Source of the DNA: Clostridiales bacterium
GTDB lineage: Bacteria > Bacillota > Clostridia > Saccharofermentanales > Saccharofermentanaceae
Reading direction: 5' to 3'
Length of the DNA: 64,000 nt
Assembly (NCBI GenBank): GCA_017509245.1
Contig: JAFWQC010000054.1
Span: 1-64,000 of the forward strand
A program made the translations under genes and the position numbers. Under the pieces are notes generated by a model that did not search any database, was not told where the DNA came from, and was given only the letters and a program-made list of their open reading frames with translations. Of the stretch, positions 1-64,000 are shown in pieces. The number at the start of each line of letters is the position of its first letter. The first letter of the stretch is position 1.

Positions 1-1
1 G

Positions 2-1111
2 CCTACAAACTCTGTAACCAATACACCTACAGAAACGCCGACAGAGACACCGACAGAGACACCGACACCTTCAGTCGGACCTTCGGAAACACCTTCGGAT
101 ACACCTACGTCGACGCCTACGAACACTCCGACGGAAACACCTACGGCAACACCTACAAATACTCCATCAGAGACACCTACGGAAACACCTACGGCAACAC
201 CTACAAATACTCCATCAGAGACACCTACGGAAACACCTACGGCGACACCCACAAATACTCCGTCACAGACACCTACGGCGACACCTACAGGTGGAGACAA
301 TCCTTCAGATACTCCGACGGAAACACCTACGGCGACACCTACAAATACTCCGTCACAGACACCTACGGCAACACCTACAGGTGGAGACAATCCTTCAGAT
401 ACTCCGACGGAAACACCTACGGCGACACCTACAAATACTCCGTCACAGACGCCTACGGCAACACCTACAGGTGGAGACAATCCTTCAGATACTCCGACGG
501 AAACACCTACGCCTACACCTGATGTAAGTGACACTGCAACACCTACACCTACTCCTGTTGAGGGATTAGGCCCCGGCCCCGGATGGAATCTTGATGTCCA
601 GATCTCCAAGCAGGATGTTGCAGGTGATGAGATACCTAAGGCGCAGCTTACGTTTACGAGCCTTGACGGTTACGATCTGTCCAAAGTTGTCGTAACACAA
701 AACGGCGAGTCTGTAGAGTTTGAGATCTCTGAAGATAAAGCGTCTATTGCGTTCTACACTGTCGATTCTGACAAGACTGTCATCAGCGGACTCAGAGCAG
801 GCAGATATGAGCTTAAGGAAACAGTTACACCTGAAGCTTATCTGACAGCAGAGGCAATCAAGTTCACGCTCATGAACAACGGCGATGCTGACAGGGAGGA
901 TCTGACAGATCTTGTTGTAGCGGGCTCACCTGTCGTAATGGTTGATGAGGCAGATCCTACATATGTAATTTCTGCTCACCGCGATCCTAAGTCGATCCCG
1001 GCTACGGGTGAGGATACAAGCTTCAATGTATTTACAGGTTTGGCTGTGTTGTTCCTAGCAGCAATCTGTTTTACGGGTTTAGGCGTGTTCCGCTTTAAGA
1101 AAAAAGATTAA
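2..1111 (+). CDS. LPXTG-type surface protein, C-terminal part (5' end outside window)
   Basis: The frame is open from base 2 to the TAA at 1109-1111, giving 369 residues with no start in the window. The first ~180 residues are a Pro/Thr stalk built from TPT, TNTPSE and TPTETPT units. Residues ~195-330 look like one SpaA/Cna-B-type beta domain, with the typical [11 protein letters not shown] segment. The end is a sortase signal: IPATGED, a hydrophobic helix, then FRFKKKD. It is expected to be anchored covalently to the cell wall and to hold a missing N-terminal head away from the surface. The domain call rests on pattern only; the function of the head is unknown. Confidence 0.85.
110..520 (+). 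repeat. In-frame 48-bp and 90-bp tandem repeats of the surface-protein stalk
   Basis: Two repeat periods are visible. A 48-bp unit recurs, with ACTCCATCAG at 161 and 209. A 90-bp unit carries GGTGGAGACAATCCTTCAGA, with GTGGAGACAA at 291, 381 and 471. Both lengths are multiples of three, so copy-number change would lengthen or shorten the Pro/Thr stalk without a frameshift. Confidence 0.9.
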
Positions 1112-1135
1112 TCTAAATAAAGTGTATTAGATTTG

Positions 1136-1175
1136 TGGCCGCTCTTCGTTTTCGAGGGGCGGCTAAATTATTTTG
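1136..1175 (+). terminator. Possible terminator after the surface-protein gene
   Basis: A GC-rich arm GCCGC...GCGGC with an extra TC/GA pairing and a small bulge lies ~30 nt after the stop codon and is followed by an AT-rich tail that is not a clean T-run. The loop contains TTTTCGAG. The call is weak. Confidence 0.35.
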
Positions 1176-1264
1176 GGAATTTTCGTGTATCAGAATTGTG
1201 CATTTAATTTTCGAGAACGGGGCAAATGAATCACAATATTCGAGGGACGGCATTATATTTGGAC

Positions 1265-1296
1265 AAAAAAGAGGTTGCCCATTGTGGACAACCTCT
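1265..1296 (-). terminator. Rho-independent terminator of tRNA-Leu
   Basis: Read on the minus strand, GAGGTTG and CAACCTC form a stem immediately followed by six T. It sits directly downstream of the tRNA and ends its transcript. Confidence 0.85.
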
Positions 1297-1300
1297 TGTG

Positions 1301-1385
1301 TGGTGCGGCCGACGAGACTTGAACTCGTATGGAGTTACCCACACGCCCCTCAAACGTGCGCGTCTGCCAGTTCCGCCACGGCCGC
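1301..1385 (-). tRNA. tRNA-Leu (anticodon GAG)
   Basis: The minus strand folds as a class II tRNA. The acceptor GCGGCCG pairs with CGGCCGC, followed by the discriminator A and an encoded CCA at 1301-1303. The anticodon stem CACGT/GCGTG closes the loop TTGAGGG, giving anticodon GAG, which reads CUC and CUU. A long variable arm and the T arm with GTTCAA follow, as expected for leucine tRNA. Confidence 0.95.
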
Positions 1386-1412
1386 ATATACCGCTTTGAA
1401 GCAAGCCTTGTA

Positions 1413-1441
1413 ATTATAAGGTTTGATGTTTTTTGTGTCAA
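1413..1441 (-). promoter_or_regulatory. Consensus promoter of tRNA-Leu
   Basis: On the minus strand TTGACA (1441-1436) and TATAAT (1418-1413) are separated by exactly 17 nt. Both hexamers match the housekeeping sigma consensus perfectly, and the tRNA begins 27 nt downstream of the -10. Confidence 0.9.
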
Positions 1442-1456
1442 GTGCCAAAAACAGAT

Positions 1457-2302
1457 TTATATTATGTCTTTTCGTCTTTCGTAAAAGAACATGAATTGCT
1501 GCATGATCCCTGCGTTCTCCGGATAGGGTGAACAGTCGAAGTGCCCGCCGTAGTATTTGTCCTCGATCCTTTGGATCCAGACGTCTACGGGGAACCTGCC
1601 CGTTCTGGCAAAAGCAAACAGCATTATGCAGTTTGCAACCTTGGTGCCGACCCCGTACATTGAGATAAGGGCTTTGTAAAGATCTTCATCAGAAAGGCAT
1701 TCCAGTGAAGCAGGGTCAAGCTTGCCGGATGCAAATTCCTCAGCGGCCCTGGAAATATAAGGCGCCCGGTATCCGACGCCCGTGTCTTCAAGTTCCTTGA
1801 AAGGCAGAGCATTGAGCTCGCCTGGAGTGGGAAAGGCGTAGTATTCCGTGCAAAGGGGCTTTTCGAACGGGGCGGAAAGCTTAGGAGCTCTGATCTTTTT
1901 GCCGCAAAGCTTTGATATCCGTTCAACGGAAGTCGTGATCGAAGGTATGGAGCGTCTTTGCGAGATTATGTAGCTTATCGTGGTCTCGAAAATATCCTGC
2001 TTGAGGATCCTGATCCCCTTGCCGAATTCAGCAGCTGCGAGGAGGTAGCTGTCGTCTTTCTTTATTGAACTGACGATAGAACCGTAGTCGCGGTCAAGGT
2101 CGAAGTAAGGTTTCCATATGGAATCAAAATCCTTCTCAGAACATGAGAAAGCAAAGGTATCCTTGCCGGTCTGTGTTATCTGAAGATATCTTCCGAAGGC
2201 TACAAGCTCAACGTGGGTTGGGTCAATAGCGTTGAATCTGAAGGCCTGACCGGAATCCGCTACCTTTAAAAGATCAAGAAAAGGAATCTTAACGGTTACC
2301 AT
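1457..2302 (-). CDS. 8-oxoguanine DNA glycosylase/AP lyase, Ogg family
   Basis: Predicted 281-residue base-excision repair enzyme that removes oxidised guanine and nicks the abasic site. The N-terminal half has the Ogg-N signature SGQAFRF. The HhH-GPD core holds GVGTKVANCI, whose Lys matches the catalytic lysine of human OGG1, and PVDVW, whose Asp matches the catalytic aspartate. The ATG at 2302 is preferred; a GTG at 2314 is also in frame. Either start overlaps the end of the upstream methyltransferase gene, so the two are probably translated together. Confidence in the family is high; exact lesion preference is not shown. Confidence 0.88.
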   Translation of the reverse strand: MVTVKIPFLDLLKVADSGQAFRFNAIDPTHVELVAFGRYLQITQTGKDTFAFSCSEKDFDSIWKPYFDLDRDYGSIVSSIKKDDSYLLAAAEFGKGIRILKQDIFETTISYIISQRRSIPSITTSVERISKLCGKKIRAPKLSAPFEKPLCTEYYAFPTPGELNALPFKELEDTGVGYRAPYISRAAEEFASGKLDPASLECLSDEDLYKALISMYGVGTKVANCIMLFAFARTGRFPVDVWIQRIEDKYYGGHFDCSPYPENAGIMQQFMFFYERRKDII

Positions 2303-3515
2303 GACCTTTATCACCCAATCTGAAATAATTGCTCAAAGTACAGACTATCGCACCGTTATAGAGCTTAACGCGCTTGTCGGCCTTGTGTCCCGTAGCTTCC
2401 TCGAAAGCATTCTCGGGCGTGATGACCGAGAGCCTGAGGCCCTTTTTGCAGAATCCGTCTTCTGTAAGGTAATTGCGGTCGATCAGCTTATATATCCTGG
2501 CCGCGTCCTCAGGAGTCATGAGTCGTCCGCCGTAAGGAGGATTGGTTATCACGAGCTGCCTTGGCAGGGAAGTGAGCTTTTCGAGATATTCAGGCGTCAT
2601 CTTGGAAGCATCGCATATCCTGAACTTTGTAAGTCTGCCGACTCCGGCTGCTTCCGCGTTGCGCTTGGCGGATTCTATTGCCTTGGGATCTATGTCAGAA
2701 CCGTAGAAGTAGCAGTCGTCCATAGGTTCAGTATCCTCATTGGCCAGGGCTTCCTCAAGGGCTTTCTTGTAAGGAGCTTTGCCTATGTAGGGAAGATCCT
2801 CGTAAGCAAAGTGGCGGTCTCTGCCGGGCGCAATGCCGCAAGCGGTCCTTGCCGCCTCTATTACTATTGTTCCTGAGCCGCAGAAGGGGTCTACGAGCGC
2901 TTCGTTGCCGTAGGGGCGGTATTTGGCATAAGTGAGCATGCCTGAAGCCAGAGTCTCCCTAATGGGGGCTTCGTGAGTCAAAGGTCTGTAGCCTCTCTTG
3001 TGAAGCCCGTCGCCGGTTGTATCGATCATGAAGCGGCAAACGTCATTTACGATTCCAAACTGGATCTTAACAGTGCCCAATTCCTCATGTTCGCTGATTA
3101 TCGCGTCAGGACCCAGGCCTCTTGATACGGCCAGGCTCTCGGCTATTGCCTTCTTGGCCAGTTTCTGAAGGGCGGGGATACCGTAGAGTTTGGACTTCCT
3201 TGAGAAGCCGTTTACGATGAAAGCCCAGCCGGCAGGAATATAATCTGACCATTTGATGCTCCGGCATCCTTCAAAGAAAGCATTGAAGTTGGTGTCAGCG
3301 TCGTCTGATGAGCCGCATCCGAATTCCCCGGTCTCGAAAAATATACGCTCGGCATGTTTTATCCACATGTTTGCGCGGGCAACATCAAGGAAATCGCCCT
3401 CCAAAGTTACAACTCCGTCATTGACGGATATGAGGTCCTTGGAATAACCCCTTTCTAAAAGGTCTTCTTTGGTGGGTGATTCAAGCCCGAATAATGTAGT
3501 AATAACTATTTTCAT
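2289..3515 (-). CDS. RlmL-like THUMP-domain RNA methyltransferase
   Basis: A 408-residue class I SAM-dependent methyltransferase. The first ~160 residues match the THUMP/ferredoxin-like RNA-binding part of the YpsC/RlmL family. The catalytic domain follows with motif I DPFCGSGTI (about residue 215) and motif IV TNPPYGG (about residue 320), as in N2-guanine rRNA methylases. The likely substrate is 23S rRNA, by family knowledge. There is no Shine-Dalgarno; a TATACT hexamer lies 7 nt before the ATG, which suggests a leaderless message. Confidence 0.88.
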   Translation of the reverse strand: MKIVITTLFGLESPTKEDLLERGYSKDLISVNDGVVTLEGDFLDVARANMWIKHAERIFFETGEFGCGSSDDADTNFNAFFEGCRSIKWSDYIPAGWAFIVNGFSRKSKLYGIPALQKLAKKAIAESLAVSRGLGPDAIISEHEELGTVKIQFGIVNDVCRFMIDTTGDGLHKRGYRPLTHEAPIRETLASGMLTYAKYRPYGNEALVDPFCGSGTIVIEAARTACGIAPGRDRHFAYEDLPYIGKAPYKKALEEALANEDTEPMDDCYFYGSDIDPKAIESAKRNAEAAGVGRLTKFRICDASKMTPEYLEKLTSLPRQLVITNPPYGGRLMTPEDAARIYKLIDRNYLTEDGFCKKGLRLSVITPENAFEEATGHKADKRVKLYNGAIVCTLSNYFRLGDKGHGNR

Positions 3516-4030
3516 AGAAAGAAGTATAACAAACAGTAGAGAAACTTGCTTGCGAAATCAGTCAATAGGTTTTGTAAAAGATAGCAAAAAAAGGTAGATG
3601 AATACATTTTTTGAGGCCGGAAAATGCAAATATTCAATCTACAAAAATGTTCATAATGTGCATAACTTTGTTGATAACTATAAAAACAAACACTTCATTT
3701 TCAAAAAAGCCCAAACCCCCTATAAACATTGAATTTGATAATTTATTACGGTTTGTTGACAAAACAATTACAGCGTGTTAGCAAAGCTTTGAAAGTCAAT
3801 GAATTAAGGCATTTTGAGATTTTGGCGGCCATTATACCATTTGGTGTGTCCACGGCTGAAGAACAGCAAAAAAACGAAATTGCTACTTGACAAGGGTTTT
3901 TGATAAAGAAACCTAAAAAGCAATTTTTGCATACTCTTCCCGCTGAGAAACTTATCTGATTCCATTCAAGCAAGTTGACCGAATGTGTGTTAAAATTTTT
4001 CGATAATAAGAAAAAAAGGGGAGGGATAAT
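3516..4030. other. 515-bp intergenic region between rlmL-like gene and proA
   Basis: AT-rich divergent region with no convincing gene. At the left edge, on the minus strand, TATACT (3528-3523) is the -10 candidate for the rlmL-like gene. On the right, CGAATGTGTGTTAAAAT (3980-3996) nearly repeats a sequence before the HD-GYP gene (42244-42260) and may be a promoter element for proA. TTGACA hexamers near 3756 and 3887 lack a well-spaced -10. No RNA gene is recognised. Confidence 0.5.
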
Positions 4031-5311
4031 ATGTCTGAACTCCATGATATTGCAAAGGCTGCACGTGAAGCCTCATATGTAATGGCTTCTCTTGGAAGTG
4101 ACGTAAAGAATAAGGCTCTGGCAAATGTTGCGCGCTGCCTTAAGAAATCAAAGGAAGAGATATTTGCTGCCAACAAGGTTGATCTCGTGGAGGCCGAGAA
4201 GGCTTCGCTTGAAACACCTCTTATTAAAAGACTTAAATTTAATGAGGATAAACTTAATGATGTTGCATCAGGCATTGAGAGTCTTATCGACCTTAATGAT
4301 CCTGTCGGCAGGATCACTTTGAGGACCACATTAGACGACGGACTTGAGCTTACGAGAGTTACATGTCCTATCGGTGTCATAGGTGTAATTTTCGAGAGCA
4401 GACCGGACGCGCTGGTCCAGATTGCATCACTGTGCATCAAGAGCGGAAATGCCGTATTCCTTAAGGGCGGTTCTGAAGCTATCAATACGAATAAGGCTTT
4501 AGCTTCCGTCATCAGCAAGGCAGGTATCGAGGCAGGTCTCCCTGAAGGCTGGCTCAATCTCCTTACGCTCCGTTCCGAGATCGCGGACATGCTCAAGCTC
4601 GACGAATATATCGATCTCATTATCCCCAGAGGCTCCAATGCTTTTGTTCAGTACATCATGCAGAACACCAATATTGCCGTCCTCGGCCATGCAGACGGTG
4701 TCTGCCACACATATATCGATGAGGACGCTGATCCTTCAACTGCACTTAAGGTTGCGATCGATGCCAAGACACAGTATGTATCTGTATGCAACGCTACTGA
4801 GACGTTCCTTGTAAACGAGGCCTTAAAGGATACTTTCCTGCCCAAATTCATTGAGACTCTCCAAAATGCAGGAGTTGAAGTGTTCGGCGACGATTATGTG
4901 GCTGAGACATTCGGAACAGGCAAGGCAGAAGAGTGGCATCACGAATATCTTGCTATGAAATGTTCAGTCAAGATAGTAAAGGATCTTGATGAGGCGATCG
5001 CTCATATCAATCATTACGGTTCCGGTCATACAGACGCGATCATTACAGAGAACAAGGCTTCTGCTGAACGCTTCATGACAATGGTCGATTCCGGAAGTGT
5101 TCTGGTCAACTGCTCAACAAGATTTGCTGACGGCTTCCGTTACGGATTCGGCGCTGAGGTCGGTATCGCTACTTCCAAGATCCACGCAAGAGGCCCTGTA
5201 GGCCTTGAGGGACTCGTATCCTACAAGTACCGTCTGGTCGGTAACGGTGATATCGTAGGTCCTTACTGTGACGGCTCGAAAAAGTTCAAGCATATACATC
5301 ACGAGATTTAA
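4031..5311 (+). CDS. proA: Gamma-glutamyl phosphate reductase (proline biosynthesis)
   Basis: A 426-residue enzyme that reduces gamma-glutamyl phosphate to glutamate semialdehyde with NADPH, the second step to proline. It has the family length and the aldehyde-dehydrogenase-like fold markers GVIGVIFESRPDA, KGGSEAINTN, IPRGSNAFV and the active-site cysteine in SVCNATETF. The ring KIHARGPVGLEGL near the C-terminus is also typical. A strong AGGG ribosome site precedes the ATG. proB is not in the window; rpiB follows after 20 bp in a likely operon. Confidence 0.96.
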   Translation: MSELHDIAKAAREASYVMASLGSDVKNKALANVARCLKKSKEEIFAANKVDLVEAEKASLETPLIKRLKFNEDKLNDVASGIESLIDLNDPVGRITLRTTLDDGLELTRVTCPIGVIGVIFESRPDALVQIASLCIKSGNAVFLKGGSEAINTNKALASVISKAGIEAGLPEGWLNLLTLRSEIADMLKLDEYIDLIIPRGSNAFVQYIMQNTNIAVLGHADGVCHTYIDEDADPSTALKVAIDAKTQYVSVCNATETFLVNEALKDTFLPKFIETLQNAGVEVFGDDYVAETFGTGKAEEWHHEYLAMKCSVKIVKDLDEAIAHINHYGSGHTDAIITENKASAERFMTMVDSGSVLVNCSTRFADGFRYGFGAEVGIATSKIHARGPVGLEGLVSYKYRLVGNGDIVGPYCDGSKKFKHIHHEI

Positions 5312-5331
5312 TAAAGGAAAGAGGCAGTAAA

Positions 5332-5784
5332 ATGGTTGTATCTATCGCATCAGATCACGCAGGTTATGAATTGAGGCAAAAAGTCATAAAGCATCTGGAG
5401 GAAAAGGGCTTTGAAGTCCTTGACGGCGGTGCTCCCAACGGAACTGATTCCTATTCTTACGTTGATGCCGGCATTAAGGTCGCTGAAGACGTATCAAGCG
5501 GCAAAGCTGAAAGAGGTATCGCCATCTGCGGTACAGGTATCGGAATCTCCCTTGTCTGCAACAAGTATAAGGGCATCAGATGTGCGCTCTGCACCAATGA
5601 ATTCATGGCAAAGATGTCAAGACAGCATAACGATGCACAGATCCTTGCTTTCGGTGAGCGTGTAGTCGGTCTGGGCGTTGCTCTCGGCATGATCGATGCT
5701 TTCTTTGAAGAGGATTTCGCAGGCGGCAGACACGCTGTCCGCGTTAATGGCATCAAGGAGATCGAGGAGCGTCATTTTAAATAA
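5332..5784 (+). CDS. rpiB: Ribose-5-phosphate isomerase B
   Basis: A 150-residue RpiB/LacAB-type isomerase interconverting ribose 5-phosphate and ribulose 5-phosphate in the pentose phosphate pathway. Diagnostic motifs are SDHAGYELR at the N-terminus, the CGTGIGISLVCNK loop with the catalytic cysteine, and HNDAQILAFGER. It sits between proA and the ATP synthase operon; a 77-bp gap before atpB suggests that the operon starts anew there. Confidence 0.95.
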   Translation: MVVSIASDHAGYELRQKVIKHLEEKGFEVLDGGAPNGTDSYSYVDAGIKVAEDVSSGKAERGIAICGTGIGISLVCNKYKGIRCALCTNEFMAKMSRQHNDAQILAFGERVVGLGVALGMIDAFFEEDFAGGRHAVRVNGIKEIEERHFK

Positions 5785-5861
5785 TTAATAATTCAGCTAG
5801 TTTTTTATCAATATAGGCGTAAAATGTCTGTATATAAAAGAAGGGGTAGGCGATAATTTAC

Positions 5862-6743
5862 ATGACAACGGCATTGGTTATGGCTGGTTCGTGGCTTTCG
5901 GAGTTCTTCGCTGCGTTTGCCGAGAAGTTCGCTGAAAGATTCAGTTCTGATAAGGATATCGGAGCTGAGATTAGCGAAGCCATTTTGCAGGTCAAGATGT
6001 ATTTCAATGTAGGAGATTATAAGCTCCTTATTACGGATGCAATCGTTGTAACCTGGATTGCGGTTATTGCAATGATCATTGTTTTGACTCTTTTGATCGG
6101 AAAACCTTCCAAGGATCTTAAGCTTACAAAGGGTCAGGCTATAGTTGTCTCCTTGACCGAACTCGTTATTTCCACGGCCATGAGCTTCGGAATGAACCGT
6201 AAGCAGGCTGAGGAAGTCACGCCCATGATCCTGACATTCGGCCTTGTAATCACGGCCTGCAACTCAATCTCGTATTTCCATCTTCCGCCGCCGGCCAAGA
6301 ACATTGCTTTCCCTGTGGGATGTGCAATAACGGCGATCATCTACGTTATCGTAATGACGTTTAAGTTCGTTGGTCCCAAGGGATTCTGGATCACTCTTAC
6401 GACACCTATCGTCGTCATGATCCCGTTTAAGCTCCTGGACTATGTCGTTAAGCCTTTGTCGCTTGCTTTAAGACTTTTCGGTAACGTTTTCGCGGCATTC
6501 ATATTCATGGAATTCTTATCCATCTCTGTTCCGATCATACTGCCGGGCGTTGCCGGACTCTGGTTCGATATCGTCGACGGTCTGATCCAGGCTATAGTTT
6601 TCTCATATCTTACGATGTCTTATATAGGCGAGAATGTTGAATCGGTTAATGAGTACAACGAAGGCGCTGAAGAGCGTGAGATGGAGAAGAGAATGAAAAA
6701 GGAAAATAAAAAGGCCAAAAAGTCCAAGACTGTAGCGGCTTGA
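5862..6743 (+). CDS. atpB: F-type ATP synthase subunit a
   Basis: A 293-residue membrane stator protein forming the ion half-channels beside the c ring. Five to six hydrophobic helices are visible. The essential helix is present as PLSLALRLFGN, with the arginine that faces the c-ring carboxylate, followed by GLIQAIVFSYLTMSYIGE. The C-terminus is a long charged tail rich in Lys and Glu (last ~30 residues). A GGGG ribosome site lies unusually far (about 15 nt) from the ATG, so the start is less certain than the gene. No atpI or atpZ lies upstream. Confidence 0.95.
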   Translation: MTTALVMAGSWLSEFFAAFAEKFAERFSSDKDIGAEISEAILQVKMYFNVGDYKLLITDAIVVTWIAVIAMIIVLTLLIGKPSKDLKLTKGQAIVVSLTELVISTAMSFGMNRKQAEEVTPMILTFGLVITACNSISYFHLPPPAKNIAFPVGCAITAIIYVIVMTFKFVGPKGFWITLTTPIVVMIPFKLLDYVVKPLSLALRLFGNVFAAFIFMEFLSISVPIILPGVAGLWFDIVDGLIQAIVFSYLTMSYIGENVESVNEYNEGAEEREMEKRMKKENKKAKKSKTVAA

Positions 6744-6783
6744 TCGAAAATCAAACAGATAATTATTTAGGAGGACACATATT

Positions 6784-7059
6784 ATGAACAGCATTCTTGT
6801 AGCAGCATTGCCCATCATCGCTGCATTGGAGACAAGAGGTATCGCAGCTATCGCGGCAGCAATTGCCATCTCCTGCGGTGCGTTCGCATCAACTTTTGCA
6901 ATGGGTAAGGCAGCATGTACCGCTCTTGAAGCCGGAGCAAGACAGCCTGAGATCGTAAGCAAGCTCCAGACAATGCTCCTTCTCTCAATCGTCTTCATCG
7001 AGTCAATCGGTATCTATTCACTCGTTGTTGCATTCCTTTTGATCTTCACTGTCCAGTAA
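6784..7059 (+). CDS. atpE: F-type ATP synthase subunit c
   Basis: A 91-residue two-helix rotor protein. The loop RQPE (53-56) and the ion-binding carboxylate Glu73 in FIESIGIYSLVVAFL are clear. Helix 1 departs from the usual GxGxGxGxG: by alignment on RQPE those positions read A, A, T, A, G, so only one glycine remains. Of the sodium ligands known in Ilyobacter, Glu73, Ser74 and Tyr78 are present, but the helix-1 glutamine is Met40. The coupling ion therefore cannot be assigned. The AGGAGG site before the ATG is strong, suiting the high copy number of this subunit. Confidence 0.95.
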   Translation: MNSILVAALPIIAALETRGIAAIAAAIAISCGAFASTFAMGKAACTALEAGARQPEIVSKLQTMLLLSIVFIESIGIYSLVVAFLLIFTVQ

Positions 7060-7098
7060 TCAAGGACGATCGATTTTTAACAAGGGAGCATTAGCAAT

Positions 7099-7668
7099 AT
7101 GGCACATGTAGCAACACTGCTGTTATTGGAAGCAGAAGCTGAGACAAGCCTTTTCTCGCCGGATCAGTTTGCGGGATATGCCGTAACCGCGGTTATAACC
7201 ATATTCAATATCTTGCTGGTATTCCTGGTATTCAGGATATTCTTCTACAAGAAAGTCATGAAGCTGATCAATGACCGTCAGGCAGCGCTTGACGCGGAGC
7301 TTGATGCTGCGAAGAAGTCCAAGGAGGAAGCGCAGGCAATAGTCGATTCTTCCAAAGAGACCATCGATGAAGCAAAGCGCAAGGCATCAGAGATCATGGA
7401 AGAGGCCAAGGCTAACGCTGATAAGCAGAGCAAGGCAGTTATCAATCAGGCAAATGAAGAGGCTTCGCAGATCATCGAACGAGCTGAAGATGACGCAGCC
7501 AGGATGAAGCGTAATGCTTTCGAGACCATGAAAGACGACATCGCGGATCTTTCCGTTCAGATCGCAGGCCACATCATAGGTGATGCCGTATCAAAAGATG
7601 AACTTAAGAATTCTGCCGCTAAGCATACAGAAGAGATCCTCGGACAAGAGGTAGCAAAGAGTGAGTAA
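7099..7668 (+). CDS. atpF: F-type ATP synthase subunit b
   Basis: A 189-residue peripheral-stalk protein. One transmembrane helix (about residues 28-50) is followed by a long charged Lys/Glu/Ala-rich coiled coil and a short C-terminal segment ending IAGHIIGDAVSKDE, as in normal b subunits. It is not fused to delta. The gene overlaps the next gene (delta-alpha fusion) by 8 bp, leaving no room for a separate atpH. Confidence 0.93.
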   Translation: MAHVATLLLLEAEAETSLFSPDQFAGYAVTAVITIFNILLVFLVFRIFFYKKVMKLINDRQAALDAELDAAKKSKEEAQAIVDSSKETIDEAKRKASEIMEEAKANADKQSKAVINQANEEASQIIERAEDDAARMKRNAFETMKDDIADLSVQIAGHIIGDAVSKDELKNSAAKHTEEILGQEVAKSE

Positions 7669-9625
7669 TCCTACATCTGACAATTCAGATAATAAGCTGC
7701 AGAACAAGGCAAAGACCAGAGGTCCGCATTTAAGGATCGAGACTGCAGGTGATATTCCTGAAGAAAAGCTCCTCAGGGTTGCTGCCAAGTTCGCTGAAGT
7801 CAATGAGATCGAAGATTACCGTGTCACTGTCGAACAGAGAGACGATATCATCGGCGGCTTTATTATTTATTTCCAGGGAATCCGTTACGACTATTCAGTT
7901 AAGGGCCAGCTCAACAGAATTGGCTCGTTTATCAAGCGTACACGTTCATTCGATAATCCGGATGAAGAGACCAAGGAATCAAGAGATGCCATATCCAAAG
8001 AGGCATTCCCTGCGACGAAAGTCAGAGAAGACCTTGAAAAGGCGCTGGACAAGTTCCCTGAATCTCATTATCTCAGCATCGATAATCTTGAGATAAACGC
8101 ACTTACTGACGAAGAACTAGACAGGCGTGTTGAAGACGCGTTCCTGTTCTCGGAGCATAGAGACGAGGTAGGTAAGGTTGCTTCCATATCAGACGGAGTT
8201 GCTTCCGTTACGGGTCTTCGCAACTGCATGCTCAATGAACTTATATCTTTCGCTTCAGGTGCAATCGGTATAGCCATGAACCTTGAGAAAAACAGGGTCG
8301 GCGTCGTTCTCCTTACCGGTGAAGACACTGTTGTCGAGAGCATGAGCTGCACACGTACCATGACCACATGCTCTGTCCCTGTAGGCATGGGCCTTCTGGG
8401 AAGAGTTGTAGATGCTTTGGGCCATCCTATCGACGGCAAAGGCATCATCAGATATACACAGGAGCGCCCGATCGAATCGCCCGCTCCGACGATCATTGAA
8501 AGAGCACCCGTCGACACACCTTTGTTCACGGGAATTACTGCTATCGACGCGCTTACTCCTATCGGAAGAGGCCAGAGAGAGCTCATAATCGGCGACCGTC
8601 AGACAGGTAAGACATCCATCGCTTTGGATACCATTATCAATCAGAAGGATGAGGACGTTATATGCGTCTATGTATCCATCGGTCAGAAGATGTCCAATAT
8701 CGTTGCCACTGCGGGCCTGCTCGAAAAGCACGGCGCCATGGATCATACGGTCATCGTAGCCGCTTCTGCTTCTGAGTCAGCGGCCATGCAGTATATCGCG
8801 CCTTTCTCCGCGTGTGCTATCGCAGAAAAATACATGTACGACTATCACAAGGACGTGCTCATCGTTTACGATGACCTTTCAAAGCACGCCCAGGCATACA
8901 GAGCGATCTCATTGCTCCTCAGGAGACCTCCGGGAAGAGAAGCTTATCCGGGCGATGTATTCTATCTGCATTCAAGACTTTTGGAGCGTTCCGCAAAACT
9001 CTCTGACGAGCTTGGCGGCGGTTCCATTACCGCGCTTCCGATCGTTGAGACACAGGGTAACGATATCTCGGCTTACATTCCGACCAACGTTATCTCAATT
9101 ACGGACGGCCAGATCTATCTGTCTCCGGAATTGTTCTTCTCAGGCCAGAGACCTGCTGTTAACGTCGGTCTTTCGGTTTCCCGTGTAGGAGGTGCAGCGC
9201 AGACCAAGGCTGTCAAAAAGGTTGCAGGACCTTTGAGAATCTCTCTGGCACAGGCACGTGAGATGGCTGCCTTCTCGCAGTTCGGATCGGATCTTGACGA
9301 GAATACCCAGCTTCAGATAAAGAGAGGTACTGTTCTTAACGAAGTATTGAAGCAGGAAAGATTCAGCCCTCTAACGATGGCCGGAGAAGTCGTTCTTCTT
9401 TATTGCGCGACTACAGATAAATTCAACTTCCTTGCTACAGAGGATATTACCGAGTTCTATACGGCTCTTATGGCTGATATCAGACTCCGTCATCCGAATA
9501 TCTTTGAGGAACTTTCTTTCAGAAAGGAACTTACTGACGAGATCAAGGCCGAGATAGATTCGGCTTATGAGGAGTATAAGGAAGCTTTCCTCACCGATCA
9601 CGAGGAGTACGCCGAGGAATACTGA
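7661..9625 (+). CDS. atpA: F-type ATP synthase alpha subunit with N-terminal delta-like domain
   Basis: A 654-residue protein, about 150 residues longer than a normal alpha. Residues ~1-20 look disordered. Residues ~30-95 resemble the C-terminal domain of the delta/OSCP subunit: IIGGFIIYF followed by SVKGQLNRI matches the delta pattern (AGVIIR...SVRGRLERL in E. coli). A charged linker leads to a complete alpha from ~145: Walker A GDRQTGKT (311-318), Walker B IVYDDL (401-406), RRPPGREAYPGD, and the arginine finger Arg508 in SVSRVGGAAQ. The six-helix N-terminal domain of delta, which normally binds alpha, is absent, and no atpH lies in the operon. The alpha call is certain; the delta homology is by eye. 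Confidence 0.92.
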   Translation: MSNPTSDNSDNKLQNKAKTRGPHLRIETAGDIPEEKLLRVAAKFAEVNEIEDYRVTVEQRDDIIGGFIIYFQGIRYDYSVKGQLNRIGSFIKRTRSFDNPDEETKESRDAISKEAFPATKVREDLEKALDKFPESHYLSIDNLEINALTDEELDRRVEDAFLFSEHRDEVGKVASISDGVASVTGLRNCMLNELISFASGAIGIAMNLEKNRVGVVLLTGEDTVVESMSCTRTMTTCSVPVGMGLLGRVVDALGHPIDGKGIIRYTQERPIESPAPTIIERAPVDTPLFTGITAIDALTPIGRGQRELIIGDRQTGKTSIALDTIINQKDEDVICVYVSIGQKMSNIVATAGLLEKHGAMDHTVIVAASASESAAMQYIAPFSACAIAEKYMYDYHKDVLIVYDDLSKHAQAYRAISLLLRRPPGREAYPGDVFYLHSRLLERSAKLSDELGGGSITALPIVETQGNDISAYIPTNVISITDGQIYLSPELFFSGQRPAVNVGLSVSRVGGAAQTKAVKKVAGPLRISLAQAREMAAFSQFGSDLDENTQLQIKRGTVLNEVLKQERFSPLTMAGEVVLLYCATTDKFNFLATEDITEFYTALMADIRLRHPNIFEELSFRKELTDEIKAEIDSAYEEYKEAFLTDHEEYAEEY

Positions 9626-9629
9626 TCTT

Positions 9630-12030
<2,401 letters not shown>

Positions 12031-12039
12031 TCTCAGGTT

Positions 12040-12546
12040 ATGGCAGAACACGAGAGTCACAAGATAAATCTTCTTATTGTTACCCCTTATGAGGATTTCT
12101 TTGAGGGTAAGGTAAACAGTGTAAATATTCCGACCATTGACGGTGAGTTCGGTTTCATGGCGGGGCACACTCCCTTTGTTGCCGCGCTGGAACCCGGTGC
12201 CTGCACGTTCAGGAATGACAATGAGATAAAGCACTGTCTGCTTTCCGAAGGTTATTGTGAGATCAGTGCCAACCTGGCGCTCATTGTCTGCAATTCAGCA
12301 GAATGGCCTGAGAATATGCGTCTCAGAAGAACTGTTGAAGCTTATAAGGCTGCGTTAAAAGAACTTGAGACACACGTCGATAAAGACGGAAGACAGGTAT
12401 TTACAAACGACAGTATCGCCAAGGGCAAGCGAGCTCTTGCCAGAATGCGTTTCATCGAGCGTTACGGAACCGATGCGCAGAGAGAAAGACTGTCCAATTA
12501 CAAGAAGAGCGAATTCCCGAACGGGGTCCTGCCGAGACTTCAGTAA
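12040..12546 (+). CDS. atpC: F-type ATP synthase epsilon subunit
   Basis: A 168-residue epsilon subunit, longer than the usual ~135. The N-terminal beta-sandwich is recognisable from VTPYEDFFEGKVNSVNIPT, DGEFGFMAGHTPFVAAL and SEGYCEIS. The C-terminal helical hairpin follows, with an additional ~30 residues (ERYGTDAQRERLSNYKK) beyond the normal end. It is the last ATP synthase gene; an aldo/keto reductase begins 29 bp later without a terminator between them. Confidence 0.92.
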   Translation: MAEHESHKINLLIVTPYEDFFEGKVNSVNIPTIDGEFGFMAGHTPFVAALEPGACTFRNDNEIKHCLLSEGYCEISANLALIVCNSAEWPENMRLRRTVEAYKAALKELETHVDKDGRQVFTNDSIAKGKRALARMRFIERYGTDAQRERLSNYKKSEFPNGVLPRLQ

Positions 12547-12575
12547 TTCGTATTATCTTCTGCCAGAGGTTATTT

Positions 12576-13763
12576 ATGAAAACTCGAAAAGGAATATCCA
12601 TACTTGGATACGGATGCATGAGATTTGTTTCCAAAAACGGCAAAGTCGATTTTGACAAAGCCGAGAAAGAATTCATGCGTGCATTTGAACTCGGCGTCAA
12701 TTACTACGATACGGCATATATCTATCCCGGAAATGAAGAGATAGTGGGCCGCATAATAGAAAAGAACAACATCAGAGACAGGATCAATCTCGCGACCAAG
12801 CTTCCTCAGTATCTTGTTAAGAGCAGAGCGGCTCTGGACAAATACTTCGAAGAAGAATTAAAGCGCTTAAGAACTGATTACATAGATTATTACCTGATGC
12901 ATCACATGACTGACCACCTCCAGTGGGAGAAACTTGTTGATCTCGGGATCAAAGAATGGATAGAAGAGAAGAAGTCCGAAGGTAAGATCCGTCATGTCGG
13001 ATTCTCTTTCCACGGAACGACGGAAGAGTTCCTTAAGATATTGAACAGCTATGACTGGGAAATGTGCATGGTCCAGTATAACTATGTTGATGAACACACA
13101 CAGGCGGGAAAGGCCGGTGTCCAGGCAGCAGCACGTAAAGGCATTCCTGTAATGATCATGGAGCCTTTAAGAGGCGGCAAGCTCGTAGACCTCCTGCCTG
13201 AGAAAGCAAAGCAGAAGATCGCGGGAGATCCACACGGATGGACACCATCCGAATGGGCTTTCAGATGGTTATGGGATCAGGAAGAGGTTACGTGTGTCCT
13301 GTCAGGAATGAATTCCATTGAGATGATCGAAGAGAATTGCAGAGTCGCTTCAGAAGCTGCAGCTGGTTCATTTACTGATACCGAGAAGCAGTTTCTTGCC
13401 GGAATAAAGCAGTGCATTCTTGATACAACCAAGGTAGGCTGCACAGGCTGCGGCTACTGCATGCCCTGTCCCAAAGGTGTAAACATTCCTGGTATTTTCT
13501 CCTGCTACAATCACATGTATTCGGAGAGTAAAAGGTCCGGCCGTCTCGAGTACTTCCAGAGCATAGCATTAAGGTCTGATCCCTGCGAAGCATATCTCTG
13601 CGTAAAATGCGGCAAGTGCGAGAAGCACTGCCCCCAGAATATTCCGATCAGGGAGAAGCTGGTTGAAGCGGACAAGGCAATCCGTCCGCTCCACCAAAAG
13701 ATCTATTTCAAACTTGCAAAGCGCGTAATGGTGGGCAAGAAATCCCAAGGCGGCAAGCATTAA
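12576..13763 (+). CDS. Aldo/keto reductase with C-terminal ferredoxin domain
   Basis: A 395-residue oxidoreductase. The N-terminal (beta/alpha)8 AKR barrel starts GYGCMRF and has YYDTAYIYPGNEE (Asp and Tyr of the tetrad), ATKLP (Lys) and YLMHHM (His). From ~residue 290 a cysteine-rich end follows: CTGCGYCMPCPKG and, later, CVKCGKCEKHCPQ, arranged like two [4Fe-4S] ligand sets. Such fused AKRs are common in Clostridia, and their substrates are mostly unknown. It is probably co-transcribed with the ATP synthase genes. Confidence 0.9.
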   Translation: MKTRKGISILGYGCMRFVSKNGKVDFDKAEKEFMRAFELGVNYYDTAYIYPGNEEIVGRIIEKNNIRDRINLATKLPQYLVKSRAALDKYFEEELKRLRTDYIDYYLMHHMTDHLQWEKLVDLGIKEWIEEKKSEGKIRHVGFSFHGTTEEFLKILNSYDWEMCMVQYNYVDEHTQAGKAGVQAAARKGIPVMIMEPLRGGKLVDLLPEKAKQKIAGDPHGWTPSEWAFRWLWDQEEVTCVLSGMNSIEMIEENCRVASEAAAGSFTDTEKQFLAGIKQCILDTTKVGCTGCGYCMPCPKGVNIPGIFSCYNHMYSESKRSGRLEYFQSIALRSDPCEAYLCVKCGKCEKHCPQNIPIREKLVEADKAIRPLHQKIYFKLAKRVMVGKKSQGGKH

Positions 13764-13780
13764 ATTCCGGCGTCTTCTTT

Positions 13781-15043
13781 TTAAGTTCCAAATCTGAAAT
13801 CAATATCACCTATCGTGATCTTCTGTCCGGATTTGATCTCATATGATCTCCCGTTTTCCACAGGAGAATCCTCAATATATGTCTTTCCTTTGCCTTTGCT
13901 CGGTGTGAGATAGAATGCTCCGTTTTCCTGTCTGATAACGGCATGAAGAGGGGAGATGCCAGGCTCATCCAAAACAATGTCTGACAGAAAACAATCAGAA
14001 CCTATTATCGTCTCATCAAGGTATACGGAGTATTCCCGGTTGATCCCGTTAATGTCAGATAACAGATCCAGATGTCCTGATCTGAGCGGCTTATATTGAA
14101 CTGCAGGCGTCTCTCCCGGTGTGGCAGAGAACCTGTTTTGCAAAGTTTCCTCCTCATCGGAAAACAAAATGGAACTTCTTTGCCTGGATATATCCGTGGT
14201 TGCCTTTTCCTTAAGATCATCTTCCAGTTTTTTCCGGTTCAGTATGGCAGTAACCAGTATTACTGCAGAGAGTGTAAAGAACAGGATGCATGGAAGATAC
14301 AGGCTGCTTAGGACTGAAACTATTGAAAGGAATGCTGAGAGGCACGATATAAGAAGATCTCTTTCGGTTTTCGAATGCTTCTTTAAAGTGACCGGTTTCC
14401 CGGTGTCTTTCCGTTCAAATATGCTTTCTTTTTCCAAAGGTGAGGAATCCCCGTCTGTGCCTCTGATGATATCAGCAATCTTAAGAAACATATCCTCATT
14501 GTTTTCTTTAACGCTGAACAGAAGGGCATTTATCTCATCATCTGAAATAACCTTTTTGAAGAAATCACAGTTAAGAAGTTTTTCAAGTCTCAATGCCCCT
14601 AAAGATGAAAGGCACAGTTCATCCGGACTGCTCTTTACCGGAAGACAGCACATTTTAATCGTTATACCCTCCGGGTCAGTGAATACCATGGAGGGATCCA
14701 GTACCAGACATGAAGGTGATATAAGGTTATCCAGGAGCTTGATCACAGAATAAAAAAGGTCCCCGGCGGATCTGCGCCGTAAATTCAGATTCGTGTTTTC
14801 CTTTTTGTGAGAGGTCAGCCTTCCCTGCGGAGAAAATACGGAAAAACCGGGGTCGGTAACCTGTACATATCCTGAAAACTCATATGAGCACAAAACAGCA
14901 GAACCAAAATGCTCAGTGATTACAGGAAGAAGGAAGTCTGATCTGTTGCCGGCAATTACCTCTTCAGCATATGTGCATAATCTTTCCGGACTGTCAAACT
15001 TCTCATAAGCGTAATATCCGAAGGGTCCCTTTCTTATCTTCAT
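13781..15043 (-). CDS. DUF6382-type membrane protein with C-terminal FHA domain
   Basis: A 420-residue protein and the last gene of the Tad operon. The cytoplasmic N-terminal ~210 residues match the DUF6382-like module often found before FHA domains. Two adjacent transmembrane helices follow (about residues 230-268, LISCLSAFLSIVSVLSS... and CILFFTLSAVILVTAIL). The last ~85 residues are an FHA fold (TIIGSDCFLSDIVLDEPGIS, then LHAVIRQENGAFYL), which in the family binds phosphothreonine peptides. This suggests control of the pilus machine by Ser/Thr phosphorylation. AAGGA precedes the ATG. Confidence 0.8.
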   Translation of the reverse strand: MKIRKGPFGYYAYEKFDSPERLCTYAEEVIAGNRSDFLLPVITEHFGSAVLCSYEFSGYVQVTDPGFSVFSPQGRLTSHKKENTNLNLRRRSAGDLFYSVIKLLDNLISPSCLVLDPSMVFTDPEGITIKMCCLPVKSSPDELCLSSLGALRLEKLLNCDFFKKVISDDEINALLFSVKENNEDMFLKIADIIRGTDGDSSPLEKESIFERKDTGKPVTLKKHSKTERDLLISCLSAFLSIVSVLSSLYLPCILFFTLSAVILVTAILNRKKLEDDLKEKATTDISRQRSSILFSDEEETLQNRFSATPGETPAVQYKPLRSGHLDLLSDINGINREYSVYLDETIIGSDCFLSDIVLDEPGISPLHAVIRQENGAFYLTPSKGKGKTYIEDSPVENGRSYEIKSGQKITIGDIDFRFGT

Positions 15044-15093
15044 AGCGATTGTTCCTTATATCGAAGTGTTTATAACTTATATAGTGTGATCAG

Positions 15094-15267
15094 TCAGAAT
15101 GCTGACTCGATCCTGGCATCGTCAAAACAATAATCCATGACCTTCTGTCCGTATTCGGTAAGACCTTTTCTGAACAAAAGGGCTAAAGCGACGAGTACTG
15201 CGATGATGATCACTATTTCAACGGTTCCCATGCCTTTTTTATTTCTGCGTATCTTTGCCTTTCTCAT
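15094..15267 (-). CDS. Flp1-type pilin (Tad/type IVb pilus)
   Basis: A 57-residue protein: a short basic leader MRKAKIRRNKK, then GMGTVEIVIIIAVLVALALL and a C-terminal tail with GLTEYGQKVMDY. The Gly-Met-Gly cleavage region with Glu five residues after the second Gly's neighbour and one hydrophobic helix are the marks of Flp pilins processed by a prepilin peptidase. The ATG at 15267 has a perfect AAGGAGG site. It lies in the Tad operon between the TadB-TadC fusion and the FHA gene. No prepilin peptidase is in the window. Confidence 0.85.
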   Translation of the reverse strand: MRKAKIRRNKKGMGTVEIVIIIAVLVALALLFRKGLTEYGQKVMDYCFDDARIESAF

Positions 15268-15282
15268 TGCCGTTTTCCTCCT

Positions 15283-16845
15283 TTATATGCCGAGTGAGAT
15301 AATTGCCGGTGTCATAGCAACCATGAGAACACTGATGAAATCAAGTGTCATGGGTATGATCAGTCCCAATGCTTCACGTTCCTGCCGTTTGCGTGAGGCA
15401 TTCCTGCATAAGTTCCAGCACGCCTGTGCCTGAAGATTAAGCATGTTAAGCACTTCGGATGACCCGAGCCTTCCATATCTTGCTATAAGAAGCAGTGCCG
15501 CCTGTGCTTCCGGTATCTGGATCCTTAACGAAAACTTCTCGATAGCATCAGATGCGGGGATCCCGCTTAAGATCATTGCCCTGAGATTCTTTATCTCAAG
15601 GGAAAGACTTTTATTCTTTCCAAATGCTTTTGAGCAGATGGATATCGCCTTCGGCAGCTGCATTCCCGATTCGAGAAGTGTGGAAATAAGGCAAAGGAAC
15701 AGAGGAATATCACTCATGAGATCTTCTCTCTTACGTTCAACATCCGTTCTGATCTCGTAGCTTCCGAGTACCAGTACTGCGGATGTGAAGATAATTGAAT
15801 AGACAGGGTTTTCTTTAAGACCTGTCAATATTGCCAGCGAGAGGATAAATGATACAACGCCTGTGATCAGCTGTTTTTTCAGATACTGTTCATATGAGAT
15901 GTCCGGATTGACTGAAAGCTCATTAAACAGTTCGTGTCTTGCCGTTATGAAGCTTGCCGGCAGGATCCTTTTTGCAATACCTGTAAGTGTGTTTCTGGGC
16001 GGTTTTCCGGTTAATGCTGCACTTGCAAGTTCGGATCTGAATGCTTTGCGTCCATGCTCATGAGACATGAAACGAAGCAGCATTGCACAGGCGATCGTGC
16101 AGATTCCGAATGCCATGGCAAGAAGCGCAGAGCCGGTCTTTGTATTTCTGGCCATGTCCAGATATTCGCGGCTCATATAATTAAGTGCAAACGTAACGGC
16201 GAAGGGCATTGCGCAAAGGATCGCGGCTTCAGCGTTCTTGCCTGCGTTTGAAGCCTGTATCTCTCCCTGGACGGCGTTGAGCTCTGAAAGCATCTGGCAG
16301 GAACTTCTGAGGATGGCAAGACTGTTGTTGCCGATCTCACCGGATATGGCTAGCGCCTGGAATACAGGCACCGTCTCGGGAAAGTTGAGCTGGCCTGCAA
16401 AGATATCCAATGATTCTGAAAGGCTTACATGGAGCTTTAAATTGTTTTCCAGATTGATCAGCGGTTTTAAGAGCATGGAACGCTTGCCGAAGGTCTTTTC
16501 AATCACAGGTCTTATCAGAAGCAATGATTTCTCTATTGAGTAGCCGCTCGATACACTCGTGCACAGCACCTGAAGAAGGACCAGAAGCTGGGTCCTGGTA
16601 TGTCTGTAGTTGTTGGAATAGATCTTTTTCATTGCTTCTTTCCATGGAAAGATTCCAAGAAGTAATGCAAGGACAAGTCTGACTGCTTCAGAACCGATGA
16701 AGAGGCCTGAAGCGAAATATACTGCCGCCGCGAAGAGCGGATATAGCCATATGGTTTTCACCAGGAAAATGGTAAAGGGATTCCTCTTTTCAGGCGCAGT
16801 ATGCTTTTGCGCTCTGGATATCCGTAATGTCTGCGATACGCTCAA
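15283..16845 (-). CDS. Fused TadB-TadC inner-membrane pilus platform protein
   Basis: A 520-residue protein with two successive T2SSF-type domains. Residues ~75-270 resemble TadB (SGYSIEKSLLLI, then SGEIGNNSLAILRSS, with following transmembrane helices). Residues ~350-520 resemble TadC (DIPLFLCLISTLLESGMQLP, then PEAQAALLLIARYGRLG, final helices IIPMTLDFISVLMVAMTP). In most Tad loci these are separate genes. A TTG start at 16845 is chosen because AGGAGG lies 8 nt before it; no family N-terminus is lost. The gene overlaps cpaF by 56 bp. Confidence 0.8.
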   Translation of the reverse strand: MSVSQTLRISRAQKHTAPEKRNPFTIFLVKTIWLYPLFAAAVYFASGLFIGSEAVRLVLALLLGIFPWKEAMKKIYSNNYRHTRTQLLVLLQVLCTSVSSGYSIEKSLLLIRPVIEKTFGKRSMLLKPLINLENNLKLHVSLSESLDIFAGQLNFPETVPVFQALAISGEIGNNSLAILRSSCQMLSELNAVQGEIQASNAGKNAEAAILCAMPFAVTFALNYMSREYLDMARNTKTGSALLAMAFGICTIACAMLLRFMSHEHGRKAFRSELASAALTGKPPRNTLTGIAKRILPASFITARHELFNELSVNPDISYEQYLKKQLITGVVSFILSLAILTGLKENPVYSIIFTSAVLVLGSYEIRTDVERKREDLMSDIPLFLCLISTLLESGMQLPKAISICSKAFGKNKSLSLEIKNLRAMILSGIPASDAIEKFSLRIQIPEAQAALLLIARYGRLGSSEVLNMLNLQAQACWNLCRNASRKRQEREALGLIIPMTLDFISVLMVAMTPAIISLGI

Positions 16846-17986
16846 GTCCTTCACCTCCTTTGTTCCTGTAGAGCGTTTTGAGTCTGTATTCGTGTTCTCT
16901 CGGTGGTAACACCTGACAGATCTCATCTATGTATCTTTTTCCTTCGCGGCTCCTCATTATATGAAGCACAATGTTTATCCCCATCGAAACCTGTGAAAGG
17001 ATCGCATCGTAGGGGAGACTTGATCCTGACATGATCATGGCTGTAAGCCTTTCCATCATCTCAAGACATGAGTTGCTGTGACCTGTGCTCATAGAACCGG
17101 GATGTCCGCTCGTAAGGCATGACAGCAGGTCGGCACTTTCTTTGCCTCTGACTTCGCCGACGATGATCCTGTCAGGACGCATTCTCAATGAAGCCCTGAT
17201 CATCGTGCCGATATTTACTTCGCCTGTTCCGTCAGGTCCGGGAAGCCTCGCCTCCATCCTTACCAGGTTGTCGACACCTTTGAGATTCAGTTCGGCGGAA
17301 TCCTCGATCGTTACTATCCGTTCATTCTTAGGAATGAAGCCGGAAAGACAGTTCAAAAATGTCGTTTTGCCGGAACCGGTTCCTCCGCATATGAATATGG
17401 TCCTCTTGTTCCTGACACACTCGGCCAGAAACCTGGCTGCTTCCTCGCTTATGAAATCCTGCCTGATGAGTGACACTATGTCATGAGTGATGCCTGTGAA
17501 CTTGCGGATGGTAACGGTTGTCTCTCTTGAAATCGGAGGGAGTACGGCATTGGCTCTGGAACCGTCCGGCAGTCTTAAGTCGGCAATGGGATTTGCTTCG
17601 TTAAGAGGTCTGTTCTGATTGGCAAAGAAGCATGAGATACATGTCTTCAGTGATTCCTCATCGCGGAATGCAAGGTCGGATTTATAAAGCATGCCTCCTC
17701 TTTCGAAGAAGATCTTATAAGGTCCGTTTACCATGATCTCCGTTACTGACGGATCTTCCATAAGAGGTTCGATAACATCAAGGCGTCTCAATGAGTTGAA
17801 TACCGACTGGGCCATCTCGCGCTTTTGGTCAAGATTCATCTTGAAAGATGTGTTCTCGGATATCACATCCGAGATGATCTCCCTTAGTTTCTCGTCGGAA
17901 GGGTCGGTCTCTCCGGACATTGAGTTCAATACGCAGTATGTTATCTGTTCCTTTATTTCATCTGCGTTATTTATCGAATTTGTCAT
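16790..17986 (-). CDS. CpaF/TadA-type pilus assembly ATPase
   Basis: A 398-residue secretion ATPase that powers Tad pilus extension. It has the helical N-terminal part and then EIMVNGP, RLPDGSRANAVLPP, Walker A GGTGSGKTT, the TIEDSAELNL Asp box, the RMRPDRIIVGEVRG Walker B region and the His box STGHSNS. The start codon overlaps the end of the upstream TadZ-like gene by 4 bp (ATGA), indicating translational coupling. Confidence 0.93.
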   Translation of the reverse strand: MTNSINNADEIKEQITYCVLNSMSGETDPSDEKLREIISDVISENTSFKMNLDQKREMAQSVFNSLRRLDVIEPLMEDPSVTEIMVNGPYKIFFERGGMLYKSDLAFRDEESLKTCISCFFANQNRPLNEANPIADLRLPDGSRANAVLPPISRETTVTIRKFTGITHDIVSLIRQDFISEEAARFLAECVRNKRTIFICGGTGSGKTTFLNCLSGFIPKNERIVTIEDSAELNLKGVDNLVRMEARLPGPDGTGEVNIGTMIRASLRMRPDRIIVGEVRGKESADLLSCLTSGHPGSMSTGHSNSCLEMMERLTAMIMSGSSLPYDAILSQVSMGINIVLHIMRSREGKRYIDEICQVLPPREHEYRLKTLYRNKGGEGLERIADITDIQSAKAYCA

Positions 17987-18891
17987 ACGGCCATTCTCCC
18001 GCAGACTGCCGGATCGGTTTTCTCATCAGTTGTATGAAGATCTTCGGCGTAATATACGGCGATCCTTTCACGGCCCAATGTCCTGGTAAGAAGTGATATG
18101 AGTTCTCTCGCACCTATATCTTCACCTACGCTTCTTGCAGGCAACAGGATCGATACCTTGTCGCAGGAAGCAAGCAGTTCCGGAAGATCCATGGTTCTGA
18201 ATCCTTCCACGACTGCAAGAACGTTAACGGATCTTATCTTCGAATGGGCGAGATCGGCTGCGTGATACATCAGTTTTGTCGACCGGGATATTCCGAGGTC
18301 GTATACATCATCGAAGTTTTTGGTGCTTCCGGGAGTAAGGAATCCGGAGTCATCCATGTTGCAGTATTTCAGAATGTCTTCGGGTACAAACTTCCTTGAC
18401 TGGCAAGCTTCCAGAAGGGCTGTCATGTTACTGCCGGAAGAACCTCTCCATAAAGCTCTGAGCTTACTTGTAAAGTCGAGCCGTATGTTATAATCCGCAC
18501 CTTTTAATCCGTTCTGAAGATCGCTTATGAATCTGTCTCTGACATCCGAGTAAACAAACGGAATGACGGCGGAAAGTGACCCCGTAGCGGTTGGAATGCT
18601 TAATGGTACGTCTTTATTGGGCATTATCAGGGAAATAAGCTTTGCACAGTCTACTATTCCGCCGTCATCCGTCAGTCTTAAGGGTGTAGAGGTGTAATGG
18701 GAAATATCATCCTCTGTTGTGTCTTTAGGGTCATATAAGACACAGGTATAGTTGCTGAACCTGTCATCAGGTTCCCCCTTATCTATGTAAGGGTCGATTA
18801 TATATGCGTCAGGGTAAAAACTGGAAAGTCTCTTTTTGAGCAGCGCGAAAATGTATTCGTTTTTCTCATATATCTTGATCGTAAATGCCAT
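17983..18891 (-). CDS. TadZ/CpaE-like protein, first gene of the Tad operon
   Basis: A 302-residue soluble protein. The beginning FTIKIYEKNEYIFALLKKRL resembles a degenerate receiver fold, and the second half has alternating strands like a MinD/ParA-type domain (VNVLAVVEGFRTMDLPELLA, KVSILLPARSV), but no P-loop is visible. TadZ/CpaE proteins place the pilus machine in the cell; the assignment here rests mostly on position before cpaF and size. A GGGGG site lies 8 nt before the ATG. The name is tentative. Confidence 0.55.
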   Translation of the reverse strand: MAFTIKIYEKNEYIFALLKKRLSSFYPDAYIIDPYIDKGEPDDRFSNYTCVLYDPKDTTEDDISHYTSTPLRLTDDGGIVDCAKLISLIMPNKDVPLSIPTATGSLSAVIPFVYSDVRDRFISDLQNGLKGADYNIRLDFTSKLRALWRGSSGSNMTALLEACQSRKFVPEDILKYCNMDDSGFLTPGSTKNFDDVYDLGISRSTKLMYHAADLAHSKIRSVNVLAVVEGFRTMDLPELLASCDKVSILLPARSVGEDIGARELISLLTRTLGRERIAVYYAEDLHTTDEKTDPAVCGRMAV

Positions 18892-18915
18892 GTCCTGTTC
18901 CCCCTTTGAATCATC

Positions 18916-18986
18916 TTGTCGGTGATTTGGATTGTAAAGCCCCGGATACCCGGATTAAAGCGACAAATACCGACAAATACCGACAA
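18916..18986 (-). promoter_or_regulatory. Tad operon promoter with phased TTGTCGG array
   Basis: Read toward the operon, TTGTCGG (18986-18980), TTGTCGG (18976-18970) and TTGTCGC (18966-18960) recur every 10 bp. After 23 nt comes a -10-like TACAAT (18936-18931). The corresponding -35 position, TTTAAT, is poor, as expected of an activator-dependent promoter. An inverted CCGACAA lies at 18922-18916. comEA has the same arrangement with the same 23-nt spacing. Confidence 0.7.
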
Positions 18987-19161
18987 GGAAAAGGGCCGGA
19001 AAAGGACTTTTCGGACACTAATAAATTAATATAAATTATTAACGATTTGACATTACGGCACAAAAAAACTGAAGAATTTTCGAGGAAGGAAGACATGAAA
19101 AGGAGCAATTGACAAAAAGTTAAGTGATAAGTAAAATCAAAGCGCTAAATTAATAGTTCAT

Positions 19162-19260
19162 TGCTTATCAAGAGTGGCTACAGGGACCGGCCCGTTAATA
19201 GCCCGGCAACCGCGGAAAGCAGCGGTGCCAATTCCGGCAGGGAAACCTGAAAGATGAGGA
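19162..19260 (+). promoter_or_regulatory. SAM-I (S-box) riboswitch
   Basis: The S-box core is present in order: the P1 strand GCTTATCAAGAG, AGGGACCGGCCC, GCCCGGCAACC, GGTGCCAATTCC and the closing strand AAGATGAG. It binds S-adenosylmethionine and, in this family, favours termination when SAM is plentiful. Here it stands before metK, so SAM represses its own synthase. Confidence 0.96.
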
Positions 19261-19278
19261 TCGTATATAAAGCGTCGG

Positions 19279-19310
19279 CCTTCTCCTTTCAGGGGGAAGG
19301 TTTTTTCTTT
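19279..19310 (+). terminator. Riboswitch-controlled terminator before metK
   Basis: CCTTCTCC pairs with GGGGAAGG around a 6-nt loop (one G-U pair), followed by TTTTTTCTTTT. It lies 20 nt after the S-box and forms the expression platform. Confidence 0.9.
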
Positions 19311-19341
19311 TACTTAAGGCATTGAACGGAAAGGAAAAGAA

Positions 19342-20532
19342 ATGAGAAACAAAAAAGGCAACTGGCTGTTCACTTCGGAATCAGTCACGGAGGGACATCC
19401 CGACAAGATCTGCGACCAGATCTCTGACGCGGTGCTTGACGCTATCCTGGAACAGGACAGCACTGCACGTGTTGCATGCGAGACATGTACAACGACAGGT
19501 ATGGTGCTTGTCATGGGTGAGATAACCACTTCTGCTTATGTTGATATTCCTTCGATCGTAAGAAACAAGATCAAGGAGATCGGTTATAACTCGAGTGAGA
19601 TGGGTTTTGACAGCCACTCCTGCGCTGTGCTCACTTCCATCGACGAACAGTCACCTGATATTGCCATGGGCGTTAACGAGTCTTATGAGGCTCGTCACGG
19701 CGGCGAAAAGGAGTTGGACACAGGTGCAGGCGATCAGGGCATGATGTTCGGTTATGCAAATGACGACACACCTGAACTTATGCCTATGCCTATAGCTCTT
19801 GCTCACAAACTCACGATCCGTCTTACTGAAGTGCGTAAGAACGGTGCAGATTTCTTAAGACCTGACGGTAAGTCACAGGTTACTGTAGAGTATGAGAACG
19901 ACAAGGTTAAGAGAATTGATGCAGTCGTAATCTCCACTCAGCACAGCGCCGATGTAACACTGGAATTCCTGGAGGAATACATCAAGGAGAATGTAATTAA
20001 GGCTGTTATCCCTGCAGAGCTTATGGATGAGAATACAAAGATCTACATCAATCCTACGGGAAGATTCGTTGTAGGAGGGCCTCAGGGTGACTCCGGTCTT
20101 ACAGGAAGAAAGATCATCGTTGATACATACGGCGGTTTCGCACGTCACGGCGGCGGATGCTTCTCCGGTAAGGATCCGACGAAGGTTGACCGTTCAGCAT
20201 GCTACATGATGCGTTATATCGCAAAGAATATCGTTGCATCGGGGATCGCTTCCGAGTGCGAAGTTCAGGTCGCTTACGCTATCGGCGTTGCAAAGCCGGT
20301 ATCTGTAATGGTCGATACTTTCGATACAGGTATGATCAGCGATGAGAAGATCACTGAGATCGTAAATAAGGTCTTCGATTTAAGACCTGCAGCCATCATC
20401 AGAGATCTTGATCTTAGAAGACCAATCTACGCTAAAACAGCAAGCTACGGCCATTTCGGAAGAACGGATATCGAACTGCCGTGGGAGAAGACAGACAAGG
20501 CTGAAGAGATCAAAAAGCTTGCCGGAGTCTGA
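19342..20532 (+). CDS. metK: S-adenosylmethionine synthetase
   Basis: A 396-residue enzyme making SAM from methionine and ATP. Family markers are [21 protein letters not shown] at the N-terminus (ATP-binding His), [12 protein letters not shown] and the flexible-loop lysine region, [41 protein letters not shown], and the C-terminal YGHFGR. Length is normal. AAAGGAAAAG precedes the ATG. Expression is governed by the S-box riboswitch just upstream. Confidence 0.98.
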
Positions 20533-20555
20533 TTTTAGGACAATTTGTGTTTTAA

Positions 20556-20597
20556 AAGCCCGTCTGAAGCAACGACTTCGGGCGGGCTTATTGTTTT
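20556..20597 (+). terminator. Rho-independent terminator of metK
   Basis: A 14-bp stem AAGCCCGTCTGAAG with CTTCGGGCGGGCTT (two G-U pairs), loop CAACGA, then ATTGTTTTG. Confidence 0.9.
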
Positions 20598-20648
20598 GTC
20601 ACCGGTTTATTGTTAGCATTTGGAAAATCTCTGAAAAGAAGCCGTGCA

Positions 20649-22997
20649 ATGAAGAAGAATAAAGGCGACAGCAAGACTCTTACCTTGTCGGTGGATGACA
20701 TCGGCAGTGAGATCGAAGATAAGAAGGTCACCTGCATAAAGGTGTTCTGTCCCAGGAAGGCGAATGATTTCGTCTCTTTTCTTTGCGACGGCAGATTTAC
20801 CGTGGCCGGCAAATCCAAAGTTGATATTGTTGAGGGCGGTACATATGTGATCTCGGGCAAGGTTACCGAATGGAACAACAGACCGCAGGTCACACTGAAG
20901 AAGATAAGTGTTGACGAAGAAGCCGGAGAGAGCCTGCTTATTGCATCTTTCCTTGCGGACAACATCAAGGGCCTTGGCAAGACAACGGCGGAAGCTTTGG
21001 CTGAGAAGTTCGGAAGGGATATCCTCAAGGTGCTGACCGAGACTCCGGAGACGGCAGCTGCTGAGATCAAGGGTCTGTCTTCTGAAAGGGCAATAGAGAT
21101 CTGTGACCGTCTGGTGGAGGATTTTGATTTCTTTGAGCAGGGACTCGAAGCCAAACTGATGGGCTTTTCGCAGGCACAGATAAAGCTGTTGAAAAATCTC
21201 GGGAAGCTTGACTGTGAGAGTATAAGAAAGACCCCGTTTGACCTTATGGGTCATGGTGTAGCGGGCTTTGAACTGCTTGACAGGATCGCATCTTCTGAAG
21301 GTGTGTCCGCAGAAGCCTCAGAGAGGATCGCAGCGGCGCTGTATCAGGCCTGCATCTATCTCCATGAGGATACCAAATCCACGGCTCTTAAGCCTGTAGA
21401 TGTGCGTAAGAGAGCTTTTGAATACTCAAATAACCGTGAAGCCAGGCTTACTTCAGAACAGTTCTCGGCAGTCTTCAGGGATGCGGCGAAGGCAGCGATA
21501 GATGCCAAACAGATCGCAGTTTTCAAGTATGATTCCGGCAAATGCACGATCTGCGATGTAGAAGATCCGGAAGCCAGATTTGCTTCCATGAGTTATTTCA
21601 CTTCCGAGCTTGAGATAGAGAGACGGATCAATCAGATGCTCAAGACCAAGGTTGTTCCTCCTGCAAGAGATGAGAGCGACAGGATAATGAGGGATGTTGC
21701 TTCAGATCTCGGCATCATTCCCGACAAGTCGCAGCTCGATGCTCTATATCTGTGCATGTTCAGTCCCATCAGCGTGATAACGGGCGGCCCCGGTACCGGC
21801 AAGACCACGATAATGGGAGTGCTTGGTGAATACTTCAGAAGGAATAAGATAAGCTGTGTTTTCGCTGCCCCGACAGGAAGAGCGGCGAAGAAGCTTTCGG
21901 AGGCGTGCGGAAGCGAGGCTTCGACCATCCACAGGCTCCTCGGCGTCAGAAAGACAATAGATGCTGATGACGAAGAACTGCTGCCCGCTGACAGGGCAGG
22001 GCAGTATAACAGCCTTCTCTTCGTTCACGGCAAGGATAATCCCATACACTGCCGCGTTATAGTGATAGACGAGATGTCGATGGTGGATACCATGCTCTTC
22101 AGGCATCTTCTTGATGCTGTAGATAAGGGTACATCGGTGATACTTGTTGGAGATCCTGAGCAGCTTCCTTCAGTCGGATGCGGTAATATCCTCAGAGATC
22201 TTCTGTCCTGCAATTCGATCCCGAAGGTGAGGCTTGAGGCTCTGCACAGGCAGTCAGACGACGGAACCATAGCGTCTAATGCCGGCCTCATTCTCGAAGG
22301 CAATGAGCCCAGATGCATGGATGAGGATTTCGAAGTAATAAGCTGCAAGACCGAAGAAGAGGCACAGGAAACTATTGCCGGGATCATGCTCGACCACCAG
22401 GGCGAAGATCTTATCTGTCTTACGCCTACCAAGAATGAGAATGTTGCACTGGGAACGGTTCAGCTCAATAAGCTGCTTCAGTCTCTTGAAGTAAAAGATG
22501 ATCTTAAAGTCCTAAAGAGAGGACAGAGCCTTGTCCTTCATGTCGGCGATAAGGTGATGCAGAATAAGAATGATTATTCCACGGAATGGATAGATCCTGT
22601 GACCGGTGAGGTTTTGCAGGGCATCTTTAACGGTGAACTCGGAGTGGTAACGGATATCGATCCCCTTAAATCAAGCGTTACCATAACTTTCGATGAAGGA
22701 AAGACTGCCGAGTATAAGGGAAAGTTATTAGAGAATATCGATCTTGCTTATGCGGTTACGGTACATAAGTCACAAGGCTGCGAGTTTGACAGGGTCGTCA
22801 TTGCTCTGGGCAAGATGAATCCGCTCCTTTACAAGCGCAGCCTGCTATATACTGCAGTCACGAGAGGCAAGATGAACGTGACCATAGTAGAGCTTGAGGG
22901 AACGCTTAACAAGTTCCTTAATAGCCCCAGGGGCGATACAAGAGATACCTGCTTAAGAGATCTTCTTAAGACGGTTGATCACAGAAGGAATAAATGA
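20649..22997 (+). CDS. recD2: RecD2-like ATP-dependent DNA helicase
   Basis: A 782-residue SF1 5'-3' helicase acting without RecBC. The N-terminal region has an OB-like domain and helix-hairpin-helix repeats typical of RecD2. The motor has Walker A GGPGTGKTT, APTGRAAKKLSE, Walker B VIDEMSMVD, GDPEQLPSVG, and the C-terminal YAVTVHKSQGCEFDRV and YTAVTRGK. The ATG at 20649 is preferred; a TTG at 20610 is in frame but stands close to the metK terminator. Neither has a clear Shine-Dalgarno. The stop overlaps the comF start by 4 bp, so the two genes are coupled. Confidence 0.93.
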   Translation: MKKNKGDSKTLTLSVDDIGSEIEDKKVTCIKVFCPRKANDFVSFLCDGRFTVAGKSKVDIVEGGTYVISGKVTEWNNRPQVTLKKISVDEEAGESLLIASFLADNIKGLGKTTAEALAEKFGRDILKVLTETPETAAAEIKGLSSERAIEICDRLVEDFDFFEQGLEAKLMGFSQAQIKLLKNLGKLDCESIRKTPFDLMGHGVAGFELLDRIASSEGVSAEASERIAAALYQACIYLHEDTKSTALKPVDVRKRAFEYSNNREARLTSEQFSAVFRDAAKAAIDAKQIAVFKYDSGKCTICDVEDPEARFASMSYFTSELEIERRINQMLKTKVVPPARDESDRIMRDVASDLGIIPDKSQLDALYLCMFSPISVITGGPGTGKTTIMGVLGEYFRRNKISCVFAAPTGRAAKKLSEACGSEASTIHRLLGVRKTIDADDEELLPADRAGQYNSLLFVHGKDNPIHCRVIVIDEMSMVDTMLFRHLLDAVDKGTSVILVGDPEQLPSVGCGNILRDLLSCNSIPKVRLEALHRQSDDGTIASNAGLILEGNEPRCMDEDFEVISCKTEEEAQETIAGIMLDHQGEDLICLTPTKNENVALGTVQLNKLLQSLEVKDDLKVLKRGQSLVLHVGDKVMQNKNDYSTEWIDPVTGEVLQGIFNGELGVVTDIDPLKSSVTITFDEGKTAEYKGKLLENIDLAYAVTVHKSQGCEFDRVVIALGKMNPLLYKRSLLYTAVTRGKMNVTIVELEGTLNKFLNSPRGDTRDTCLRDLLKTVDHRRNK

Positions 22998-23803
22998 CGG
23001 GCGCGCGTTACTTAAACAGCGTTTATTCAGTTTCAGAAAGTATAAGGCAGGCATTTAAGGGGGCAATGGATCTTATCCTTCCTTATAAGTGTGCGGTCTG
23101 CGACGGGGTGTCGGATTCGGAAGAACGGTTCGGAGACTATAACAGATTTTATGGTGAACTGTATGGAGAAGATTCGGATCTTCATATCTGCGGCAAATGT
23201 CTTTCGGCACTTAATCCTATTGAGGATAGCAGAAGGTGGTTTCTTTGTCTTTCCAACCCTGTCGAAAATGATCCCTGCCCGGGACTGCCCCTGTATATGC
23301 CTTTTCCGTACCGTGGAATAGTAGAGCAGGCTGTCCCTAAGATAAAGTTCGGCAGGAAGAACAGCCTCGCAAGGTTCTTTGGAGCAATACTCGGATCTTA
23401 TGCCGTTAATGAAGGGATCAAGGCTGATCTGATCGTTCCTGTTCCGCTGTCGGAGGAAAGGTTGGCTGAGAGAGGTTTTAACCAGGCTTTTGAGATCGCA
23501 TATCCTGTATCAAAGATGGCAGGTATTCCGCTCTCTGACGATTGCCTTATAAGGACGAGAGATACCGGCAGACAATCGGAGATAAGAGATATTGGTAAAA
23601 GAGAAGTCAATGTGAGGGGCGCCTTTGAAGTCAGCGGCGCATGGGATGTAACCGGGCTTACGGTAATAGTCGTTGATGACGTTGCGACGACCGGCGCAAC
23701 ACTTCATGAAGCAGCAAAGGTCCTTTATAAAGCAGGAGCGGAAAAGGTCTTATGCATTGCGTTTGCGGGAAACAGGACCGTAAAGAATGCCGAGCCGTTC
23801 TGA
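22994..23803 (+). CDS. comF: ComF-family phosphoribosyltransferase-like protein
   Basis: A 269-residue ComF protein, in other bacteria needed for handling incoming single-stranded DNA during transformation. An N-terminal zinc-ribbon-like pair CAVC...CGKC is followed by the PRTase fold with KIKFGRK, VPVPLSEERLAERGFNQA and the PRPP loop VIVVDDVATTGAT. It is translationally coupled to recD2 (ATGA overlap). With comEA at 40432 this is the second competence gene in the window. Confidence 0.9.
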   Translation: MTGARYLNSVYSVSESIRQAFKGAMDLILPYKCAVCDGVSDSEERFGDYNRFYGELYGEDSDLHICGKCLSALNPIEDSRRWFLCLSNPVENDPCPGLPLYMPFPYRGIVEQAVPKIKFGRKNSLARFFGAILGSYAVNEGIKADLIVPVPLSEERLAERGFNQAFEIAYPVSKMAGIPLSDDCLIRTRDTGRQSEIRDIGKREVNVRGAFEVSGAWDVTGLTVIVVDDVATTGATLHEAAKVLYKAGAEKVLCIAFAGNRTVKNAEPF

Positions 23804-23828
23804 TAAGCACGGCATTCCGTGAATTTTG
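23785..23828 (+). terminator. Possible terminator of recD2-comF
   Basis: GAATGCCG (23785-23792) pairs with CGGCATTC (23810-23817) across the comF stop codon, followed after a few bases by AATTTT. The T-run is short. Confidence 0.5.
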
Positions 23829-23877
23829 GTTCTGACACAAAGAATACACATCTTATTTCTATACTCGGATCATAGGG

Positions 23878-23891
23878 AACACATATGTGTT
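23878..23891. promoter_or_regulatory. Perfect 14-bp palindrome before lipoprotein gene
   Basis: AACACATATGTGTT is a perfect inverted repeat that runs directly into TTGACA (23890-23895), ~30 bp before the lipoprotein start at 23921. It is a candidate operator; no well-spaced -10 is visible. Confidence 0.35.
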
Positions 23892-23920
23892 GACAAACGG
23901 ACCGGATGGGGGATTTGTTT

Positions 23921-26305
23921 ATGAAGAAGATAAAACCTGTTGCTTTAGCTATGGCTGGCGTCATGCTTATGACGATGCTCGTGTCCTGTTCCTCTGTAAA
24001 GAAAAGCAGCAATGTTGTAAAAGAAGACGATCCCTGGTATGAGTCGGTCAAGTTCAAACTTGATAAGGACGTCAAGACAAATGATGATGTTGATACCGGT
24101 GTGTGTACAAGCAATGACAACATCTTTGCGCTCTATTGTGCTTCAGGTGATACATGGGGAAGTTCCAGAACTGTTCTTGACACATATGATTTCGAAGGAA
24201 ACATGGTCAGCAGGCAGAAGGTATCTTTGCCGGATAATCTATATGTGCAGAGGATCTATGCTCTAAAATCTGATAGTGAGGGAAAAGTTTTAAATACGAT
24301 CCTTCAGGTCAATTCTCCAGGCAGGCATGGAGCTGTTTTTGCGGACGTCGATACCAAGACAGGAATTGTGTCAAACATTGAAGATCTGTACACCGGGAAA
24401 GCAAAAAAGGCAAAGGGGACAAGCTTTTCGACTGACGTTATTTCTTTTGTCGGAGATTATGCTGTTGTTCTGTTGATGGGGGATATTGTAGATGCTGTAT
24501 CCGGTTGGAAACTTTTGCTGTATAAGGAAAAAGAATTTATCACGGAACTCGATCTTTCATCTGTGAGTATTCTTTACTTTTTTGACGGTTTTTCCATAGA
24601 CGAATCTGCAGGTTCCCTTTATGCTGCAGGCTTTCAATCCGGAGGCGAGGTCGTCTCCATGGAGTTTGATATAAGAACCGGACAAATGAAGAACCATAGT
24701 AAATCACAAGGTTCAGATGATAATGAAGTCAACTTAGCTGAATACACGGCAACGAATAACGGCGAGCTTTGTAAGATCGATTCTCTCGGAAACATAATGA
24801 AGGTCGATATGAATACGATGACTCCGGAGACCGTGATAGATACCAACTGGTATACGCCATATTTCAGTTCGATAAATACTTTCGGTTATGGTTCTTATTC
24901 ATGGATCCTTAACTGTACTGAGGAACGGACGGTTATTCTGGGAGTCGAGTCACGAGCATACTCGGATTGGAGTTACTACTATTATAACTACATAACAGTG
25001 CTGACGAAGGCGGAAAAGAATCCTCATGCGGGAAAAGAGATCATAGAGCTAGCAATGCCGCCGCAGTCTGATGTCTCGGTCTATCTTGCAAGTGCGATTT
25101 TCGAATTCAATAAATCAGATGATGAATATCTTATCAGAGTCTGGGACAAGTCCAAGACCGGATATACATTAGGAAGGATCATTGAGACTTCCGAGAACGG
25201 TGATGCGGAACTGTACGGGATGATCCAGGAGCTTAAAAGCGATGTAGCACCAGATATTGCCGTTGGGATCCAGAAGAATTATGCGATGCGGGACGATGTC
25301 TTTATGGATCTTACGGGATTCCTTGATCAGGAAGTTATGGACAAACAGTTCGGTAATATTTTCGAGGCAGGAAGGATCAACGGGAAACTGTATTTTCTTC
25401 CAGTAACGCTTGAGATAGAGGGGCTTGTCACAGATTCAGAGCTTTTGAAAGACGGTGCTGCAGGCATAACCTTTGATGAATATGACAAGCTGGTAAAAGA
25501 AGATCTTAACGGCTTCTCGCCATATGACTATCCATATTCTGAAGACTACAACAAACGATCTTTTCTTCTGTCCTGCATAGACACGAAAAGTGCTATAGAG
25601 GGAGATAAGATCGATTTTGGAACGGATCAGTTCCGTCAGGCAGCAGAATATGCTAAAGAAAACTTCCAGTACGATGACCTTGGCAGTACACCAAGTGAAT
25701 TTCTTTTCGATATCGATACCAGGCGGAGAAGTGAATGCTGTTATGCAAAGATCAGTAATTATACTGATTTTGTGCATGCCTGCTATAAGGATGACGGACA
25801 TTATGTCATCATCGGAACACCTTCCGTAGATGCAAAAGGTCCCAGATTCAAAGCACTTGAGACGATATCCGTATCTGCAACTACCGATGTTGAATCAGGC
25901 TGCAGAAAGTTTCTGAATTATCTGTTCTCAGGAAAAGCCTTCAGTTCAGGTGAATGTGATTTCCTGAATATAGTAACCAACAAAGAGATCATGAATAAAA
26001 ATATTGAATGCCTCTCAAAGCATAATAACGATGCTTATGACAGTTTCCTGGCAGCTGAAAAAAGCGGCGCGATAATCGTCCCTGCGAATGTGAAAATGGC
26101 AAACGGAGATAAGTATGCAACCGATGATATGCGTGAGAGCTTCCTGAACAGTATGTCAACGATCTCTACATATAATTACGAGGATACCGATATCGTCAGA
26201 TTTGTAATGGAGGAGATCGCACCTTACTATGCCGGCGACCGCTCGCTTGACGATGTTGTCAGGTATCTGAATGACAGAGTGTCCAAATACGTTAGAGAGA
26301 TGTAA
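23921..26305 (+). CDS. Lipoprotein: N-terminal repeat domain plus solute-binding-like domain (paralog 1)
   Basis: A 794-residue exported lipoprotein. The signal peptide ends in LVSC, the lipidated cysteine. Residues ~30-360 have repeated strand-rich blocks (TVLDTYDFEGN, FADVDTKTG, MEFDIRTGQ, CKIDSLGN) like a beta-propeller. After AEKNPHAGK comes a block resembling family 1 extracellular solute-binding proteins: AIFEFNKSDDEYLIRVWDK, then DLTGFLD and GKLYFLPVTLEIEGLVTD. The ATG at 23921 has GGGGGA 7 nt before it. No permease or ATPase gene is nearby. Paralogs follow at 26379 and 55468. Ligand unknown. Confidence 0.75.
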   Translation: MKKIKPVALAMAGVMLMTMLVSCSSVKKSSNVVKEDDPWYESVKFKLDKDVKTNDDVDTGVCTSNDNIFALYCASGDTWGSSRTVLDTYDFEGNMVSRQKVSLPDNLYVQRIYALKSDSEGKVLNTILQVNSPGRHGAVFADVDTKTGIVSNIEDLYTGKAKKAKGTSFSTDVISFVGDYAVVLLMGDIVDAVSGWKLLLYKEKEFITELDLSSVSILYFFDGFSIDESAGSLYAAGFQSGGEVVSMEFDIRTGQMKNHSKSQGSDDNEVNLAEYTATNNGELCKIDSLGNIMKVDMNTMTPETVIDTNWYTPYFSSINTFGYGSYSWILNCTEERTVILGVESRAYSDWSYYYYNYITVLTKAEKNPHAGKEIIELAMPPQSDVSVYLASAIFEFNKSDDEYLIRVWDKSKTGYTLGRIIETSENGDAELYGMIQELKSDVAPDIAVGIQKNYAMRDDVFMDLTGFLDQEVMDKQFGNIFEAGRINGKLYFLPVTLEIEGLVTDSELLKDGAAGITFDEYDKLVKEDLNGFSPYDYPYSEDYNKRSFLLSCIDTKSAIEGDKIDFGTDQFRQAAEYAKENFQYDDLGSTPSEFLFDIDTRRRSECCYAKISNYTDFVHACYKDDGHYVIIGTPSVDAKGPRFKALETISVSATTDVESGCRKFLNYLFSGKAFSSGECDFLNIVTNKEIMNKNIECLSKHNNDAYDSFLAAEKSGAIIVPANVKMANGDKYATDDMRESFLNSMSTISTYNYEDTDIVRFVMEEIAPYYAGDRSLDDVVRYLNDRVSKYVREM

Positions 26306-26378
26306 CCGCTTAATGGAGCATTTGATCCTTTAAGCTCGAAAAAATACTCGGGGATAAAATGAAAGCGGGTAGTTTGAT

Positions 26379-28745
26379 ATGAGAAAAATAAGATTTCCAG
26401 CTGTTGTAATGGCTATTGTTATGCTGATGCCGGCGCTTATGTCCTGCCGGTCAGTAAAAACATCGGAAAATGTGGTCAAAGAAGATGATCCCTGGTATGA
26501 GACTACCAGATTCAAACTTGATAAAGACATAAAGAAATATGAGACATTGGGGGATACGGGAGTCTGTTCAAGCGATGACCGTCTGTTTTCCATTTATCCT
26601 TTGACAAAGGATATGTGGGGCTCAAACAGAACAGTTCTTGATACATATGATCTTTCCGGCAATCTGCTGGAACGGAAGGAACTCTCTTGTCCTGACGGCT
26701 TCCGGGTTCAAAGCATATATGATGCAAGTTCAGATCCTGAAGGTAAAACAATATATGCAGGAGTCTATCTTAATTCTTCCGGGAAACGTTTTCAGGCTTT
26801 TATTGATATCGATACGGAAACAGGTGCTGTATCGAATATAAAAGATATCTTTGAAAAAGGAAATACCTTCGTAAACGATGTCTGGGACATAGATATTGTA
26901 GGGGTCTATGCAGTCGTGACGTGTGATGACAGTTCCGGAAGTCCGGAGTTTTCTTATTCCATGAAGCTGTTTAAAAACTCGGAATTGGTCGGCGAACTGG
27001 ATATGTCGGCAGTCCATATCAATTACTTTTATGAAGGAGTTTCGATAGATCAGTCTACGGATTCCTTATATGTGGCCGGTTTGGAAAACGGTGAAGTCCT
27101 TATCATGGAATTTGATCTGAATAACGGTAAGCTTAAGGACAAAAAGCGCCCCGGAGATCCGGATGATAAGAAGGCCAACATAGCGGAATATTCGGCAACA
27201 GGAAACGGGGATCTTTGCAAACTGGATTCTGCCGGAAACATAATAAAAGCGGATATTAATACAATGGCACCTGAGACTGTGATCGATGCCACATGGTATA
27301 CACCGTTTTGTAATCCATTGCTTACTGAAGGTACCTTTACCACAAAAGGGATCCTGAGTTGTACTGATAAACGGACAGTCATTCTCGATACTGTCACTAA
27401 ATCATATGGATTGTTCGATTCAAAAGAATATGAGTACATTACAGTACTTGAGAAAGCGGACAAGAATCCTCATGCAGGCAAGCAGATCATTGAGATCGAA
27501 CTTGGTTTTGCGTTTACCGGAGTCTCGGATTATCTTTCGAAAGCCATATATGAGTATAATAGAGCAGACAATCCATACCTTTTAAAGGTCTGGGATAAGC
27601 ATAAGACCGGATATACGATTGGAAAGGGCTTCTCAGGATCAGGAAGTGATGAATATTCGCTGATCGAGGATGTCAAAGGCAGCGAGGGACCGGATATAGT
27701 CATCAATGTTCCGAACCGGTTAGTGATGCAGGATGAGGTACTTATGGACCTTACGGGTTTCCTTGATCCCGAAGTTATGGAGAAACAGTACGGAAATATC
27801 ATTGAGGCAGGACGGACCGGCGGTAAGCTGGATTTTCTTCCGGTGATCCTTGAGATAGAGGGACTGGTTACAAATACAGATCTGATAGAAGACGGTGCAT
27901 CAGGAGTCACTTTCGAAGAATATGACAGAATGGTAAAAGAGGATCTTAACGGATTCTCTCCTTATGATTATCCTTTATCGTTCGAATATAATAAATCTTC
28001 GTTTGTAAAGTCCTGTATAGACACGAGGCGTGCTGTCAGCGGTGATACGATCGATTTCGGAACAGACCAGTTCCGTTCAGCTGTTGAATATGCGAAGGAC
28101 AATTTCCCGTACGATGATGAATTCAGCTGCCCTGATGATTATGCTTTTGATTATATTCACAGACAAAAGACTGAATGCTGTTATTCAGTAATATCAAATT
28201 ATCTTGAATTCGTAATTGCCTGCAACAAGCAAAAAGAGCACTATGTCATAATCGGAACTCCTTCCATAGATGCGTCAGGCCCTAGATTTAATGCAGTGGA
28301 GACTGTTTCTGTATTGGCGAATACTGATGTTAAAGAAGGCTGCAGGGATTTCATTAATTTCCTTTTCTCGGGAAACGCCTTTGATTCCTGTGAATGTGAT
28401 TTCAGGAATATAGTTACTAACAGGGAGATCATGAGCAGAAATATTGAATCCCTTACGGAATACAATAATGAATCTTATGATAAGTATCTCGCTTCAAAAG
28501 ACAGCGGAGCGATAAGAGTTGAATTGAGTGTGGAAAGGGCTTACGGCAATAAATATGCAACGGATGACATGAAGGAGAGCTTCCTGAACAGTATGTCGAC
28601 GATCTCCAACTGCTATTACGAAGATCATGAGATAAATGTATTCATCAGGGAAGAGACCGCACCATACTATGCCGGAGACCGGTCCCTTGATGATGTCATA
28701 AAGATCCTGAATGACAGAACGTCAAAATATATCGGGGAGATATAA
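26379..28745 (+). CDS. Lipoprotein: N-terminal repeat domain plus solute-binding-like domain (paralog 2)
   Basis: A 788-residue close paralog of the preceding gene, aligned along its whole length from VVKEDDPWYE to the end YYAGDRSLDDVI. The lipobox is ALMSC. The same landmarks occur: TVLDTYDLSGN, NPHAGKQIIE, VWDKHKTGYT, GKLDFLPVILEIEGLVTN and KEDLNGFSPYDYP. The pair looks like a tandem duplication. The ribosome site (GCGGGTAG) is weak. CTCGAAAA stands at 26335, 44 nt before the start. Probably surface exposed and sensing or binding a carbohydrate-like ligand, by fold only. Confidence 0.75.
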   Translation: MRKIRFPAVVMAIVMLMPALMSCRSVKTSENVVKEDDPWYETTRFKLDKDIKKYETLGDTGVCSSDDRLFSIYPLTKDMWGSNRTVLDTYDLSGNLLERKELSCPDGFRVQSIYDASSDPEGKTIYAGVYLNSSGKRFQAFIDIDTETGAVSNIKDIFEKGNTFVNDVWDIDIVGVYAVVTCDDSSGSPEFSYSMKLFKNSELVGELDMSAVHINYFYEGVSIDQSTDSLYVAGLENGEVLIMEFDLNNGKLKDKKRPGDPDDKKANIAEYSATGNGDLCKLDSAGNIIKADINTMAPETVIDATWYTPFCNPLLTEGTFTTKGILSCTDKRTVILDTVTKSYGLFDSKEYEYITVLEKADKNPHAGKQIIEIELGFAFTGVSDYLSKAIYEYNRADNPYLLKVWDKHKTGYTIGKGFSGSGSDEYSLIEDVKGSEGPDIVINVPNRLVMQDEVLMDLTGFLDPEVMEKQYGNIIEAGRTGGKLDFLPVILEIEGLVTNTDLIEDGASGVTFEEYDRMVKEDLNGFSPYDYPLSFEYNKSSFVKSCIDTRRAVSGDTIDFGTDQFRSAVEYAKDNFPYDDEFSCPDDYAFDYIHRQKTECCYSVISNYLEFVIACNKQKEHYVIIGTPSIDASGPRFNAVETVSVLANTDVKEGCRDFINFLFSGNAFDSCECDFRNIVTNREIMSRNIESLTEYNNESYDKYLASKDSGAIRVELSVERAYGNKYATDDMKESFLNSMSTISNCYYEDHEINVFIREETAPYYAGDRSLDDVIKILNDRTSKYIGEI

Positions 28746-28747
28746 CT

Positions 28748-29779
28748 TTAGACTGCACCCAGCATTCTTAAGAGTTTGCAGATGACCACATAGAGGAAGT
28801 CGATCATGCCTGCTGCAAGGACAAGAACCAGCCAAACACGCTTGACGCTGAATTGCTTGTTCTTGCGGAGTTCATCGTGCAGCGGAGTTACGATGTTCTT
28901 AAAGAGGATGACCTTTCGCTTAGTGAGTCTTCCGACAGTGATCTTCAGTATCGAAATACCGCCGTCACAGAGGAAGGGGAGACCTACGATAAGATAAATG
29001 AACGGGATCCTGCAGTAGATCGCAAAAAAAGCGATGAGGAATCCAAGAGATCTTGAGCCTGCGTCACCCATGAGCATTTTCGAGGGGTTAAAGTTAAAAA
29101 GAAGATAAGCGAGCATAACGGGCACGAAGATGACCGTTATGTAGACTGCGTTGAAATCGACCAGTGAACCTGCGATAAATGCCAGAAGGAAAGTGGTAAA
29201 TATAGCAAGAACGGATAATGTACCCGACAGGCCGTCGATGCCGTCAGTGGCATTTGTGGCATTTATGGAGACAATGAACAGGATAAATGCGAGGATGTAG
29301 AACAGAACGGGGTTGAATTCAATATAAGAGCCCGTAAGAGCGATATAGACGTCTGTTCCGAAGAAATGAACGCAGATATATGCTCCGATAAGAGACACGA
29401 TAACATCAAGCGCACCCTTAACATATTCGTTCCAGGGATTCTTTGATCTGTCATCAAGCCAGCCCGTAATCATCTCGGCAAGGACTGCTAAAAGGCCGAA
29501 TGCTAATCCGGATACTGCGTTTCCGCTCTCGAAAATTCCTTTTTCCGACGTTACCGGATTAAAGAAAAAGCAGATTACAGCAGAAAGCACAAGAAATACG
29601 AGAACGAAGTAAAAACCGACACCTGTGGGCTTGCCGATGTTGACCTCAGAGCCCTGCGCGAATTTACGTCCCCTGTCGTGACCCAGGATGATCCTCTCGC
29701 CCGGCAGGAGCTTAAGAAGTATGAATGTAATGGCAAAGCCTGCGACAAGGCCTATGGCCATCTTGTAGATTAGATCCAT
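28748..29779 (-). CDS. MraY/WecA-type phospho-sugar transferase
   Basis: A 343-residue polytopic membrane enzyme that would move a phospho-sugar from a UDP-sugar to a polyprenyl phosphate. About ten transmembrane helices are visible. Conserved pieces are TGWLDDRSK (DD of the active site), NATNATDGIDGLSG and MLMGDAGSRSLG. The MraY-specific loop, usually with several histidines, reads TPLHDELRKNKQFS with a single one. It may be the true MraY of peptidoglycan synthesis or a relative acting on another wall polymer; it is not within a division/cell-wall cluster. Confidence 0.78.
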   Translation of the reverse strand: MDLIYKMAIGLVAGFAITFILLKLLPGERIILGHDRGRKFAQGSEVNIGKPTGVGFYFVLVFLVLSAVICFFFNPVTSEKGIFESGNAVSGLAFGLLAVLAEMITGWLDDRSKNPWNEYVKGALDVIVSLIGAYICVHFFGTDVYIALTGSYIEFNPVLFYILAFILFIVSINATNATDGIDGLSGTLSVLAIFTTFLLAFIAGSLVDFNAVYITVIFVPVMLAYLLFNFNPSKMLMGDAGSRSLGFLIAFFAIYCRIPFIYLIVGLPFLCDGGISILKITVGRLTKRKVILFKNIVTPLHDELRKNKQFSVKRVWLVLVLAAGMIDFLYVVICKLLRMLGAV

Positions 29780-29897
29780 TAGTAATACCCTCGCTCAAGG
29801 TTTTTACGACGACAAGCATTATACCTTATAAAACATTAGAAGAGAATTATTATTTGTTCAATAAATCAACCCAAAATCCTCGTCAGGATTGGCCAAA

Positions 29898-29911
29898 ATA
29901 TGTTAACATAT
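29898..29911. promoter_or_regulatory. Perfect 14-bp palindrome before argS
   Basis: ATATGTTAACATAT lies ~25 bp before the argS ribosome site, between a TTGG-containing hexamer and a TATTAT-like element. It could be an operator; a chance AT-rich palindrome is also possible. Confidence 0.3.
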
Positions 29912-29936
29912 CTTCTTATTATAAGGAGTATTAGCC

Positions 29937-31709
29937 ATGGATTACAAAGATTTGATCGCTTCTAATTTGCACGATTGTACCGGTCTTGACAAGGACCAGG
30001 TATTAGGCCTTATTGAGATACCACCCAAGCTCGAGCTTGGTGATTTTGCTTTCCCGTGCTTTGTTCTTGCGAAGACACTTCATAAGGCTCCGCCGATGAT
30101 CGCAAACGAGCTCAAGGATTCACCTGAGCTTGTCAAAGGATTTGACGGTGCCGTTACTGTGGATACCGCTGGTCCTTACCTCAATTTCAGGATCGACAGG
30201 GGAGTTCTTGCAAAAACTGTTGTCTCGGAGATCCTTTCCGAGGGTGACCAGTACGGCAACAGAAATATAGGTGAGGGCAGGAACGTCATCGTTGAGTTCT
30301 CATCCCCAAATATCGCAAAGCCTTTCCATGTAGGACACGCATTCACGACGATCCTCGGCAATTCGATTTCAAATATCTATTCCAGACTCGGTTATAACGT
30401 TATCAGATTCAACCATTTAGGCGATTACGGCACCCAGTTCGGCAAGCTCATTACCGCTTACAGGCTCTGGGGCGACGAGCAGGCAATGCAGGACAACCCG
30501 ATTGACGAACTTACAAGGATCTACGTTAAGTTCCATGATGAGTGCAAGGTCTCTCCCGAGCGCGAAAAGGAACTCGAAGACACTGCAAGAGATAACTTCA
30601 GAAAGCTCGAAGAGGGTGAATCTGAGGAGGTCGCTCTCTGGCAGCGCTTCAGGGATCTCTCACTGCAGGTTTTCGAGAAAACATATGACAGAATGGGCAT
30701 CAAGTTCGACAACTATAACGGCGAATCCTTCTATTCCTCACGGATCCCCGGTGTCGTTAAGATGCTTGAAGACAAGGGCCTTCTCGAGGAGAGCGAAGGC
30801 GCAAAGGTCGTAAAGCTCGAGGATGAGGGACTTCCCCCGTGCCTCGTTGTAAAGAGCGACGGAACAACGATCTACGCTTCAAGAGACCTCGCTGCAGTAC
30901 TTTACAGACACGAGGAATACAATTTCTATAAGAATATCTACGTCGTAGGACTTCCCCAGCAGCTTCACTTCAAGCAGGTTTTCGCTGTGCTGAAGAAGGC
31001 AGGATATGATTTTGCTGACGACTGCGTACATGTCGGATTCGGACTTCTGAAGTTCAAGCCCAAGAAGGACGAGAACGGCAATGAGATCGTTGAGGCTTTC
31101 TCAACGCGTGCAGGAAACATTATCAAACTGGATGATTTCCTTGATAAGACGACCGAGAAGACCGCTGAGATCATTAGAAAGAACAGCGAACTCAGAGGCG
31201 GAGACATGACTGAGGAGCAGATCACAAAAGTATCTGAGACCGTCGGCCTCGGTGCCGTATCATACACATATCTCAAGGCCGGAAGAGAGAAGGATATCCT
31301 GTTCGACTGGGATGAGATGCTCGATTTTGAGGGCGATACGGCTCCTTACCTCATCTACACATACGCAAGGATCAAGTCTATCCTCCGTAAGGCTGCGGAT
31401 CAGGGCATCGAAGGTTCTTCCGGTTCGCTTGATAAGCTTACTGCAGAAGACGAGTATGCGGTTATCAGAAGTCTTGCCGACTTCAAGGATGCTGTGGTCA
31501 AGGCGGCTGAGAGCTATGAGCCTTTCATGATCTCGCGTCAGATCGCGCTTATCGCAAGGAATTTCAACCGTTTCTATAACAATTCCAGGATCCTCAACTG
31601 TGATTCTGAAGAACTCAGGGACGCCAGGCTCAAGCTCTGCGAGGCAGTTGCTGACTGCCTGAAGTCAGGCCTTGACATGCTGGGTATCGGCGTCGTTGAG
31701 AAGATGTAA
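29937..31709 (+). CDS. argS: Arginyl-tRNA synthetase
   Basis: A 590-residue class I synthetase. Its N-terminal additional domain (to ~110) is followed by SSPNIAKPFHVGHAFT with the HIGH motif as HVGH, NHLGDYGTQFGKL, and FSTRAGNIIKLDD in place of KMSKS, as usual in ArgRS. The DALR anticodon domain ends the protein (SRQIALIARNFNRFYNN). AAGGAG precedes the ATG. No T-box is seen upstream. Confidence 0.97.
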   Translation: MDYKDLIASNLHDCTGLDKDQVLGLIEIPPKLELGDFAFPCFVLAKTLHKAPPMIANELKDSPELVKGFDGAVTVDTAGPYLNFRIDRGVLAKTVVSEILSEGDQYGNRNIGEGRNVIVEFSSPNIAKPFHVGHAFTTILGNSISNIYSRLGYNVIRFNHLGDYGTQFGKLITAYRLWGDEQAMQDNPIDELTRIYVKFHDECKVSPEREKELEDTARDNFRKLEEGESEEVALWQRFRDLSLQVFEKTYDRMGIKFDNYNGESFYSSRIPGVVKMLEDKGLLEESEGAKVVKLEDEGLPPCLVVKSDGTTIYASRDLAAVLYRHEEYNFYKNIYVVGLPQQLHFKQVFAVLKKAGYDFADDCVHVGFGLLKFKPKKDENGNEIVEAFSTRAGNIIKLDDFLDKTTEKTAEIIRKNSELRGGDMTEEQITKVSETVGLGAVSYTYLKAGREKDILFDWDEMLDFEGDTAPYLIYTYARIKSILRKAADQGIEGSSGSLDKLTAEDEYAVIRSLADFKDAVVKAAESYEPFMISRQIALIARNFNRFYNNSRILNCDSEELRDARLKLCEAVADCLKSGLDMLGIGVVEKM

Positions 31710-31726
31710 GTTAGAAAGGCTAAGTC

Positions 31727-33439
31727 ATGGAGAATACTGCGAACAGTTCAGTACCCGATTTTAAGGAACTTAATTACACAAGACCGGATCTTGATAAGTT
31801 CACAGAGACAGTCAGGAACGTAAGATTAAGACTCATGACCGCCAAGACGATCGAGGCGGCCGATGAGGCTTTGGGCGAGTACGAGATCGCGATAAGCAAT
31901 TTCGACACACAGTACGCTCTTTGCCAGATCCTTCACGACCTTGATACTTCAAACGAGTTCTATAACACCGAGCTCGAGTTTTTCGATGAGGCTTCTGCAA
32001 GAGTACAGGAACTTTCCTCCGCAGTGCTCTCTGGCCTTCTTACGGCACCGTGCGCTGACGGGCTCAAGGTCAAATACGGGCACATGATCTTCCGCAAAGC
32101 GAAGAACCAGAGGGAGATCATCTCAAGCGAAGTAATAGACGATCTTACCGAGGAATCCAAGCTCGAGAATGAGTATTCACAGAAGCAGTCCGAAGCTGAG
32201 ATCGCTTTTGGCAAAAAGACTCTTAATCTGAGCCTCATCCAGCCTTATCTCCAGTCAACTGACAGGAGCGTAAGACGCAATGCGCACATTGCTCTCGATG
32301 CATATTACATGTCCAGAAAAGATGACTACGACAGGATCTACGATGAGCTTGTTAAAGTGAGGACGACAGCTGCTCAGAAACTCGGCTACTCAAGCTTCAC
32401 CGAGCTCGGATACAAGCGTATGGAACGCTACGATTACACAAAAGAAGATGTTGCTTCATTCAGGGACAACATCAAGAAATACATAGTTCCTCTTACTGTC
32501 CAGATAAGAAAACTCCAGCAGGAAAGACTTGGCCTTGATAAGCTCATGTTCCACGATCTTCCGTGCCTCTTCAAAGAGGGAAATCCTGCACCTGTCGTAA
32601 GCAAGGAGACCTATAAAGATGCTGCAGGAAAGTTCTTCAGAACGATGTTCGGAGCATCACCCAGCTTCTTTGATATCCTTTCGGATCACGGATATACGGA
32701 TCTTCTGTCCAGACCTGACAAGTCCACAGGCGGATACTGCATGTACCTTGAGGATTACTGCATTCCGTTCATCTTCATGAACGGCAACGGTACCTTCGAT
32801 GATGTCGCTACCGTCATTCATGAGGGCGGACACGCTTATGCGGCGCTCGCCGGTGCGGAATCCTCGCCTTTTGTGGAGTGCCTTTCACCGACACTTGAGA
32901 CATGCGAGATCCATTCGACTTCGATGGAATACATGTCCTATCCTTTCATGGATATCTTCTACGGCAAGCATGCAGATCAGTACTGCGAGCTTCATATGAC
33001 TGACGGACTGCTGTTCCTTCCGTACGGATGCATGGTCGATGAATTCCAGCACATCATTTACGATAATCCGAACATGACTCCCGATGAACGTCATGAGATC
33101 TGGAGAATGCTGGAACAGACATATCAGCCTTTCACTAATTACGATGAGAATGACACCCCGTTCCATGCAATGGGCGGCGCCTGGATGAAGAAAGACCATA
33201 TCTTCACGACGCCTTTCTATTATATTGATTACTGCCTCTCTCAGATATGCGCTCTTGAGCTCTGGGACGAGTCCAGAACCGACCTTAAGGTCGCTCTTGA
33301 AAAATACAACAATCTCTGCCAGCTTGGCGGAAGCGACACTTTCTTGAATCTCATCAAGCGTGCCGGGATCGAATCCCCGTTCAACGTTGATGTCATAAAG
33401 CTCCTGGCATTTAAGTGCTCAGACTTCCTGAACCTGTGA
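31727..33439 (+). CDS. M3-family oligoendopeptidase (PepF-like)
   Basis: A 570-residue cytoplasmic zinc metallopeptidase. The active site is VIHEGGHAY (HExxH) with the third ligand in the following ETCEIHSTSMEY segment, the PepF arrangement. Length and helical content are normal. It degrades short peptides in the family. The gene begins 17 bp after argS with an AAAGG site and is probably in the same operon. Confidence 0.93.
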   Translation: MENTANSSVPDFKELNYTRPDLDKFTETVRNVRLRLMTAKTIEAADEALGEYEIAISNFDTQYALCQILHDLDTSNEFYNTELEFFDEASARVQELSSAVLSGLLTAPCADGLKVKYGHMIFRKAKNQREIISSEVIDDLTEESKLENEYSQKQSEAEIAFGKKTLNLSLIQPYLQSTDRSVRRNAHIALDAYYMSRKDDYDRIYDELVKVRTTAAQKLGYSSFTELGYKRMERYDYTKEDVASFRDNIKKYIVPLTVQIRKLQQERLGLDKLMFHDLPCLFKEGNPAPVVSKETYKDAAGKFFRTMFGASPSFFDILSDHGYTDLLSRPDKSTGGYCMYLEDYCIPFIFMNGNGTFDDVATVIHEGGHAYAALAGAESSPFVECLSPTLETCEIHSTSMEYMSYPFMDIFYGKHADQYCELHMTDGLLFLPYGCMVDEFQHIIYDNPNMTPDERHEIWRMLEQTYQPFTNYDENDTPFHAMGGAWMKKDHIFTTPFYYIDYCLSQICALELWDESRTDLKVALEKYNNLCQLGGSDTFLNLIKRAGIESPFNVDVIKLLAFKCSDFLNL

Positions 33440-33446
33440 GGCCCTG

Positions 33447-34877
33447 ATGAAGCTTCCTGAGGACTTTATCAATGAGATGGACGATTTCTTTTCGCGCCGG
33501 GATGACGTGAAAAGAGAGGGCTTTTACGAGAGTTTTGACAAAGAGCCTTTGAAGGGTATCCGCTTTTCGCGCTCGAAAATATCATCTCCGGAAGAAGAAC
33601 ACCGCCTGTTAGAGCAGCTCGGCGAGGAGATAAACCCCGTATCCTGGTGCTCGGGCGGTTACTATACAAAAAACGAAGCTTCGGGCAGGGAAGCGCTCTA
33701 TCATGCAGGTGTCTACTATCCCCAGGAGCCTTCTGCAATGCTGCCCGCACAGGTTATGGCAGCAAAGCCGGGCGAGGTCGTTCTTGACCTTTGCGCGGCA
33801 CCCGGCGGAAAGGCGTGCAGGCTTGGTGAAGACATGAGGGGCAGAGGCATCCTTGTCGCTAACGAGATAAGCTTTGAACGCTCCAAGGCCCTGCTCCGCA
33901 ACATAGAACGTTCAGGCATCAAGGGCCTGGTTATTCTTAATGAGACACCTGAGAATATAGCTTCCAGACTTCCGTTGTTCTTCGACAAGATCCTTATCGA
34001 TGCTCCGTGCTCGGGAGAGGGGATGTTCAGAAGAGACCCGGGCGCGGTCAAGAGCTATATGAATTACGGTCCGAAAGTCTGTGTCCCTCTGCAGGAATCC
34101 ATTCTCGAGGCGGCTGACAAGTGCCTTAAAGAAGGCGGTTCGATCGTATATTCCACATGTACTTTCTGCGCCGACGAAGACGAGAACCAGATTGCGCGTT
34201 TTATCGGCCGTCACCCTGAATACCATGTAAAAGCGCATCCTGAGATCAAAGGTGTCACCCATAACGGCGAAGGCTCTGTCCTGCCGGGTTCCATGAGGAT
34301 CTGGCCCCATATTTCAGAAGGCGACGGGCACTTTTGCGTACACATCATTAAGGGTGAGGAAAAAGACCTCAAGTCAGCTGAAGATTATCTTATCAATGAC
34401 TGCGATAAACGCCGTGACAAGAATCTGGAAGCAGCGGTCAGCATGCTTGATGAAGTCCTGTCGGAAAAGGGCAGGGAAGATATCTTCAGAGGAAGGCTTG
34501 TATACCACGGAACGGGTCTTTTCCAGATGACCTTTGATGAGAAACTGTTCAAGGGTCTTAAGGTCGTCAAGACCGGGCTTTACGTCGGTGACATAAAGCC
34601 TTTGAAGTCGGGGAAGAAGGTTTTCGAGCCCTCGAACAGCATAGCGTTGTCGCTTGACAGACAGGATGTTAAAGATGATTCTTACCTTGCGCTTAACAGG
34701 GGCGATGACAGGCTCCTTAAGTATTTGAGAGGCGAGACGATATCCGTTTCTGCTGATGACGGTCTGAAGTCATCGGGGACCATTATCGTCGGCATCGGGG
34801 ATTTCCCGCTAGGCTTTGCAAAGATCAACGGAAATACCGCTAAAAATATGTATCCCAAGGCATGGAGGCTTATATGA
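33447..34877 (+). CDS. RsmF/RsmB-type 16S rRNA m5C methyltransferase
   Basis: A 476-residue NOL1/NOP2/Sun-family RNA cytosine-5 methyltransferase. SAM-binding CAAPGGKACRLGEDM, DAPCSGEGMFRRDPGA (catalytic PC) and STCTFCADEDENQ (second catalytic cysteine) are present. The C-terminal ~170 residues match the PUA-like end of YebU/RsmF types (KVFEPSNSIALSL). Start 8 bp after the peptidase gene; the end overlaps the next start. Confidence 0.9.
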   Translation: MKLPEDFINEMDDFFSRRDDVKREGFYESFDKEPLKGIRFSRSKISSPEEEHRLLEQLGEEINPVSWCSGGYYTKNEASGREALYHAGVYYPQEPSAMLPAQVMAAKPGEVVLDLCAAPGGKACRLGEDMRGRGILVANEISFERSKALLRNIERSGIKGLVILNETPENIASRLPLFFDKILIDAPCSGEGMFRRDPGAVKSYMNYGPKVCVPLQESILEAADKCLKEGGSIVYSTCTFCADEDENQIARFIGRHPEYHVKAHPEIKGVTHNGEGSVLPGSMRIWPHISEGDGHFCVHIIKGEEKDLKSAEDYLINDCDKRRDKNLEAAVSMLDEVLSEKGREDIFRGRLVYHGTGLFQMTFDEKLFKGLKVVKTGLYVGDIKPLKSGKKVFEPSNSIALSLDRQDVKDDSYLALNRGDDRLLKYLRGETISVSADDGLKSSGTIIVGIGDFPLGFAKINGNTAKNMYPKAWRLI

Positions 34878-35482
34878 CAAAAGAGTTCAAGCTCATTCTT
34901 GCTACATCCAACAAGGACAAAGTAAGAGAGATAGGTGAGATATTGAAGGATACGCCCTTTGTGGCTGTATCCATGCGCGACGAGGGCTTTGATCCCGACA
35001 TCGTTGAGGACGGAAAGACGTTCGAGGAAAATGCCCTCATCAAGGCAAGAGCCGTGCATGCGCTGGCGCCTGACTGCTACGTAATGGCTGATGATTCAGG
35101 CCTTTGTATCGATGCTCTGGACGGCGCTCCGGGCATTTATTCCGCAAGATTCTGCGGCGAGGATTCCACATATCCCGAGAAGTTTAAGAAGATATTCGAG
35201 ATGCTTAAGGACGTGCCTGAAGATGAGCGCACCGCAAAGTTCGTATGCAGCATCGCGGTCGTAAGACCTGACGGCTCTGAATTTACTGTAAGAGGAGAGA
35301 TATGCGGCGTTCTTCACGAGAAGCCCATGGGTGACGGCGGATTCGGCTATGACCCGATCTTCTATGTGCCTGAATTCGGCATGACGACTGCCCAGATGAC
35401 CAAGGAGCAGAAGAATTCCATAAGCCACAGAGGCAAGGCTTCCAGGGCAATGGCTGAAAAGCTTAAAGAAGAGCTGGGCTGA
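34874..35482 (+). CDS. rdgB: XTP/dITP diphosphatase (RdgB/HAM1 family)
   Basis: A 202-residue house-cleaning pyrophosphatase hydrolysing dITP and XTP. Motifs: LATSNKDKVREI (SxNxxK), EDGKTFEENALIKARA, MADDSGLCIDALDGAPGIYSAR, GFGYDPIF, and SHRGKASRAM. The ATG at 34874 is chosen because GGAGG lies 5 nt before it and it overlaps the upstream stop as ATGA; an ATG at 34862 would use that site up. Confidence 0.95.
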   Translation: MTKEFKLILATSNKDKVREIGEILKDTPFVAVSMRDEGFDPDIVEDGKTFEENALIKARAVHALAPDCYVMADDSGLCIDALDGAPGIYSARFCGEDSTYPEKFKKIFEMLKDVPEDERTAKFVCSIAVVRPDGSEFTVRGEICGVLHEKPMGDGGFGYDPIFYVPEFGMTTAQMTKEQKNSISHRGKASRAMAEKLKEELG

Positions 35483-35659
35483 GGCTGACAGCGGACGGAA
35501 ACATTCCGGGAAGAGCCATCTTGTTTTGATGCCTGAAGGCCGTTTTTCGGGGGGCAGGTAAAATAGCGCGAAATAGTTATTATTTGACCGCTATTCATAA
35601 CCATTTTTCTGCCGCGCGCGAAAACCTTGCTCTAAAGCCTTTATACTTTCTTAATTACA

Positions 35660-35688
35660 TTGAAAAGGCCCCTTAATCGTGATAATAT
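35660..35688 (+). promoter_or_regulatory. Candidate promoter of the ACT-hom-purD operon
   Basis: TTGAAA (35660-35665) and TAATAT (35683-35688) are spaced by 17 nt, ~75 bp before the ACT-protein start, in a 279-bp gap with no gene. Confidence 0.4.
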
Positions 35689-35761
35689 TGTCAGGCGCGT
35701 ACAAATGTCCGTCACCGGAAGTATATCAGAGCGCGAAAATTCATAGAAAGGTCTTGACGTT

Positions 35762-36208
35762 ATGCACCAGGACAACCCCGAATATTTCCTAGTTGATAAA
35801 AGAGTTTTGCCTGAAGTCTTCATCAAGGTTATGGAGGTCAAGCAGCGTCTTAACACCGGCGAATCCACTTCGGTCAACGAAGCCGTCAGGAAGACAGGCC
35901 TTTCGAGAAGTGCCTACTACAAGTATAAGGATTCGGTTCTGCCGTTCTATGAGGCGGCAAGCGGCAAGAAGGTAACTCTTCTTCTTTCCGTTGAGAACTT
36001 CCAGGGGATCCTGTCCGAGATAATCCGTACTATTGCGGAATCCCGCGCAAATATCCTGACGATCAATCAGAATATTCCGATCAACGGCCTTGCTGACATA
36101 TCGATCTCGATCGAGACCGTATCCATGTATGGTACCGTTGACGACATAATAAATGATATCTCCAAGCTTGCAGGCGTGCGCAAGTGCACGATCCTGAGCA
36201 GGGAGTAA
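35762..36208 (+). CDS. PheB-like ACT-domain protein
   Basis: A 148-residue protein of the PheB/UPF0735 type. The N-terminal ~70 residues form a helix-turn-helix-like part (VNEAVRKTGLSRSAYYKYKDSV). The C-terminal ACT domain (VTLLLSVENFQGILSEIIRT, ISISIETVSMYGTVDDIIN) is the fold used for amino acid sensing. It directly precedes homoserine dehydrogenase by 17 bp, so it may act as a sensor for the aspartate-family pathway. The ligand is not known from sequence. Confidence 0.85.
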   Translation: MHQDNPEYFLVDKRVLPEVFIKVMEVKQRLNTGESTSVNEAVRKTGLSRSAYYKYKDSVLPFYEAASGKKVTLLLSVENFQGILSEIIRTIAESRANILTINQNIPINGLADISISIETVSMYGTVDDIINDISKLAGVRKCTILSRE

Positions 36209-36225
36209 TGAAAGGAAAGAAAGAA

Positions 36226-37416
36226 ATGGCAATTAACATCGCAATTTTAGGCTTCGGCACGGTAGGATCAGGCGTAGCCGAGACCCTGGATATCAACAAG
36301 GATGTTATCGCAAAGCGAGTAGGAGAAGATATCATCGTAAAGCATATCCTTGACATCAGGGACTTCCCTGATAGCAGATTCGCAAATCTCGTTACACACA
36401 ATGCGGATGATGTCTTCACAGATAAAGATGTCAGGATCGCAGTAGAGACGATCGGCGGTGCAAGGATAGCTTATGAATACACTAAGCGCGCACTGTCATC
36501 CGGTATCAGCGTTGTTACATCAAATAAGGAACTCGTATCCACAAAGGGCCCGGAGCTCATAGAGATAGCAAAGAACAACAATTGCTGCTATCTGTTTGAA
36601 GCTGCAGTCGGCGGCGGAATCCCGATCATAAGACCTTTGTACAAGTGCCTTGCCGCAAATAAGATCACGAGGATCGCAGGCATCGTTAACGGTACGACGA
36701 ATTACATCCTTTCACAGATGAAGAATGAAGGCATCGACTTTGATACGGCATTAAAGCAGGCTCAGGCTAACGGCTTTGCCGAAGCAAATCCTTCTGCCGA
36801 TATCGAAGGAATCGACGCACAAAGAAAGATATCGATCCTTTCAACGATCGCAAATGACGGCGAATACATCGCTCCTGACAAGATCTCCGCTGAAGGCATT
36901 TCTGCCATTACGACGGATGACATGGAGTTCGCATCATCCATCGGCTGCGATATCAAGCTCATTGCTCTTTATGAAGCAGGTGAGGATAAGCCTGTCGTAT
37001 ACGTTGCACCGACTCTTGTGGACAAGAGCAACCTCCTGTTCAATGTCGGCGGAGTATTCAATGCGATCATGGTCGACGGCAACAGCCTTGGCCAGGCTAT
37101 GTTCTACGGACAGGGCGCAGGCACGCTTCCTACAGCTTCTGCTGTGTGCGGAGACGTTCTTGAGGCTGCAATGGGCAATCCTTCCGAGGAAAGATCCTGG
37201 ACAGCTGAGAGCGTTGATATCACGCCTTATGATGAGATCCTGGCGGATATCGTTATTAGGGCGGACGTTCCGGCAAAGGTTATCGGAGCAGCTGAAGCTT
37301 ATGAATGCGAAGTTTTATCTGATGAGGCTGTCCTTGTTAAGGGAATCAGGCATAAGGATATCGCAGCTCTTGTAAGTGCATCTGAAGCAAAGTCCTGGAT
37401 GCATTATTTGAAATAA
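36226..37416 (+). CDS. hom: Homoserine dehydrogenase
   Basis: A 396-residue enzyme reducing aspartate semialdehyde to homoserine for threonine and methionine. It has the nucleotide loop GFGTVGSGV, TSNKELVSTKG with the catalytic lysine region, EAAVGGGIPIIRPL, GIVNGTTNYIL and the catalytic-domain end GAGTLPTASAVCGDVLEA. After that only ~70 residues remain, so the usual C-terminal ACT domain is short or degenerate. The ATG at 36226 has AAAGGAAAG before it; an ATG at 36184 lies inside the ACT gene. Confidence 0.95.
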   Translation: MAINIAILGFGTVGSGVAETLDINKDVIAKRVGEDIIVKHILDIRDFPDSRFANLVTHNADDVFTDKDVRIAVETIGGARIAYEYTKRALSSGISVVTSNKELVSTKGPELIEIAKNNNCCYLFEAAVGGGIPIIRPLYKCLAANKITRIAGIVNGTTNYILSQMKNEGIDFDTALKQAQANGFAEANPSADIEGIDAQRKISILSTIANDGEYIAPDKISAEGISAITTDDMEFASSIGCDIKLIALYEAGEDKPVVYVAPTLVDKSNLLFNVGGVFNAIMVDGNSLGQAMFYGQGAGTLPTASAVCGDVLEAAMGNPSEERSWTAESVDITPYDEILADIVIRADVPAKVIGAAEAYECEVLSDEAVLVKGIRHKDIAALVSASEAKSWMHYLK

Positions 37417-37447
37417 TCGAAAATAAAACTTTCGGAGGAATTATTAA

Positions 37448-38701
37448 ATGAAGGTACTCGTAGTAGGCGGCGGCGGAAGAGAGCATGTTATCTGCTGGAA
37501 GCTCAAGCAGGATCCCAGGGTAACGGAGCTTTACTGCGCTCCCGGTAACGGTGGTATCGCTTCAATCGCTACATGCGTTGATATTAAGGCTACTGATCTT
37601 GACGGTATGGTCGATTTTGCGAAGAAAGAGCAGTTTGATCTTGTCTTCGTAGCTCCCGACGATCCGCTCGCACTCGGTATGGTCGACAGACTGGAAGAGG
37701 CAGGGATCAGGAGCTTCGGTCCCAAGGCAAATGCTGCTATCATCGAAGGCTCCAAGGCTTTCTCAAAGCAGCTCATGAAGAAATATTCGATCCCTACTGC
37801 AAAGTATGAGATCTTTGAAGACGAGCAGGCAGCTCTCGATTATCTTGAATCGCAGCCTATGCCTATCGTTATCAAGTGTGACGGACTTGCTTTGGGTAAG
37901 GGCGTTATCATTGCCCGGAACCTTGATGAGGCTAAGCAGGCCGTTAAGGACATGATGGAAGACAAGAAGTTCGGAAATGCCGGTTCCACGATCGTTATCG
38001 AGGAATGCATGACAGGTCCCGAGCTTACAGTTCTTGCGTTCTCAGACGGCAACATCTGTGTTCCGATGGTATCTTCAAGAGACCACAAGAGAGCTTACGA
38101 TCATGACGAAGGTCTTAACACAGGCGGCATGGGCGCTGTTACACCCGGCTGCGACATGACAGACGAACTCAAGGCACGTATTCAGAACGAGATCATCACA
38201 CCCACAGTCGAAGCACTCAAGAAAGAGGGAAGACCGTTCAAGGGTGTTATCTACTTCGGACTCATGCTTACACCTGAAGGACCTAAGGTAGTTGAGTATA
38301 ATGCACGTTTCGGAGATCCTGAGGCACAGGCAGTATTGCCGCTCCTTGAGAACAGTCTCCTTGATATAGTCGATGCCGTTATCGACGGCAAGCTCGACCA
38401 GGTTGAATTCAAGTGGAAGAATAAGTGTTCATGCGTTGTCGTTATGGCTTCAGGCGGATATCCGCAGAGCTATGCGAAGGGATACGAGATCACAGGTATC
38501 GATACCTGCGGCAAGATCGTATTCCAGGCAGGAACCGCGCTTAAGGACGGTAAGCTCGTTACGAGCGGCGGACGCGTTCTCTGCGTATACGATGAGGCAG
38601 ATACTCTTGATGAGGCGATCGACGGCGCTTATGAAGGCGTAGCAAAGATCTCCTTCAAGGACATGCACTTCCGCCACGATATAGGAAGGACACTCGGTTA
38701 A
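37448..38701 (+). CDS. purD: Phosphoribosylamine-glycine ligase
   Basis: A 417-residue ATP-grasp enzyme joining phosphoribosylamine and glycine in purine synthesis. Motifs: VVGGGGREHVICWKL, IKCDGLALGKGV, GGMGAVTPG, VEYNARFGDPEAQAVLPLL. Full length. GAGG precedes the ATG. Other pur genes are not in the window, so it is separated from a pur operon. Confidence 0.97.
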   Translation: MKVLVVGGGGREHVICWKLKQDPRVTELYCAPGNGGIASIATCVDIKATDLDGMVDFAKKEQFDLVFVAPDDPLALGMVDRLEEAGIRSFGPKANAAIIEGSKAFSKQLMKKYSIPTAKYEIFEDEQAALDYLESQPMPIVIKCDGLALGKGVIIARNLDEAKQAVKDMMEDKKFGNAGSTIVIEECMTGPELTVLAFSDGNICVPMVSSRDHKRAYDHDEGLNTGGMGAVTPGCDMTDELKARIQNEIITPTVEALKKEGRPFKGVIYFGLMLTPEGPKVVEYNARFGDPEAQAVLPLLENSLLDIVDAVIDGKLDQVEFKWKNKCSCVVVMASGGYPQSYAKGYEITGIDTCGKIVFQAGTALKDGKLVTSGGRVLCVYDEADTLDEAIDGAYEGVAKISFKDMHFRHDIGRTLG

Positions 38702-38704
38702 TAA

Positions 38705-39928
38705 ATGAGAATAGGCATCTACGGAGGCTCATTCGATCCCGTTCATGACGGTCACATAGCAATGATAGATTCCGCATTGAAGAGCGGGTTCATTGACATT
38801 GTGATCGTTATTCCTTCGGTAAGAAATAATTTCAAGCTCTATGCAAACAAGCTCCCGCCGCCGTACCGTTACTACATGGTCAAGGAGACCATAGAAGGCC
38901 TTGGCATCAGGGACTGCTATGTATGCGATATCGAATACGGCATTGAAGGCGTCAGCTATACCGCAGTTGTTCTGGGGAAACTCACTTCGGATGAATACAT
39001 CAGGGAATTCCTTGCCTCCAACGGCATAAAGCGCAAGAAGGCCTGGGAAAGCCATGAATTCTTCTGGATCATGGGTTCAGATACATTAGGCACCTTTGAG
39101 ACCTGGTATAACCCGGGAGAGATCCTAAATAAGGCATCACTTCTTGCCGCTGTAAGACCGGGTGATAATACCGATGTCGATAAAGCAGCGGATTCGATAA
39201 GGAAGAATCTCGGAGGAAGGGTTGAGATATTCAGGCTCAACGGTGTTGACTGTTCCTCTTCGGGAATCACGACTTCCGGTGACTTTTCGATGGTGCCGGA
39301 GCCCGCAAGGAAATTCATTGCAAAGCATGCGCTCTATACTGAGAATACAAAGCTTGAGGGAGTATCGGAGGAAGCCAGGATAAAGTTTTTCGAGAGCGCC
39401 GTATGGATGTACGGATATCTGGGCGAGAACAGGCTTTTGCACACTCTTAATGTCGGTTATCTGTCTGCACATATGGCGGAGCTTTTCGGGGGCGACAAGG
39501 ATAAGGCATTGCTCGCAGGCGCTTTGCATGATTGCGCAAAGGAGCTTCCGATGGAGAAACAGCAGAAGCTCGCAAAGAAGTATTGCGGAGACCTTTTCAC
39601 CGAGAAAAAGATACTTCATTCACCGGCCGGGGCGACGTTCGCCAAAGAGGAATTCGGGATAGAGGATAAGGAGATCCTGGATGCCATCTGCTTCCACACG
39701 ACGGGCAAGGGTGACATGACCCTTCTCGAGAAGATCGTTTATCTGGCAGATAAGATCGAGCCGTCGAGAGATTACATGGATCTTGCGCCTATCAGGGAAG
39801 CGGCGGAGACCGATCTTGAAAGCGCGATGAGAATGACCGCGAGAGCAATAAATAATAAAGTCATTTCACTGGGGAGAGACACTCATCCGATGACTCGCCT
39901 CATGATGAGTGATTTGGGAATGGAATAA
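38705..39928 (+). CDS. NadD-YqeK fusion: nicotinate-nucleotide adenylyltransferase and HD hydrolase
   Basis: A 407-residue protein joining two usually neighbouring genes. Residues 1-~210 are NadD, making deamido-NAD: GIYGGSFDPVHDGH (HxGH type) and WIMGSDTLGTFETW. The usual C-terminal SSTxIR loop reads SSSGITTS, without the arginine. Residues ~220-407 are the YqeK HD domain: RLLHTLNVGYL, LLAGALHDCAKELP and CFHTTGK, a family hydrolysing Ap4A. rsfS follows, preserving the nadD-yqeK-rsfS order known in Firmicutes. Confidence 0.92.
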   Translation: MRIGIYGGSFDPVHDGHIAMIDSALKSGFIDIVIVIPSVRNNFKLYANKLPPPYRYYMVKETIEGLGIRDCYVCDIEYGIEGVSYTAVVLGKLTSDEYIREFLASNGIKRKKAWESHEFFWIMGSDTLGTFETWYNPGEILNKASLLAAVRPGDNTDVDKAADSIRKNLGGRVEIFRLNGVDCSSSGITTSGDFSMVPEPARKFIAKHALYTENTKLEGVSEEARIKFFESAVWMYGYLGENRLLHTLNVGYLSAHMAELFGGDKDKALLAGALHDCAKELPMEKQQKLAKKYCGDLFTEKKILHSPAGATFAKEEFGIEDKEILDAICFHTTGKGDMTLLEKIVYLADKIEPSRDYMDLAPIREAAETDLESAMRMTARAINNKVISLGRDTHPMTRLMMSDLGME

Positions 39929-39978
39929 GCCCCGGATTATGTTAGAATCAAATCATTAATGAAACCAAGGAGATGTTT

Positions 39979-40323
39979 ATGGAAAGTAAAGAATTAGCCG
40001 CAAAAATCGCTGAGATACTTGATTCCAAGAAGGGTATCGATATTGAGACAGTTGATCTTACGGGAAAGACAGTACTTGCAGATTATTTCGTACTGGCAAG
40101 CGGTAATTCAACAACGCAGATAAGAGCTCTTGCCGATGAAGTGGAGTTTGTATTAAAGAAGGACTTTGATATCGTTCCCGACCACATTGAGGGCCGCGCG
40201 GGCGACAAGTGGATCCTTCTGGACTATAAGGATGTTGTAGTACACGTCATGGGCAGAGAGGAAAGAGAGAATTACAGCATCGAGAAATTCTGGGAAACAA
40301 AGCGCAGAGAAGGCGAAGAGTAA
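39979..40323 (+). CDS. rsfS: Ribosomal silencing factor RsfS
   Basis: A 114-residue protein that binds ribosomal protein uL14 and blocks subunit joining during starvation. Markers: DIETVDLTGKTVLADYFVLASG, and GDKWILLDYKDVVVHVM before the conserved YSIEKFW end. The ATG at 39979 is preferred because AAGGAG abuts the in-frame ATG at 39973. Confidence 0.94.
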   Translation: MESKELAAKIAEILDSKKGIDIETVDLTGKTVLADYFVLASGNSTTQIRALADEVEFVLKKDFDIVPDHIEGRAGDKWILLDYKDVVVHVMGREERENYSIEKFWETKRREGEE

Positions 40324-40370
40324 CTAGTATATTATTTTAAATTATGTCCGGAACCGGCAGGGGTTTAACC

Positions 40371-40425
40371 TTGTCGGTTTTGTCGTAATTTGTCGGAAAA
40401 AACCGACAAAGAGCGGTGCTATGCT
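40371..40425 (+). promoter_or_regulatory. comEA promoter with phased TTGTCGG array
   Basis: TTGTCGG (40371-40377), TTGTCGT (40380-40386) and TTGTCGG (40390-40396) stand 9 and 10 bp apart. After 23 nt comes a -10-like TATGCT (40420-40425), then 6 nt to the comEA ATG. The -35 position is AAAAAA. An inverted CCGACAA occupies 40403-40409. This is the same design as before the Tad operon. Confidence 0.7.
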
Positions 40426-40431
40426 TTCTCT

Positions 40432-41166
40432 ATGGTTAAGAAAAGTACCGCATCAAAGATAAAAAGTCTGATATATCCTCTGGCATTCATCTTTATCATC
40501 ATCCTGAGTGCCTTATATAAGTTTGTGTTCAAGGGCAACGGGGACTTCAGCATAAAGGCATTTAAGAGCGGAAAGACGGCTTCTGTGTCTGATGTATCCG
40601 GCGCGGATAACACCGTCATTACGGGTTCTGACAGCGTAAACGTCTCATATACGGATGAGACTTATTCAACAGTCACGGAAACATTTCAGATGATCAGCGT
40701 GTATATCTGCGGAGAGGTAAAAGAACCGGGTATTTACGAAGTCCCCAAAGGAGCCCTGCTTAACGACATCATTGAAGATGCAGGCGGGCTTACGGAAGAA
40801 GCATCGGTCAATAATATCAACTTTGTCTACCGGATAGAGTACAACATTTCTGTTTATATCCCGTCAAAAGACGAGGTGGCAACAGGTTTTGCAGGCGGAG
40901 ACATAATAAGACAGGACGGTGTCTATGTCTGGGGTTCGTCTTCGGGCGGAGCTGAAGGCGGCGGGCAGGGTGAGACTCTGATGGTGAATATCAATACGGC
41001 TTCCGTTGATGAGCTTAAGAGCCTTCCGGGAATCGGTGAAGTGACAGCAAAAGCCATTGCCGACTATAGGAAGAATGAGCCCTTTAAGAGCATTGAGGAC
41101 ATAAAGAACGTAACCGGAATAGGGGATTCCAAGTTCAACAGGATAAAGGATTATATCTGCGTATGA
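40432..41166 (+). CDS. comEA: ComEA-like competence DNA receptor
   Basis: A 244-residue membrane-anchored DNA-binding protein. One N-terminal transmembrane helix (SLIYPLAFIFIIILSALYKF) is followed by an SLBB-like domain (VYICGEVKEPGIYEVPKGALL) and a C-terminal helix-hairpin-helix pair (NINTASVDELKSLPGIGEVT, VTGIGDSKFNRIKDYI). In transformable bacteria ComEA binds incoming double-stranded DNA outside the membrane. The ATG at 40432 has no Shine-Dalgarno and lies 6 nt after the -10-like hexamer. comEC is not in the window. Confidence 0.92.
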   Translation: MVKKSTASKIKSLIYPLAFIFIIILSALYKFVFKGNGDFSIKAFKSGKTASVSDVSGADNTVITGSDSVNVSYTDETYSTVTETFQMISVYICGEVKEPGIYEVPKGALLNDIIEDAGGLTEEASVNNINFVYRIEYNISVYIPSKDEVATGFAGGDIIRQDGVYVWGSSSGGAEGGGQGETLMVNINTASVDELKSLPGIGEVTAKAIADYRKNEPFKSIEDIKNVTGIGDSKFNRIKDYICV

Positions 41167-41169
41167 ACG

Positions 41170-42162
41170 TCAGGTGTAACCGTAAAGGCCTCTGACGCTT
41201 ACTTCGCCGCTTCTTAAGTCCTCGGTGGAACCGTCATCGAACTCCACCTTGAGCGTGAAATCATCATTGATGGCAACGGCAGTGCCTGATCTGCCCTGGC
41301 TGTTTTCGGCGAGCTGAGGATATGCAACGATCTTGCTTCCGGTGGTAACGTTGCACTGACGGTAGCGGTTAAGATAGTACTCATCGTCAGGCCATCTGTA
41401 AGCAATGTCTCCCAATGCCTTGATGAGCTCTGCTGCAAGCAGGGAGCGGTCAAAGTTTTTTCCGCCGTTTTCTATCGATATGGAGGTGGCTATCTGTGAT
41501 AGATCTTCAGGGAATGAGCTCTCATTGACATTTATCCCGATACCGATAATGCAGTTATCGATAAGTCCGCTTTCAGCTTCCACCGTAACCTCTGTCAGTA
41601 TGCCGCAGATCTTCTTCCTGTTCATCAGAACATCATTTACCCATTTGATCTGTGTATCGGCCTCGTAGGCGTTGTAAACCGCATCAGAAACAGCGACAGC
41701 GGTCCAGCTTGTCAGATTGGAGATCTTGTCAAAGCCGGATTCCGGTTTGAAAAGGTAAGAGAGGTATATCCCGACGCCTTTAGGTGACTCAAAACTCCTG
41801 CCGCGCCTGCCTTTGCCGCCGGTCTGATGGTCAGCGATCACCACAGTGCCTGAAGGCGCACCGCTTCTTGCCATATCCTTAAGGACATTGTTAGTGGAGT
41901 CCACGCTCTCGAAAACATGAACATTCCGCGAGACGGTCTCAGGAAGATGTACAGAGACCGAACCCTTTGTGAGGACATCAGGACATTTGGTGAGAAGATA
42001 ACCCTTATTGGTTGACGAAATGATCTCATAACCTTCTTCCCTCAGCGCTTTTACGGCAGAATTCACCGCGGCTCTGCTTACTCCGAGCTTGCGGCTGACC
42101 GTCTCTCCGGAGATATAATCCTCCCCGTGGTATATGAGCTTCAGAACATCGTCTTTAAGCAT
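41170..42162 (-). CDS. birA: Bifunctional biotin ligase and biotin-operon repressor
   Basis: A 330-residue BirA. The N-terminal winged helix (VSRKLGVSRAAVNSAVKAL) should bind DNA. The ligase core has GGKGRRGRSFESPKGVGIYLS (biotinyl-AMP loop) and KWVNDVLMNRKKICGILTE. The C-terminal SH3-like domain ends the protein. AAAGGA precedes the ATG. It converges with comEA only 3 bp away. Confidence 0.95.
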   Translation of the reverse strand: MLKDDVLKLIYHGEDYISGETVSRKLGVSRAAVNSAVKALREEGYEIISSTNKGYLLTKCPDVLTKGSVSVHLPETVSRNVHVFESVDSTNNVLKDMARSGAPSGTVVIADHQTGGKGRRGRSFESPKGVGIYLSYLFKPESGFDKISNLTSWTAVAVSDAVYNAYEADTQIKWVNDVLMNRKKICGILTEVTVEAESGLIDNCIIGIGINVNESSFPEDLSQIATSISIENGGKNFDRSLLAAELIKALGDIAYRWPDDEYYLNRYRQCNVTTGSKIVAYPQLAENSQGRSGTAVAINDDFTLKVEFDDGSTEDLRSGEVSVRGLYGYT

Positions 42163-42243
42163 TATCTATCCTTTCCGTGATAAATATCATCAGGCTTTGA
42201 CATCTTTTATATATTATTTAGCAAAAATAATAACACTTTAAGT

Positions 42244-42260
42244 CGAATGTGCGGTAAAAT
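42244..42260 (+). promoter_or_regulatory. Promoter-like 17-mer before the HD-GYP gene
   Basis: CGAATGTGCGGTAAAAT matches the sequence at 3980-3996 before proA in 15 of 17 positions, including the -10-like TAAAAT. A TTGTCGG follows at 42262. Confidence 0.35.
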
Positions 42261-42301
42261 ATTGTCGGTAAAGTGCTTATTTTTTATGCGTTAGGGTGAA
42301 C

Positions 42302-44059
42302 ATGGGTATATATTCAATTGTTTTGGCAGTTATTATGCTGCTCAGCATGTTATCTACTTTTGCGCTCGTCCTCTTTTCGAGACGCGGCGCCAATACACTT
42401 GAAATACTCATTTCAGTTTGCATCATGGTGAGCAACGCGGGCTATTTTGTGCTCTCATGTTCCAGAAATATCCAGGAAGCAGTTATTGCAAATGCTTTGG
42501 CTTATGTCGGCGGAATATTCCTGCCGCTTCTGGTCGTATATATCCTTATCGATTATTCGAATTCCAAGGTCCCTACCTGGTTCTCAGTTATCATTCTTTT
42601 TATCAACTTAGTAGTCTTTATCTCAGTTCTGCTTACTGACAGACTTCCGTTTTTCTATTCGGCAATGCAGTTCATTCCGGGAGATCCTACCCAGCTGCTC
42701 AAGGAAGCCGGATTTTTCTATTACATCAGATACATCATCCTCGCAGTGGAAGTCGGCCTTGCAGCATTCTTTACGATCCTGACATATCTCGGCAGAAGAA
42801 ATGCCTCCTTCAGGATCATGATGATCTATGCAGGATCCCTTCTGGGTGCGATCCTTGTATATCTGGCAAGACGTATCTTTGACATCAAGTACGATCTGGT
42901 TCCTTTCTTCTACTTCTTCTGCACATGTATACTTGATTATGTCGTTACCAGATCGACGATCTATAACGTTAATCTGAGCGTTCAGGAGAAGATAAATGAG
43001 CTCAGTACATACGGCTATCTTGTTTTTGACAGGAAGTTCAGATATGTCGGATCCAACTCCGTATGCGAGAAATTCTTCCCTGAGATCAGCAATATGCGAA
43101 TCGATTCCAAGATAATCGCTAAAGACTACGCACTCAAGGATCTCCTCAAGTGGGTAACCAAAAATGCCACGGATGCTACCGAGGACAAGCAGAACCAGGG
43201 CAAGTACAAGAAAGCTATAGTCATCAACGACAGAAGCCCCAGTGAAAGACGCCACCTTGAGTGCGAGATGAGCTTCATTCATTTCGGCTTCGAAAATCAC
43301 GTTTCCGGCTACCTCGTTGAGATCATAGACGATACAGAACAGCACAACATGATCGAGTCCATGAGCTTCAGAGGTGAGTCCTTGAAGCGTGAGGTCGAGC
43401 GTCAGACCAAGAGAGCCAAGTCGATGCAGATGTCCACTATCCTCGGCATGGCGGCCATGATCGAATCCCGTGACAACTCCACCGGAGGTCACATCAACAG
43501 AACATCCGCATGCGTTGCTCTCTTCGTAGAGCACTTAAGGAAGCTTGACGACTACAACATGAGCGAGAATTACTGGGATTCAGTAATCAACGCTGCTCCT
43601 CTCCATGACCTCGGTAAGATCGCCGTTGACGACGCTATCTTAAGAAAGCCTTCCGGCCTTACAGACGAAGAGTATGAGAAGATGAAAGTCCACGCGGCAT
43701 ACGGCGCCAAGATCATGAGCAAGGTCCTTGAAGATGTAGATGACAAGGAGTTCGTTTCCGTCGCTACCAATGTTGCCCATTATCACCATGAGAAGTATAA
43801 CGGAACCGGCTATCCTGACAGATTAAGGGGAGAGAATATTCCTTTTGAGGCAAGGATAATGGCACTGGCAGATGTTTTCGATGCCCTCGCAAGCAGACGT
43901 TATTACAAGGAACCTATGTCCTACGATGAGGCTTTCGAGATCATCCGTCAAGAACTCGGACATCACTTCGATCCCCATCTCGGACGCATCTTCATCTCAC
44001 TGAAGCCGGAGATCATCAGTCTCTACGAGTCCTTCAAGAATACCGATTACGCAAGGTAA
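42302..44059 (+). CDS. Seven-TM sensor with PAS-like region and HD-GYP phosphodiesterase domain
   Basis: A 585-residue membrane protein. Seven transmembrane helices fill residues 1-~225, like the histidine-kinase N-terminal 7TM module. A PAS-like region follows (YLVFDRKFRYVGSNSVCEKF). The HD-GYP domain has HDLGKIAVDDAIL, VAHYHHEKYNGTGYPDRLRG and LADVFDALASRRYYK, so cyclic di-GMP hydrolysis is likely. The ATG at 42302 is preferred with AGGG 6 nt upstream. Confidence 0.9.
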   Translation: MGIYSIVLAVIMLLSMLSTFALVLFSRRGANTLEILISVCIMVSNAGYFVLSCSRNIQEAVIANALAYVGGIFLPLLVVYILIDYSNSKVPTWFSVIILFINLVVFISVLLTDRLPFFYSAMQFIPGDPTQLLKEAGFFYYIRYIILAVEVGLAAFFTILTYLGRRNASFRIMMIYAGSLLGAILVYLARRIFDIKYDLVPFFYFFCTCILDYVVTRSTIYNVNLSVQEKINELSTYGYLVFDRKFRYVGSNSVCEKFFPEISNMRIDSKIIAKDYALKDLLKWVTKNATDATEDKQNQGKYKKAIVINDRSPSERRHLECEMSFIHFGFENHVSGYLVEIIDDTEQHNMIESMSFRGESLKREVERQTKRAKSMQMSTILGMAAMIESRDNSTGGHINRTSACVALFVEHLRKLDDYNMSENYWDSVINAAPLHDLGKIAVDDAILRKPSGLTDEEYEKMKVHAAYGAKIMSKVLEDVDDKEFVSVATNVAHYHHEKYNGTGYPDRLRGENIPFEARIMALADVFDALASRRYYKEPMSYDEAFEIIRQELGHHFDPHLGRIFISLKPEIISLYESFKNTDYAR

Positions 44060-44072
44060 TTGATTATCAGGA

Positions 44073-44097
44073 ACAGTGCAGGGATGCACTGTTTTTC
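44073..44097 (+). terminator. Rho-independent terminator of the HD-GYP gene
   Basis: ACAGTGCA pairs with TGCACTGT around GGGA and is followed by TTTTC. Confidence 0.9.
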
Positions 44098-44174
44098 ATT
44101 AATCCAAGTGGAAGAACTATTTTGAAGGTTATGGGGAAAATAGTTGCTGCGGCCGCCTGAATAATAACGCCAAT

Positions 44175-45530
44175 TTACATTTCGTCGTTGATTATGTTCC
44201 TGACCCACTTGTATTTCTTGTAGTGAATGAATACAGCGGGAAGCTTAACTATCTCATCAAGGTTCAGGATAAAATATACGGCCATGACAGGCCAGTTAAG
44301 TTTGAATGCAGCTATGTAGCCGAGGGGGACGATGAATGCCCACATGGTAATCGTGTCGCAGATAAAGCCGAACTTTGTGTCGCCGCCTGCGGAGAATACG
44401 CCACCGATGAGAGTGGAGTTGATAGATCTTCCAAGTATGTAATAGCTGCACATCATGAGCATTATGAACAGATAGTGCTCAGCCGTATCGGTGAGATGGA
44501 CAAAGTGGAGGATCACAGGAGCCGAAGCCGCTGCTATAAGTCCCAGGACGATTCCCGATATTATCGTGATCTTCAATAACTTGTCGCCGTATAATTTCGC
44601 TGTGTCATACCTGCCGGCACCAAGCTCATTTCCGATAACGATAACGCTTCCGCCCGCAATGGCAAAGCAGAGGCAGGATACAAGGTCTTTTACGATCGCC
44701 GTAATGCTGTTGGCGGTCGAAGCATCCATGCCGCGGTATCCGATGATGGCCGTGATCATGGTAAAGCCGAAGCCCCAGAGAAGCTGGTTCAGAAAATAGG
44801 GAAGAGTGTATTTTGAGAAACGTTTTCTAAGGTCCGGATCGACATGAAATACATTCTTTATCCTCAGCCTGAATTTGGTAAGTTTAAGCAAAAATACCAG
44901 GCAGATAATAAAGCCGGTGAAATTGGATATCGAAGTGGCAAGTGCCGCACCTGCCGCGCCCATTGCCGGAACACCGAGAAGACCGAATATGAATACCGCG
45001 TTGAGGAGTATGTTCAGGAATACCATAACAACACTGGCGATCGTGCACTGCTTGACGTATCCGACATTCTTGAGCAATGTCTCGAAAATATAAGCCAGAG
45101 TCATGAATACATATGAGAAAGACGCAAGCCTCAGATAAGGAACGCCGTTTTCAATGAGCAGGGGTTCATAGGTAAATACGCGCATAATGCCTTCGGGAAT
45201 GAACATCGAGCATCCGAAGAATACGATCATTACGGGAAGAGCCAGCGCAAACATGTAACCGAAGACTTTCTCGATCGATTTGGTGTCACCCTTGCCCCAG
45301 TACTGAGCAGCGAGCATTGAGCCGCCTGCGGTGATGGACATCGAGAAAAGCGTAAGAACGAGTACGACCTGGGTTGCCAAATTTACCGCAGTCATTGATT
45401 CCTGCGATAAAAAGAGCAGCATGACAGCATCCGATACGGGGATCAGTGCAAACACGAAGTGCTGCAGGGTCATCGGCAGTATCAGCGATATCAGTTTCTT
45501 TCTAAATGATGTGTCTTTCTCGTTAGGCAT
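44175..45530 (-). CDS. MATE-family multidrug/cation exporter (first copy)
   Basis: A 451-residue exporter with about twelve transmembrane helices in two repeats: the first half has VMLLFLSQESMTAVNLATQV and AAQYWGKGD, the second GSVIVIGNELGAGRYDTAK. Exports drugs or metabolites by ion antiport in the family; substrate unknown. No Shine-Dalgarno precedes the ATG, but TACAAT lies 6 nt before it, suggesting a leaderless transcript. A different MATE gene lies at 57817. Confidence 0.9.
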   Translation of the reverse strand: MPNEKDTSFRKKLISLILPMTLQHFVFALIPVSDAVMLLFLSQESMTAVNLATQVVLVLTLFSMSITAGGSMLAAQYWGKGDTKSIEKVFGYMFALALPVMIVFFGCSMFIPEGIMRVFTYEPLLIENGVPYLRLASFSYVFMTLAYIFETLLKNVGYVKQCTIASVVMVFLNILLNAVFIFGLLGVPAMGAAGAALATSISNFTGFIICLVFLLKLTKFRLRIKNVFHVDPDLRKRFSKYTLPYFLNQLLWGFGFTMITAIIGYRGMDASTANSITAIVKDLVSCLCFAIAGGSVIVIGNELGAGRYDTAKLYGDKLLKITIISGIVLGLIAAASAPVILHFVHLTDTAEHYLFIMLMMCSYYILGRSINSTLIGGVFSAGGDTKFGFICDTITMWAFIVPLGYIAAFKLNWPVMAVYFILNLDEIVKLPAVFIHYKKYKWVRNIINDEM

Positions 45531-45625
45531 GTGAAGATTGTATCAGAGAATCGCCGAAAATAAAGGTTTTCCAGGGGTTAAGCCTGATTCACTAAGAAAA
45601 AACAAGCGAATGATAACAGCAACAG

Positions 45626-48148
45626 TTATGACGGTTCGTAAAGCTCCCAGTTCGCGTCATTCCAAATATCATCGTGAACCGTAAGCCAATATCCTTTGGG
45701 GTCTTTAAACTGCGTTCCGTTATTGGTAATGGTGCTGAACTCATGTGATACATATACCAGCTGGCAGGCGGATGCGTCTTTGGCGGTGATGGGCTTGTCA
45801 GTAAAAGGATTAACGGGATCTTCGATGACGCCGCTTGATGCCAGATAAGGTGTGTCGGCATTAGTCATGAAATCGCCTGATACGGTAAAGCCAGTCTGGC
45901 CGAAATCCTTTACCAGGAGAACGGGGTTTACCCATTCGGCGTCAAAGTTATATTCCATAACGATAAGGTCATCGAAGTTATTTAATCCGTAACCGTGATC
46001 AGATACGATTATTATCCTTGTGTTGTCGTAGACACCATTTTCGCGCAGGTAGTCTAACCACTGAGCAAGGAGGATGCATGCTTCAGCGTCGCACTGATAA
46101 TGCTTGTAGCTTTCCTCGTTATCCAGATACATCGGAACGTTATTTACGACCGGCGGCGCGTCGAATGTCTCGTCAGAGAGCAGACAGACCTCGTGTGTCG
46201 TCTCATTTGCAAACATGGCAAAGCAGTTCTGATCAGAATCGGTGACAGTCGTGAATTCGCTCAGGGAGGAAAGTGCCTGGTGTTCTCTGATATATGTGCC
46301 GTTCATGTTTTCGGGCACGGAATCGTTATAGAAGTGATTGTACGATCCGTCTGAATAGATCACAGGCTGGAAAAGATAGGGGAGAGTCCTCATGAGGCCA
46401 TAGCAGAAGAAATTCCTGTTGAGGCGCTCTTCCAGCTCTATGCCTGATTCAGAAAGGATCTCGCTCTTCATCGATCTCGAAAAGTTATAAGCATGAATGT
46501 CCGGGTTGTCATCATAGATGCTCGTATCTGCAAGCCACTGGTAATTCGCATACGGCGGATCGCCTACGGTCACGTACCATCCGTTGTTAGCGAAAAGCGT
46601 CGGGAGCACCTTGAGCGATTCGTTGTGCTTGTCCACCAGAAGCTCGTCAGATCTTGCGTTAAGCATATCGGGCGTGTATTCGTATCCGCCAAAAAGAGAC
46701 GGCGCGGCAAAGTTGGTGTGCTCGCCTAAAGATACGGTGTTCGGATAATAAGTAAATCCGTCGAAGCTTGAAGCCAGCTCAGGATTTTCCGTGAAGATGT
46801 ATGGAATGTAGGCGCCGATCATTCTGTCCATCATGATAACGACAACATTCTGTCCCGTCGCAGACATAGGAATGCTGATGTCTCCATATGAATTGAGGTC
46901 ATATTTAGTTTCGCGGTATGCGTAATAGTAAAAGCCTATGCTTGTTACGGATATCGCGAAAACGGATAACATGAATACCACGATAAGCTTTTTGGTAAAG
47001 TCAGGCTTCTTTTGACAGATGAACATTATCCCGGCAAAAACTATGATGTCGACGGCAAGGTTAAGGATCAATTCCCACGCCGTGAAAGACATGTGCTTCT
47101 CATAGATCAGTCTGTAAGTCAAAAGTCCCAGATCTTTATTAAAAACGATGTGATTGATGATGCCGACTGCAACGGCAGCGATGAAAGCATGAGATATCCT
47201 CTTTCCATGCTTGCCTTTGACCAGATAAAAGAATACCGGCACCCATATCATGAACGTGCCGAACGCTATAAGGGCGCTGCTTAGCACATATTGCATCGGC
47301 GAGTGCGGGTTGTCGATGAAGGTGTTGACGAGCTCTGCCGGATTCTTGGTAATGATGTCAGAAGGTATCATGATACCTGTCATTACGGCGAGAACAGAAC
47401 AGCATAGAAGCACTGTTATCATGTCACCTTTGGATTCAGCAGACAGGAGCTTCTGATCCTTTTTAAGAGCAGGCTTCTTAATGTTCATTACGATATTCTT
47501 GACGAGCGAGAAGAGGTTATTTAATGTCCAGTAGAAGACAAGACCAGAAGGTGATCCGTAGAGCAATACAAGGAATACAAGCGCTACAGCTATAAGCTTG
47601 AGCTTGTCCTTCAAAGGTCCTTTGTTCGTATAGATAAACGAAGAGACAATGTTTATGACTGTCATCAGTATTGGGAGAAGATTGATATTTAAGCTTCCGA
47701 TGCTGATGAGGGCGTCAGGCATGGAAAGATCCCTGACAGGACCTAATGATATTCCGTTAAGCAGATCAAGGTGCGAAAGAAAACTGTAGGCAGCAATGAA
47801 GAAAGGGATCTGAAGGAACAGCGAGATCGAACTCTTGAGCGCATAAACGGGCTTATAGTTATTGATCTTGTAGTATTCCTGGAGCATCATGAAACGCTCG
47901 TCGCCTTTAAACGTGCTCTTGATATGCTTGATCATTGGTGACATTACGGATTGAATGTCACGTTCCTCCGCCTGAAGGGCATCCGCGCGCTTATACAACG
48001 GGAGTACAAGGAAATTGACGGCAAGGCTCATTACCAGTATAGACCAGCCTGCATTACCTGTTGCTTTATATGCATAGAAAAATATGACCTCAAAAACAAG
48101 TTTCAGAGGTTCAACGATTAGAAAAAACAGATAATTCCAAAATGTCAT
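45626..48148 (-). CDS. YidC/Oxa1-like domain fused to an extracellular sulfatase-type domain
   Basis: An 840-residue protein. Residues ~10-225 match YidC of Gram-positives: NAGWSILVMSLAVNFLVLPL, LQIPFFIAAYSFL, LLPILMTVINI and SGLVFYWTLNNL. At the position of the groove arginine (Arg73 in B. subtilis SpoIIIJ) Asn45 stands instead. Five further hydrophobic segments fill ~240-410. Residues ~430-840 are outside and look like an alkaline phosphatase/sulfatase fold: NVVVIMMDRM, GEHTNFAAPSLFGG (nucleophile Thr or Ser) and IIIVSDHGYGL. The second half recalls LTA-synthase-like phosphoglycerol or phosphoethanolamine transferases. The start is ATG 48148 with AGGG 6 nt before it; a GTG at 48154 overlaps that site. 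Confidence 0.85.
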   Translation of the reverse strand: MTFWNYLFFLIVEPLKLVFEVIFFYAYKATGNAGWSILVMSLAVNFLVLPLYKRADALQAEERDIQSVMSPMIKHIKSTFKGDERFMMLQEYYKINNYKPVYALKSSISLFLQIPFFIAAYSFLSHLDLLNGISLGPVRDLSMPDALISIGSLNINLLPILMTVINIVSSFIYTNKGPLKDKLKLIAVALVFLVLLYGSPSGLVFYWTLNNLFSLVKNIVMNIKKPALKKDQKLLSAESKGDMITVLLCCSVLAVMTGIMIPSDIITKNPAELVNTFIDNPHSPMQYVLSSALIAFGTFMIWVPVFFYLVKGKHGKRISHAFIAAVAVGIINHIVFNKDLGLLTYRLIYEKHMSFTAWELILNLAVDIIVFAGIMFICQKKPDFTKKLIVVFMLSVFAISVTSIGFYYYAYRETKYDLNSYGDISIPMSATGQNVVVIMMDRMIGAYIPYIFTENPELASSFDGFTYYPNTVSLGEHTNFAAPSLFGGYEYTPDMLNARSDELLVDKHNESLKVLPTLFANNGWYVTVGDPPYANYQWLADTSIYDDNPDIHAYNFSRSMKSEILSESGIELEERLNRNFFCYGLMRTLPYLFQPVIYSDGSYNHFYNDSVPENMNGTYIREHQALSSLSEFTTVTDSDQNCFAMFANETTHEVCLLSDETFDAPPVVNNVPMYLDNEESYKHYQCDAEACILLAQWLDYLRENGVYDNTRIIIVSDHGYGLNNFDDLIVMEYNFDAEWVNPVLLVKDFGQTGFTVSGDFMTNADTPYLASSGVIEDPVNPFTDKPITAKDASACQLVYVSHEFSTITNNGTQFKDPKGYWLTVHDDIWNDANWELYEPS

Positions 48149-48295
48149 AATCACCCTTGCACGACCGATATTATCTGAAGGAGATTATATCATGAATGTA
48201 ATTTAGGCAGATAACTGCAACATTTTACTTTGTTTTATTGTATAAATAGTGTAGGGATAATACTCTGAACAACGGCCTGCTCAAGGAGAATTCAT

Positions 48296-49573
48296 ATGAA
48301 GAGGATAAAGATATTGGTTGCTGCAGGAGTTTTGGCGTTTGCCTCAGTTTGTCTTGCAGGATGCATAGAACAGCTTCCGCCGGATACTGCTCCGGATACC
48401 TCAGCGCCTGCGCCTGTTCCGTCGGAAACAACAGATGCTCCCAATGAAGTACCTGATTATCTATCCGACCGCGGCCTTATCATCAGAGGGGAAAAGGTTC
48501 AGGTCGATGAGAAGAATTCATACCGCAAGGATTCAGATAATGAAACATATTGGTTCATGAAGTGTTATTGCGACTGTGATCTTTCGGTGGAAAGCACGGA
48601 TGAAGAGTTCAGTCATTTTCTTGAACGGTTCTCCGCTATTCCGTATCTTACTGTGTATTATGATGTTGCTGACTGCGCGACTCTCCAATATAAGAATGGC
48701 AATACGTCGTTTAATTGCCGGATATACAAAACAGGTTCCGTGCATGGGAATCTGTCAGACGGAAGCATTTACATTGAGGATGATCCGGGCTACTTTGAAT
48801 CCGCATATTACAGCAATGACGGTAAATACTACTTGCTCGAAAACAACAGTATCGCAGAAGATATCCTCTTACGCTTCTTAGAGCCGGCGATGGCAAAAGT
48901 TGCCATCAGTTTCTACGGCGGAAATAAGGATCAGACAGCAACTTTTGATAATTCGGTTATTATAGAAAACATCATAGATGTCATGCATTCTTTTGAAGCG
49001 GTGACCATTGATAAGAGTGCGGATGACATTTTGTCAGGGCCGGATGTTTCCTGCGTTTCTTTTACGGATGATGCAGGGAAGACGTATGATTACTTTTTCG
49101 CTGATGACAAATACATGGTCTATAACGGTACGGTTTATGAATTAAGTGAAACGGAACATGTTGACCGCATCCTCAGAGCGACAGGGTACTGGAGATCCAA
49201 GGATGAGCCTGTTCCTGAAGAAGAACTTGAACTCAGACGGTATCTGAATCTTAAGGGTCCTTATTGGTATTCGCCTCTGGCCTTTTTCGATGTGACCGGA
49301 GACGGTGTTGATGATTACTGCACGACCGTGTCAGGCGGCAGCGGCTGGTACAGATCTTATGTTGTTGTCTATGACCCGGTATCAAAGACCGGTTACAGTC
49401 TTTCCGATCATAATTTTGACTACATGATCCGTAATGACGAAGAATTGGGAAGCGGCAGGCTAGGCATCCTGAAACGGAAAGGTACTAATAACAGTGAATC
49501 TTTCCCTGCTTCCGGAGTTACCGGAACGGTTGAATTTGTTGACGGTGAGCTTCAGTTTGTTCCGGATGAGTGA
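48296..49573 (+). CDS. Lipoprotein with C-terminal EF-hand-like loop, unknown function
   Basis: A 425-residue exported lipoprotein with signal peptide MKRIKILVAAGVLAFASVCL and lipobox LAGC, then a Pro/Thr/Ala linker to ~residue 55. The body is strand-rich and not recognised. Near residue 330, FFDVTGDGVDDYCTT looks like a calcium-binding FG-GAP/EF-hand-type loop. AAGGAG precedes the ATG. It is divergent from the YidC-sulfatase gene. Confidence 0.75.
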   Translation: MKRIKILVAAGVLAFASVCLAGCIEQLPPDTAPDTSAPAPVPSETTDAPNEVPDYLSDRGLIIRGEKVQVDEKNSYRKDSDNETYWFMKCYCDCDLSVESTDEEFSHFLERFSAIPYLTVYYDVADCATLQYKNGNTSFNCRIYKTGSVHGNLSDGSIYIEDDPGYFESAYYSNDGKYYLLENNSIAEDILLRFLEPAMAKVAISFYGGNKDQTATFDNSVIIENIIDVMHSFEAVTIDKSADDILSGPDVSCVSFTDDAGKTYDYFFADDKYMVYNGTVYELSETEHVDRILRATGYWRSKDEPVPEEELELRRYLNLKGPYWYSPLAFFDVTGDGVDDYCTTVSGGSGWYRSYVVVYDPVSKTGYSLSDHNFDYMIRNDEELGSGRLGILKRKGTNNSESFPASGVTGTVEFVDGELQFVPDE

Positions 49574-49602
49574 CTTCCGGTATGACCGCGGAAAAAGCTA
49601 AC

Positions 49603-49700
49603 CCATACCAATGGTAGAAAAAATAATATACAATCCATATTGGTAGTATCTTCAATGCAACCCATACCAGTGGTATGGTTAGATTGGAAGGCAGGTATGG
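49603..49700. promoter_or_regulatory. Cluster of CCATACCA/TGGTATGG operators before the XRE regulator
   Basis: CCATACCAGTGGTATGG (49662-49678) is a perfect palindrome around one central base. Imperfect copies are CCATACCAATGGTAG (49603-49617) and CCATATTGGTAG (49635-49646), and a half site GGTATGG stands at 49694-49700, next to the ATG of the regulator. The layout indicates autoregulation. Confidence 0.7.
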
Positions 49701-49703
49701 ATA

Positions 49704-50789
49704 ATGGAAATCAAAGTAGCTGAAAACATTAAGAATCTGCGTAAGGAACACTCCATGACACAGGAGCAGCTTGCTGATGCTCTCGGAGTCTCAATAGGCG
49801 CAGTCTATAAGTGGGAAGCAGGCCTCTCAATGCCTGAGATCAAACTGCTGATGGAGATCGCAGACCTTTTCGGAATCTCGGTTGACGCATTGCTCGGATA
49901 TGTCCAGCAGTCCGGCAGTGTGGAGGGCAGAGTCAAGAGGATACAAAAGCTCACTGCCGTTAAGAATTTTGAAGAAGCTATACCCGAGGCTGATAAGGCA
50001 CTTAAGAAATACCCCAACAACTTCCGTCTTGTCTATACCTGCGCTTTCATGTATATGGTCAAGACCACTGAAGATAAGTGCAGGGAGTCGATGTTCAAGT
50101 CAAACGAGCTGTTTGAGAAAGCATTGTCTCTCATGGATAAGAACACTTCCGGCGATGTAAGCGAAATAGCGATAATGAATTACATTGCCACCAATTATCT
50201 TTCTGTGGGCGAGACCGAGAAAGCACTCGAAATATTCAAAAAGAACAACATAAGGAACATCAACAGCAGCCTGATAAGTTACCTATATGCCGTTGAGCTC
50301 AAGGAGCCTGACGATTCACTTAAATATGCCAAGAGAACGATAATCGATGTCGTCATATCGATCAGCAGAACCATATACGGGATCTCATATGCATATGCTC
50401 TGAAGAATGACAGGGCCTGCATATCTTCGCTGGAGTGGTTATCCGGTTTCCTTGATTCGCTGAAAACCGATCCTGATACTATAGTCTACACAGATAAGTT
50501 CAAGATCGTATCACTTGCCCTTCTTGCTGTCTGGGAGGAGACCTTCGGCCATACGGCAGACGCTCAGACGCACATTCACGCGGCATATGACCTTGCCGTA
50601 AAATTTGATGAAGCGCCTGTCTATAATGCACAGGGAATGCGGTTTGTCGGCGATTCTGAAGGCGTGCTCATCGATTCATTCGGCAAGACCGTCTGTGAGG
50701 CTGTCGAAAATTATGTTTTCGAGATAGTTCCTAAGAACAAGGCATCCAAAAAGATAAAGAAGACATGGGACGAGCTTAAAAAGAACTGA
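49704..50789 (+). CDS. XRE-family transcriptional regulator with TPR-like C-terminus
   Basis: A 361-residue regulator. The N-terminal HTH_XRE domain is IKNLRKEHSMTQEQLADALG, then VSIGAVYKWEAGLSMPEIK. The rest (~80-361) is helical with TPR-like units (ALKKYPNNFRLVYTCAFMYM, YLSVGETEKALEIF), a form often used to sense peptides or partners. The next gene, a membrane protein 30 bp downstream, is probably its target and co-transcribed. Operator-like palindromes precede it. Confidence 0.88.
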   Translation: MEIKVAENIKNLRKEHSMTQEQLADALGVSIGAVYKWEAGLSMPEIKLLMEIADLFGISVDALLGYVQQSGSVEGRVKRIQKLTAVKNFEEAIPEADKALKKYPNNFRLVYTCAFMYMVKTTEDKCRESMFKSNELFEKALSLMDKNTSGDVSEIAIMNYIATNYLSVGETEKALEIFKKNNIRNINSSLISYLYAVELKEPDDSLKYAKRTIIDVVISISRTIYGISYAYALKNDRACISSLEWLSGFLDSLKTDPDTIVYTDKFKIVSLALLAVWEETFGHTADAQTHIHAAYDLAVKFDEAPVYNAQGMRFVGDSEGVLIDSFGKTVCEAVENYVFEIVPKNKASKKIKKTWDELKKN

Positions 50790-50819
50790 GATATCTGCCC
50801 TTAGGGTTAAGGAGCCAAA

Positions 50820-52121
50820 ATGAGTAAATCTGTTTTTTCACCGGTAAAGATCCTGATAACGGGAATCGTGCTTTTTGTCTTAACTATAGTAAACGTTGTT
50901 GCTTATTATGCTCTCGGTGCGATCTACAAGTCATTGAATGAGTGTTCTGACAACCCGTATTGGACATTCGAAGAGCAGCTTGATTCATATCCTTCGTTCA
51001 CAGGCATGGTCAAAGAGATCAAGCATTATGATGAGATCGCATCAGTTATGGATTGGGATGATCCTGAAGACTTTTCATCCACAGATGCGTTTGCCGGAGA
51101 TTCGTTGTTTAAGGATACTGATTCAGTCAGGGTCGGTGATTACTATCTGTCAAATATTTATATCAACATAAGCGGCCGCTGGTTCTATTCAGACCAGCCG
51201 ATACATGTGTGGAACAGCATTTCTGATTCAGAGTATGGTCTGGATATTTCCGTTGGCTCGAAAATAACCGTTGCCTACGGTCAGAAAGAGGGCATTGATG
51301 GATACGATTATATCTATGCCATAAAACCCAATTCGTCACACGGCTCCTCATCTTCCACCGGCTATATTCTGTTTGTCCTGATACCTAGTATCGCAGTGCT
51401 CATATTCAGCCTGCTGCTGATCTTCCTTGGAAACAGATCCGGGGCACTGCGCATCGTATCAATAGTTATGATCGCACTGGCTTTGATCTGCGGTTTGTTA
51501 GGAACATACTGCGTGACAACATATTTGCAGAAGTCAAAACAGGCAGTTCAGGTAGTCCGCGCGCACGCACCTGTCATATATCTTTATAATGTCAGCCCTG
51601 AACTTGTAAACGTAAGGCTTGATATCAAAGGCGGTCTTACATGCACTTACCCTAAATACGATCCTTCGGAAGGCTGGAACATCAAGGCTTCTCCGGACGG
51701 CACACTTACTGATCTTAACGGCAGGGATTACGAATATCTTTTCTGGGAAGCAGACCTTGAGTTTGCACCCGACTTGAGCCACGGGTTCTGCGTTAAGGGT
51801 GAAGATTCAGCCTTGTTCCTGGAAAAATCCTTAAAGCAGCTTGGGCTTACGGATACTGAAGCTAATGCCTTCCTCATGTACTGGCTCCCTCAGATGGAAG
51901 CAAATGAATATAACGTTATATCTTTCCAGACTGACGCCTATGAAGATTCCGCGTCGCTTCAGATCACACCTGAGCCTGACACTGTTATCAGAGTCAATAT
52001 GCTGTGGTATCCCTCTGATGTTTATGTTGATATTGAGCCGGAGGAACTATCCGGCATCGCTCCCTCAGCACGTGAAGGCTTCACGGTCGTTGAATGGGGC
52101 GGCGAGATATTGGGTGAATAG
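50820..52121 (+). CDS. Membrane protein with conserved C-terminal domain, unknown function
   Basis: A 433-residue protein: one transmembrane helix at the N-terminus, an outside region to ~175, then two or three helices (GYILFVLIPSIAVLIFSLLL, IVSIVMIALALICGLLGTY). The C-terminal ~190 residues start HAPVIYLYNVSPELVNVRLD and contain EYLFWEADLEF, CVKGEDSALFLEKSLKQLGL and MYWLPQMEANEYNVISFQ. I recall this block as a widely conserved domain of unknown function, usually in exported proteins. AAGGAG lies before the ATG. Its pairing with the XRE gene suggests shared control. Confidence 0.65.
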   Translation: MSKSVFSPVKILITGIVLFVLTIVNVVAYYALGAIYKSLNECSDNPYWTFEEQLDSYPSFTGMVKEIKHYDEIASVMDWDDPEDFSSTDAFAGDSLFKDTDSVRVGDYYLSNIYINISGRWFYSDQPIHVWNSISDSEYGLDISVGSKITVAYGQKEGIDGYDYIYAIKPNSSHGSSSSTGYILFVLIPSIAVLIFSLLLIFLGNRSGALRIVSIVMIALALICGLLGTYCVTTYLQKSKQAVQVVRAHAPVIYLYNVSPELVNVRLDIKGGLTCTYPKYDPSEGWNIKASPDGTLTDLNGRDYEYLFWEADLEFAPDLSHGFCVKGEDSALFLEKSLKQLGLTDTEANAFLMYWLPQMEANEYNVISFQTDAYEDSASLQITPEPDTVIRVNMLWYPSDVYVDIEPEELSGIAPSAREGFTVVEWGGEILGE

Positions 52122-52181
52122 CTGGTTGTAAATCTTTACCGCTGTGAAGCGCAAATACCCTGGGAATATAGGAAGGATTCA

Positions 52182-52289
52182 GATTCACGGCGTTTTCACG
52201 GCATAGCCGTGAATTTGCCGTGAATAACTGCGTTTTGGGGCTGGATTCACGGCGTTTTCCCGGCATGACCGTGAATTTGCCGTGAATAA
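52182..52289. repeat. Two 46-bp direct repeats, each a nested palindrome
   Basis: The units at 52182-52227 and 52244-52289 are nearly identical. Each begins TTCACGGC and ends GCCGTGAA, and has a second inner CCGTGAA facing it, so it can fold into alternative hairpins. It resembles a REP-like element or a small mobile repeat. The remaining gap to 52440 shows nothing recognisable. Confidence 0.8.
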
Positions 52290-52442
52290 TATATGAGAAA
52301 GGTTTTCGGGCGCGACACAACATAACCCTCGTAAAACGGCCGTAGGGGTTAACTTGTTTTGCTGCCATAGCAGGGTGATTCTCCCCCGGCCGGCACATCT
52401 CCCTGCGGAACTCTGTCTATATCATGTTGATGTTGAATCCTC

Positions 52443-52470
52443 TTGACAAGCCGCGAAAATGTTGTATGCT
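52443..52470 (+). promoter_or_regulatory. Promoter of the CPBP-GntR-DUF5808 operon
   Basis: TTGACA (52443-52448) and TATGCT (52465-52470) are spaced by 16 nt. The -10 lies within the left arm of the palindromic operator, so binding there would block RNA polymerase. Confidence 0.65.
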
Positions 52471-52502
52471 TTGTATTATAACAACTAATACAAAGCATAC
52501 AA
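52462..52502. promoter_or_regulatory. Perfect 17-bp inverted repeat, predicted GntR/YtrA operator
   Basis: TTGTATGCTTTGTATTA (52462-52478) and its exact complement (52486-52502) flank a 7-nt spacer. It overlaps the -10 and precedes an operon that encodes a YtrA-type GntR repressor, which in this family binds such long dyads before its own operon. Confidence 0.85.
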
Positions 52503-52551
52503 GCGCAAAAGAATAACGCATGTATGAAATGCCATGAAAGGGAGTGGTGTT

Positions 52552-53481
52552 ATGGATAAGAAGAAATTAATTAAGTTCCTGGTGTTTGCTCTTGGTCTGT
52601 CATGGGCAATTCAGATCGTAGTATCGATCTTAAGCTTTAAGATAGGCGGACTTATCGGAAATTATGTTTTCCAGGGCGGACTTGCAATAGTTATGTTCAC
52701 GCCGCTGATCGCTTCGATCATTGCGAAGACGGGAATTAAGCACATAGGCTGGAAGCCGAGGCTGAAAGGTAATGTTAAGTGGATATTCTTTGCGATCCTG
52801 ATGCCTGTTGTGTTCTCGGTTTTGGGATGTGTCATTTTCTTTGTGATATGGCCTGAACTTTTCAGTTTTGACGGATCTTATATGCTGCTGGTAGTTGAGG
52901 AACAGGGAATAGATCCCGTTGAGTACAAGCAATCACTTGAGATGGCGGGTCTTAACATGCAGACACTGTCCCTGATCCAAATGATCCAGTGTGTAACTTA
53001 TGCGCCTTTCGTTAATATGTTACTGGCAATAGGCGAAGAAGCCGGATGGAGAGGATTCCTGTATCCTGAACTCAACAAGAAGTTCAGCAGAGTTCTGACA
53101 TGGATCATCGGCGGCGTTGTCTGGGCGGCATTCCATTTCCCGGCAATGCTGATAGCAGGCTATGAATACGGAACAAACTACATCGGAGCTCCCGTACTCG
53201 GACTGGTTACATTTACTATCACAACCATTGTTTGGGGTATGTTCCATGAGGTGATCTACGATAAGACTAAGTGCATATGGTTCCCTGCGCTTCTGCATGG
53301 TTCCATCAATGCGGCAGCTTCAATGTTCCAACTGTTTTTGAACGGCGGACAGATCGGACAGATCGAGAAGCTCGCGGTCTTCGGACCTGCTCCTCACGGC
53401 CTCATAAGCATAATCCCGACGGTCATCATTGCTATAATACTTGCAGCATCTGTTCTTAAAGAGAATAAAAAGATTGCTTAA
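52552..53481 (+). CDS. CPBP-family intramembrane metalloprotease
   Basis: A 309-residue membrane protein with about eight helices. The CPBP/CAAX-protease motifs are present: EEAGWRGFLYP (EExxxR), WAAFHFP and HGSINA. Members process prenylated proteins or give self-immunity to bacteriocins; the role here is unknown. The ATG at 52552 has AAAGGGAG 7 nt before it; an ATG at 52534 is upstream of that site and not used. First gene of a three-gene module. Confidence 0.88.
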   Translation: MDKKKLIKFLVFALGLSWAIQIVVSILSFKIGGLIGNYVFQGGLAIVMFTPLIASIIAKTGIKHIGWKPRLKGNVKWIFFAILMPVVFSVLGCVIFFVIWPELFSFDGSYMLLVVEEQGIDPVEYKQSLEMAGLNMQTLSLIQMIQCVTYAPFVNMLLAIGEEAGWRGFLYPELNKKFSRVLTWIIGGVVWAAFHFPAMLIAGYEYGTNYIGAPVLGLVTFTITTIVWGMFHEVIYDKTKCIWFPALLHGSINAAASMFQLFLNGGQIGQIEKLAVFGPAPHGLISIIPTVIIAIILAASVLKENKKIA

Positions 53482-53498
53482 TAAAGCGGGGGCGAAAT

Positions 53499-53870
53499 AT
53501 GGTCATAAAGATAGATGAATATTCAGATGTGCCTATCTATATGCAGATCAGAAACCAGATAGTTATGGGCATCTCCTCCGGTGAACTGAAAGCCGGGGAG
53601 CAGCTCCCGACTGTAAGGGCACTTGCGCTGGAGATCGGAATCAACACGATGACGGTCAGCAAGACTTACCAGATGCTTAAGAGCGAAGGGTACATAATGA
53701 CCGACCGCAAGAACGGTGCCCGCGTCAGGCAGCAGATAGAGAAGACAGGCATCATTTCTGATGAGAATAAGAATGAATTGAGAAGGATAGTATCTGAAGC
53801 GAGGATCTCCGGAGTATCGAAGAAGGATCTCCAGAAACTTGTTGACGAATACTATGCGGGGAATGTTTGA
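53499..53870 (+). CDS. GntR-family regulator, YtrA type
   Basis: A 123-residue repressor. The winged helix is PIYMQIRNQIVMGISSGELK with LPTVRALALEIGINTMTVSK and YQMLKSEGYI. The C-terminal tail of ~50 residues lacks a large ligand domain, as in YtrA regulators that control membrane and antibiotic-stress operons. GGGGG precedes the ATG. The likely operator is the dyad at 52462-52502. Confidence 0.9.
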   Translation: MVIKIDEYSDVPIYMQIRNQIVMGISSGELKAGEQLPTVRALALEIGINTMTVSKTYQMLKSEGYIMTDRKNGARVRQQIEKTGIISDENKNELRRIVSEARISGVSKKDLQKLVDEYYAGNV

Positions 53871-53889
53871 GGCCTTAGGAGAATAATAA

Positions 53890-55293
53890 ATGGATTTATC
53901 TATGGATATTGTGCTTTTGATAATAATGGTACCGACATTGCTGATAATGTTTTTCTACGAGTACCCGTCTAAATGGAGTGAGAGGAAATTCATTTTCGGT
54001 GTCAGGAACCGCGAAGAGTTTAAGGAAGAGAAGGCTGTTTTGGAGATCGATAAGATAGTCTCAAAAACCAGGAAACAGGCGATCGGCTTTATGATCTGTT
54101 CATTCGCTCTGATGGGACTGATCATGCTCATTCCTGACGAGATGATACGCATGACAGTATTGGTATTCTTCATCATTGCAGACCTGTTTATTTTCTCGAT
54201 ACCTTTCATGAGATCCAACCGTGAGATGAAGACCCTCAAGCGGGAACTCGGCATAGGATCATCAGGAACAACATATGCTGATCTGAAGAGTGCGGGAACC
54301 GTGCACGCATTAAAGCTCACGAGCATCATTATTCCTAATGCTTTAACAGCTATTATCTTTATCTGTGCGCTCATTTTTGATCTCGGTGTAACGGGCCTTT
54401 CACCCGCGCCGGAAATGACTTATGCGCTCACGGCGATGACAGGATCTTTCCTTTTCACCGGACTCATGCTGATTCCGATCTCGATCATGATGGATCACAT
54501 CCGCAATGAAGTAATCTCATCGGACAGCGATACGAATATTGCTTATAACAGGGCAAAGAAAAAGGTTTATGCAGACATGTTCGTGCTCATGTCATGGATC
54601 AACACCGGCGTGGTCATCTTATACGCGATCCTTCTTTTCTTTGTGAACAACGATATGGTCCTTATAATCCAGATGACTGCCTATCTGCTCTTGCTCATGG
54701 CTGCGCTTGTCATCCTCGTAAAGAAGTCACTGGCTATTGATAAGCGTTATCGCAAGGAAACGAACATTGATGTTGACGATGACGATAAATGGATCTTCGG
54801 TGCTTTCTACTATAATCCTGATGACAGGAGACTTAATGTAGCAAAGAGAATGGGAATAGGCGGCACCATCAATATGGCGCATCCTGCGGGAAAGATTATT
54901 ACCATAGCATTCGCGGTCTTTATCATCGCAACACTTGCTTTTATGGGCTTCGTGGTATCTCTCGGAAAATCCACCATGAAGGCAGATATCGTTGATGACA
55001 CTCTTGTCTGCAATCTGGTTGTTGATCACTATAAGATACCTTTATCGGACATAAACGATCCGGAGCTTTGTGAGATGAAGAAGGGCTTCTATCTTTCAAG
55101 ACAGGTAGGCATAGGCATGGAACCATATTTCATCGGGAAATTCATAGTAAACGGTGAACCGGGTTGTGAGATATTCCTCAATACTGAGACGGATTACTAT
55201 GTGAGATTTGTGGTAAAAGGAAAGACTTATTGTATCAGCGGGAACTCCGATGAAGAGACGAAGGCTCTTTTCGAGGCCCTGAAAACGAATTGA
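53890..55293 (+). CDS. Polytopic membrane protein with DUF5808-like segment
   Basis: A 467-residue protein with about nine transmembrane helices. A cytoplasmic loop near residue 300 reads DDDKWIFGAFYYNPDDRRLN followed by AKRMGIGGTINMAHP, the pattern of DUF5808, and the last ~100 residues form a soluble end. Such proteins often accompany YtrA-type regulators. AGGAG precedes the ATG. Function is unknown; co-regulation with the CPBP protease suggests an envelope stress or peptide-defence role. Confidence 0.75.
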   Translation: MDLSMDIVLLIIMVPTLLIMFFYEYPSKWSERKFIFGVRNREEFKEEKAVLEIDKIVSKTRKQAIGFMICSFALMGLIMLIPDEMIRMTVLVFFIIADLFIFSIPFMRSNREMKTLKRELGIGSSGTTYADLKSAGTVHALKLTSIIIPNALTAIIFICALIFDLGVTGLSPAPEMTYALTAMTGSFLFTGLMLIPISIMMDHIRNEVISSDSDTNIAYNRAKKKVYADMFVLMSWINTGVVILYAILLFFVNNDMVLIIQMTAYLLLLMAALVILVKKSLAIDKRYRKETNIDVDDDDKWIFGAFYYNPDDRRLNVAKRMGIGGTINMAHPAGKIITIAFAVFIIATLAFMGFVVSLGKSTMKADIVDDTLVCNLVVDHYKIPLSDINDPELCEMKKGFYLSRQVGIGMEPYFIGKFIVNGEPGCEIFLNTETDYYVRFVVKGKTYCISGNSDEETKALFEALKTN

Positions 55294-55315
55294 AAAACTG
55301 AAACACGAACCCGAT

Positions 55316-55346
55316 AAGCGGCCATTTTCTATTGGCCGCTTTTTTT
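55316..55346 (+). terminator. Rho-independent terminator of the CPBP-GntR-DUF5808 operon
   Basis: AAGCGGCCA (55316-55324) pairs perfectly with TGGCCGCTT (55333-55341), loop TTTTCTAT, followed by a run of T. Confidence 0.93.
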
Positions 55347-55467
55347 GTCTCGAAAATATTTCCCGTTTGGAGATTATTGCGGTAAAATATCTTTTAGGGA
55401 AATACGGAATACTGTATGGCCGGGAACCATACGGGATGGATACGTACGTTGGGGAAAGAAGGAAATA

Positions 55468-57813
55468 ATGCAAAGAAGGACGAGAAGGTTCATTGCGGCC
55501 GTATTGGCGCTGTCGTTGATGTTGTCTGTAACATCATGTAAAAAGGAATCATCGAGAAAAAAAGAGATCAGGAAGATAACTGAAGATACCCCCTGGTTTA
55601 ACTGCAATGCTGTTGAAGTCGAGGCGGGTACTGCACCGGATGAGGTGGTCGAGTATGCACATCATTACCTTGCCGGTGCAGATAATGACTATATTGTTGT
55701 CTATACATTTGGCAGGTACAAAGAACCGCCGTATTATGAGATCGATATGGATACATTCGATTACAATTCTTACAATTTTGAAGTTGCGACCGTGATCGAC
55801 AGGAATACAAAGGAAGTGGTCAACACCATTGATTTTGAAAGTTATATAGACGAGATAAAGAATCCATATGAATCTGTCGATTCCGTTTATTTTTCGAACG
55901 GTGTTATCAAGGCCAAGAGTAATATCAAAGAAAGAGATATCGATCCGCTGACCGGGGAACTGCTGGAAACCCACAGCTTAAACAGCACTGATGATATCTT
56001 CTCTAGTTACTATAAAGCCGGGGATTATGTTGTTGATGTCGAGTCACACAGTTCAGAGTATGGTGATTATTACAGCATTCTAAATATCCAGGATCCGGAC
56101 GGAAGCACCAGATCCGTGGAAGTAAAGGAAATGGGTAATACCATATATGTACAGTGTGTTTTGTCTCTGGGTGTGAATAAAGCTCTTGTCCCTGCAACGA
56201 CTTCCAAAGGTGATGCGTTCTATGAACTGGATCTTATAAGCGGAGAGCTTTCAAAGACTGACGGTAAAGAATATGAGTGGCTGAATATTGAAGATCTTTT
56301 TTCATCTTTTACAGGATCTGACGGTCAGATCTATTGCGTGGGAGACGACGGAATATACAGGATCGATGCAGAGAAAAAGAAGAATGAAGAAGTGTTCAGA
56401 TACAGCTGGTGTAGTCTCAATAAAGGCCTTTGGAATGATTTTGAACTGATTGAATATACAGAAGATTCCATTATCTATTTAGGTCAGACTGAAGAAACGC
56501 CTCTCTATTCCGGAGAGAAAAATTCTTTTAAGATCATTGAACTTACCAGGGCTGAAAAGAATCCTCATGCGGGAAAGACAATACTTGAACTTTACTGCAG
56601 TTCCGCAGACAGTGATGTCGGGAAAGCCATCGAAATGTTCAATGAGACAAATGGAGAATACTTCATTGAGAGAATTGATGATTATGACTACAGCAAATAC
56701 TTTGATGAAAGCTTAGTTGATTTCAATTATGGAGATCCGTATGAATTGTCCTTTCTTCATGCAAGTGCAGGTCTGAGTAATGACCTTGCTATGGACATCA
56801 TGAGCGGTGACGGTCCTGATATCCTGATAAATACAAGTAAGTATGCGCAGCTGTATAATCCGGATTATCTGGTTGATCTCTCGCCATATCTGAAAGAACT
56901 GGATAACGATGGTTATTTCATGAATATAATCGAAGGCGCAAAGACTGACGGTGCGCTCTACCAGCTCCCGGTGAGTTTTACGATCGAAGGTATCGTTACG
57001 GATGCAAGTATGGCCGGCAGTTCCGGAGTCGGATTTACACTTGATGAATATAAAGACTTTATCAGAGGCCCCCTTAACGGCTACGATCTTATAAATTCCG
57101 GGCAGGCGATATATTTCTCAATGCTGTTTAATTCCATGTCTGACAGGTTTATCAGAGATGGTAAGGTCGATCTGTCCTGCCCTGAATTTGAAGCAATAGC
57201 TGATTATGTGAAGGACAATGTTCCTGAATATGGTTTTGATGTAAATGATATTCCGGATGAGGTAAATAACCGTGCGCACTATTTCCCTGTAACAGGAATA
57301 GGCGGATTCTTTCTTTTAAGACAATTTAATAGCAAAGAACCTGTGATACTCGGCATTCCTTCGATAGACGGACGGGGACCGTCGTATACATCGTCTTGTT
57401 CTGTTGCGGTCTCTGCGCAGGCGACTAATATTGATGCCTGTGCTGAGTTTGTAAAGATCTTATTATCTGAAGATATTCAGGAAGGTATTGCCCTGGAAGA
57501 TGGTTTTGTTATATCGCGTAAGGCATTCCGCGAAGCAGGTGAGAAAGCAATTGAGTTTTATAATAACGGCGGTACCTCTGCTTCGATGGGATCTGGCATA
57601 AGAGTTGAAGACGGACAGGAATTCACAATGCAGGACATCGACCAAATTGCTTATGTTGTTTCCACGTGCTCGAAAATCAAATCCGAAGATCAGGCAATGA
57701 GCCTGATACTGATAGAGGAAATGCCTGCATATTTTCTTGGTCAGAAGAATCTGTCGCAAGTAATAAAGATCGCGCAGAACAGAATGCAGAAAATACTTGA
57801 CGAACGGGGCTGA
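55468..57813 (+). CDS. Lipoprotein: N-terminal repeat domain plus solute-binding-like domain (paralog 3)
   Basis: A 781-residue paralog of the lipoproteins at 23921 and 26379, more distant. Its signal peptide ends SVTSC. It shares TPWFNCNAVEV near the start, RAEKNPHAGKTILEL, DGPDILINTSKYAQ, DLSPYLKEL, GALYQLPVSFTIEGIVTDAS, and the end YFLGQKNLSQVI. GAAGG lies before the ATG at 55468. CTCGAAAA at 55349 and a TAAAAT-type -10 candidate at ~55383 stand upstream. No transport genes adjoin it. Confidence 0.75.
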   Translation: MQRRTRRFIAAVLALSLMLSVTSCKKESSRKKEIRKITEDTPWFNCNAVEVEAGTAPDEVVEYAHHYLAGADNDYIVVYTFGRYKEPPYYEIDMDTFDYNSYNFEVATVIDRNTKEVVNTIDFESYIDEIKNPYESVDSVYFSNGVIKAKSNIKERDIDPLTGELLETHSLNSTDDIFSSYYKAGDYVVDVESHSSEYGDYYSILNIQDPDGSTRSVEVKEMGNTIYVQCVLSLGVNKALVPATTSKGDAFYELDLISGELSKTDGKEYEWLNIEDLFSSFTGSDGQIYCVGDDGIYRIDAEKKKNEEVFRYSWCSLNKGLWNDFELIEYTEDSIIYLGQTEETPLYSGEKNSFKIIELTRAEKNPHAGKTILELYCSSADSDVGKAIEMFNETNGEYFIERIDDYDYSKYFDESLVDFNYGDPYELSFLHASAGLSNDLAMDIMSGDGPDILINTSKYAQLYNPDYLVDLSPYLKELDNDGYFMNIIEGAKTDGALYQLPVSFTIEGIVTDASMAGSSGVGFTLDEYKDFIRGPLNGYDLINSGQAIYFSMLFNSMSDRFIRDGKVDLSCPEFEAIADYVKDNVPEYGFDVNDIPDEVNNRAHYFPVTGIGGFFLLRQFNSKEPVILGIPSIDGRGPSYTSSCSVAVSAQATNIDACAEFVKILLSEDIQEGIALEDGFVISRKAFREAGEKAIEFYNNGGTSASMGSGIRVEDGQEFTMQDIDQIAYVVSTCSKIKSEDQAMSLILIEEMPAYFLGQKNLSQVIKIAQNRMQKILDERG

Positions 57814-57816
57814 CAG

Positions 57817-59220
57817 CTATCCGGGGCTTTCTTCTTCCTGTATTATCGAAGTTGATTTATCAACTACTGACTTGCCGAACCATTTCTTTTTGTACCAGTA
57901 GTACATTACGATGAGACCGCGGATGCATTCATCCGTGGCGGTACCGATGTAGATGCCGGCAACTCCGATGCCTGCAGCGACACCGAGAAAATAACCTGTT
58001 GAAAGCCCTAAGCCCCAGTTGCAGAGTATACCGGCAATAAGCGGGAATACATAAGCACCGGCAGCTTTAAGGCTGTTTACGAATGTCATGTTAAGGCAGC
58101 GCCCTATCTCAACGAAGATATCGGCGATCATGATCATCTGACCAAGAGCGATTATGTTCTGATTCTGAGTAAAGATCCGAAGGGTGTAGCTGCATGCAAG
58201 CGCGTTGATTGAAGTAAGCGCGATCGTAATTGGAAGAGAAGTTATCAACGTCTTGAAGACTCTCCTGTATGCCTCTTCCTGCTTTCTTGCACCGACGAGA
58301 TGCCCGGTTATTATCTGCGTGGATAATGCACATGCATTAGAGAAGATTATCGCTAATGATATCAGTGTATTGCAATAAGACCTGGCATTTACGGCATCGT
58401 CTCCCATTGCATTTACAAAGGAAAGGAGAGTGGTCTGATATAGGTTGTATGTAAGGTTTTCGCCTGCTGTAGGTAGTCCGATCCTTATCATCTTTCCAAG
58501 AAATTTTCCGGGGAAAGGCACCAGATAGCGGAGAGAGATCTTTCCGATCTTTTTGGCAAAGAAGAATATGAAGACAGCCACTACTGCAAGTGCTCTTGCT
58601 GCAACGGTCGATATTGCAACGCCTGCGACGCCCATGTTAAGGAAGGTAAGAGGACCGTATAAGAACAGGTAATTGCCGAAGATATTAAAGATGTTGATGG
58701 CAAAGGTAACGTACATGCCGATCTTGGTATAGCCGTTGCACCGCAGTATCTGAAGCATTACGTTAAATACGGCCGATAAGAATCCTGCGCCTCCTACAAT
58801 GTAGATGTATATCATCGAATAGGGACGCATTTTCGCTGACACATGAAGGAAATCCATGATCAGGGGATTAGCCGCACAGAAAGCGCCGCTGAGAATGATA
58901 CCGATCACGAGGTTGACCACGACTGCGAGCGTGTAGATCATGTCCATCTTGTCGTAGCGCTTCGCTCCGAGATATTGTGCAACAACAACGCTTGTTGCGG
59001 TTGCGATGACATTGAAGAGAATGTACATCATGAACATGATGGTGTTGGCGTTTCCGACAGCGCCTACCGCAGATTCGTCATAGTGGCTCAGCATGATGGT
59101 ATCGACATTGTTGAGCATCGTGTTAAGCAAAAGCTCAAGGAACATCGGCCCTGCCAGTATCAGCAGCGGAGTCTTCTCGTCTATGACCATGGTTTTATTG
59201 TTTTTTAATGAATTCCCCAT
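57817..59220 (-). CDS. MATE-family exporter (second copy)
   Basis: A 467-residue exporter, about twelve helices. Typical segments are LSHYDESAVGAVGNANTI, VVVAQYLGAKRYDKM in the first half and TQIITGHLVGARKQEEAYR in the second. It is not a close copy of the one at 44175. The start is ATG 59220 with an AGAAG-like site. Substrate unknown. It converges with the third lipoprotein. Confidence 0.9.
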   Translation of the reverse strand: MGNSLKNNKTMVIDEKTPLLILAGPMFLELLLNTMLNNVDTIMLSHYDESAVGAVGNANTIMFMMYILFNVIATATSVVVAQYLGAKRYDKMDMIYTLAVVVNLVIGIILSGAFCAANPLIMDFLHVSAKMRPYSMIYIYIVGGAGFLSAVFNVMLQILRCNGYTKIGMYVTFAINIFNIFGNYLFLYGPLTFLNMGVAGVAISTVAARALAVVAVFIFFFAKKIGKISLRYLVPFPGKFLGKMIRIGLPTAGENLTYNLYQTTLLSFVNAMGDDAVNARSYCNTLISLAIIFSNACALSTQIITGHLVGARKQEEAYRRVFKTLITSLPITIALTSINALACSYTLRIFTQNQNIIALGQMIMIADIFVEIGRCLNMTFVNSLKAAGAYVFPLIAGILCNWGLGLSTGYFLGVAAGIGVAGIYIGTATDECIRGLIVMYYWYKKKWFGKSVVDKSTSIIQEEESPG

Positions 59221-59655
59221 ATTATTTCTTCTCGAAAAATCCTTGTTTTCGAGAATAAATCTTACTACAAGACATATTTTTTATATATAAAGCAGCCGTA
59301 TATTTCTTCACTAAAAATTGCTTCAGGACAGGCCCCCGAATTCGCAATTTTGAGATTTAAAGTGTCAATATTTCGAGCTGCACGGTTCTTGTTCAGGACC
59401 GGGTCTGATTGATATCAGATTAAGAAGTTAACTAATAGTTCTGTGATCAAGAATGCCGTTATTATCTTTGCCTGTCTGATCGTGATGATAATTGCAATGG
59501 CAGTAGTCAAAGCATTAAAGAGAAAGCATAACTAAAGCAAGTTCAGCATCTGAATTAGTTCTGTTCTCCTGGAGGTTTAATTTTCGGGAATAAATCAAAT
59601 TAAACAAATTTCTCTGATATCTGCTATAATCCAGTTGTATTGGGGAGGAGTAGAT
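59221..59655. other. 435-bp intergenic region with hairpins
   Basis: The region between two divergent genes holds three dyads. CTCGAAAA and TTTTCGAG (59231-59253) face each other around ATCCTTG. AAAATTGC and GCAATTTT flank a 22-nt loop near 59314-59353. TCTGAT and ATCAGA enclose TGAT near 59405-59420. A 30-codon hydrophobic frame with a GTG at 59443 lacks a ribosome site. The rest shows nothing. Confidence 0.5.
59622..59630 (+). promoter_or_regulatory. Extended -10 promoter of the small membrane protein
   Basis: TGCTATAAT is a consensus extended -10 (TGnTATAAT), 26 nt before the ATG at 59656. The -35 region is AT-rich without a clear hexamer, as is usual for this class. Confidence 0.7.
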
Positions 59656-60114
59656 ATGTCTGAGTTTAGTTTAAAGAAAAAACTGTTGGTCTTAGCAGCT
59701 GTATTATCTGTCATTACGGCATTTTTACCATTATTTAAAGTTAAGGGCGTAGGCGTGGCCCTAAGCATTCCAAAAGAATACAGTCTGCCTATCCCTCTGA
59801 TGCCGACAATTTACGGATTGGGAATAATCATTTCAGCAATTGCGATCGTGGCTTTTCTTATCTTAAGGATAAAGCCCGGTTATGCCATTGCTGCGGTAGT
59901 CGATTTTGCTATATCAATGGTAGGTCTTATCGATCTGGCGAACAAAGCAAAAGCCGACCCGGATCTTTTGTTCGATCAGGTCGGCAATGCAATGTCCAGT
60001 TATGATATCAATGAAGTCGTAACAGCTCCGGGTTTTTATGTGCTGATAATCGTATCGGTCATGGTACTTTGTATGACACTGGTTAACTTCCTTGACAGGG
60101 AAGTGGAAGAGTAA
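59656..60114 (+). CDS. Small four-helix membrane protein, unknown
   Basis: A 152-residue protein with about four transmembrane helices (KLLVLAAVLSVITAFLPLF, GLGIIISAIAIVAFLIL, AIAAVVDFAISMVGLIDLA, FYVLIIVSVMVLCMTLV). No family is recognised. GGGGAGGAG lies directly before the ATG. It converges with the TPM-like pair. Confidence 0.7.
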   Translation: MSEFSLKKKLLVLAAVLSVITAFLPLFKVKGVGVALSIPKEYSLPIPLMPTIYGLGIIISAIAIVAFLILRIKPGYAIAAVVDFAISMVGLIDLANKAKADPDLLFDQVGNAMSSYDINEVVTAPGFYVLIIVSVMVLCMTLVNFLDREVEE

Positions 60115-60129
60115 ACCTCTTTCTGACAG

Positions 60130-60963
60130 TTATACAAACCTTGGATCGTTGCGCGGATCTCCTTCATATACCTTTTTATGGTCTTTTATGAATTTAATAG
60201 TCAGTATGACAAGGACAACGGCGAATATGACTGTTGCGATAATAGCAGGCATAAATTTCTTGATCAGATACCAAGTCCTTTCTGACTGATTCGGATTGAT
60301 CCTGCTGTTTGCATCATTCTTTGCATATTCGAATGCATCGACAAAGACATCTGTTGCGGATGTGCCGTTAGCGCTTTCGTCAACGATGCTCTTATTCATA
60401 TGCTCGTAAACAGAATCGGTTACAAATTTACCGGCTTCATTACCTCTAAAACCCGCACAGGAAAAGTGAGTGCGCTGCTTTTCATTTCCGGGTACGGAAT
60501 ATAAGATTACGAAAACATTATCATTCATAGTAAACGTCGCATATTTATTTGCATAAGTTCCGACATCTTTATATCCTGCCTTTACCCAGTCTTCGTCATA
60601 GCACGAAATGAATACGGGGCATACTCCGGAGAGTTCATAGTATTCAGTGAATTTTGCCATGAGCTTTTCCTGATCGCTTATGACTCCGGCCTTATCGAAA
60701 ATGGCAGGCTCGTAACTGGTTACTGGTATTTCATCTGAAACACTCACATCACCGCCGGCCGGGTTTGAGATAACCGCTCCTGTTCGATCCGGTATGAGTT
60801 TCTGCGGATTAGCAGTATCAGTTCCGGCACAAACGATTCCAATAACGATTACAGCAAGTAAAGCCGTGAAGATTATTGATATCGGCAAGTCCTTTTTCTG
60901 TTTTGCATATTTGTTTATATAGTTATCTCTGTTAAATGCATCTGCATTAGGATCGTATGACAT
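60130..60963 (-). CDS. TPM-like membrane protein (tandem copy B)
   Basis: A 277-residue protein with two transmembrane helices, one near residue 30-45 and one near 240-262, enclosing an outside domain. The domain begins PAIFDKAGVISDQEKL, a pattern like the start of TPM/YgcG-type domains (named after TLP18.3, Psb32, MOLO-1), and continues with EYYELSGVCPVFISCYDEDW. The short tail ends GDPRNDPRFV. AAGGAG precedes the ATG. Its paralog follows upstream at 61007-61855. Function unknown. Confidence 0.65.
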   Translation of the reverse strand: MSYDPNADAFNRDNYINKYAKQKKDLPISIIFTALLAVIVIGIVCAGTDTANPQKLIPDRTGAVISNPAGGDVSVSDEIPVTSYEPAIFDKAGVISDQEKLMAKFTEYYELSGVCPVFISCYDEDWVKAGYKDVGTYANKYATFTMNDNVFVILYSVPGNEKQRTHFSCAGFRGNEAGKFVTDSVYEHMNKSIVDESANGTSATDVFVDAFEYAKNDANSRINPNQSERTWYLIKKFMPAIIATVIFAVVLVILTIKFIKDHKKVYEGDPRNDPRFV

Positions 60964-61006
60964 ATTATTCTCCTTACCCTGATTATCCCCGGTTATTTAT
61001 GTTTGT

Positions 61007-61855
61007 TTATGCAAGACGCGGATCTTTGCGTACATCCTCTTTCCATGCATTTCTTTCTTTAATGAATTTTCTTATTACAACGATAAAGATAATAATGAAT
61101 GCCAGTGAAACGATTATTAACGGAAGTGCTTCAAGAAAACCATTTTTAAGATTGTCTGCTGTTGTAGGATTCAGTTTACCCTGAGCATCCTTGATTGCAA
61201 ACTTGAATGCGTTGTCAAGATTCTCATTAATGCTGAGTCCCTTGCTGATGCCGGAGTTGAGCATGTTCTTAAAGTGCAAGATCGTGTAAATAGTAATGAT
61301 ATTTACTGTGTTCTGTCCCTGAATAGCAGCAACTTTGTAAGTTGTCTTTTCAGATGAAACCTGGTTTACCGAGAATACGATTGCAAGATGATCCTGATCT
61401 TTGAAATCACGATCGTATCTGAATAATGTGTACTCTTTTAAGTTCTTTCCGGGCTTCCAGTCACTGTCGTTAACTGTATAGATTACAGGGCAGATGCCAG
61501 TAAGTTTATGATACTCGTCAAGTGTCTTTAAGAGTGCATCTTCATCATCGATGATTCCGGCTTCATCAAATACAGCCGGTGTGTAATTATTCTTCAGCTT
61601 GGCAGGCTTTGTTACAAAAGTTCCGCGTGCAATAGGAATGATTATGATGCAAGCCAGTATTGTTAAAACGAGAAGTGTAATTATTGTTGTTTTTAACGGG
61701 CTTGACTGAGGTGTAAGATAATTATCTGTTCCGTCATTTGTTGCTTCATCCAGCTGGCGGCCTGCAACTGCGTAATAACGCTCAGGTCCACGGAAATGAA
61801 ATTTTACATTGTTGTTTGTATTGTTGTTTGAATTGTTGTTATTAATGTTTTTCAT
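61007..61855 (-). CDS. TPM-like membrane protein (tandem copy A)
   Basis: A 282-residue paralog of the neighbouring gene with the same plan: an Asn-rich cytoplasmic start, a helix near residue 55-75, an outside TPM-like domain (PAVFDEAGIIDDEDALLKTL, LTGICPVIYTVNDSDW) and a second helix near 240-262, ending EDVRKDPRLA. The pair is 43 bp apart and probably one operon. AGGGG lies before the ATG. The asparagine-rich head (residues 2-16) is encoded by a low-complexity run. Confidence 0.65.
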   Translation of the reverse strand: MKNINNNNSNNNTNNNVKFHFRGPERYYAVAGRQLDEATNDGTDNYLTPQSSPLKTTIITLLVLTILACIIIIPIARGTFVTKPAKLKNNYTPAVFDEAGIIDDEDALLKTLDEYHKLTGICPVIYTVNDSDWKPGKNLKEYTLFRYDRDFKDQDHLAIVFSVNQVSSEKTTYKVAAIQGQNTVNIITIYTILHFKNMLNSGISKGLSINENLDNAFKFAIKDAQGKLNPTTADNLKNGFLEALPLIIVSLAFIIIFIVVIRKFIKERNAWKEDVRKDPRLA

Positions 61856-62272
61856 AGTAATCTACCCCTAGTAAAATACATCACAGGCTATAAAATCCTT
61901 GTGATCAATCCCTTTATTCCCATCTTAAATTGTCTTGCTGTGAAAGTGTGTTCAGTAAAATTATTTTCTTACAGGAGAAAGCAATTATTTATTCTTTAAT
62001 TGCAGTGAACGCCACAAGATGTATATTCAGGCAAGCAGCAGAATCAGTCTCTGCTGAAACTTCGATCCCTTGTGTGTGGCATAATGTTCGCCTCCCTTAA
62101 TCCTTCATATCCGGTTTGATACCGGAAAAATCCCCAAAACTTATTCCAAGTTTATTCTAGATAATTTTCACTGCATTTTCAATATGAATCGTACCGAAAA
62201 CGTGCAAAACTAAGGGACGGAGCATGCAAGACATGCTTTTTCCCGCCCCAAACATTTCATTTGATTTTCATT
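61856..62272. other. 417-bp intergenic region
   Basis: No gene is seen. It contains the terminator of the downstream hydrolase at its right edge, a CAGCAG...CTGCTG dyad near 62036-62058 and a CCGGT...ACCGG dyad near 62111-62125. The upstream part must hold the promoter of the TPM-like pair, but no clear -35/-10 pair is found. Confidence 0.4.
62203..62248 (-). terminator. Probable terminator of the alpha/beta hydrolase gene
   Basis: On the minus strand GGGCGGG...AGCATG, loop TCTTG, CATGCT and CCGTCCC form a two-part stem with a bulge, followed by TTAGTTTT. Confidence 0.5.
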
Positions 62273-63034
62273 TCAGCACGCGTGAAGAAAATTAACCACC
62301 AGCCCGTTGAATTCGTTGTACTTTTCGATGCTGCAGACGTGACCGCATTTCTCGATAAAGCAGAGCGTTGCATCGCTGATCTTCTTCTGTGTTCTTTTCA
62401 CGCTGTTTACGAACAGATAATCCTGTTTGCCTGAAATGAAAAGAACAGGGAGTTTGTTCTCTTTGATCGTGATGAGGTACTCCTTCAATTTGAACTGTGT
62501 TCTAAACAGTTCGCTGAGCCACATCCTGAATGCGGAAGATCTCATCTTGATCGATTCCCTTATGAAGAAGTTTCTGGATTTCTTATGGTTTCTGCACGGC
62601 ATCATGAGATTCGCGAAAAGGGGATAGAAGACCCTTTTGGGAATTATGTATTTGATCCCCTCAAGGAAAGCCAGAAGTGATTTGTAGCCGATGTTCATGT
62701 TGAGAACAAAACCGGCAAGAACAATCGACTTCACCTTGTCTTTATAAAGATAAGCAAATTCCATTGCGACCAGAGTACCGAGTGATAATGCAATGACATG
62801 AACCTTGCCGATGTTCTCATTTTCGAGAACGTCGTAGATCTCTGAAGCTGATCTGGTTAATAAACGTTTGCGCTTCTCGAAGGACGAACCGCCGTGGCCT
62901 TCGAGATCGACAGCGATCACGTTATACTCGTTCAGATCCTTTATCTGGTATTTCCATGTGTTGATGCTGCCGCCAAGACCGTGTATCAGCAGGACCCATT
63001 CATTAGAATTGTTATTATATATTTTGTAATTCAT
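62273..63034 (-). CDS. Alpha/beta-fold hydrolase
   Basis: A 253-residue hydrolase. LLIHGLGGSINTWKYQI carries the oxyanion loop HGLGG, VIALSLGTLVAMEF is the nucleophile elbow with the serine, and CGHVCSIEKYNEF near the end holds the catalytic histidine. The acid is probably Asp in SGKQDYLF. Esterase, lipase or C-C hydrolase activities are all possible; the substrate is unknown. GAGAGAGG precedes the ATG. Confidence 0.85.
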   Translation of the reverse strand: MNYKIYNNNSNEWVLLIHGLGGSINTWKYQIKDLNEYNVIAVDLEGHGGSSFEKRKRLLTRSASEIYDVLENENIGKVHVIALSLGTLVAMEFAYLYKDKVKSIVLAGFVLNMNIGYKSLLAFLEGIKYIIPKRVFYPLFANLMMPCRNHKKSRNFFIRESIKMRSSAFRMWLSELFRTQFKLKEYLITIKENKLPVLFISGKQDYLFVNSVKRTQKKISDATLCFIEKCGHVCSIEKYNEFNGLVVNFLHAC

Positions 63035-63312
63035 ATTTATTACCTCTCTCCGTGAAGGCCGTCCGTGATCCCTTTATATCAGGCAGGTCCTTCTGCCGTC
63101 ATATTACCGCCGAAGTTATTTCCGCAATATGAGCAATATAGGCAAATATGCGGTAATAGTTTGATGATCAAAGTATTTCACGTGCCCGAAAACCGCACTT
63201 GCAGAGAACGCAACAATTACATGTTTCAAACTGTATTTAGTATGTAGGGGCGCAAAGGAAATTGCTTATGAAAGTATTCCGCGACGGTGTTCCGGGATAC
63301 GGGGAGGTGTTT

Positions 63313-64000
63313 ATGAAGGCTGAAAAAATACTGGTCTGTTTACTGGCATGTTCTATTATCTTTTCGATCTGTGGCTGCAAAAAGAAGAATAAGCGATCAA
63401 CTGTAAAACAGGAAGCACCTACAGATACATATACCGATACCTATTCTCAGCCGCCAACGGCAACTCCTAAACCTGTGCAGGATTACTCTTCGCCACTTAA
63501 GGACCTGTTGGGTGTTGAGCCTGCTTCATCTACATTTGCAGAGCTTAAAAGACTGTCAAATAAGATAAAAGATAACAGGGCGTACTACAATGAGGACGAA
63601 GAACATCACTATTGCACTCTGGTTTTCAAAGGGAATCTATATTATGTAATCCGGTATGAAATGGCACAGCAGTGGTTCGAATATTTCTTCAGACCGGATG
63701 ACAATCTGTATTTCGAAATGTTCAATGGAAATCCGATCATCAGGGAGGAGGATTACTGCGGACCTGAGGGTATGTATCAGACGAGTGAATACCGCGTGTT
63801 TGTTGATGATTCATGTAAATTCCTCGTCCTGTGCGATAGTCTGAGTATTCCTGATTATCAGATTGAAGCATTCAATGGTGACGGTTATGAGGAACAATAT
63901 GTCAGCGTGGAGAGATTCAAAGAATATTATTCGCTGAATGACACTGAGATAGAGGATTATCTCATTGAAGATTACATCTGGATCAACCGCATCGATGAAT
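63313..64000 (+). CDS. Lipoprotein, unknown, truncated by window end
   Basis: The frame stays open to the last base; at least 229 residues are present. The signal peptide MKAEKILVCLLACSIIFSI ends in the lipobox ICGC, followed by KKKNKR and a Thr/Pro/Gln-rich linker. The body (PLKDLLGVEPASSTFAELKR, then strand-rich, acidic) is not recognised. The ATG at 63313 has GGGGAGG 5 nt before it and gives a normal-length signal; an in-frame ATG at 63268 would add 15 residues. The 278 bp before it hold no gene. Confidence 0.75.
   Translation, partial: MKAEKILVCLLACSIIFSICGCKKKNKRSTVKQEAPTDTYTDTYSQPPTATPKPVQDYSSPLKDLLGVEPASSTFAELKRLSNKIKDNRAYYNEDEEHHYCTLVFKGNLYYVIRYEMAQQWFEYFFRPDDNLYFEMFNGNPIIREEDYCGPEGMYQTSEYRVFVDDSCKFLVLCDSLSIPDYQIEAFNGDGYEEQYVSVERFKEYYSLNDTEIEDYLIEDYIWINRIDE

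Follow-up and report, generated by a model that had tools for sequence, protein, structure and literature searches.

The 64,000-nt window, the whole stretch of DNA analysed here, carries a Tad pilus operon on its minus strand and a comEA gene on its plus strand. The operon begins with a 302-aa protein at the TadZ position (17983-18891), which is without a Pfam match and for which 18 array-linked orthologues were clustered, and continues with a CpaF/TadA ATPase (16790-17986; PF00437, 1e-48), a TadB/TadC-type membrane protein (15283-16926; PF00482, 2.4e-10) and a 57-aa Flp-type pilin (15094-15267; PF16982 Flp1_like, 1.1e-12), ending with an FHA-domain protein (13781-15043; PF00498). The CpaF ATPase, TadB/C and Flp pilin that identify a Tad pilus all lie within this single operon. 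Divergent from the tad promoter, a SAM riboswitch (RF00162, 67.7 bits; 19162-19260) precedes metK (19342), and is the window's sole Rfam match. The comEA gene (40432-41166) encodes a 244-aa protein with SLBB and helix-hairpin-helix domains (PF12836, 1.9e-20; PF10531, 2.4e-13).

Both transcription units are preceded by a phased array of short direct repeats. At tad, the minus strand reads TTGTCGG-TAT-TTGTCGG-TAT-TTGTCGC from 18986 down to 18960 (boxes 1 to 3 at 18980-18986, 18970-18976 and 18960-18966), followed after 23 nt by the -10 hexamer TACAAT (18931-18936). At comEA, the plus strand reads TTGTCGG-TT-TTGTCGT-AAT-TTGTCGG (40371-40396; boxes at 40371-40377, 40380-40386 and 40390-40396), followed after 23 nt by the -10 hexamer TATGCT (40420-40425), which ends 6 nt before the ATG and predicts a leaderless mRNA. 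The first-pass annotation had described exactly this arrangement, three TTGTCGN boxes with 9-10-bp phasing placed 23 nt before a -10, and it is confirmed at both promoters. As 23 nt is the sum of a 6-nt -35 hexamer and a 17-nt spacer, the last box adjoins the -35 position, which in both promoters is A/T-rich and not TTGACA-like. An inverted CCGACAA, also pointed out earlier, is indeed present downstream of the tad -10 (18916-18922, minus strand) and between box 3 and the -10 of comEA (40403-40409, plus strand), but it is only sporadic in relatives and therefore falls outside the conserved architecture. The bare 7-mer is mildly enriched in the window, with 14 copies compared to an expected 6.9 +/- 2.9; it is the phased array, not the bare 7-mer, that goes beyond chance.

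Array promoters and their target genes

The host genome is a 2.74-Mb MAG of 79% completeness. A scan with the pattern TTGTCGN{3,5}TTGTCG yielded 18 matches, compared to 4 for the reversed pattern, and located intergenic arrays before tad, comEA, comEC (PF03772), recA (PF00154), a minor-pilin operon and the gene of a 262-aa protein (orf262). The minor-pilin operon encodes an 81-100-aa protein and a TadG-like protein, both named from sequence inspection. It had been predicted that such a scan would find comEC, dprA and similar genes, and comEC, recA and the minor-pilin operon were the host's answer. One more triple array (G000:C113:9263-9288) lies in an intergenic region of about 800 bp upstream of a Mur-ligase-domain (MurT-like) gene, and its target is unclear. 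The arrays at L001, L006, L010, L002/L007 and L054 were not counted as promoters, being inside coding sequence or tRNA-flank repeats.

The genus Saccharofermentans consists of non-sporulating rumen and gut bacteria, represented here by 85 genomes (rumen and gut MAGs). Triple arrays occur in 64 of them, with 379 matches (overlapping ones counted) and none for the reversed pattern, and in 9 of the 103 remaining genomes of the order. These reversed-pattern controls rule out a chance origin of the arrays, as had been argued from the two clusters in the window. Array matches in unrelated phyla were taken as chance. Clustering of the downstream genes in the fetched loci produced 92 array promoters of seven gene types: orf262 (29), tad (18), TadG-like (14), comM (11), comEA (11), recA (5) and comEC (4), where comM is followed in relatives by dprA (PF02481) and topA. 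A TANNNT hexamer lies at an offset of 23 nt in 45 of the 92 promoters and at 22, 23, 32 or 33 nt in 75 of them, while rotated sequences gave a maximum of 11 at any offset. Further, among the cases scored across the genus, 6 nt separate the -10 from the ATG at 9 of 10 comEA, 3 of 3 comEC and 15 of 19 orf262 genes, and these mRNAs are therefore predicted to be leaderless; from the genus loci, the tad and comM transcripts are predicted to have ordinary leaders.

The upstream regions of relatives carry the array at comM-dprA, recA-recX, comEA and tad, mostly with the 23-nt geometry, and the array was neither missing from orthologous promoters nor scattered before many unrelated genes. A promoter element shared by comEA, comEC, comM-dprA and recA is what a competence regulon would display, and the reading of the tad and comEA arrays as parts of one such regulon, proposed in the first-pass annotation, is supported by the targets in the host and its relatives. 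Overall, a Tad pilus operon and almost every DNA-uptake gene of the genus are preceded by the tandem repeats, and sequence comparison lends good support to the conclusion that the array promoters mark a competence regulon that includes Tad. The presence of recA and nuclease-like genes among the targets would also suit a regulon for repair under DNA damage or starvation. This alternative is very unlikely, as comEA, comEC, dprA and comM are dedicated or nearly dedicated to transformation, and recA is served further downstream by a promoter of its own that contains a LexA-like GAACN4GTTC element. The 23-nt geometry is missing from the recA arrays themselves, which are placed about 200 bp ahead of the gene.

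The most frequent target, orf262, belongs to a family represented by several paralogues in each genome, to which neither Pfam nor NCBIfam gives a name (one stray Pfam match was found). The host copy (G000:C52; L008:676-1464) and 28 further array-linked copies have a competence-type promoter. Its members share the invariant motifs RS..E, D(F/Y) and E..G, with invariant residues E149, D181 and E196. The structure was predicted with confidence (pLDDT 86.6); a Foldseek search with this model returned no significant match, and the top of its VIA list consists mostly of PD-(D/E)XK enzymes, with Z of at most 7.8. The model thus suggests that orf262 is probably a PD-(D/E)XK-like nuclease.

A receiver-less Spo0A homologue as candidate activator

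The Spo0A binding sites called 0A boxes occur in tandem with a 10-bp arrangement. The TTGTCGR boxes, with their 10-bp phasing, resemble such tandem sites and have the TGTCG core in common with them. In particular, the candidate sites read TTGTCG[AGT], with exact TTGTCGAA in several lineages, and the 0A box is TGTCGAA, of which Spo0A contacts G2, C4 and G5 (PMC3485338). Genomes across the order contain one protein with the Spo0A_C domain (PF08769), whose score exceeds the cut-off in 28 of 40 genomes; in regulator set A1, PF08769 matched 15 of 15 members at E up to 1. Profiles built for the genus find the protein as a single copy in 82 of the 85 Saccharofermentans genomes. The host is among them; its copy lies outside the window (G000:C92:6264-6809; 181 aa) and matches PF08769 weakly (0.0022). 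The regulator is about 180-220 aa long and homologous to the Spo0A DNA-binding domain structures 1lq1 and 1fc3 (1lq1 at 1.7e-11). Within set A1, no receiver domain was matched at E<=1, and the best score against the full-length Spo0A equivalog TIGR02875, among the matches listed, was 27.5 bits compared to a cut-off of 200. Its neighbourhood is conserved, comprising the end of ligA, a 5-FTHF ligase-like gene, a hypothetical gene, the regulator and an HU gene (names from sequence inspection). SpoIVA (TIGR02836), the sole sporulation marker examined, was found in 0 of 40 genomes of the order, with a positive B. subtilis control.

The regulator is also encoded in further families of the order, where triple arrays are mostly absent, and it was not detected in G006 (97% complete) and G141, though both have arrays, nor in G022, though boxes are present there. 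In Saccharofermentans, arrays are absent from the regulator genes themselves, which gives no support to simple autoregulation in this genus. In another family, TTGTCG repeats lie upstream of a regulator gene (L140:1354-1401; G026:C1), where autoregulation is possible. One regulator frame (L358; G115:C23) contains in-frame stops in a genome without TTGTCG triples, a possible loss of the system. In three genomes of family f2 (G027, G033 and G036), the Spo0A_C recognition helix reads C-Y-x-x-R-Y instead of E-R-x-x-R-Y, a replacement that suggests a changed function. Beyond the genus, a genome from another family of the order (G031) has three 0A-like boxes at comM and comEC, and a Bacillota MAG (S1R_St_67; L250, JAUNBU010000014.1) has three perfect copies of TTGTCGAA before a CpaF/TadA-like gene; on account of these boxes, the link between Spo0A and competence may predate the genus.

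For the genus members that lack TTGTCG triples, the comM, tad and comEA promoters were inspected, and several of these genomes carry altered boxes in the same architecture. In G104, G109 and G119 the boxes are TTGTGAG repeats with 10-bp phasing, placed 22 nt before the -10 of tad and 32 nt before that of comM; comEA has them too in G104 and G119, again at 22 nt. G087, G088, G120, G125 and G135 carry TTTCGTA-NNN-WTTCGGA at comM, at a distance of 23 nt from the -10 (and likewise at tad where seen), giving a derived consensus of TTTCGKA. In G140, all three promoters carry TTGTGTG/TTGTGAC repeats at a distance of 22 nt from the -10. In the first two groups the regulator has changed as well: the recognition-helix Glu, found in the motif VERAIRHA of B. 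subtilis Spo0A, is replaced by Ser in exactly G104, G109 and G119 and by Val in the five TTTCGKA genomes plus G099, and is kept in 70 other genus members. A genus-wide scan found TTGTGWG triples at 6 sites in the three Ser genomes and, elsewhere, only at one site in G113, with 0 in the control, and TTGTGAG triples in exactly the three Ser genomes. Conversely, TTGTCG triples occur in 0 of 9 Ser/Val genomes, compared to 61 of 73 others (Fisher p 1e-6, phylogeny ignored).

In the regulator tree, the Ser and Val groups are each monophyletic and nested among TTGTCG lineages, and they are thus derived switches, with G140 as a possible third. With only two clear derived switches, the correlation between box and helix stems from few independent events. 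Moreover, G014 (Glu-to-Lys) and G116 (Glu-to-Ala) retain TTGTCG arrays, and the helix-to-site code is therefore not simple.

From these comparisons, the receiver-less Spo0A homologue emerges as the leading candidate for the activator of the array promoters; the first-pass annotation had proposed that one unknown activator drives both tad and comEA, and this protein is now a strong candidate for that role. Regulators of the OmpR/PhoB type use direct repeats of about 10-11 bp next to the -35, and direct repeats adjoining the -35 position would suit such a response regulator too, with the Spo0A_C protein having no part. The arrays of G006, where a Spo0A_C gene was not detected, point the same way. 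Such another activator is unlikely, however, as the boxes have their core in common with the Spo0A box and change in the two clades where the recognition-helix Glu changes; an unrelated factor would have to have changed in the same two clades.

In the proposed mechanism, the arrays would derive from Spo0A boxes and serve as tandem sites to which the small receiver-less homologue binds. Three to five boxes would align on one face of the DNA, with the last adjoining the -35 position of promoters of the sigmaA type, in which the -10 is recognisable and the -35 poor; there, the bound protein could recruit RNA polymerase in a class II-like manner. The regulon would comprise comEA, comEC, comM-dprA, recA, the tad operon, the TadG/TadE-like minor pilins and the expanded PD-(D/E)XK-like nuclease family. 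The sign of regulation is not readable from sequence alone, and Spo0A acts both ways in Bacillus, comK included (PMC3297582), so the factor could instead repress these promoters. We regard repression as quite unlikely, as the boxes stop where the -35 begins and leave the -10 uncovered, and the -35 is a plain A/T-rich stretch in promoters that seem to need help. Direct activation of the competence regulon, Tad included, by a descendant of Spo0A is the reading in which we have high confidence.

The Tad pilus as a candidate for DNA uptake

In many bacteria, DNA uptake is served by type IV pili with PilT. Saccharofermentans encodes a separate pilus of this type (pilB-pilT-pilC-pilM-N-O plus pilins), which may be the one that takes up DNA, with Tad as a co-expressed organelle of adhesion or secretion. 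We hold this to be possible but doubtful. In G000, G005 and G017, the genomes inspected for this, pilB is not preceded by a box array, whereas both Tad loci, the tad operon and the TadG/TadE-like minor pilins, carry one, so that co-regulation points to Tad. Moreover, Micrococcus luteus depends on Tad/Flp pili for transformation (PMC4322843), and Tad is reported to be linked to DNA uptake in Liberibacter (PMC8513845). As the genus also encodes the boxless pilBTC-type pilus, the case for Tad is one of co-regulation alone, and it makes Tad a plausible DNA-uptake pilus.

The broadest reading, to which we give an even chance, is that in a clostridial lineage that had lost sporulation a receiver-less Spo0A persisted as a dedicated master activator of transformation, that Tad is the uptake pilus, and that binding specificity switched together with all the promoter arrays at least twice inside the one genus. 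If true, it would supply a regulator, its binding code and its regulon together, and explain why non-spore-formers retain a Spo0A remnant. It would also predict that abundant bacteria of the rumen and gut, which are difficult to manipulate, are naturally transformable, and offer a natural experiment in the co-evolution of a regulator and its binding sites.

Comparison with known systems

The open-access literature searched yielded no competence regulator for this clostridial lineage, and the nearest parallels come from elsewhere. Like Spo0A and the 0A boxes of Bacillus and Clostridioides, the system combines a homologous C-terminal DNA-binding domain with a TGTCG core and boxes near sigmaA promoters. 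Unlike Spo0A, the regulator is without a receiver domain, is about 180-220 aa long and is encoded in single copy in a lineage without SpoIVA; its putative targets are late competence genes and Tad, and its specificity appears to have drifted in two or three clades. B. subtilis Spo0A~P likewise places a Spo0A-type protein directly on a competence promoter, that of comK, but there it gates the master regulator ComK, while here it is the genes of DNA uptake and processing themselves that carry the boxes (PMC3297582). In Lactobacillus sakei, which does not sporulate, SigH reportedly drives the expression of competence genes (PMC3364868), and this similarly ties a regulator of sporulation initiation to competence in a non-spore-former; SigH, however, is a sigma factor acting on a different promoter type, and not a Spo0A relative. 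The M. luteus Tad-like genes are those of an actinobacterium and are required there for natural transformation, whereas the clostridial Tad locus is tied to competence by shared boxes and is a candidate for such a role (PMC4322843). The likeness of the array promoters to binding sites of a cut-down Spo0A relative suggests that a spore switch has been re-used to turn on natural transformation.
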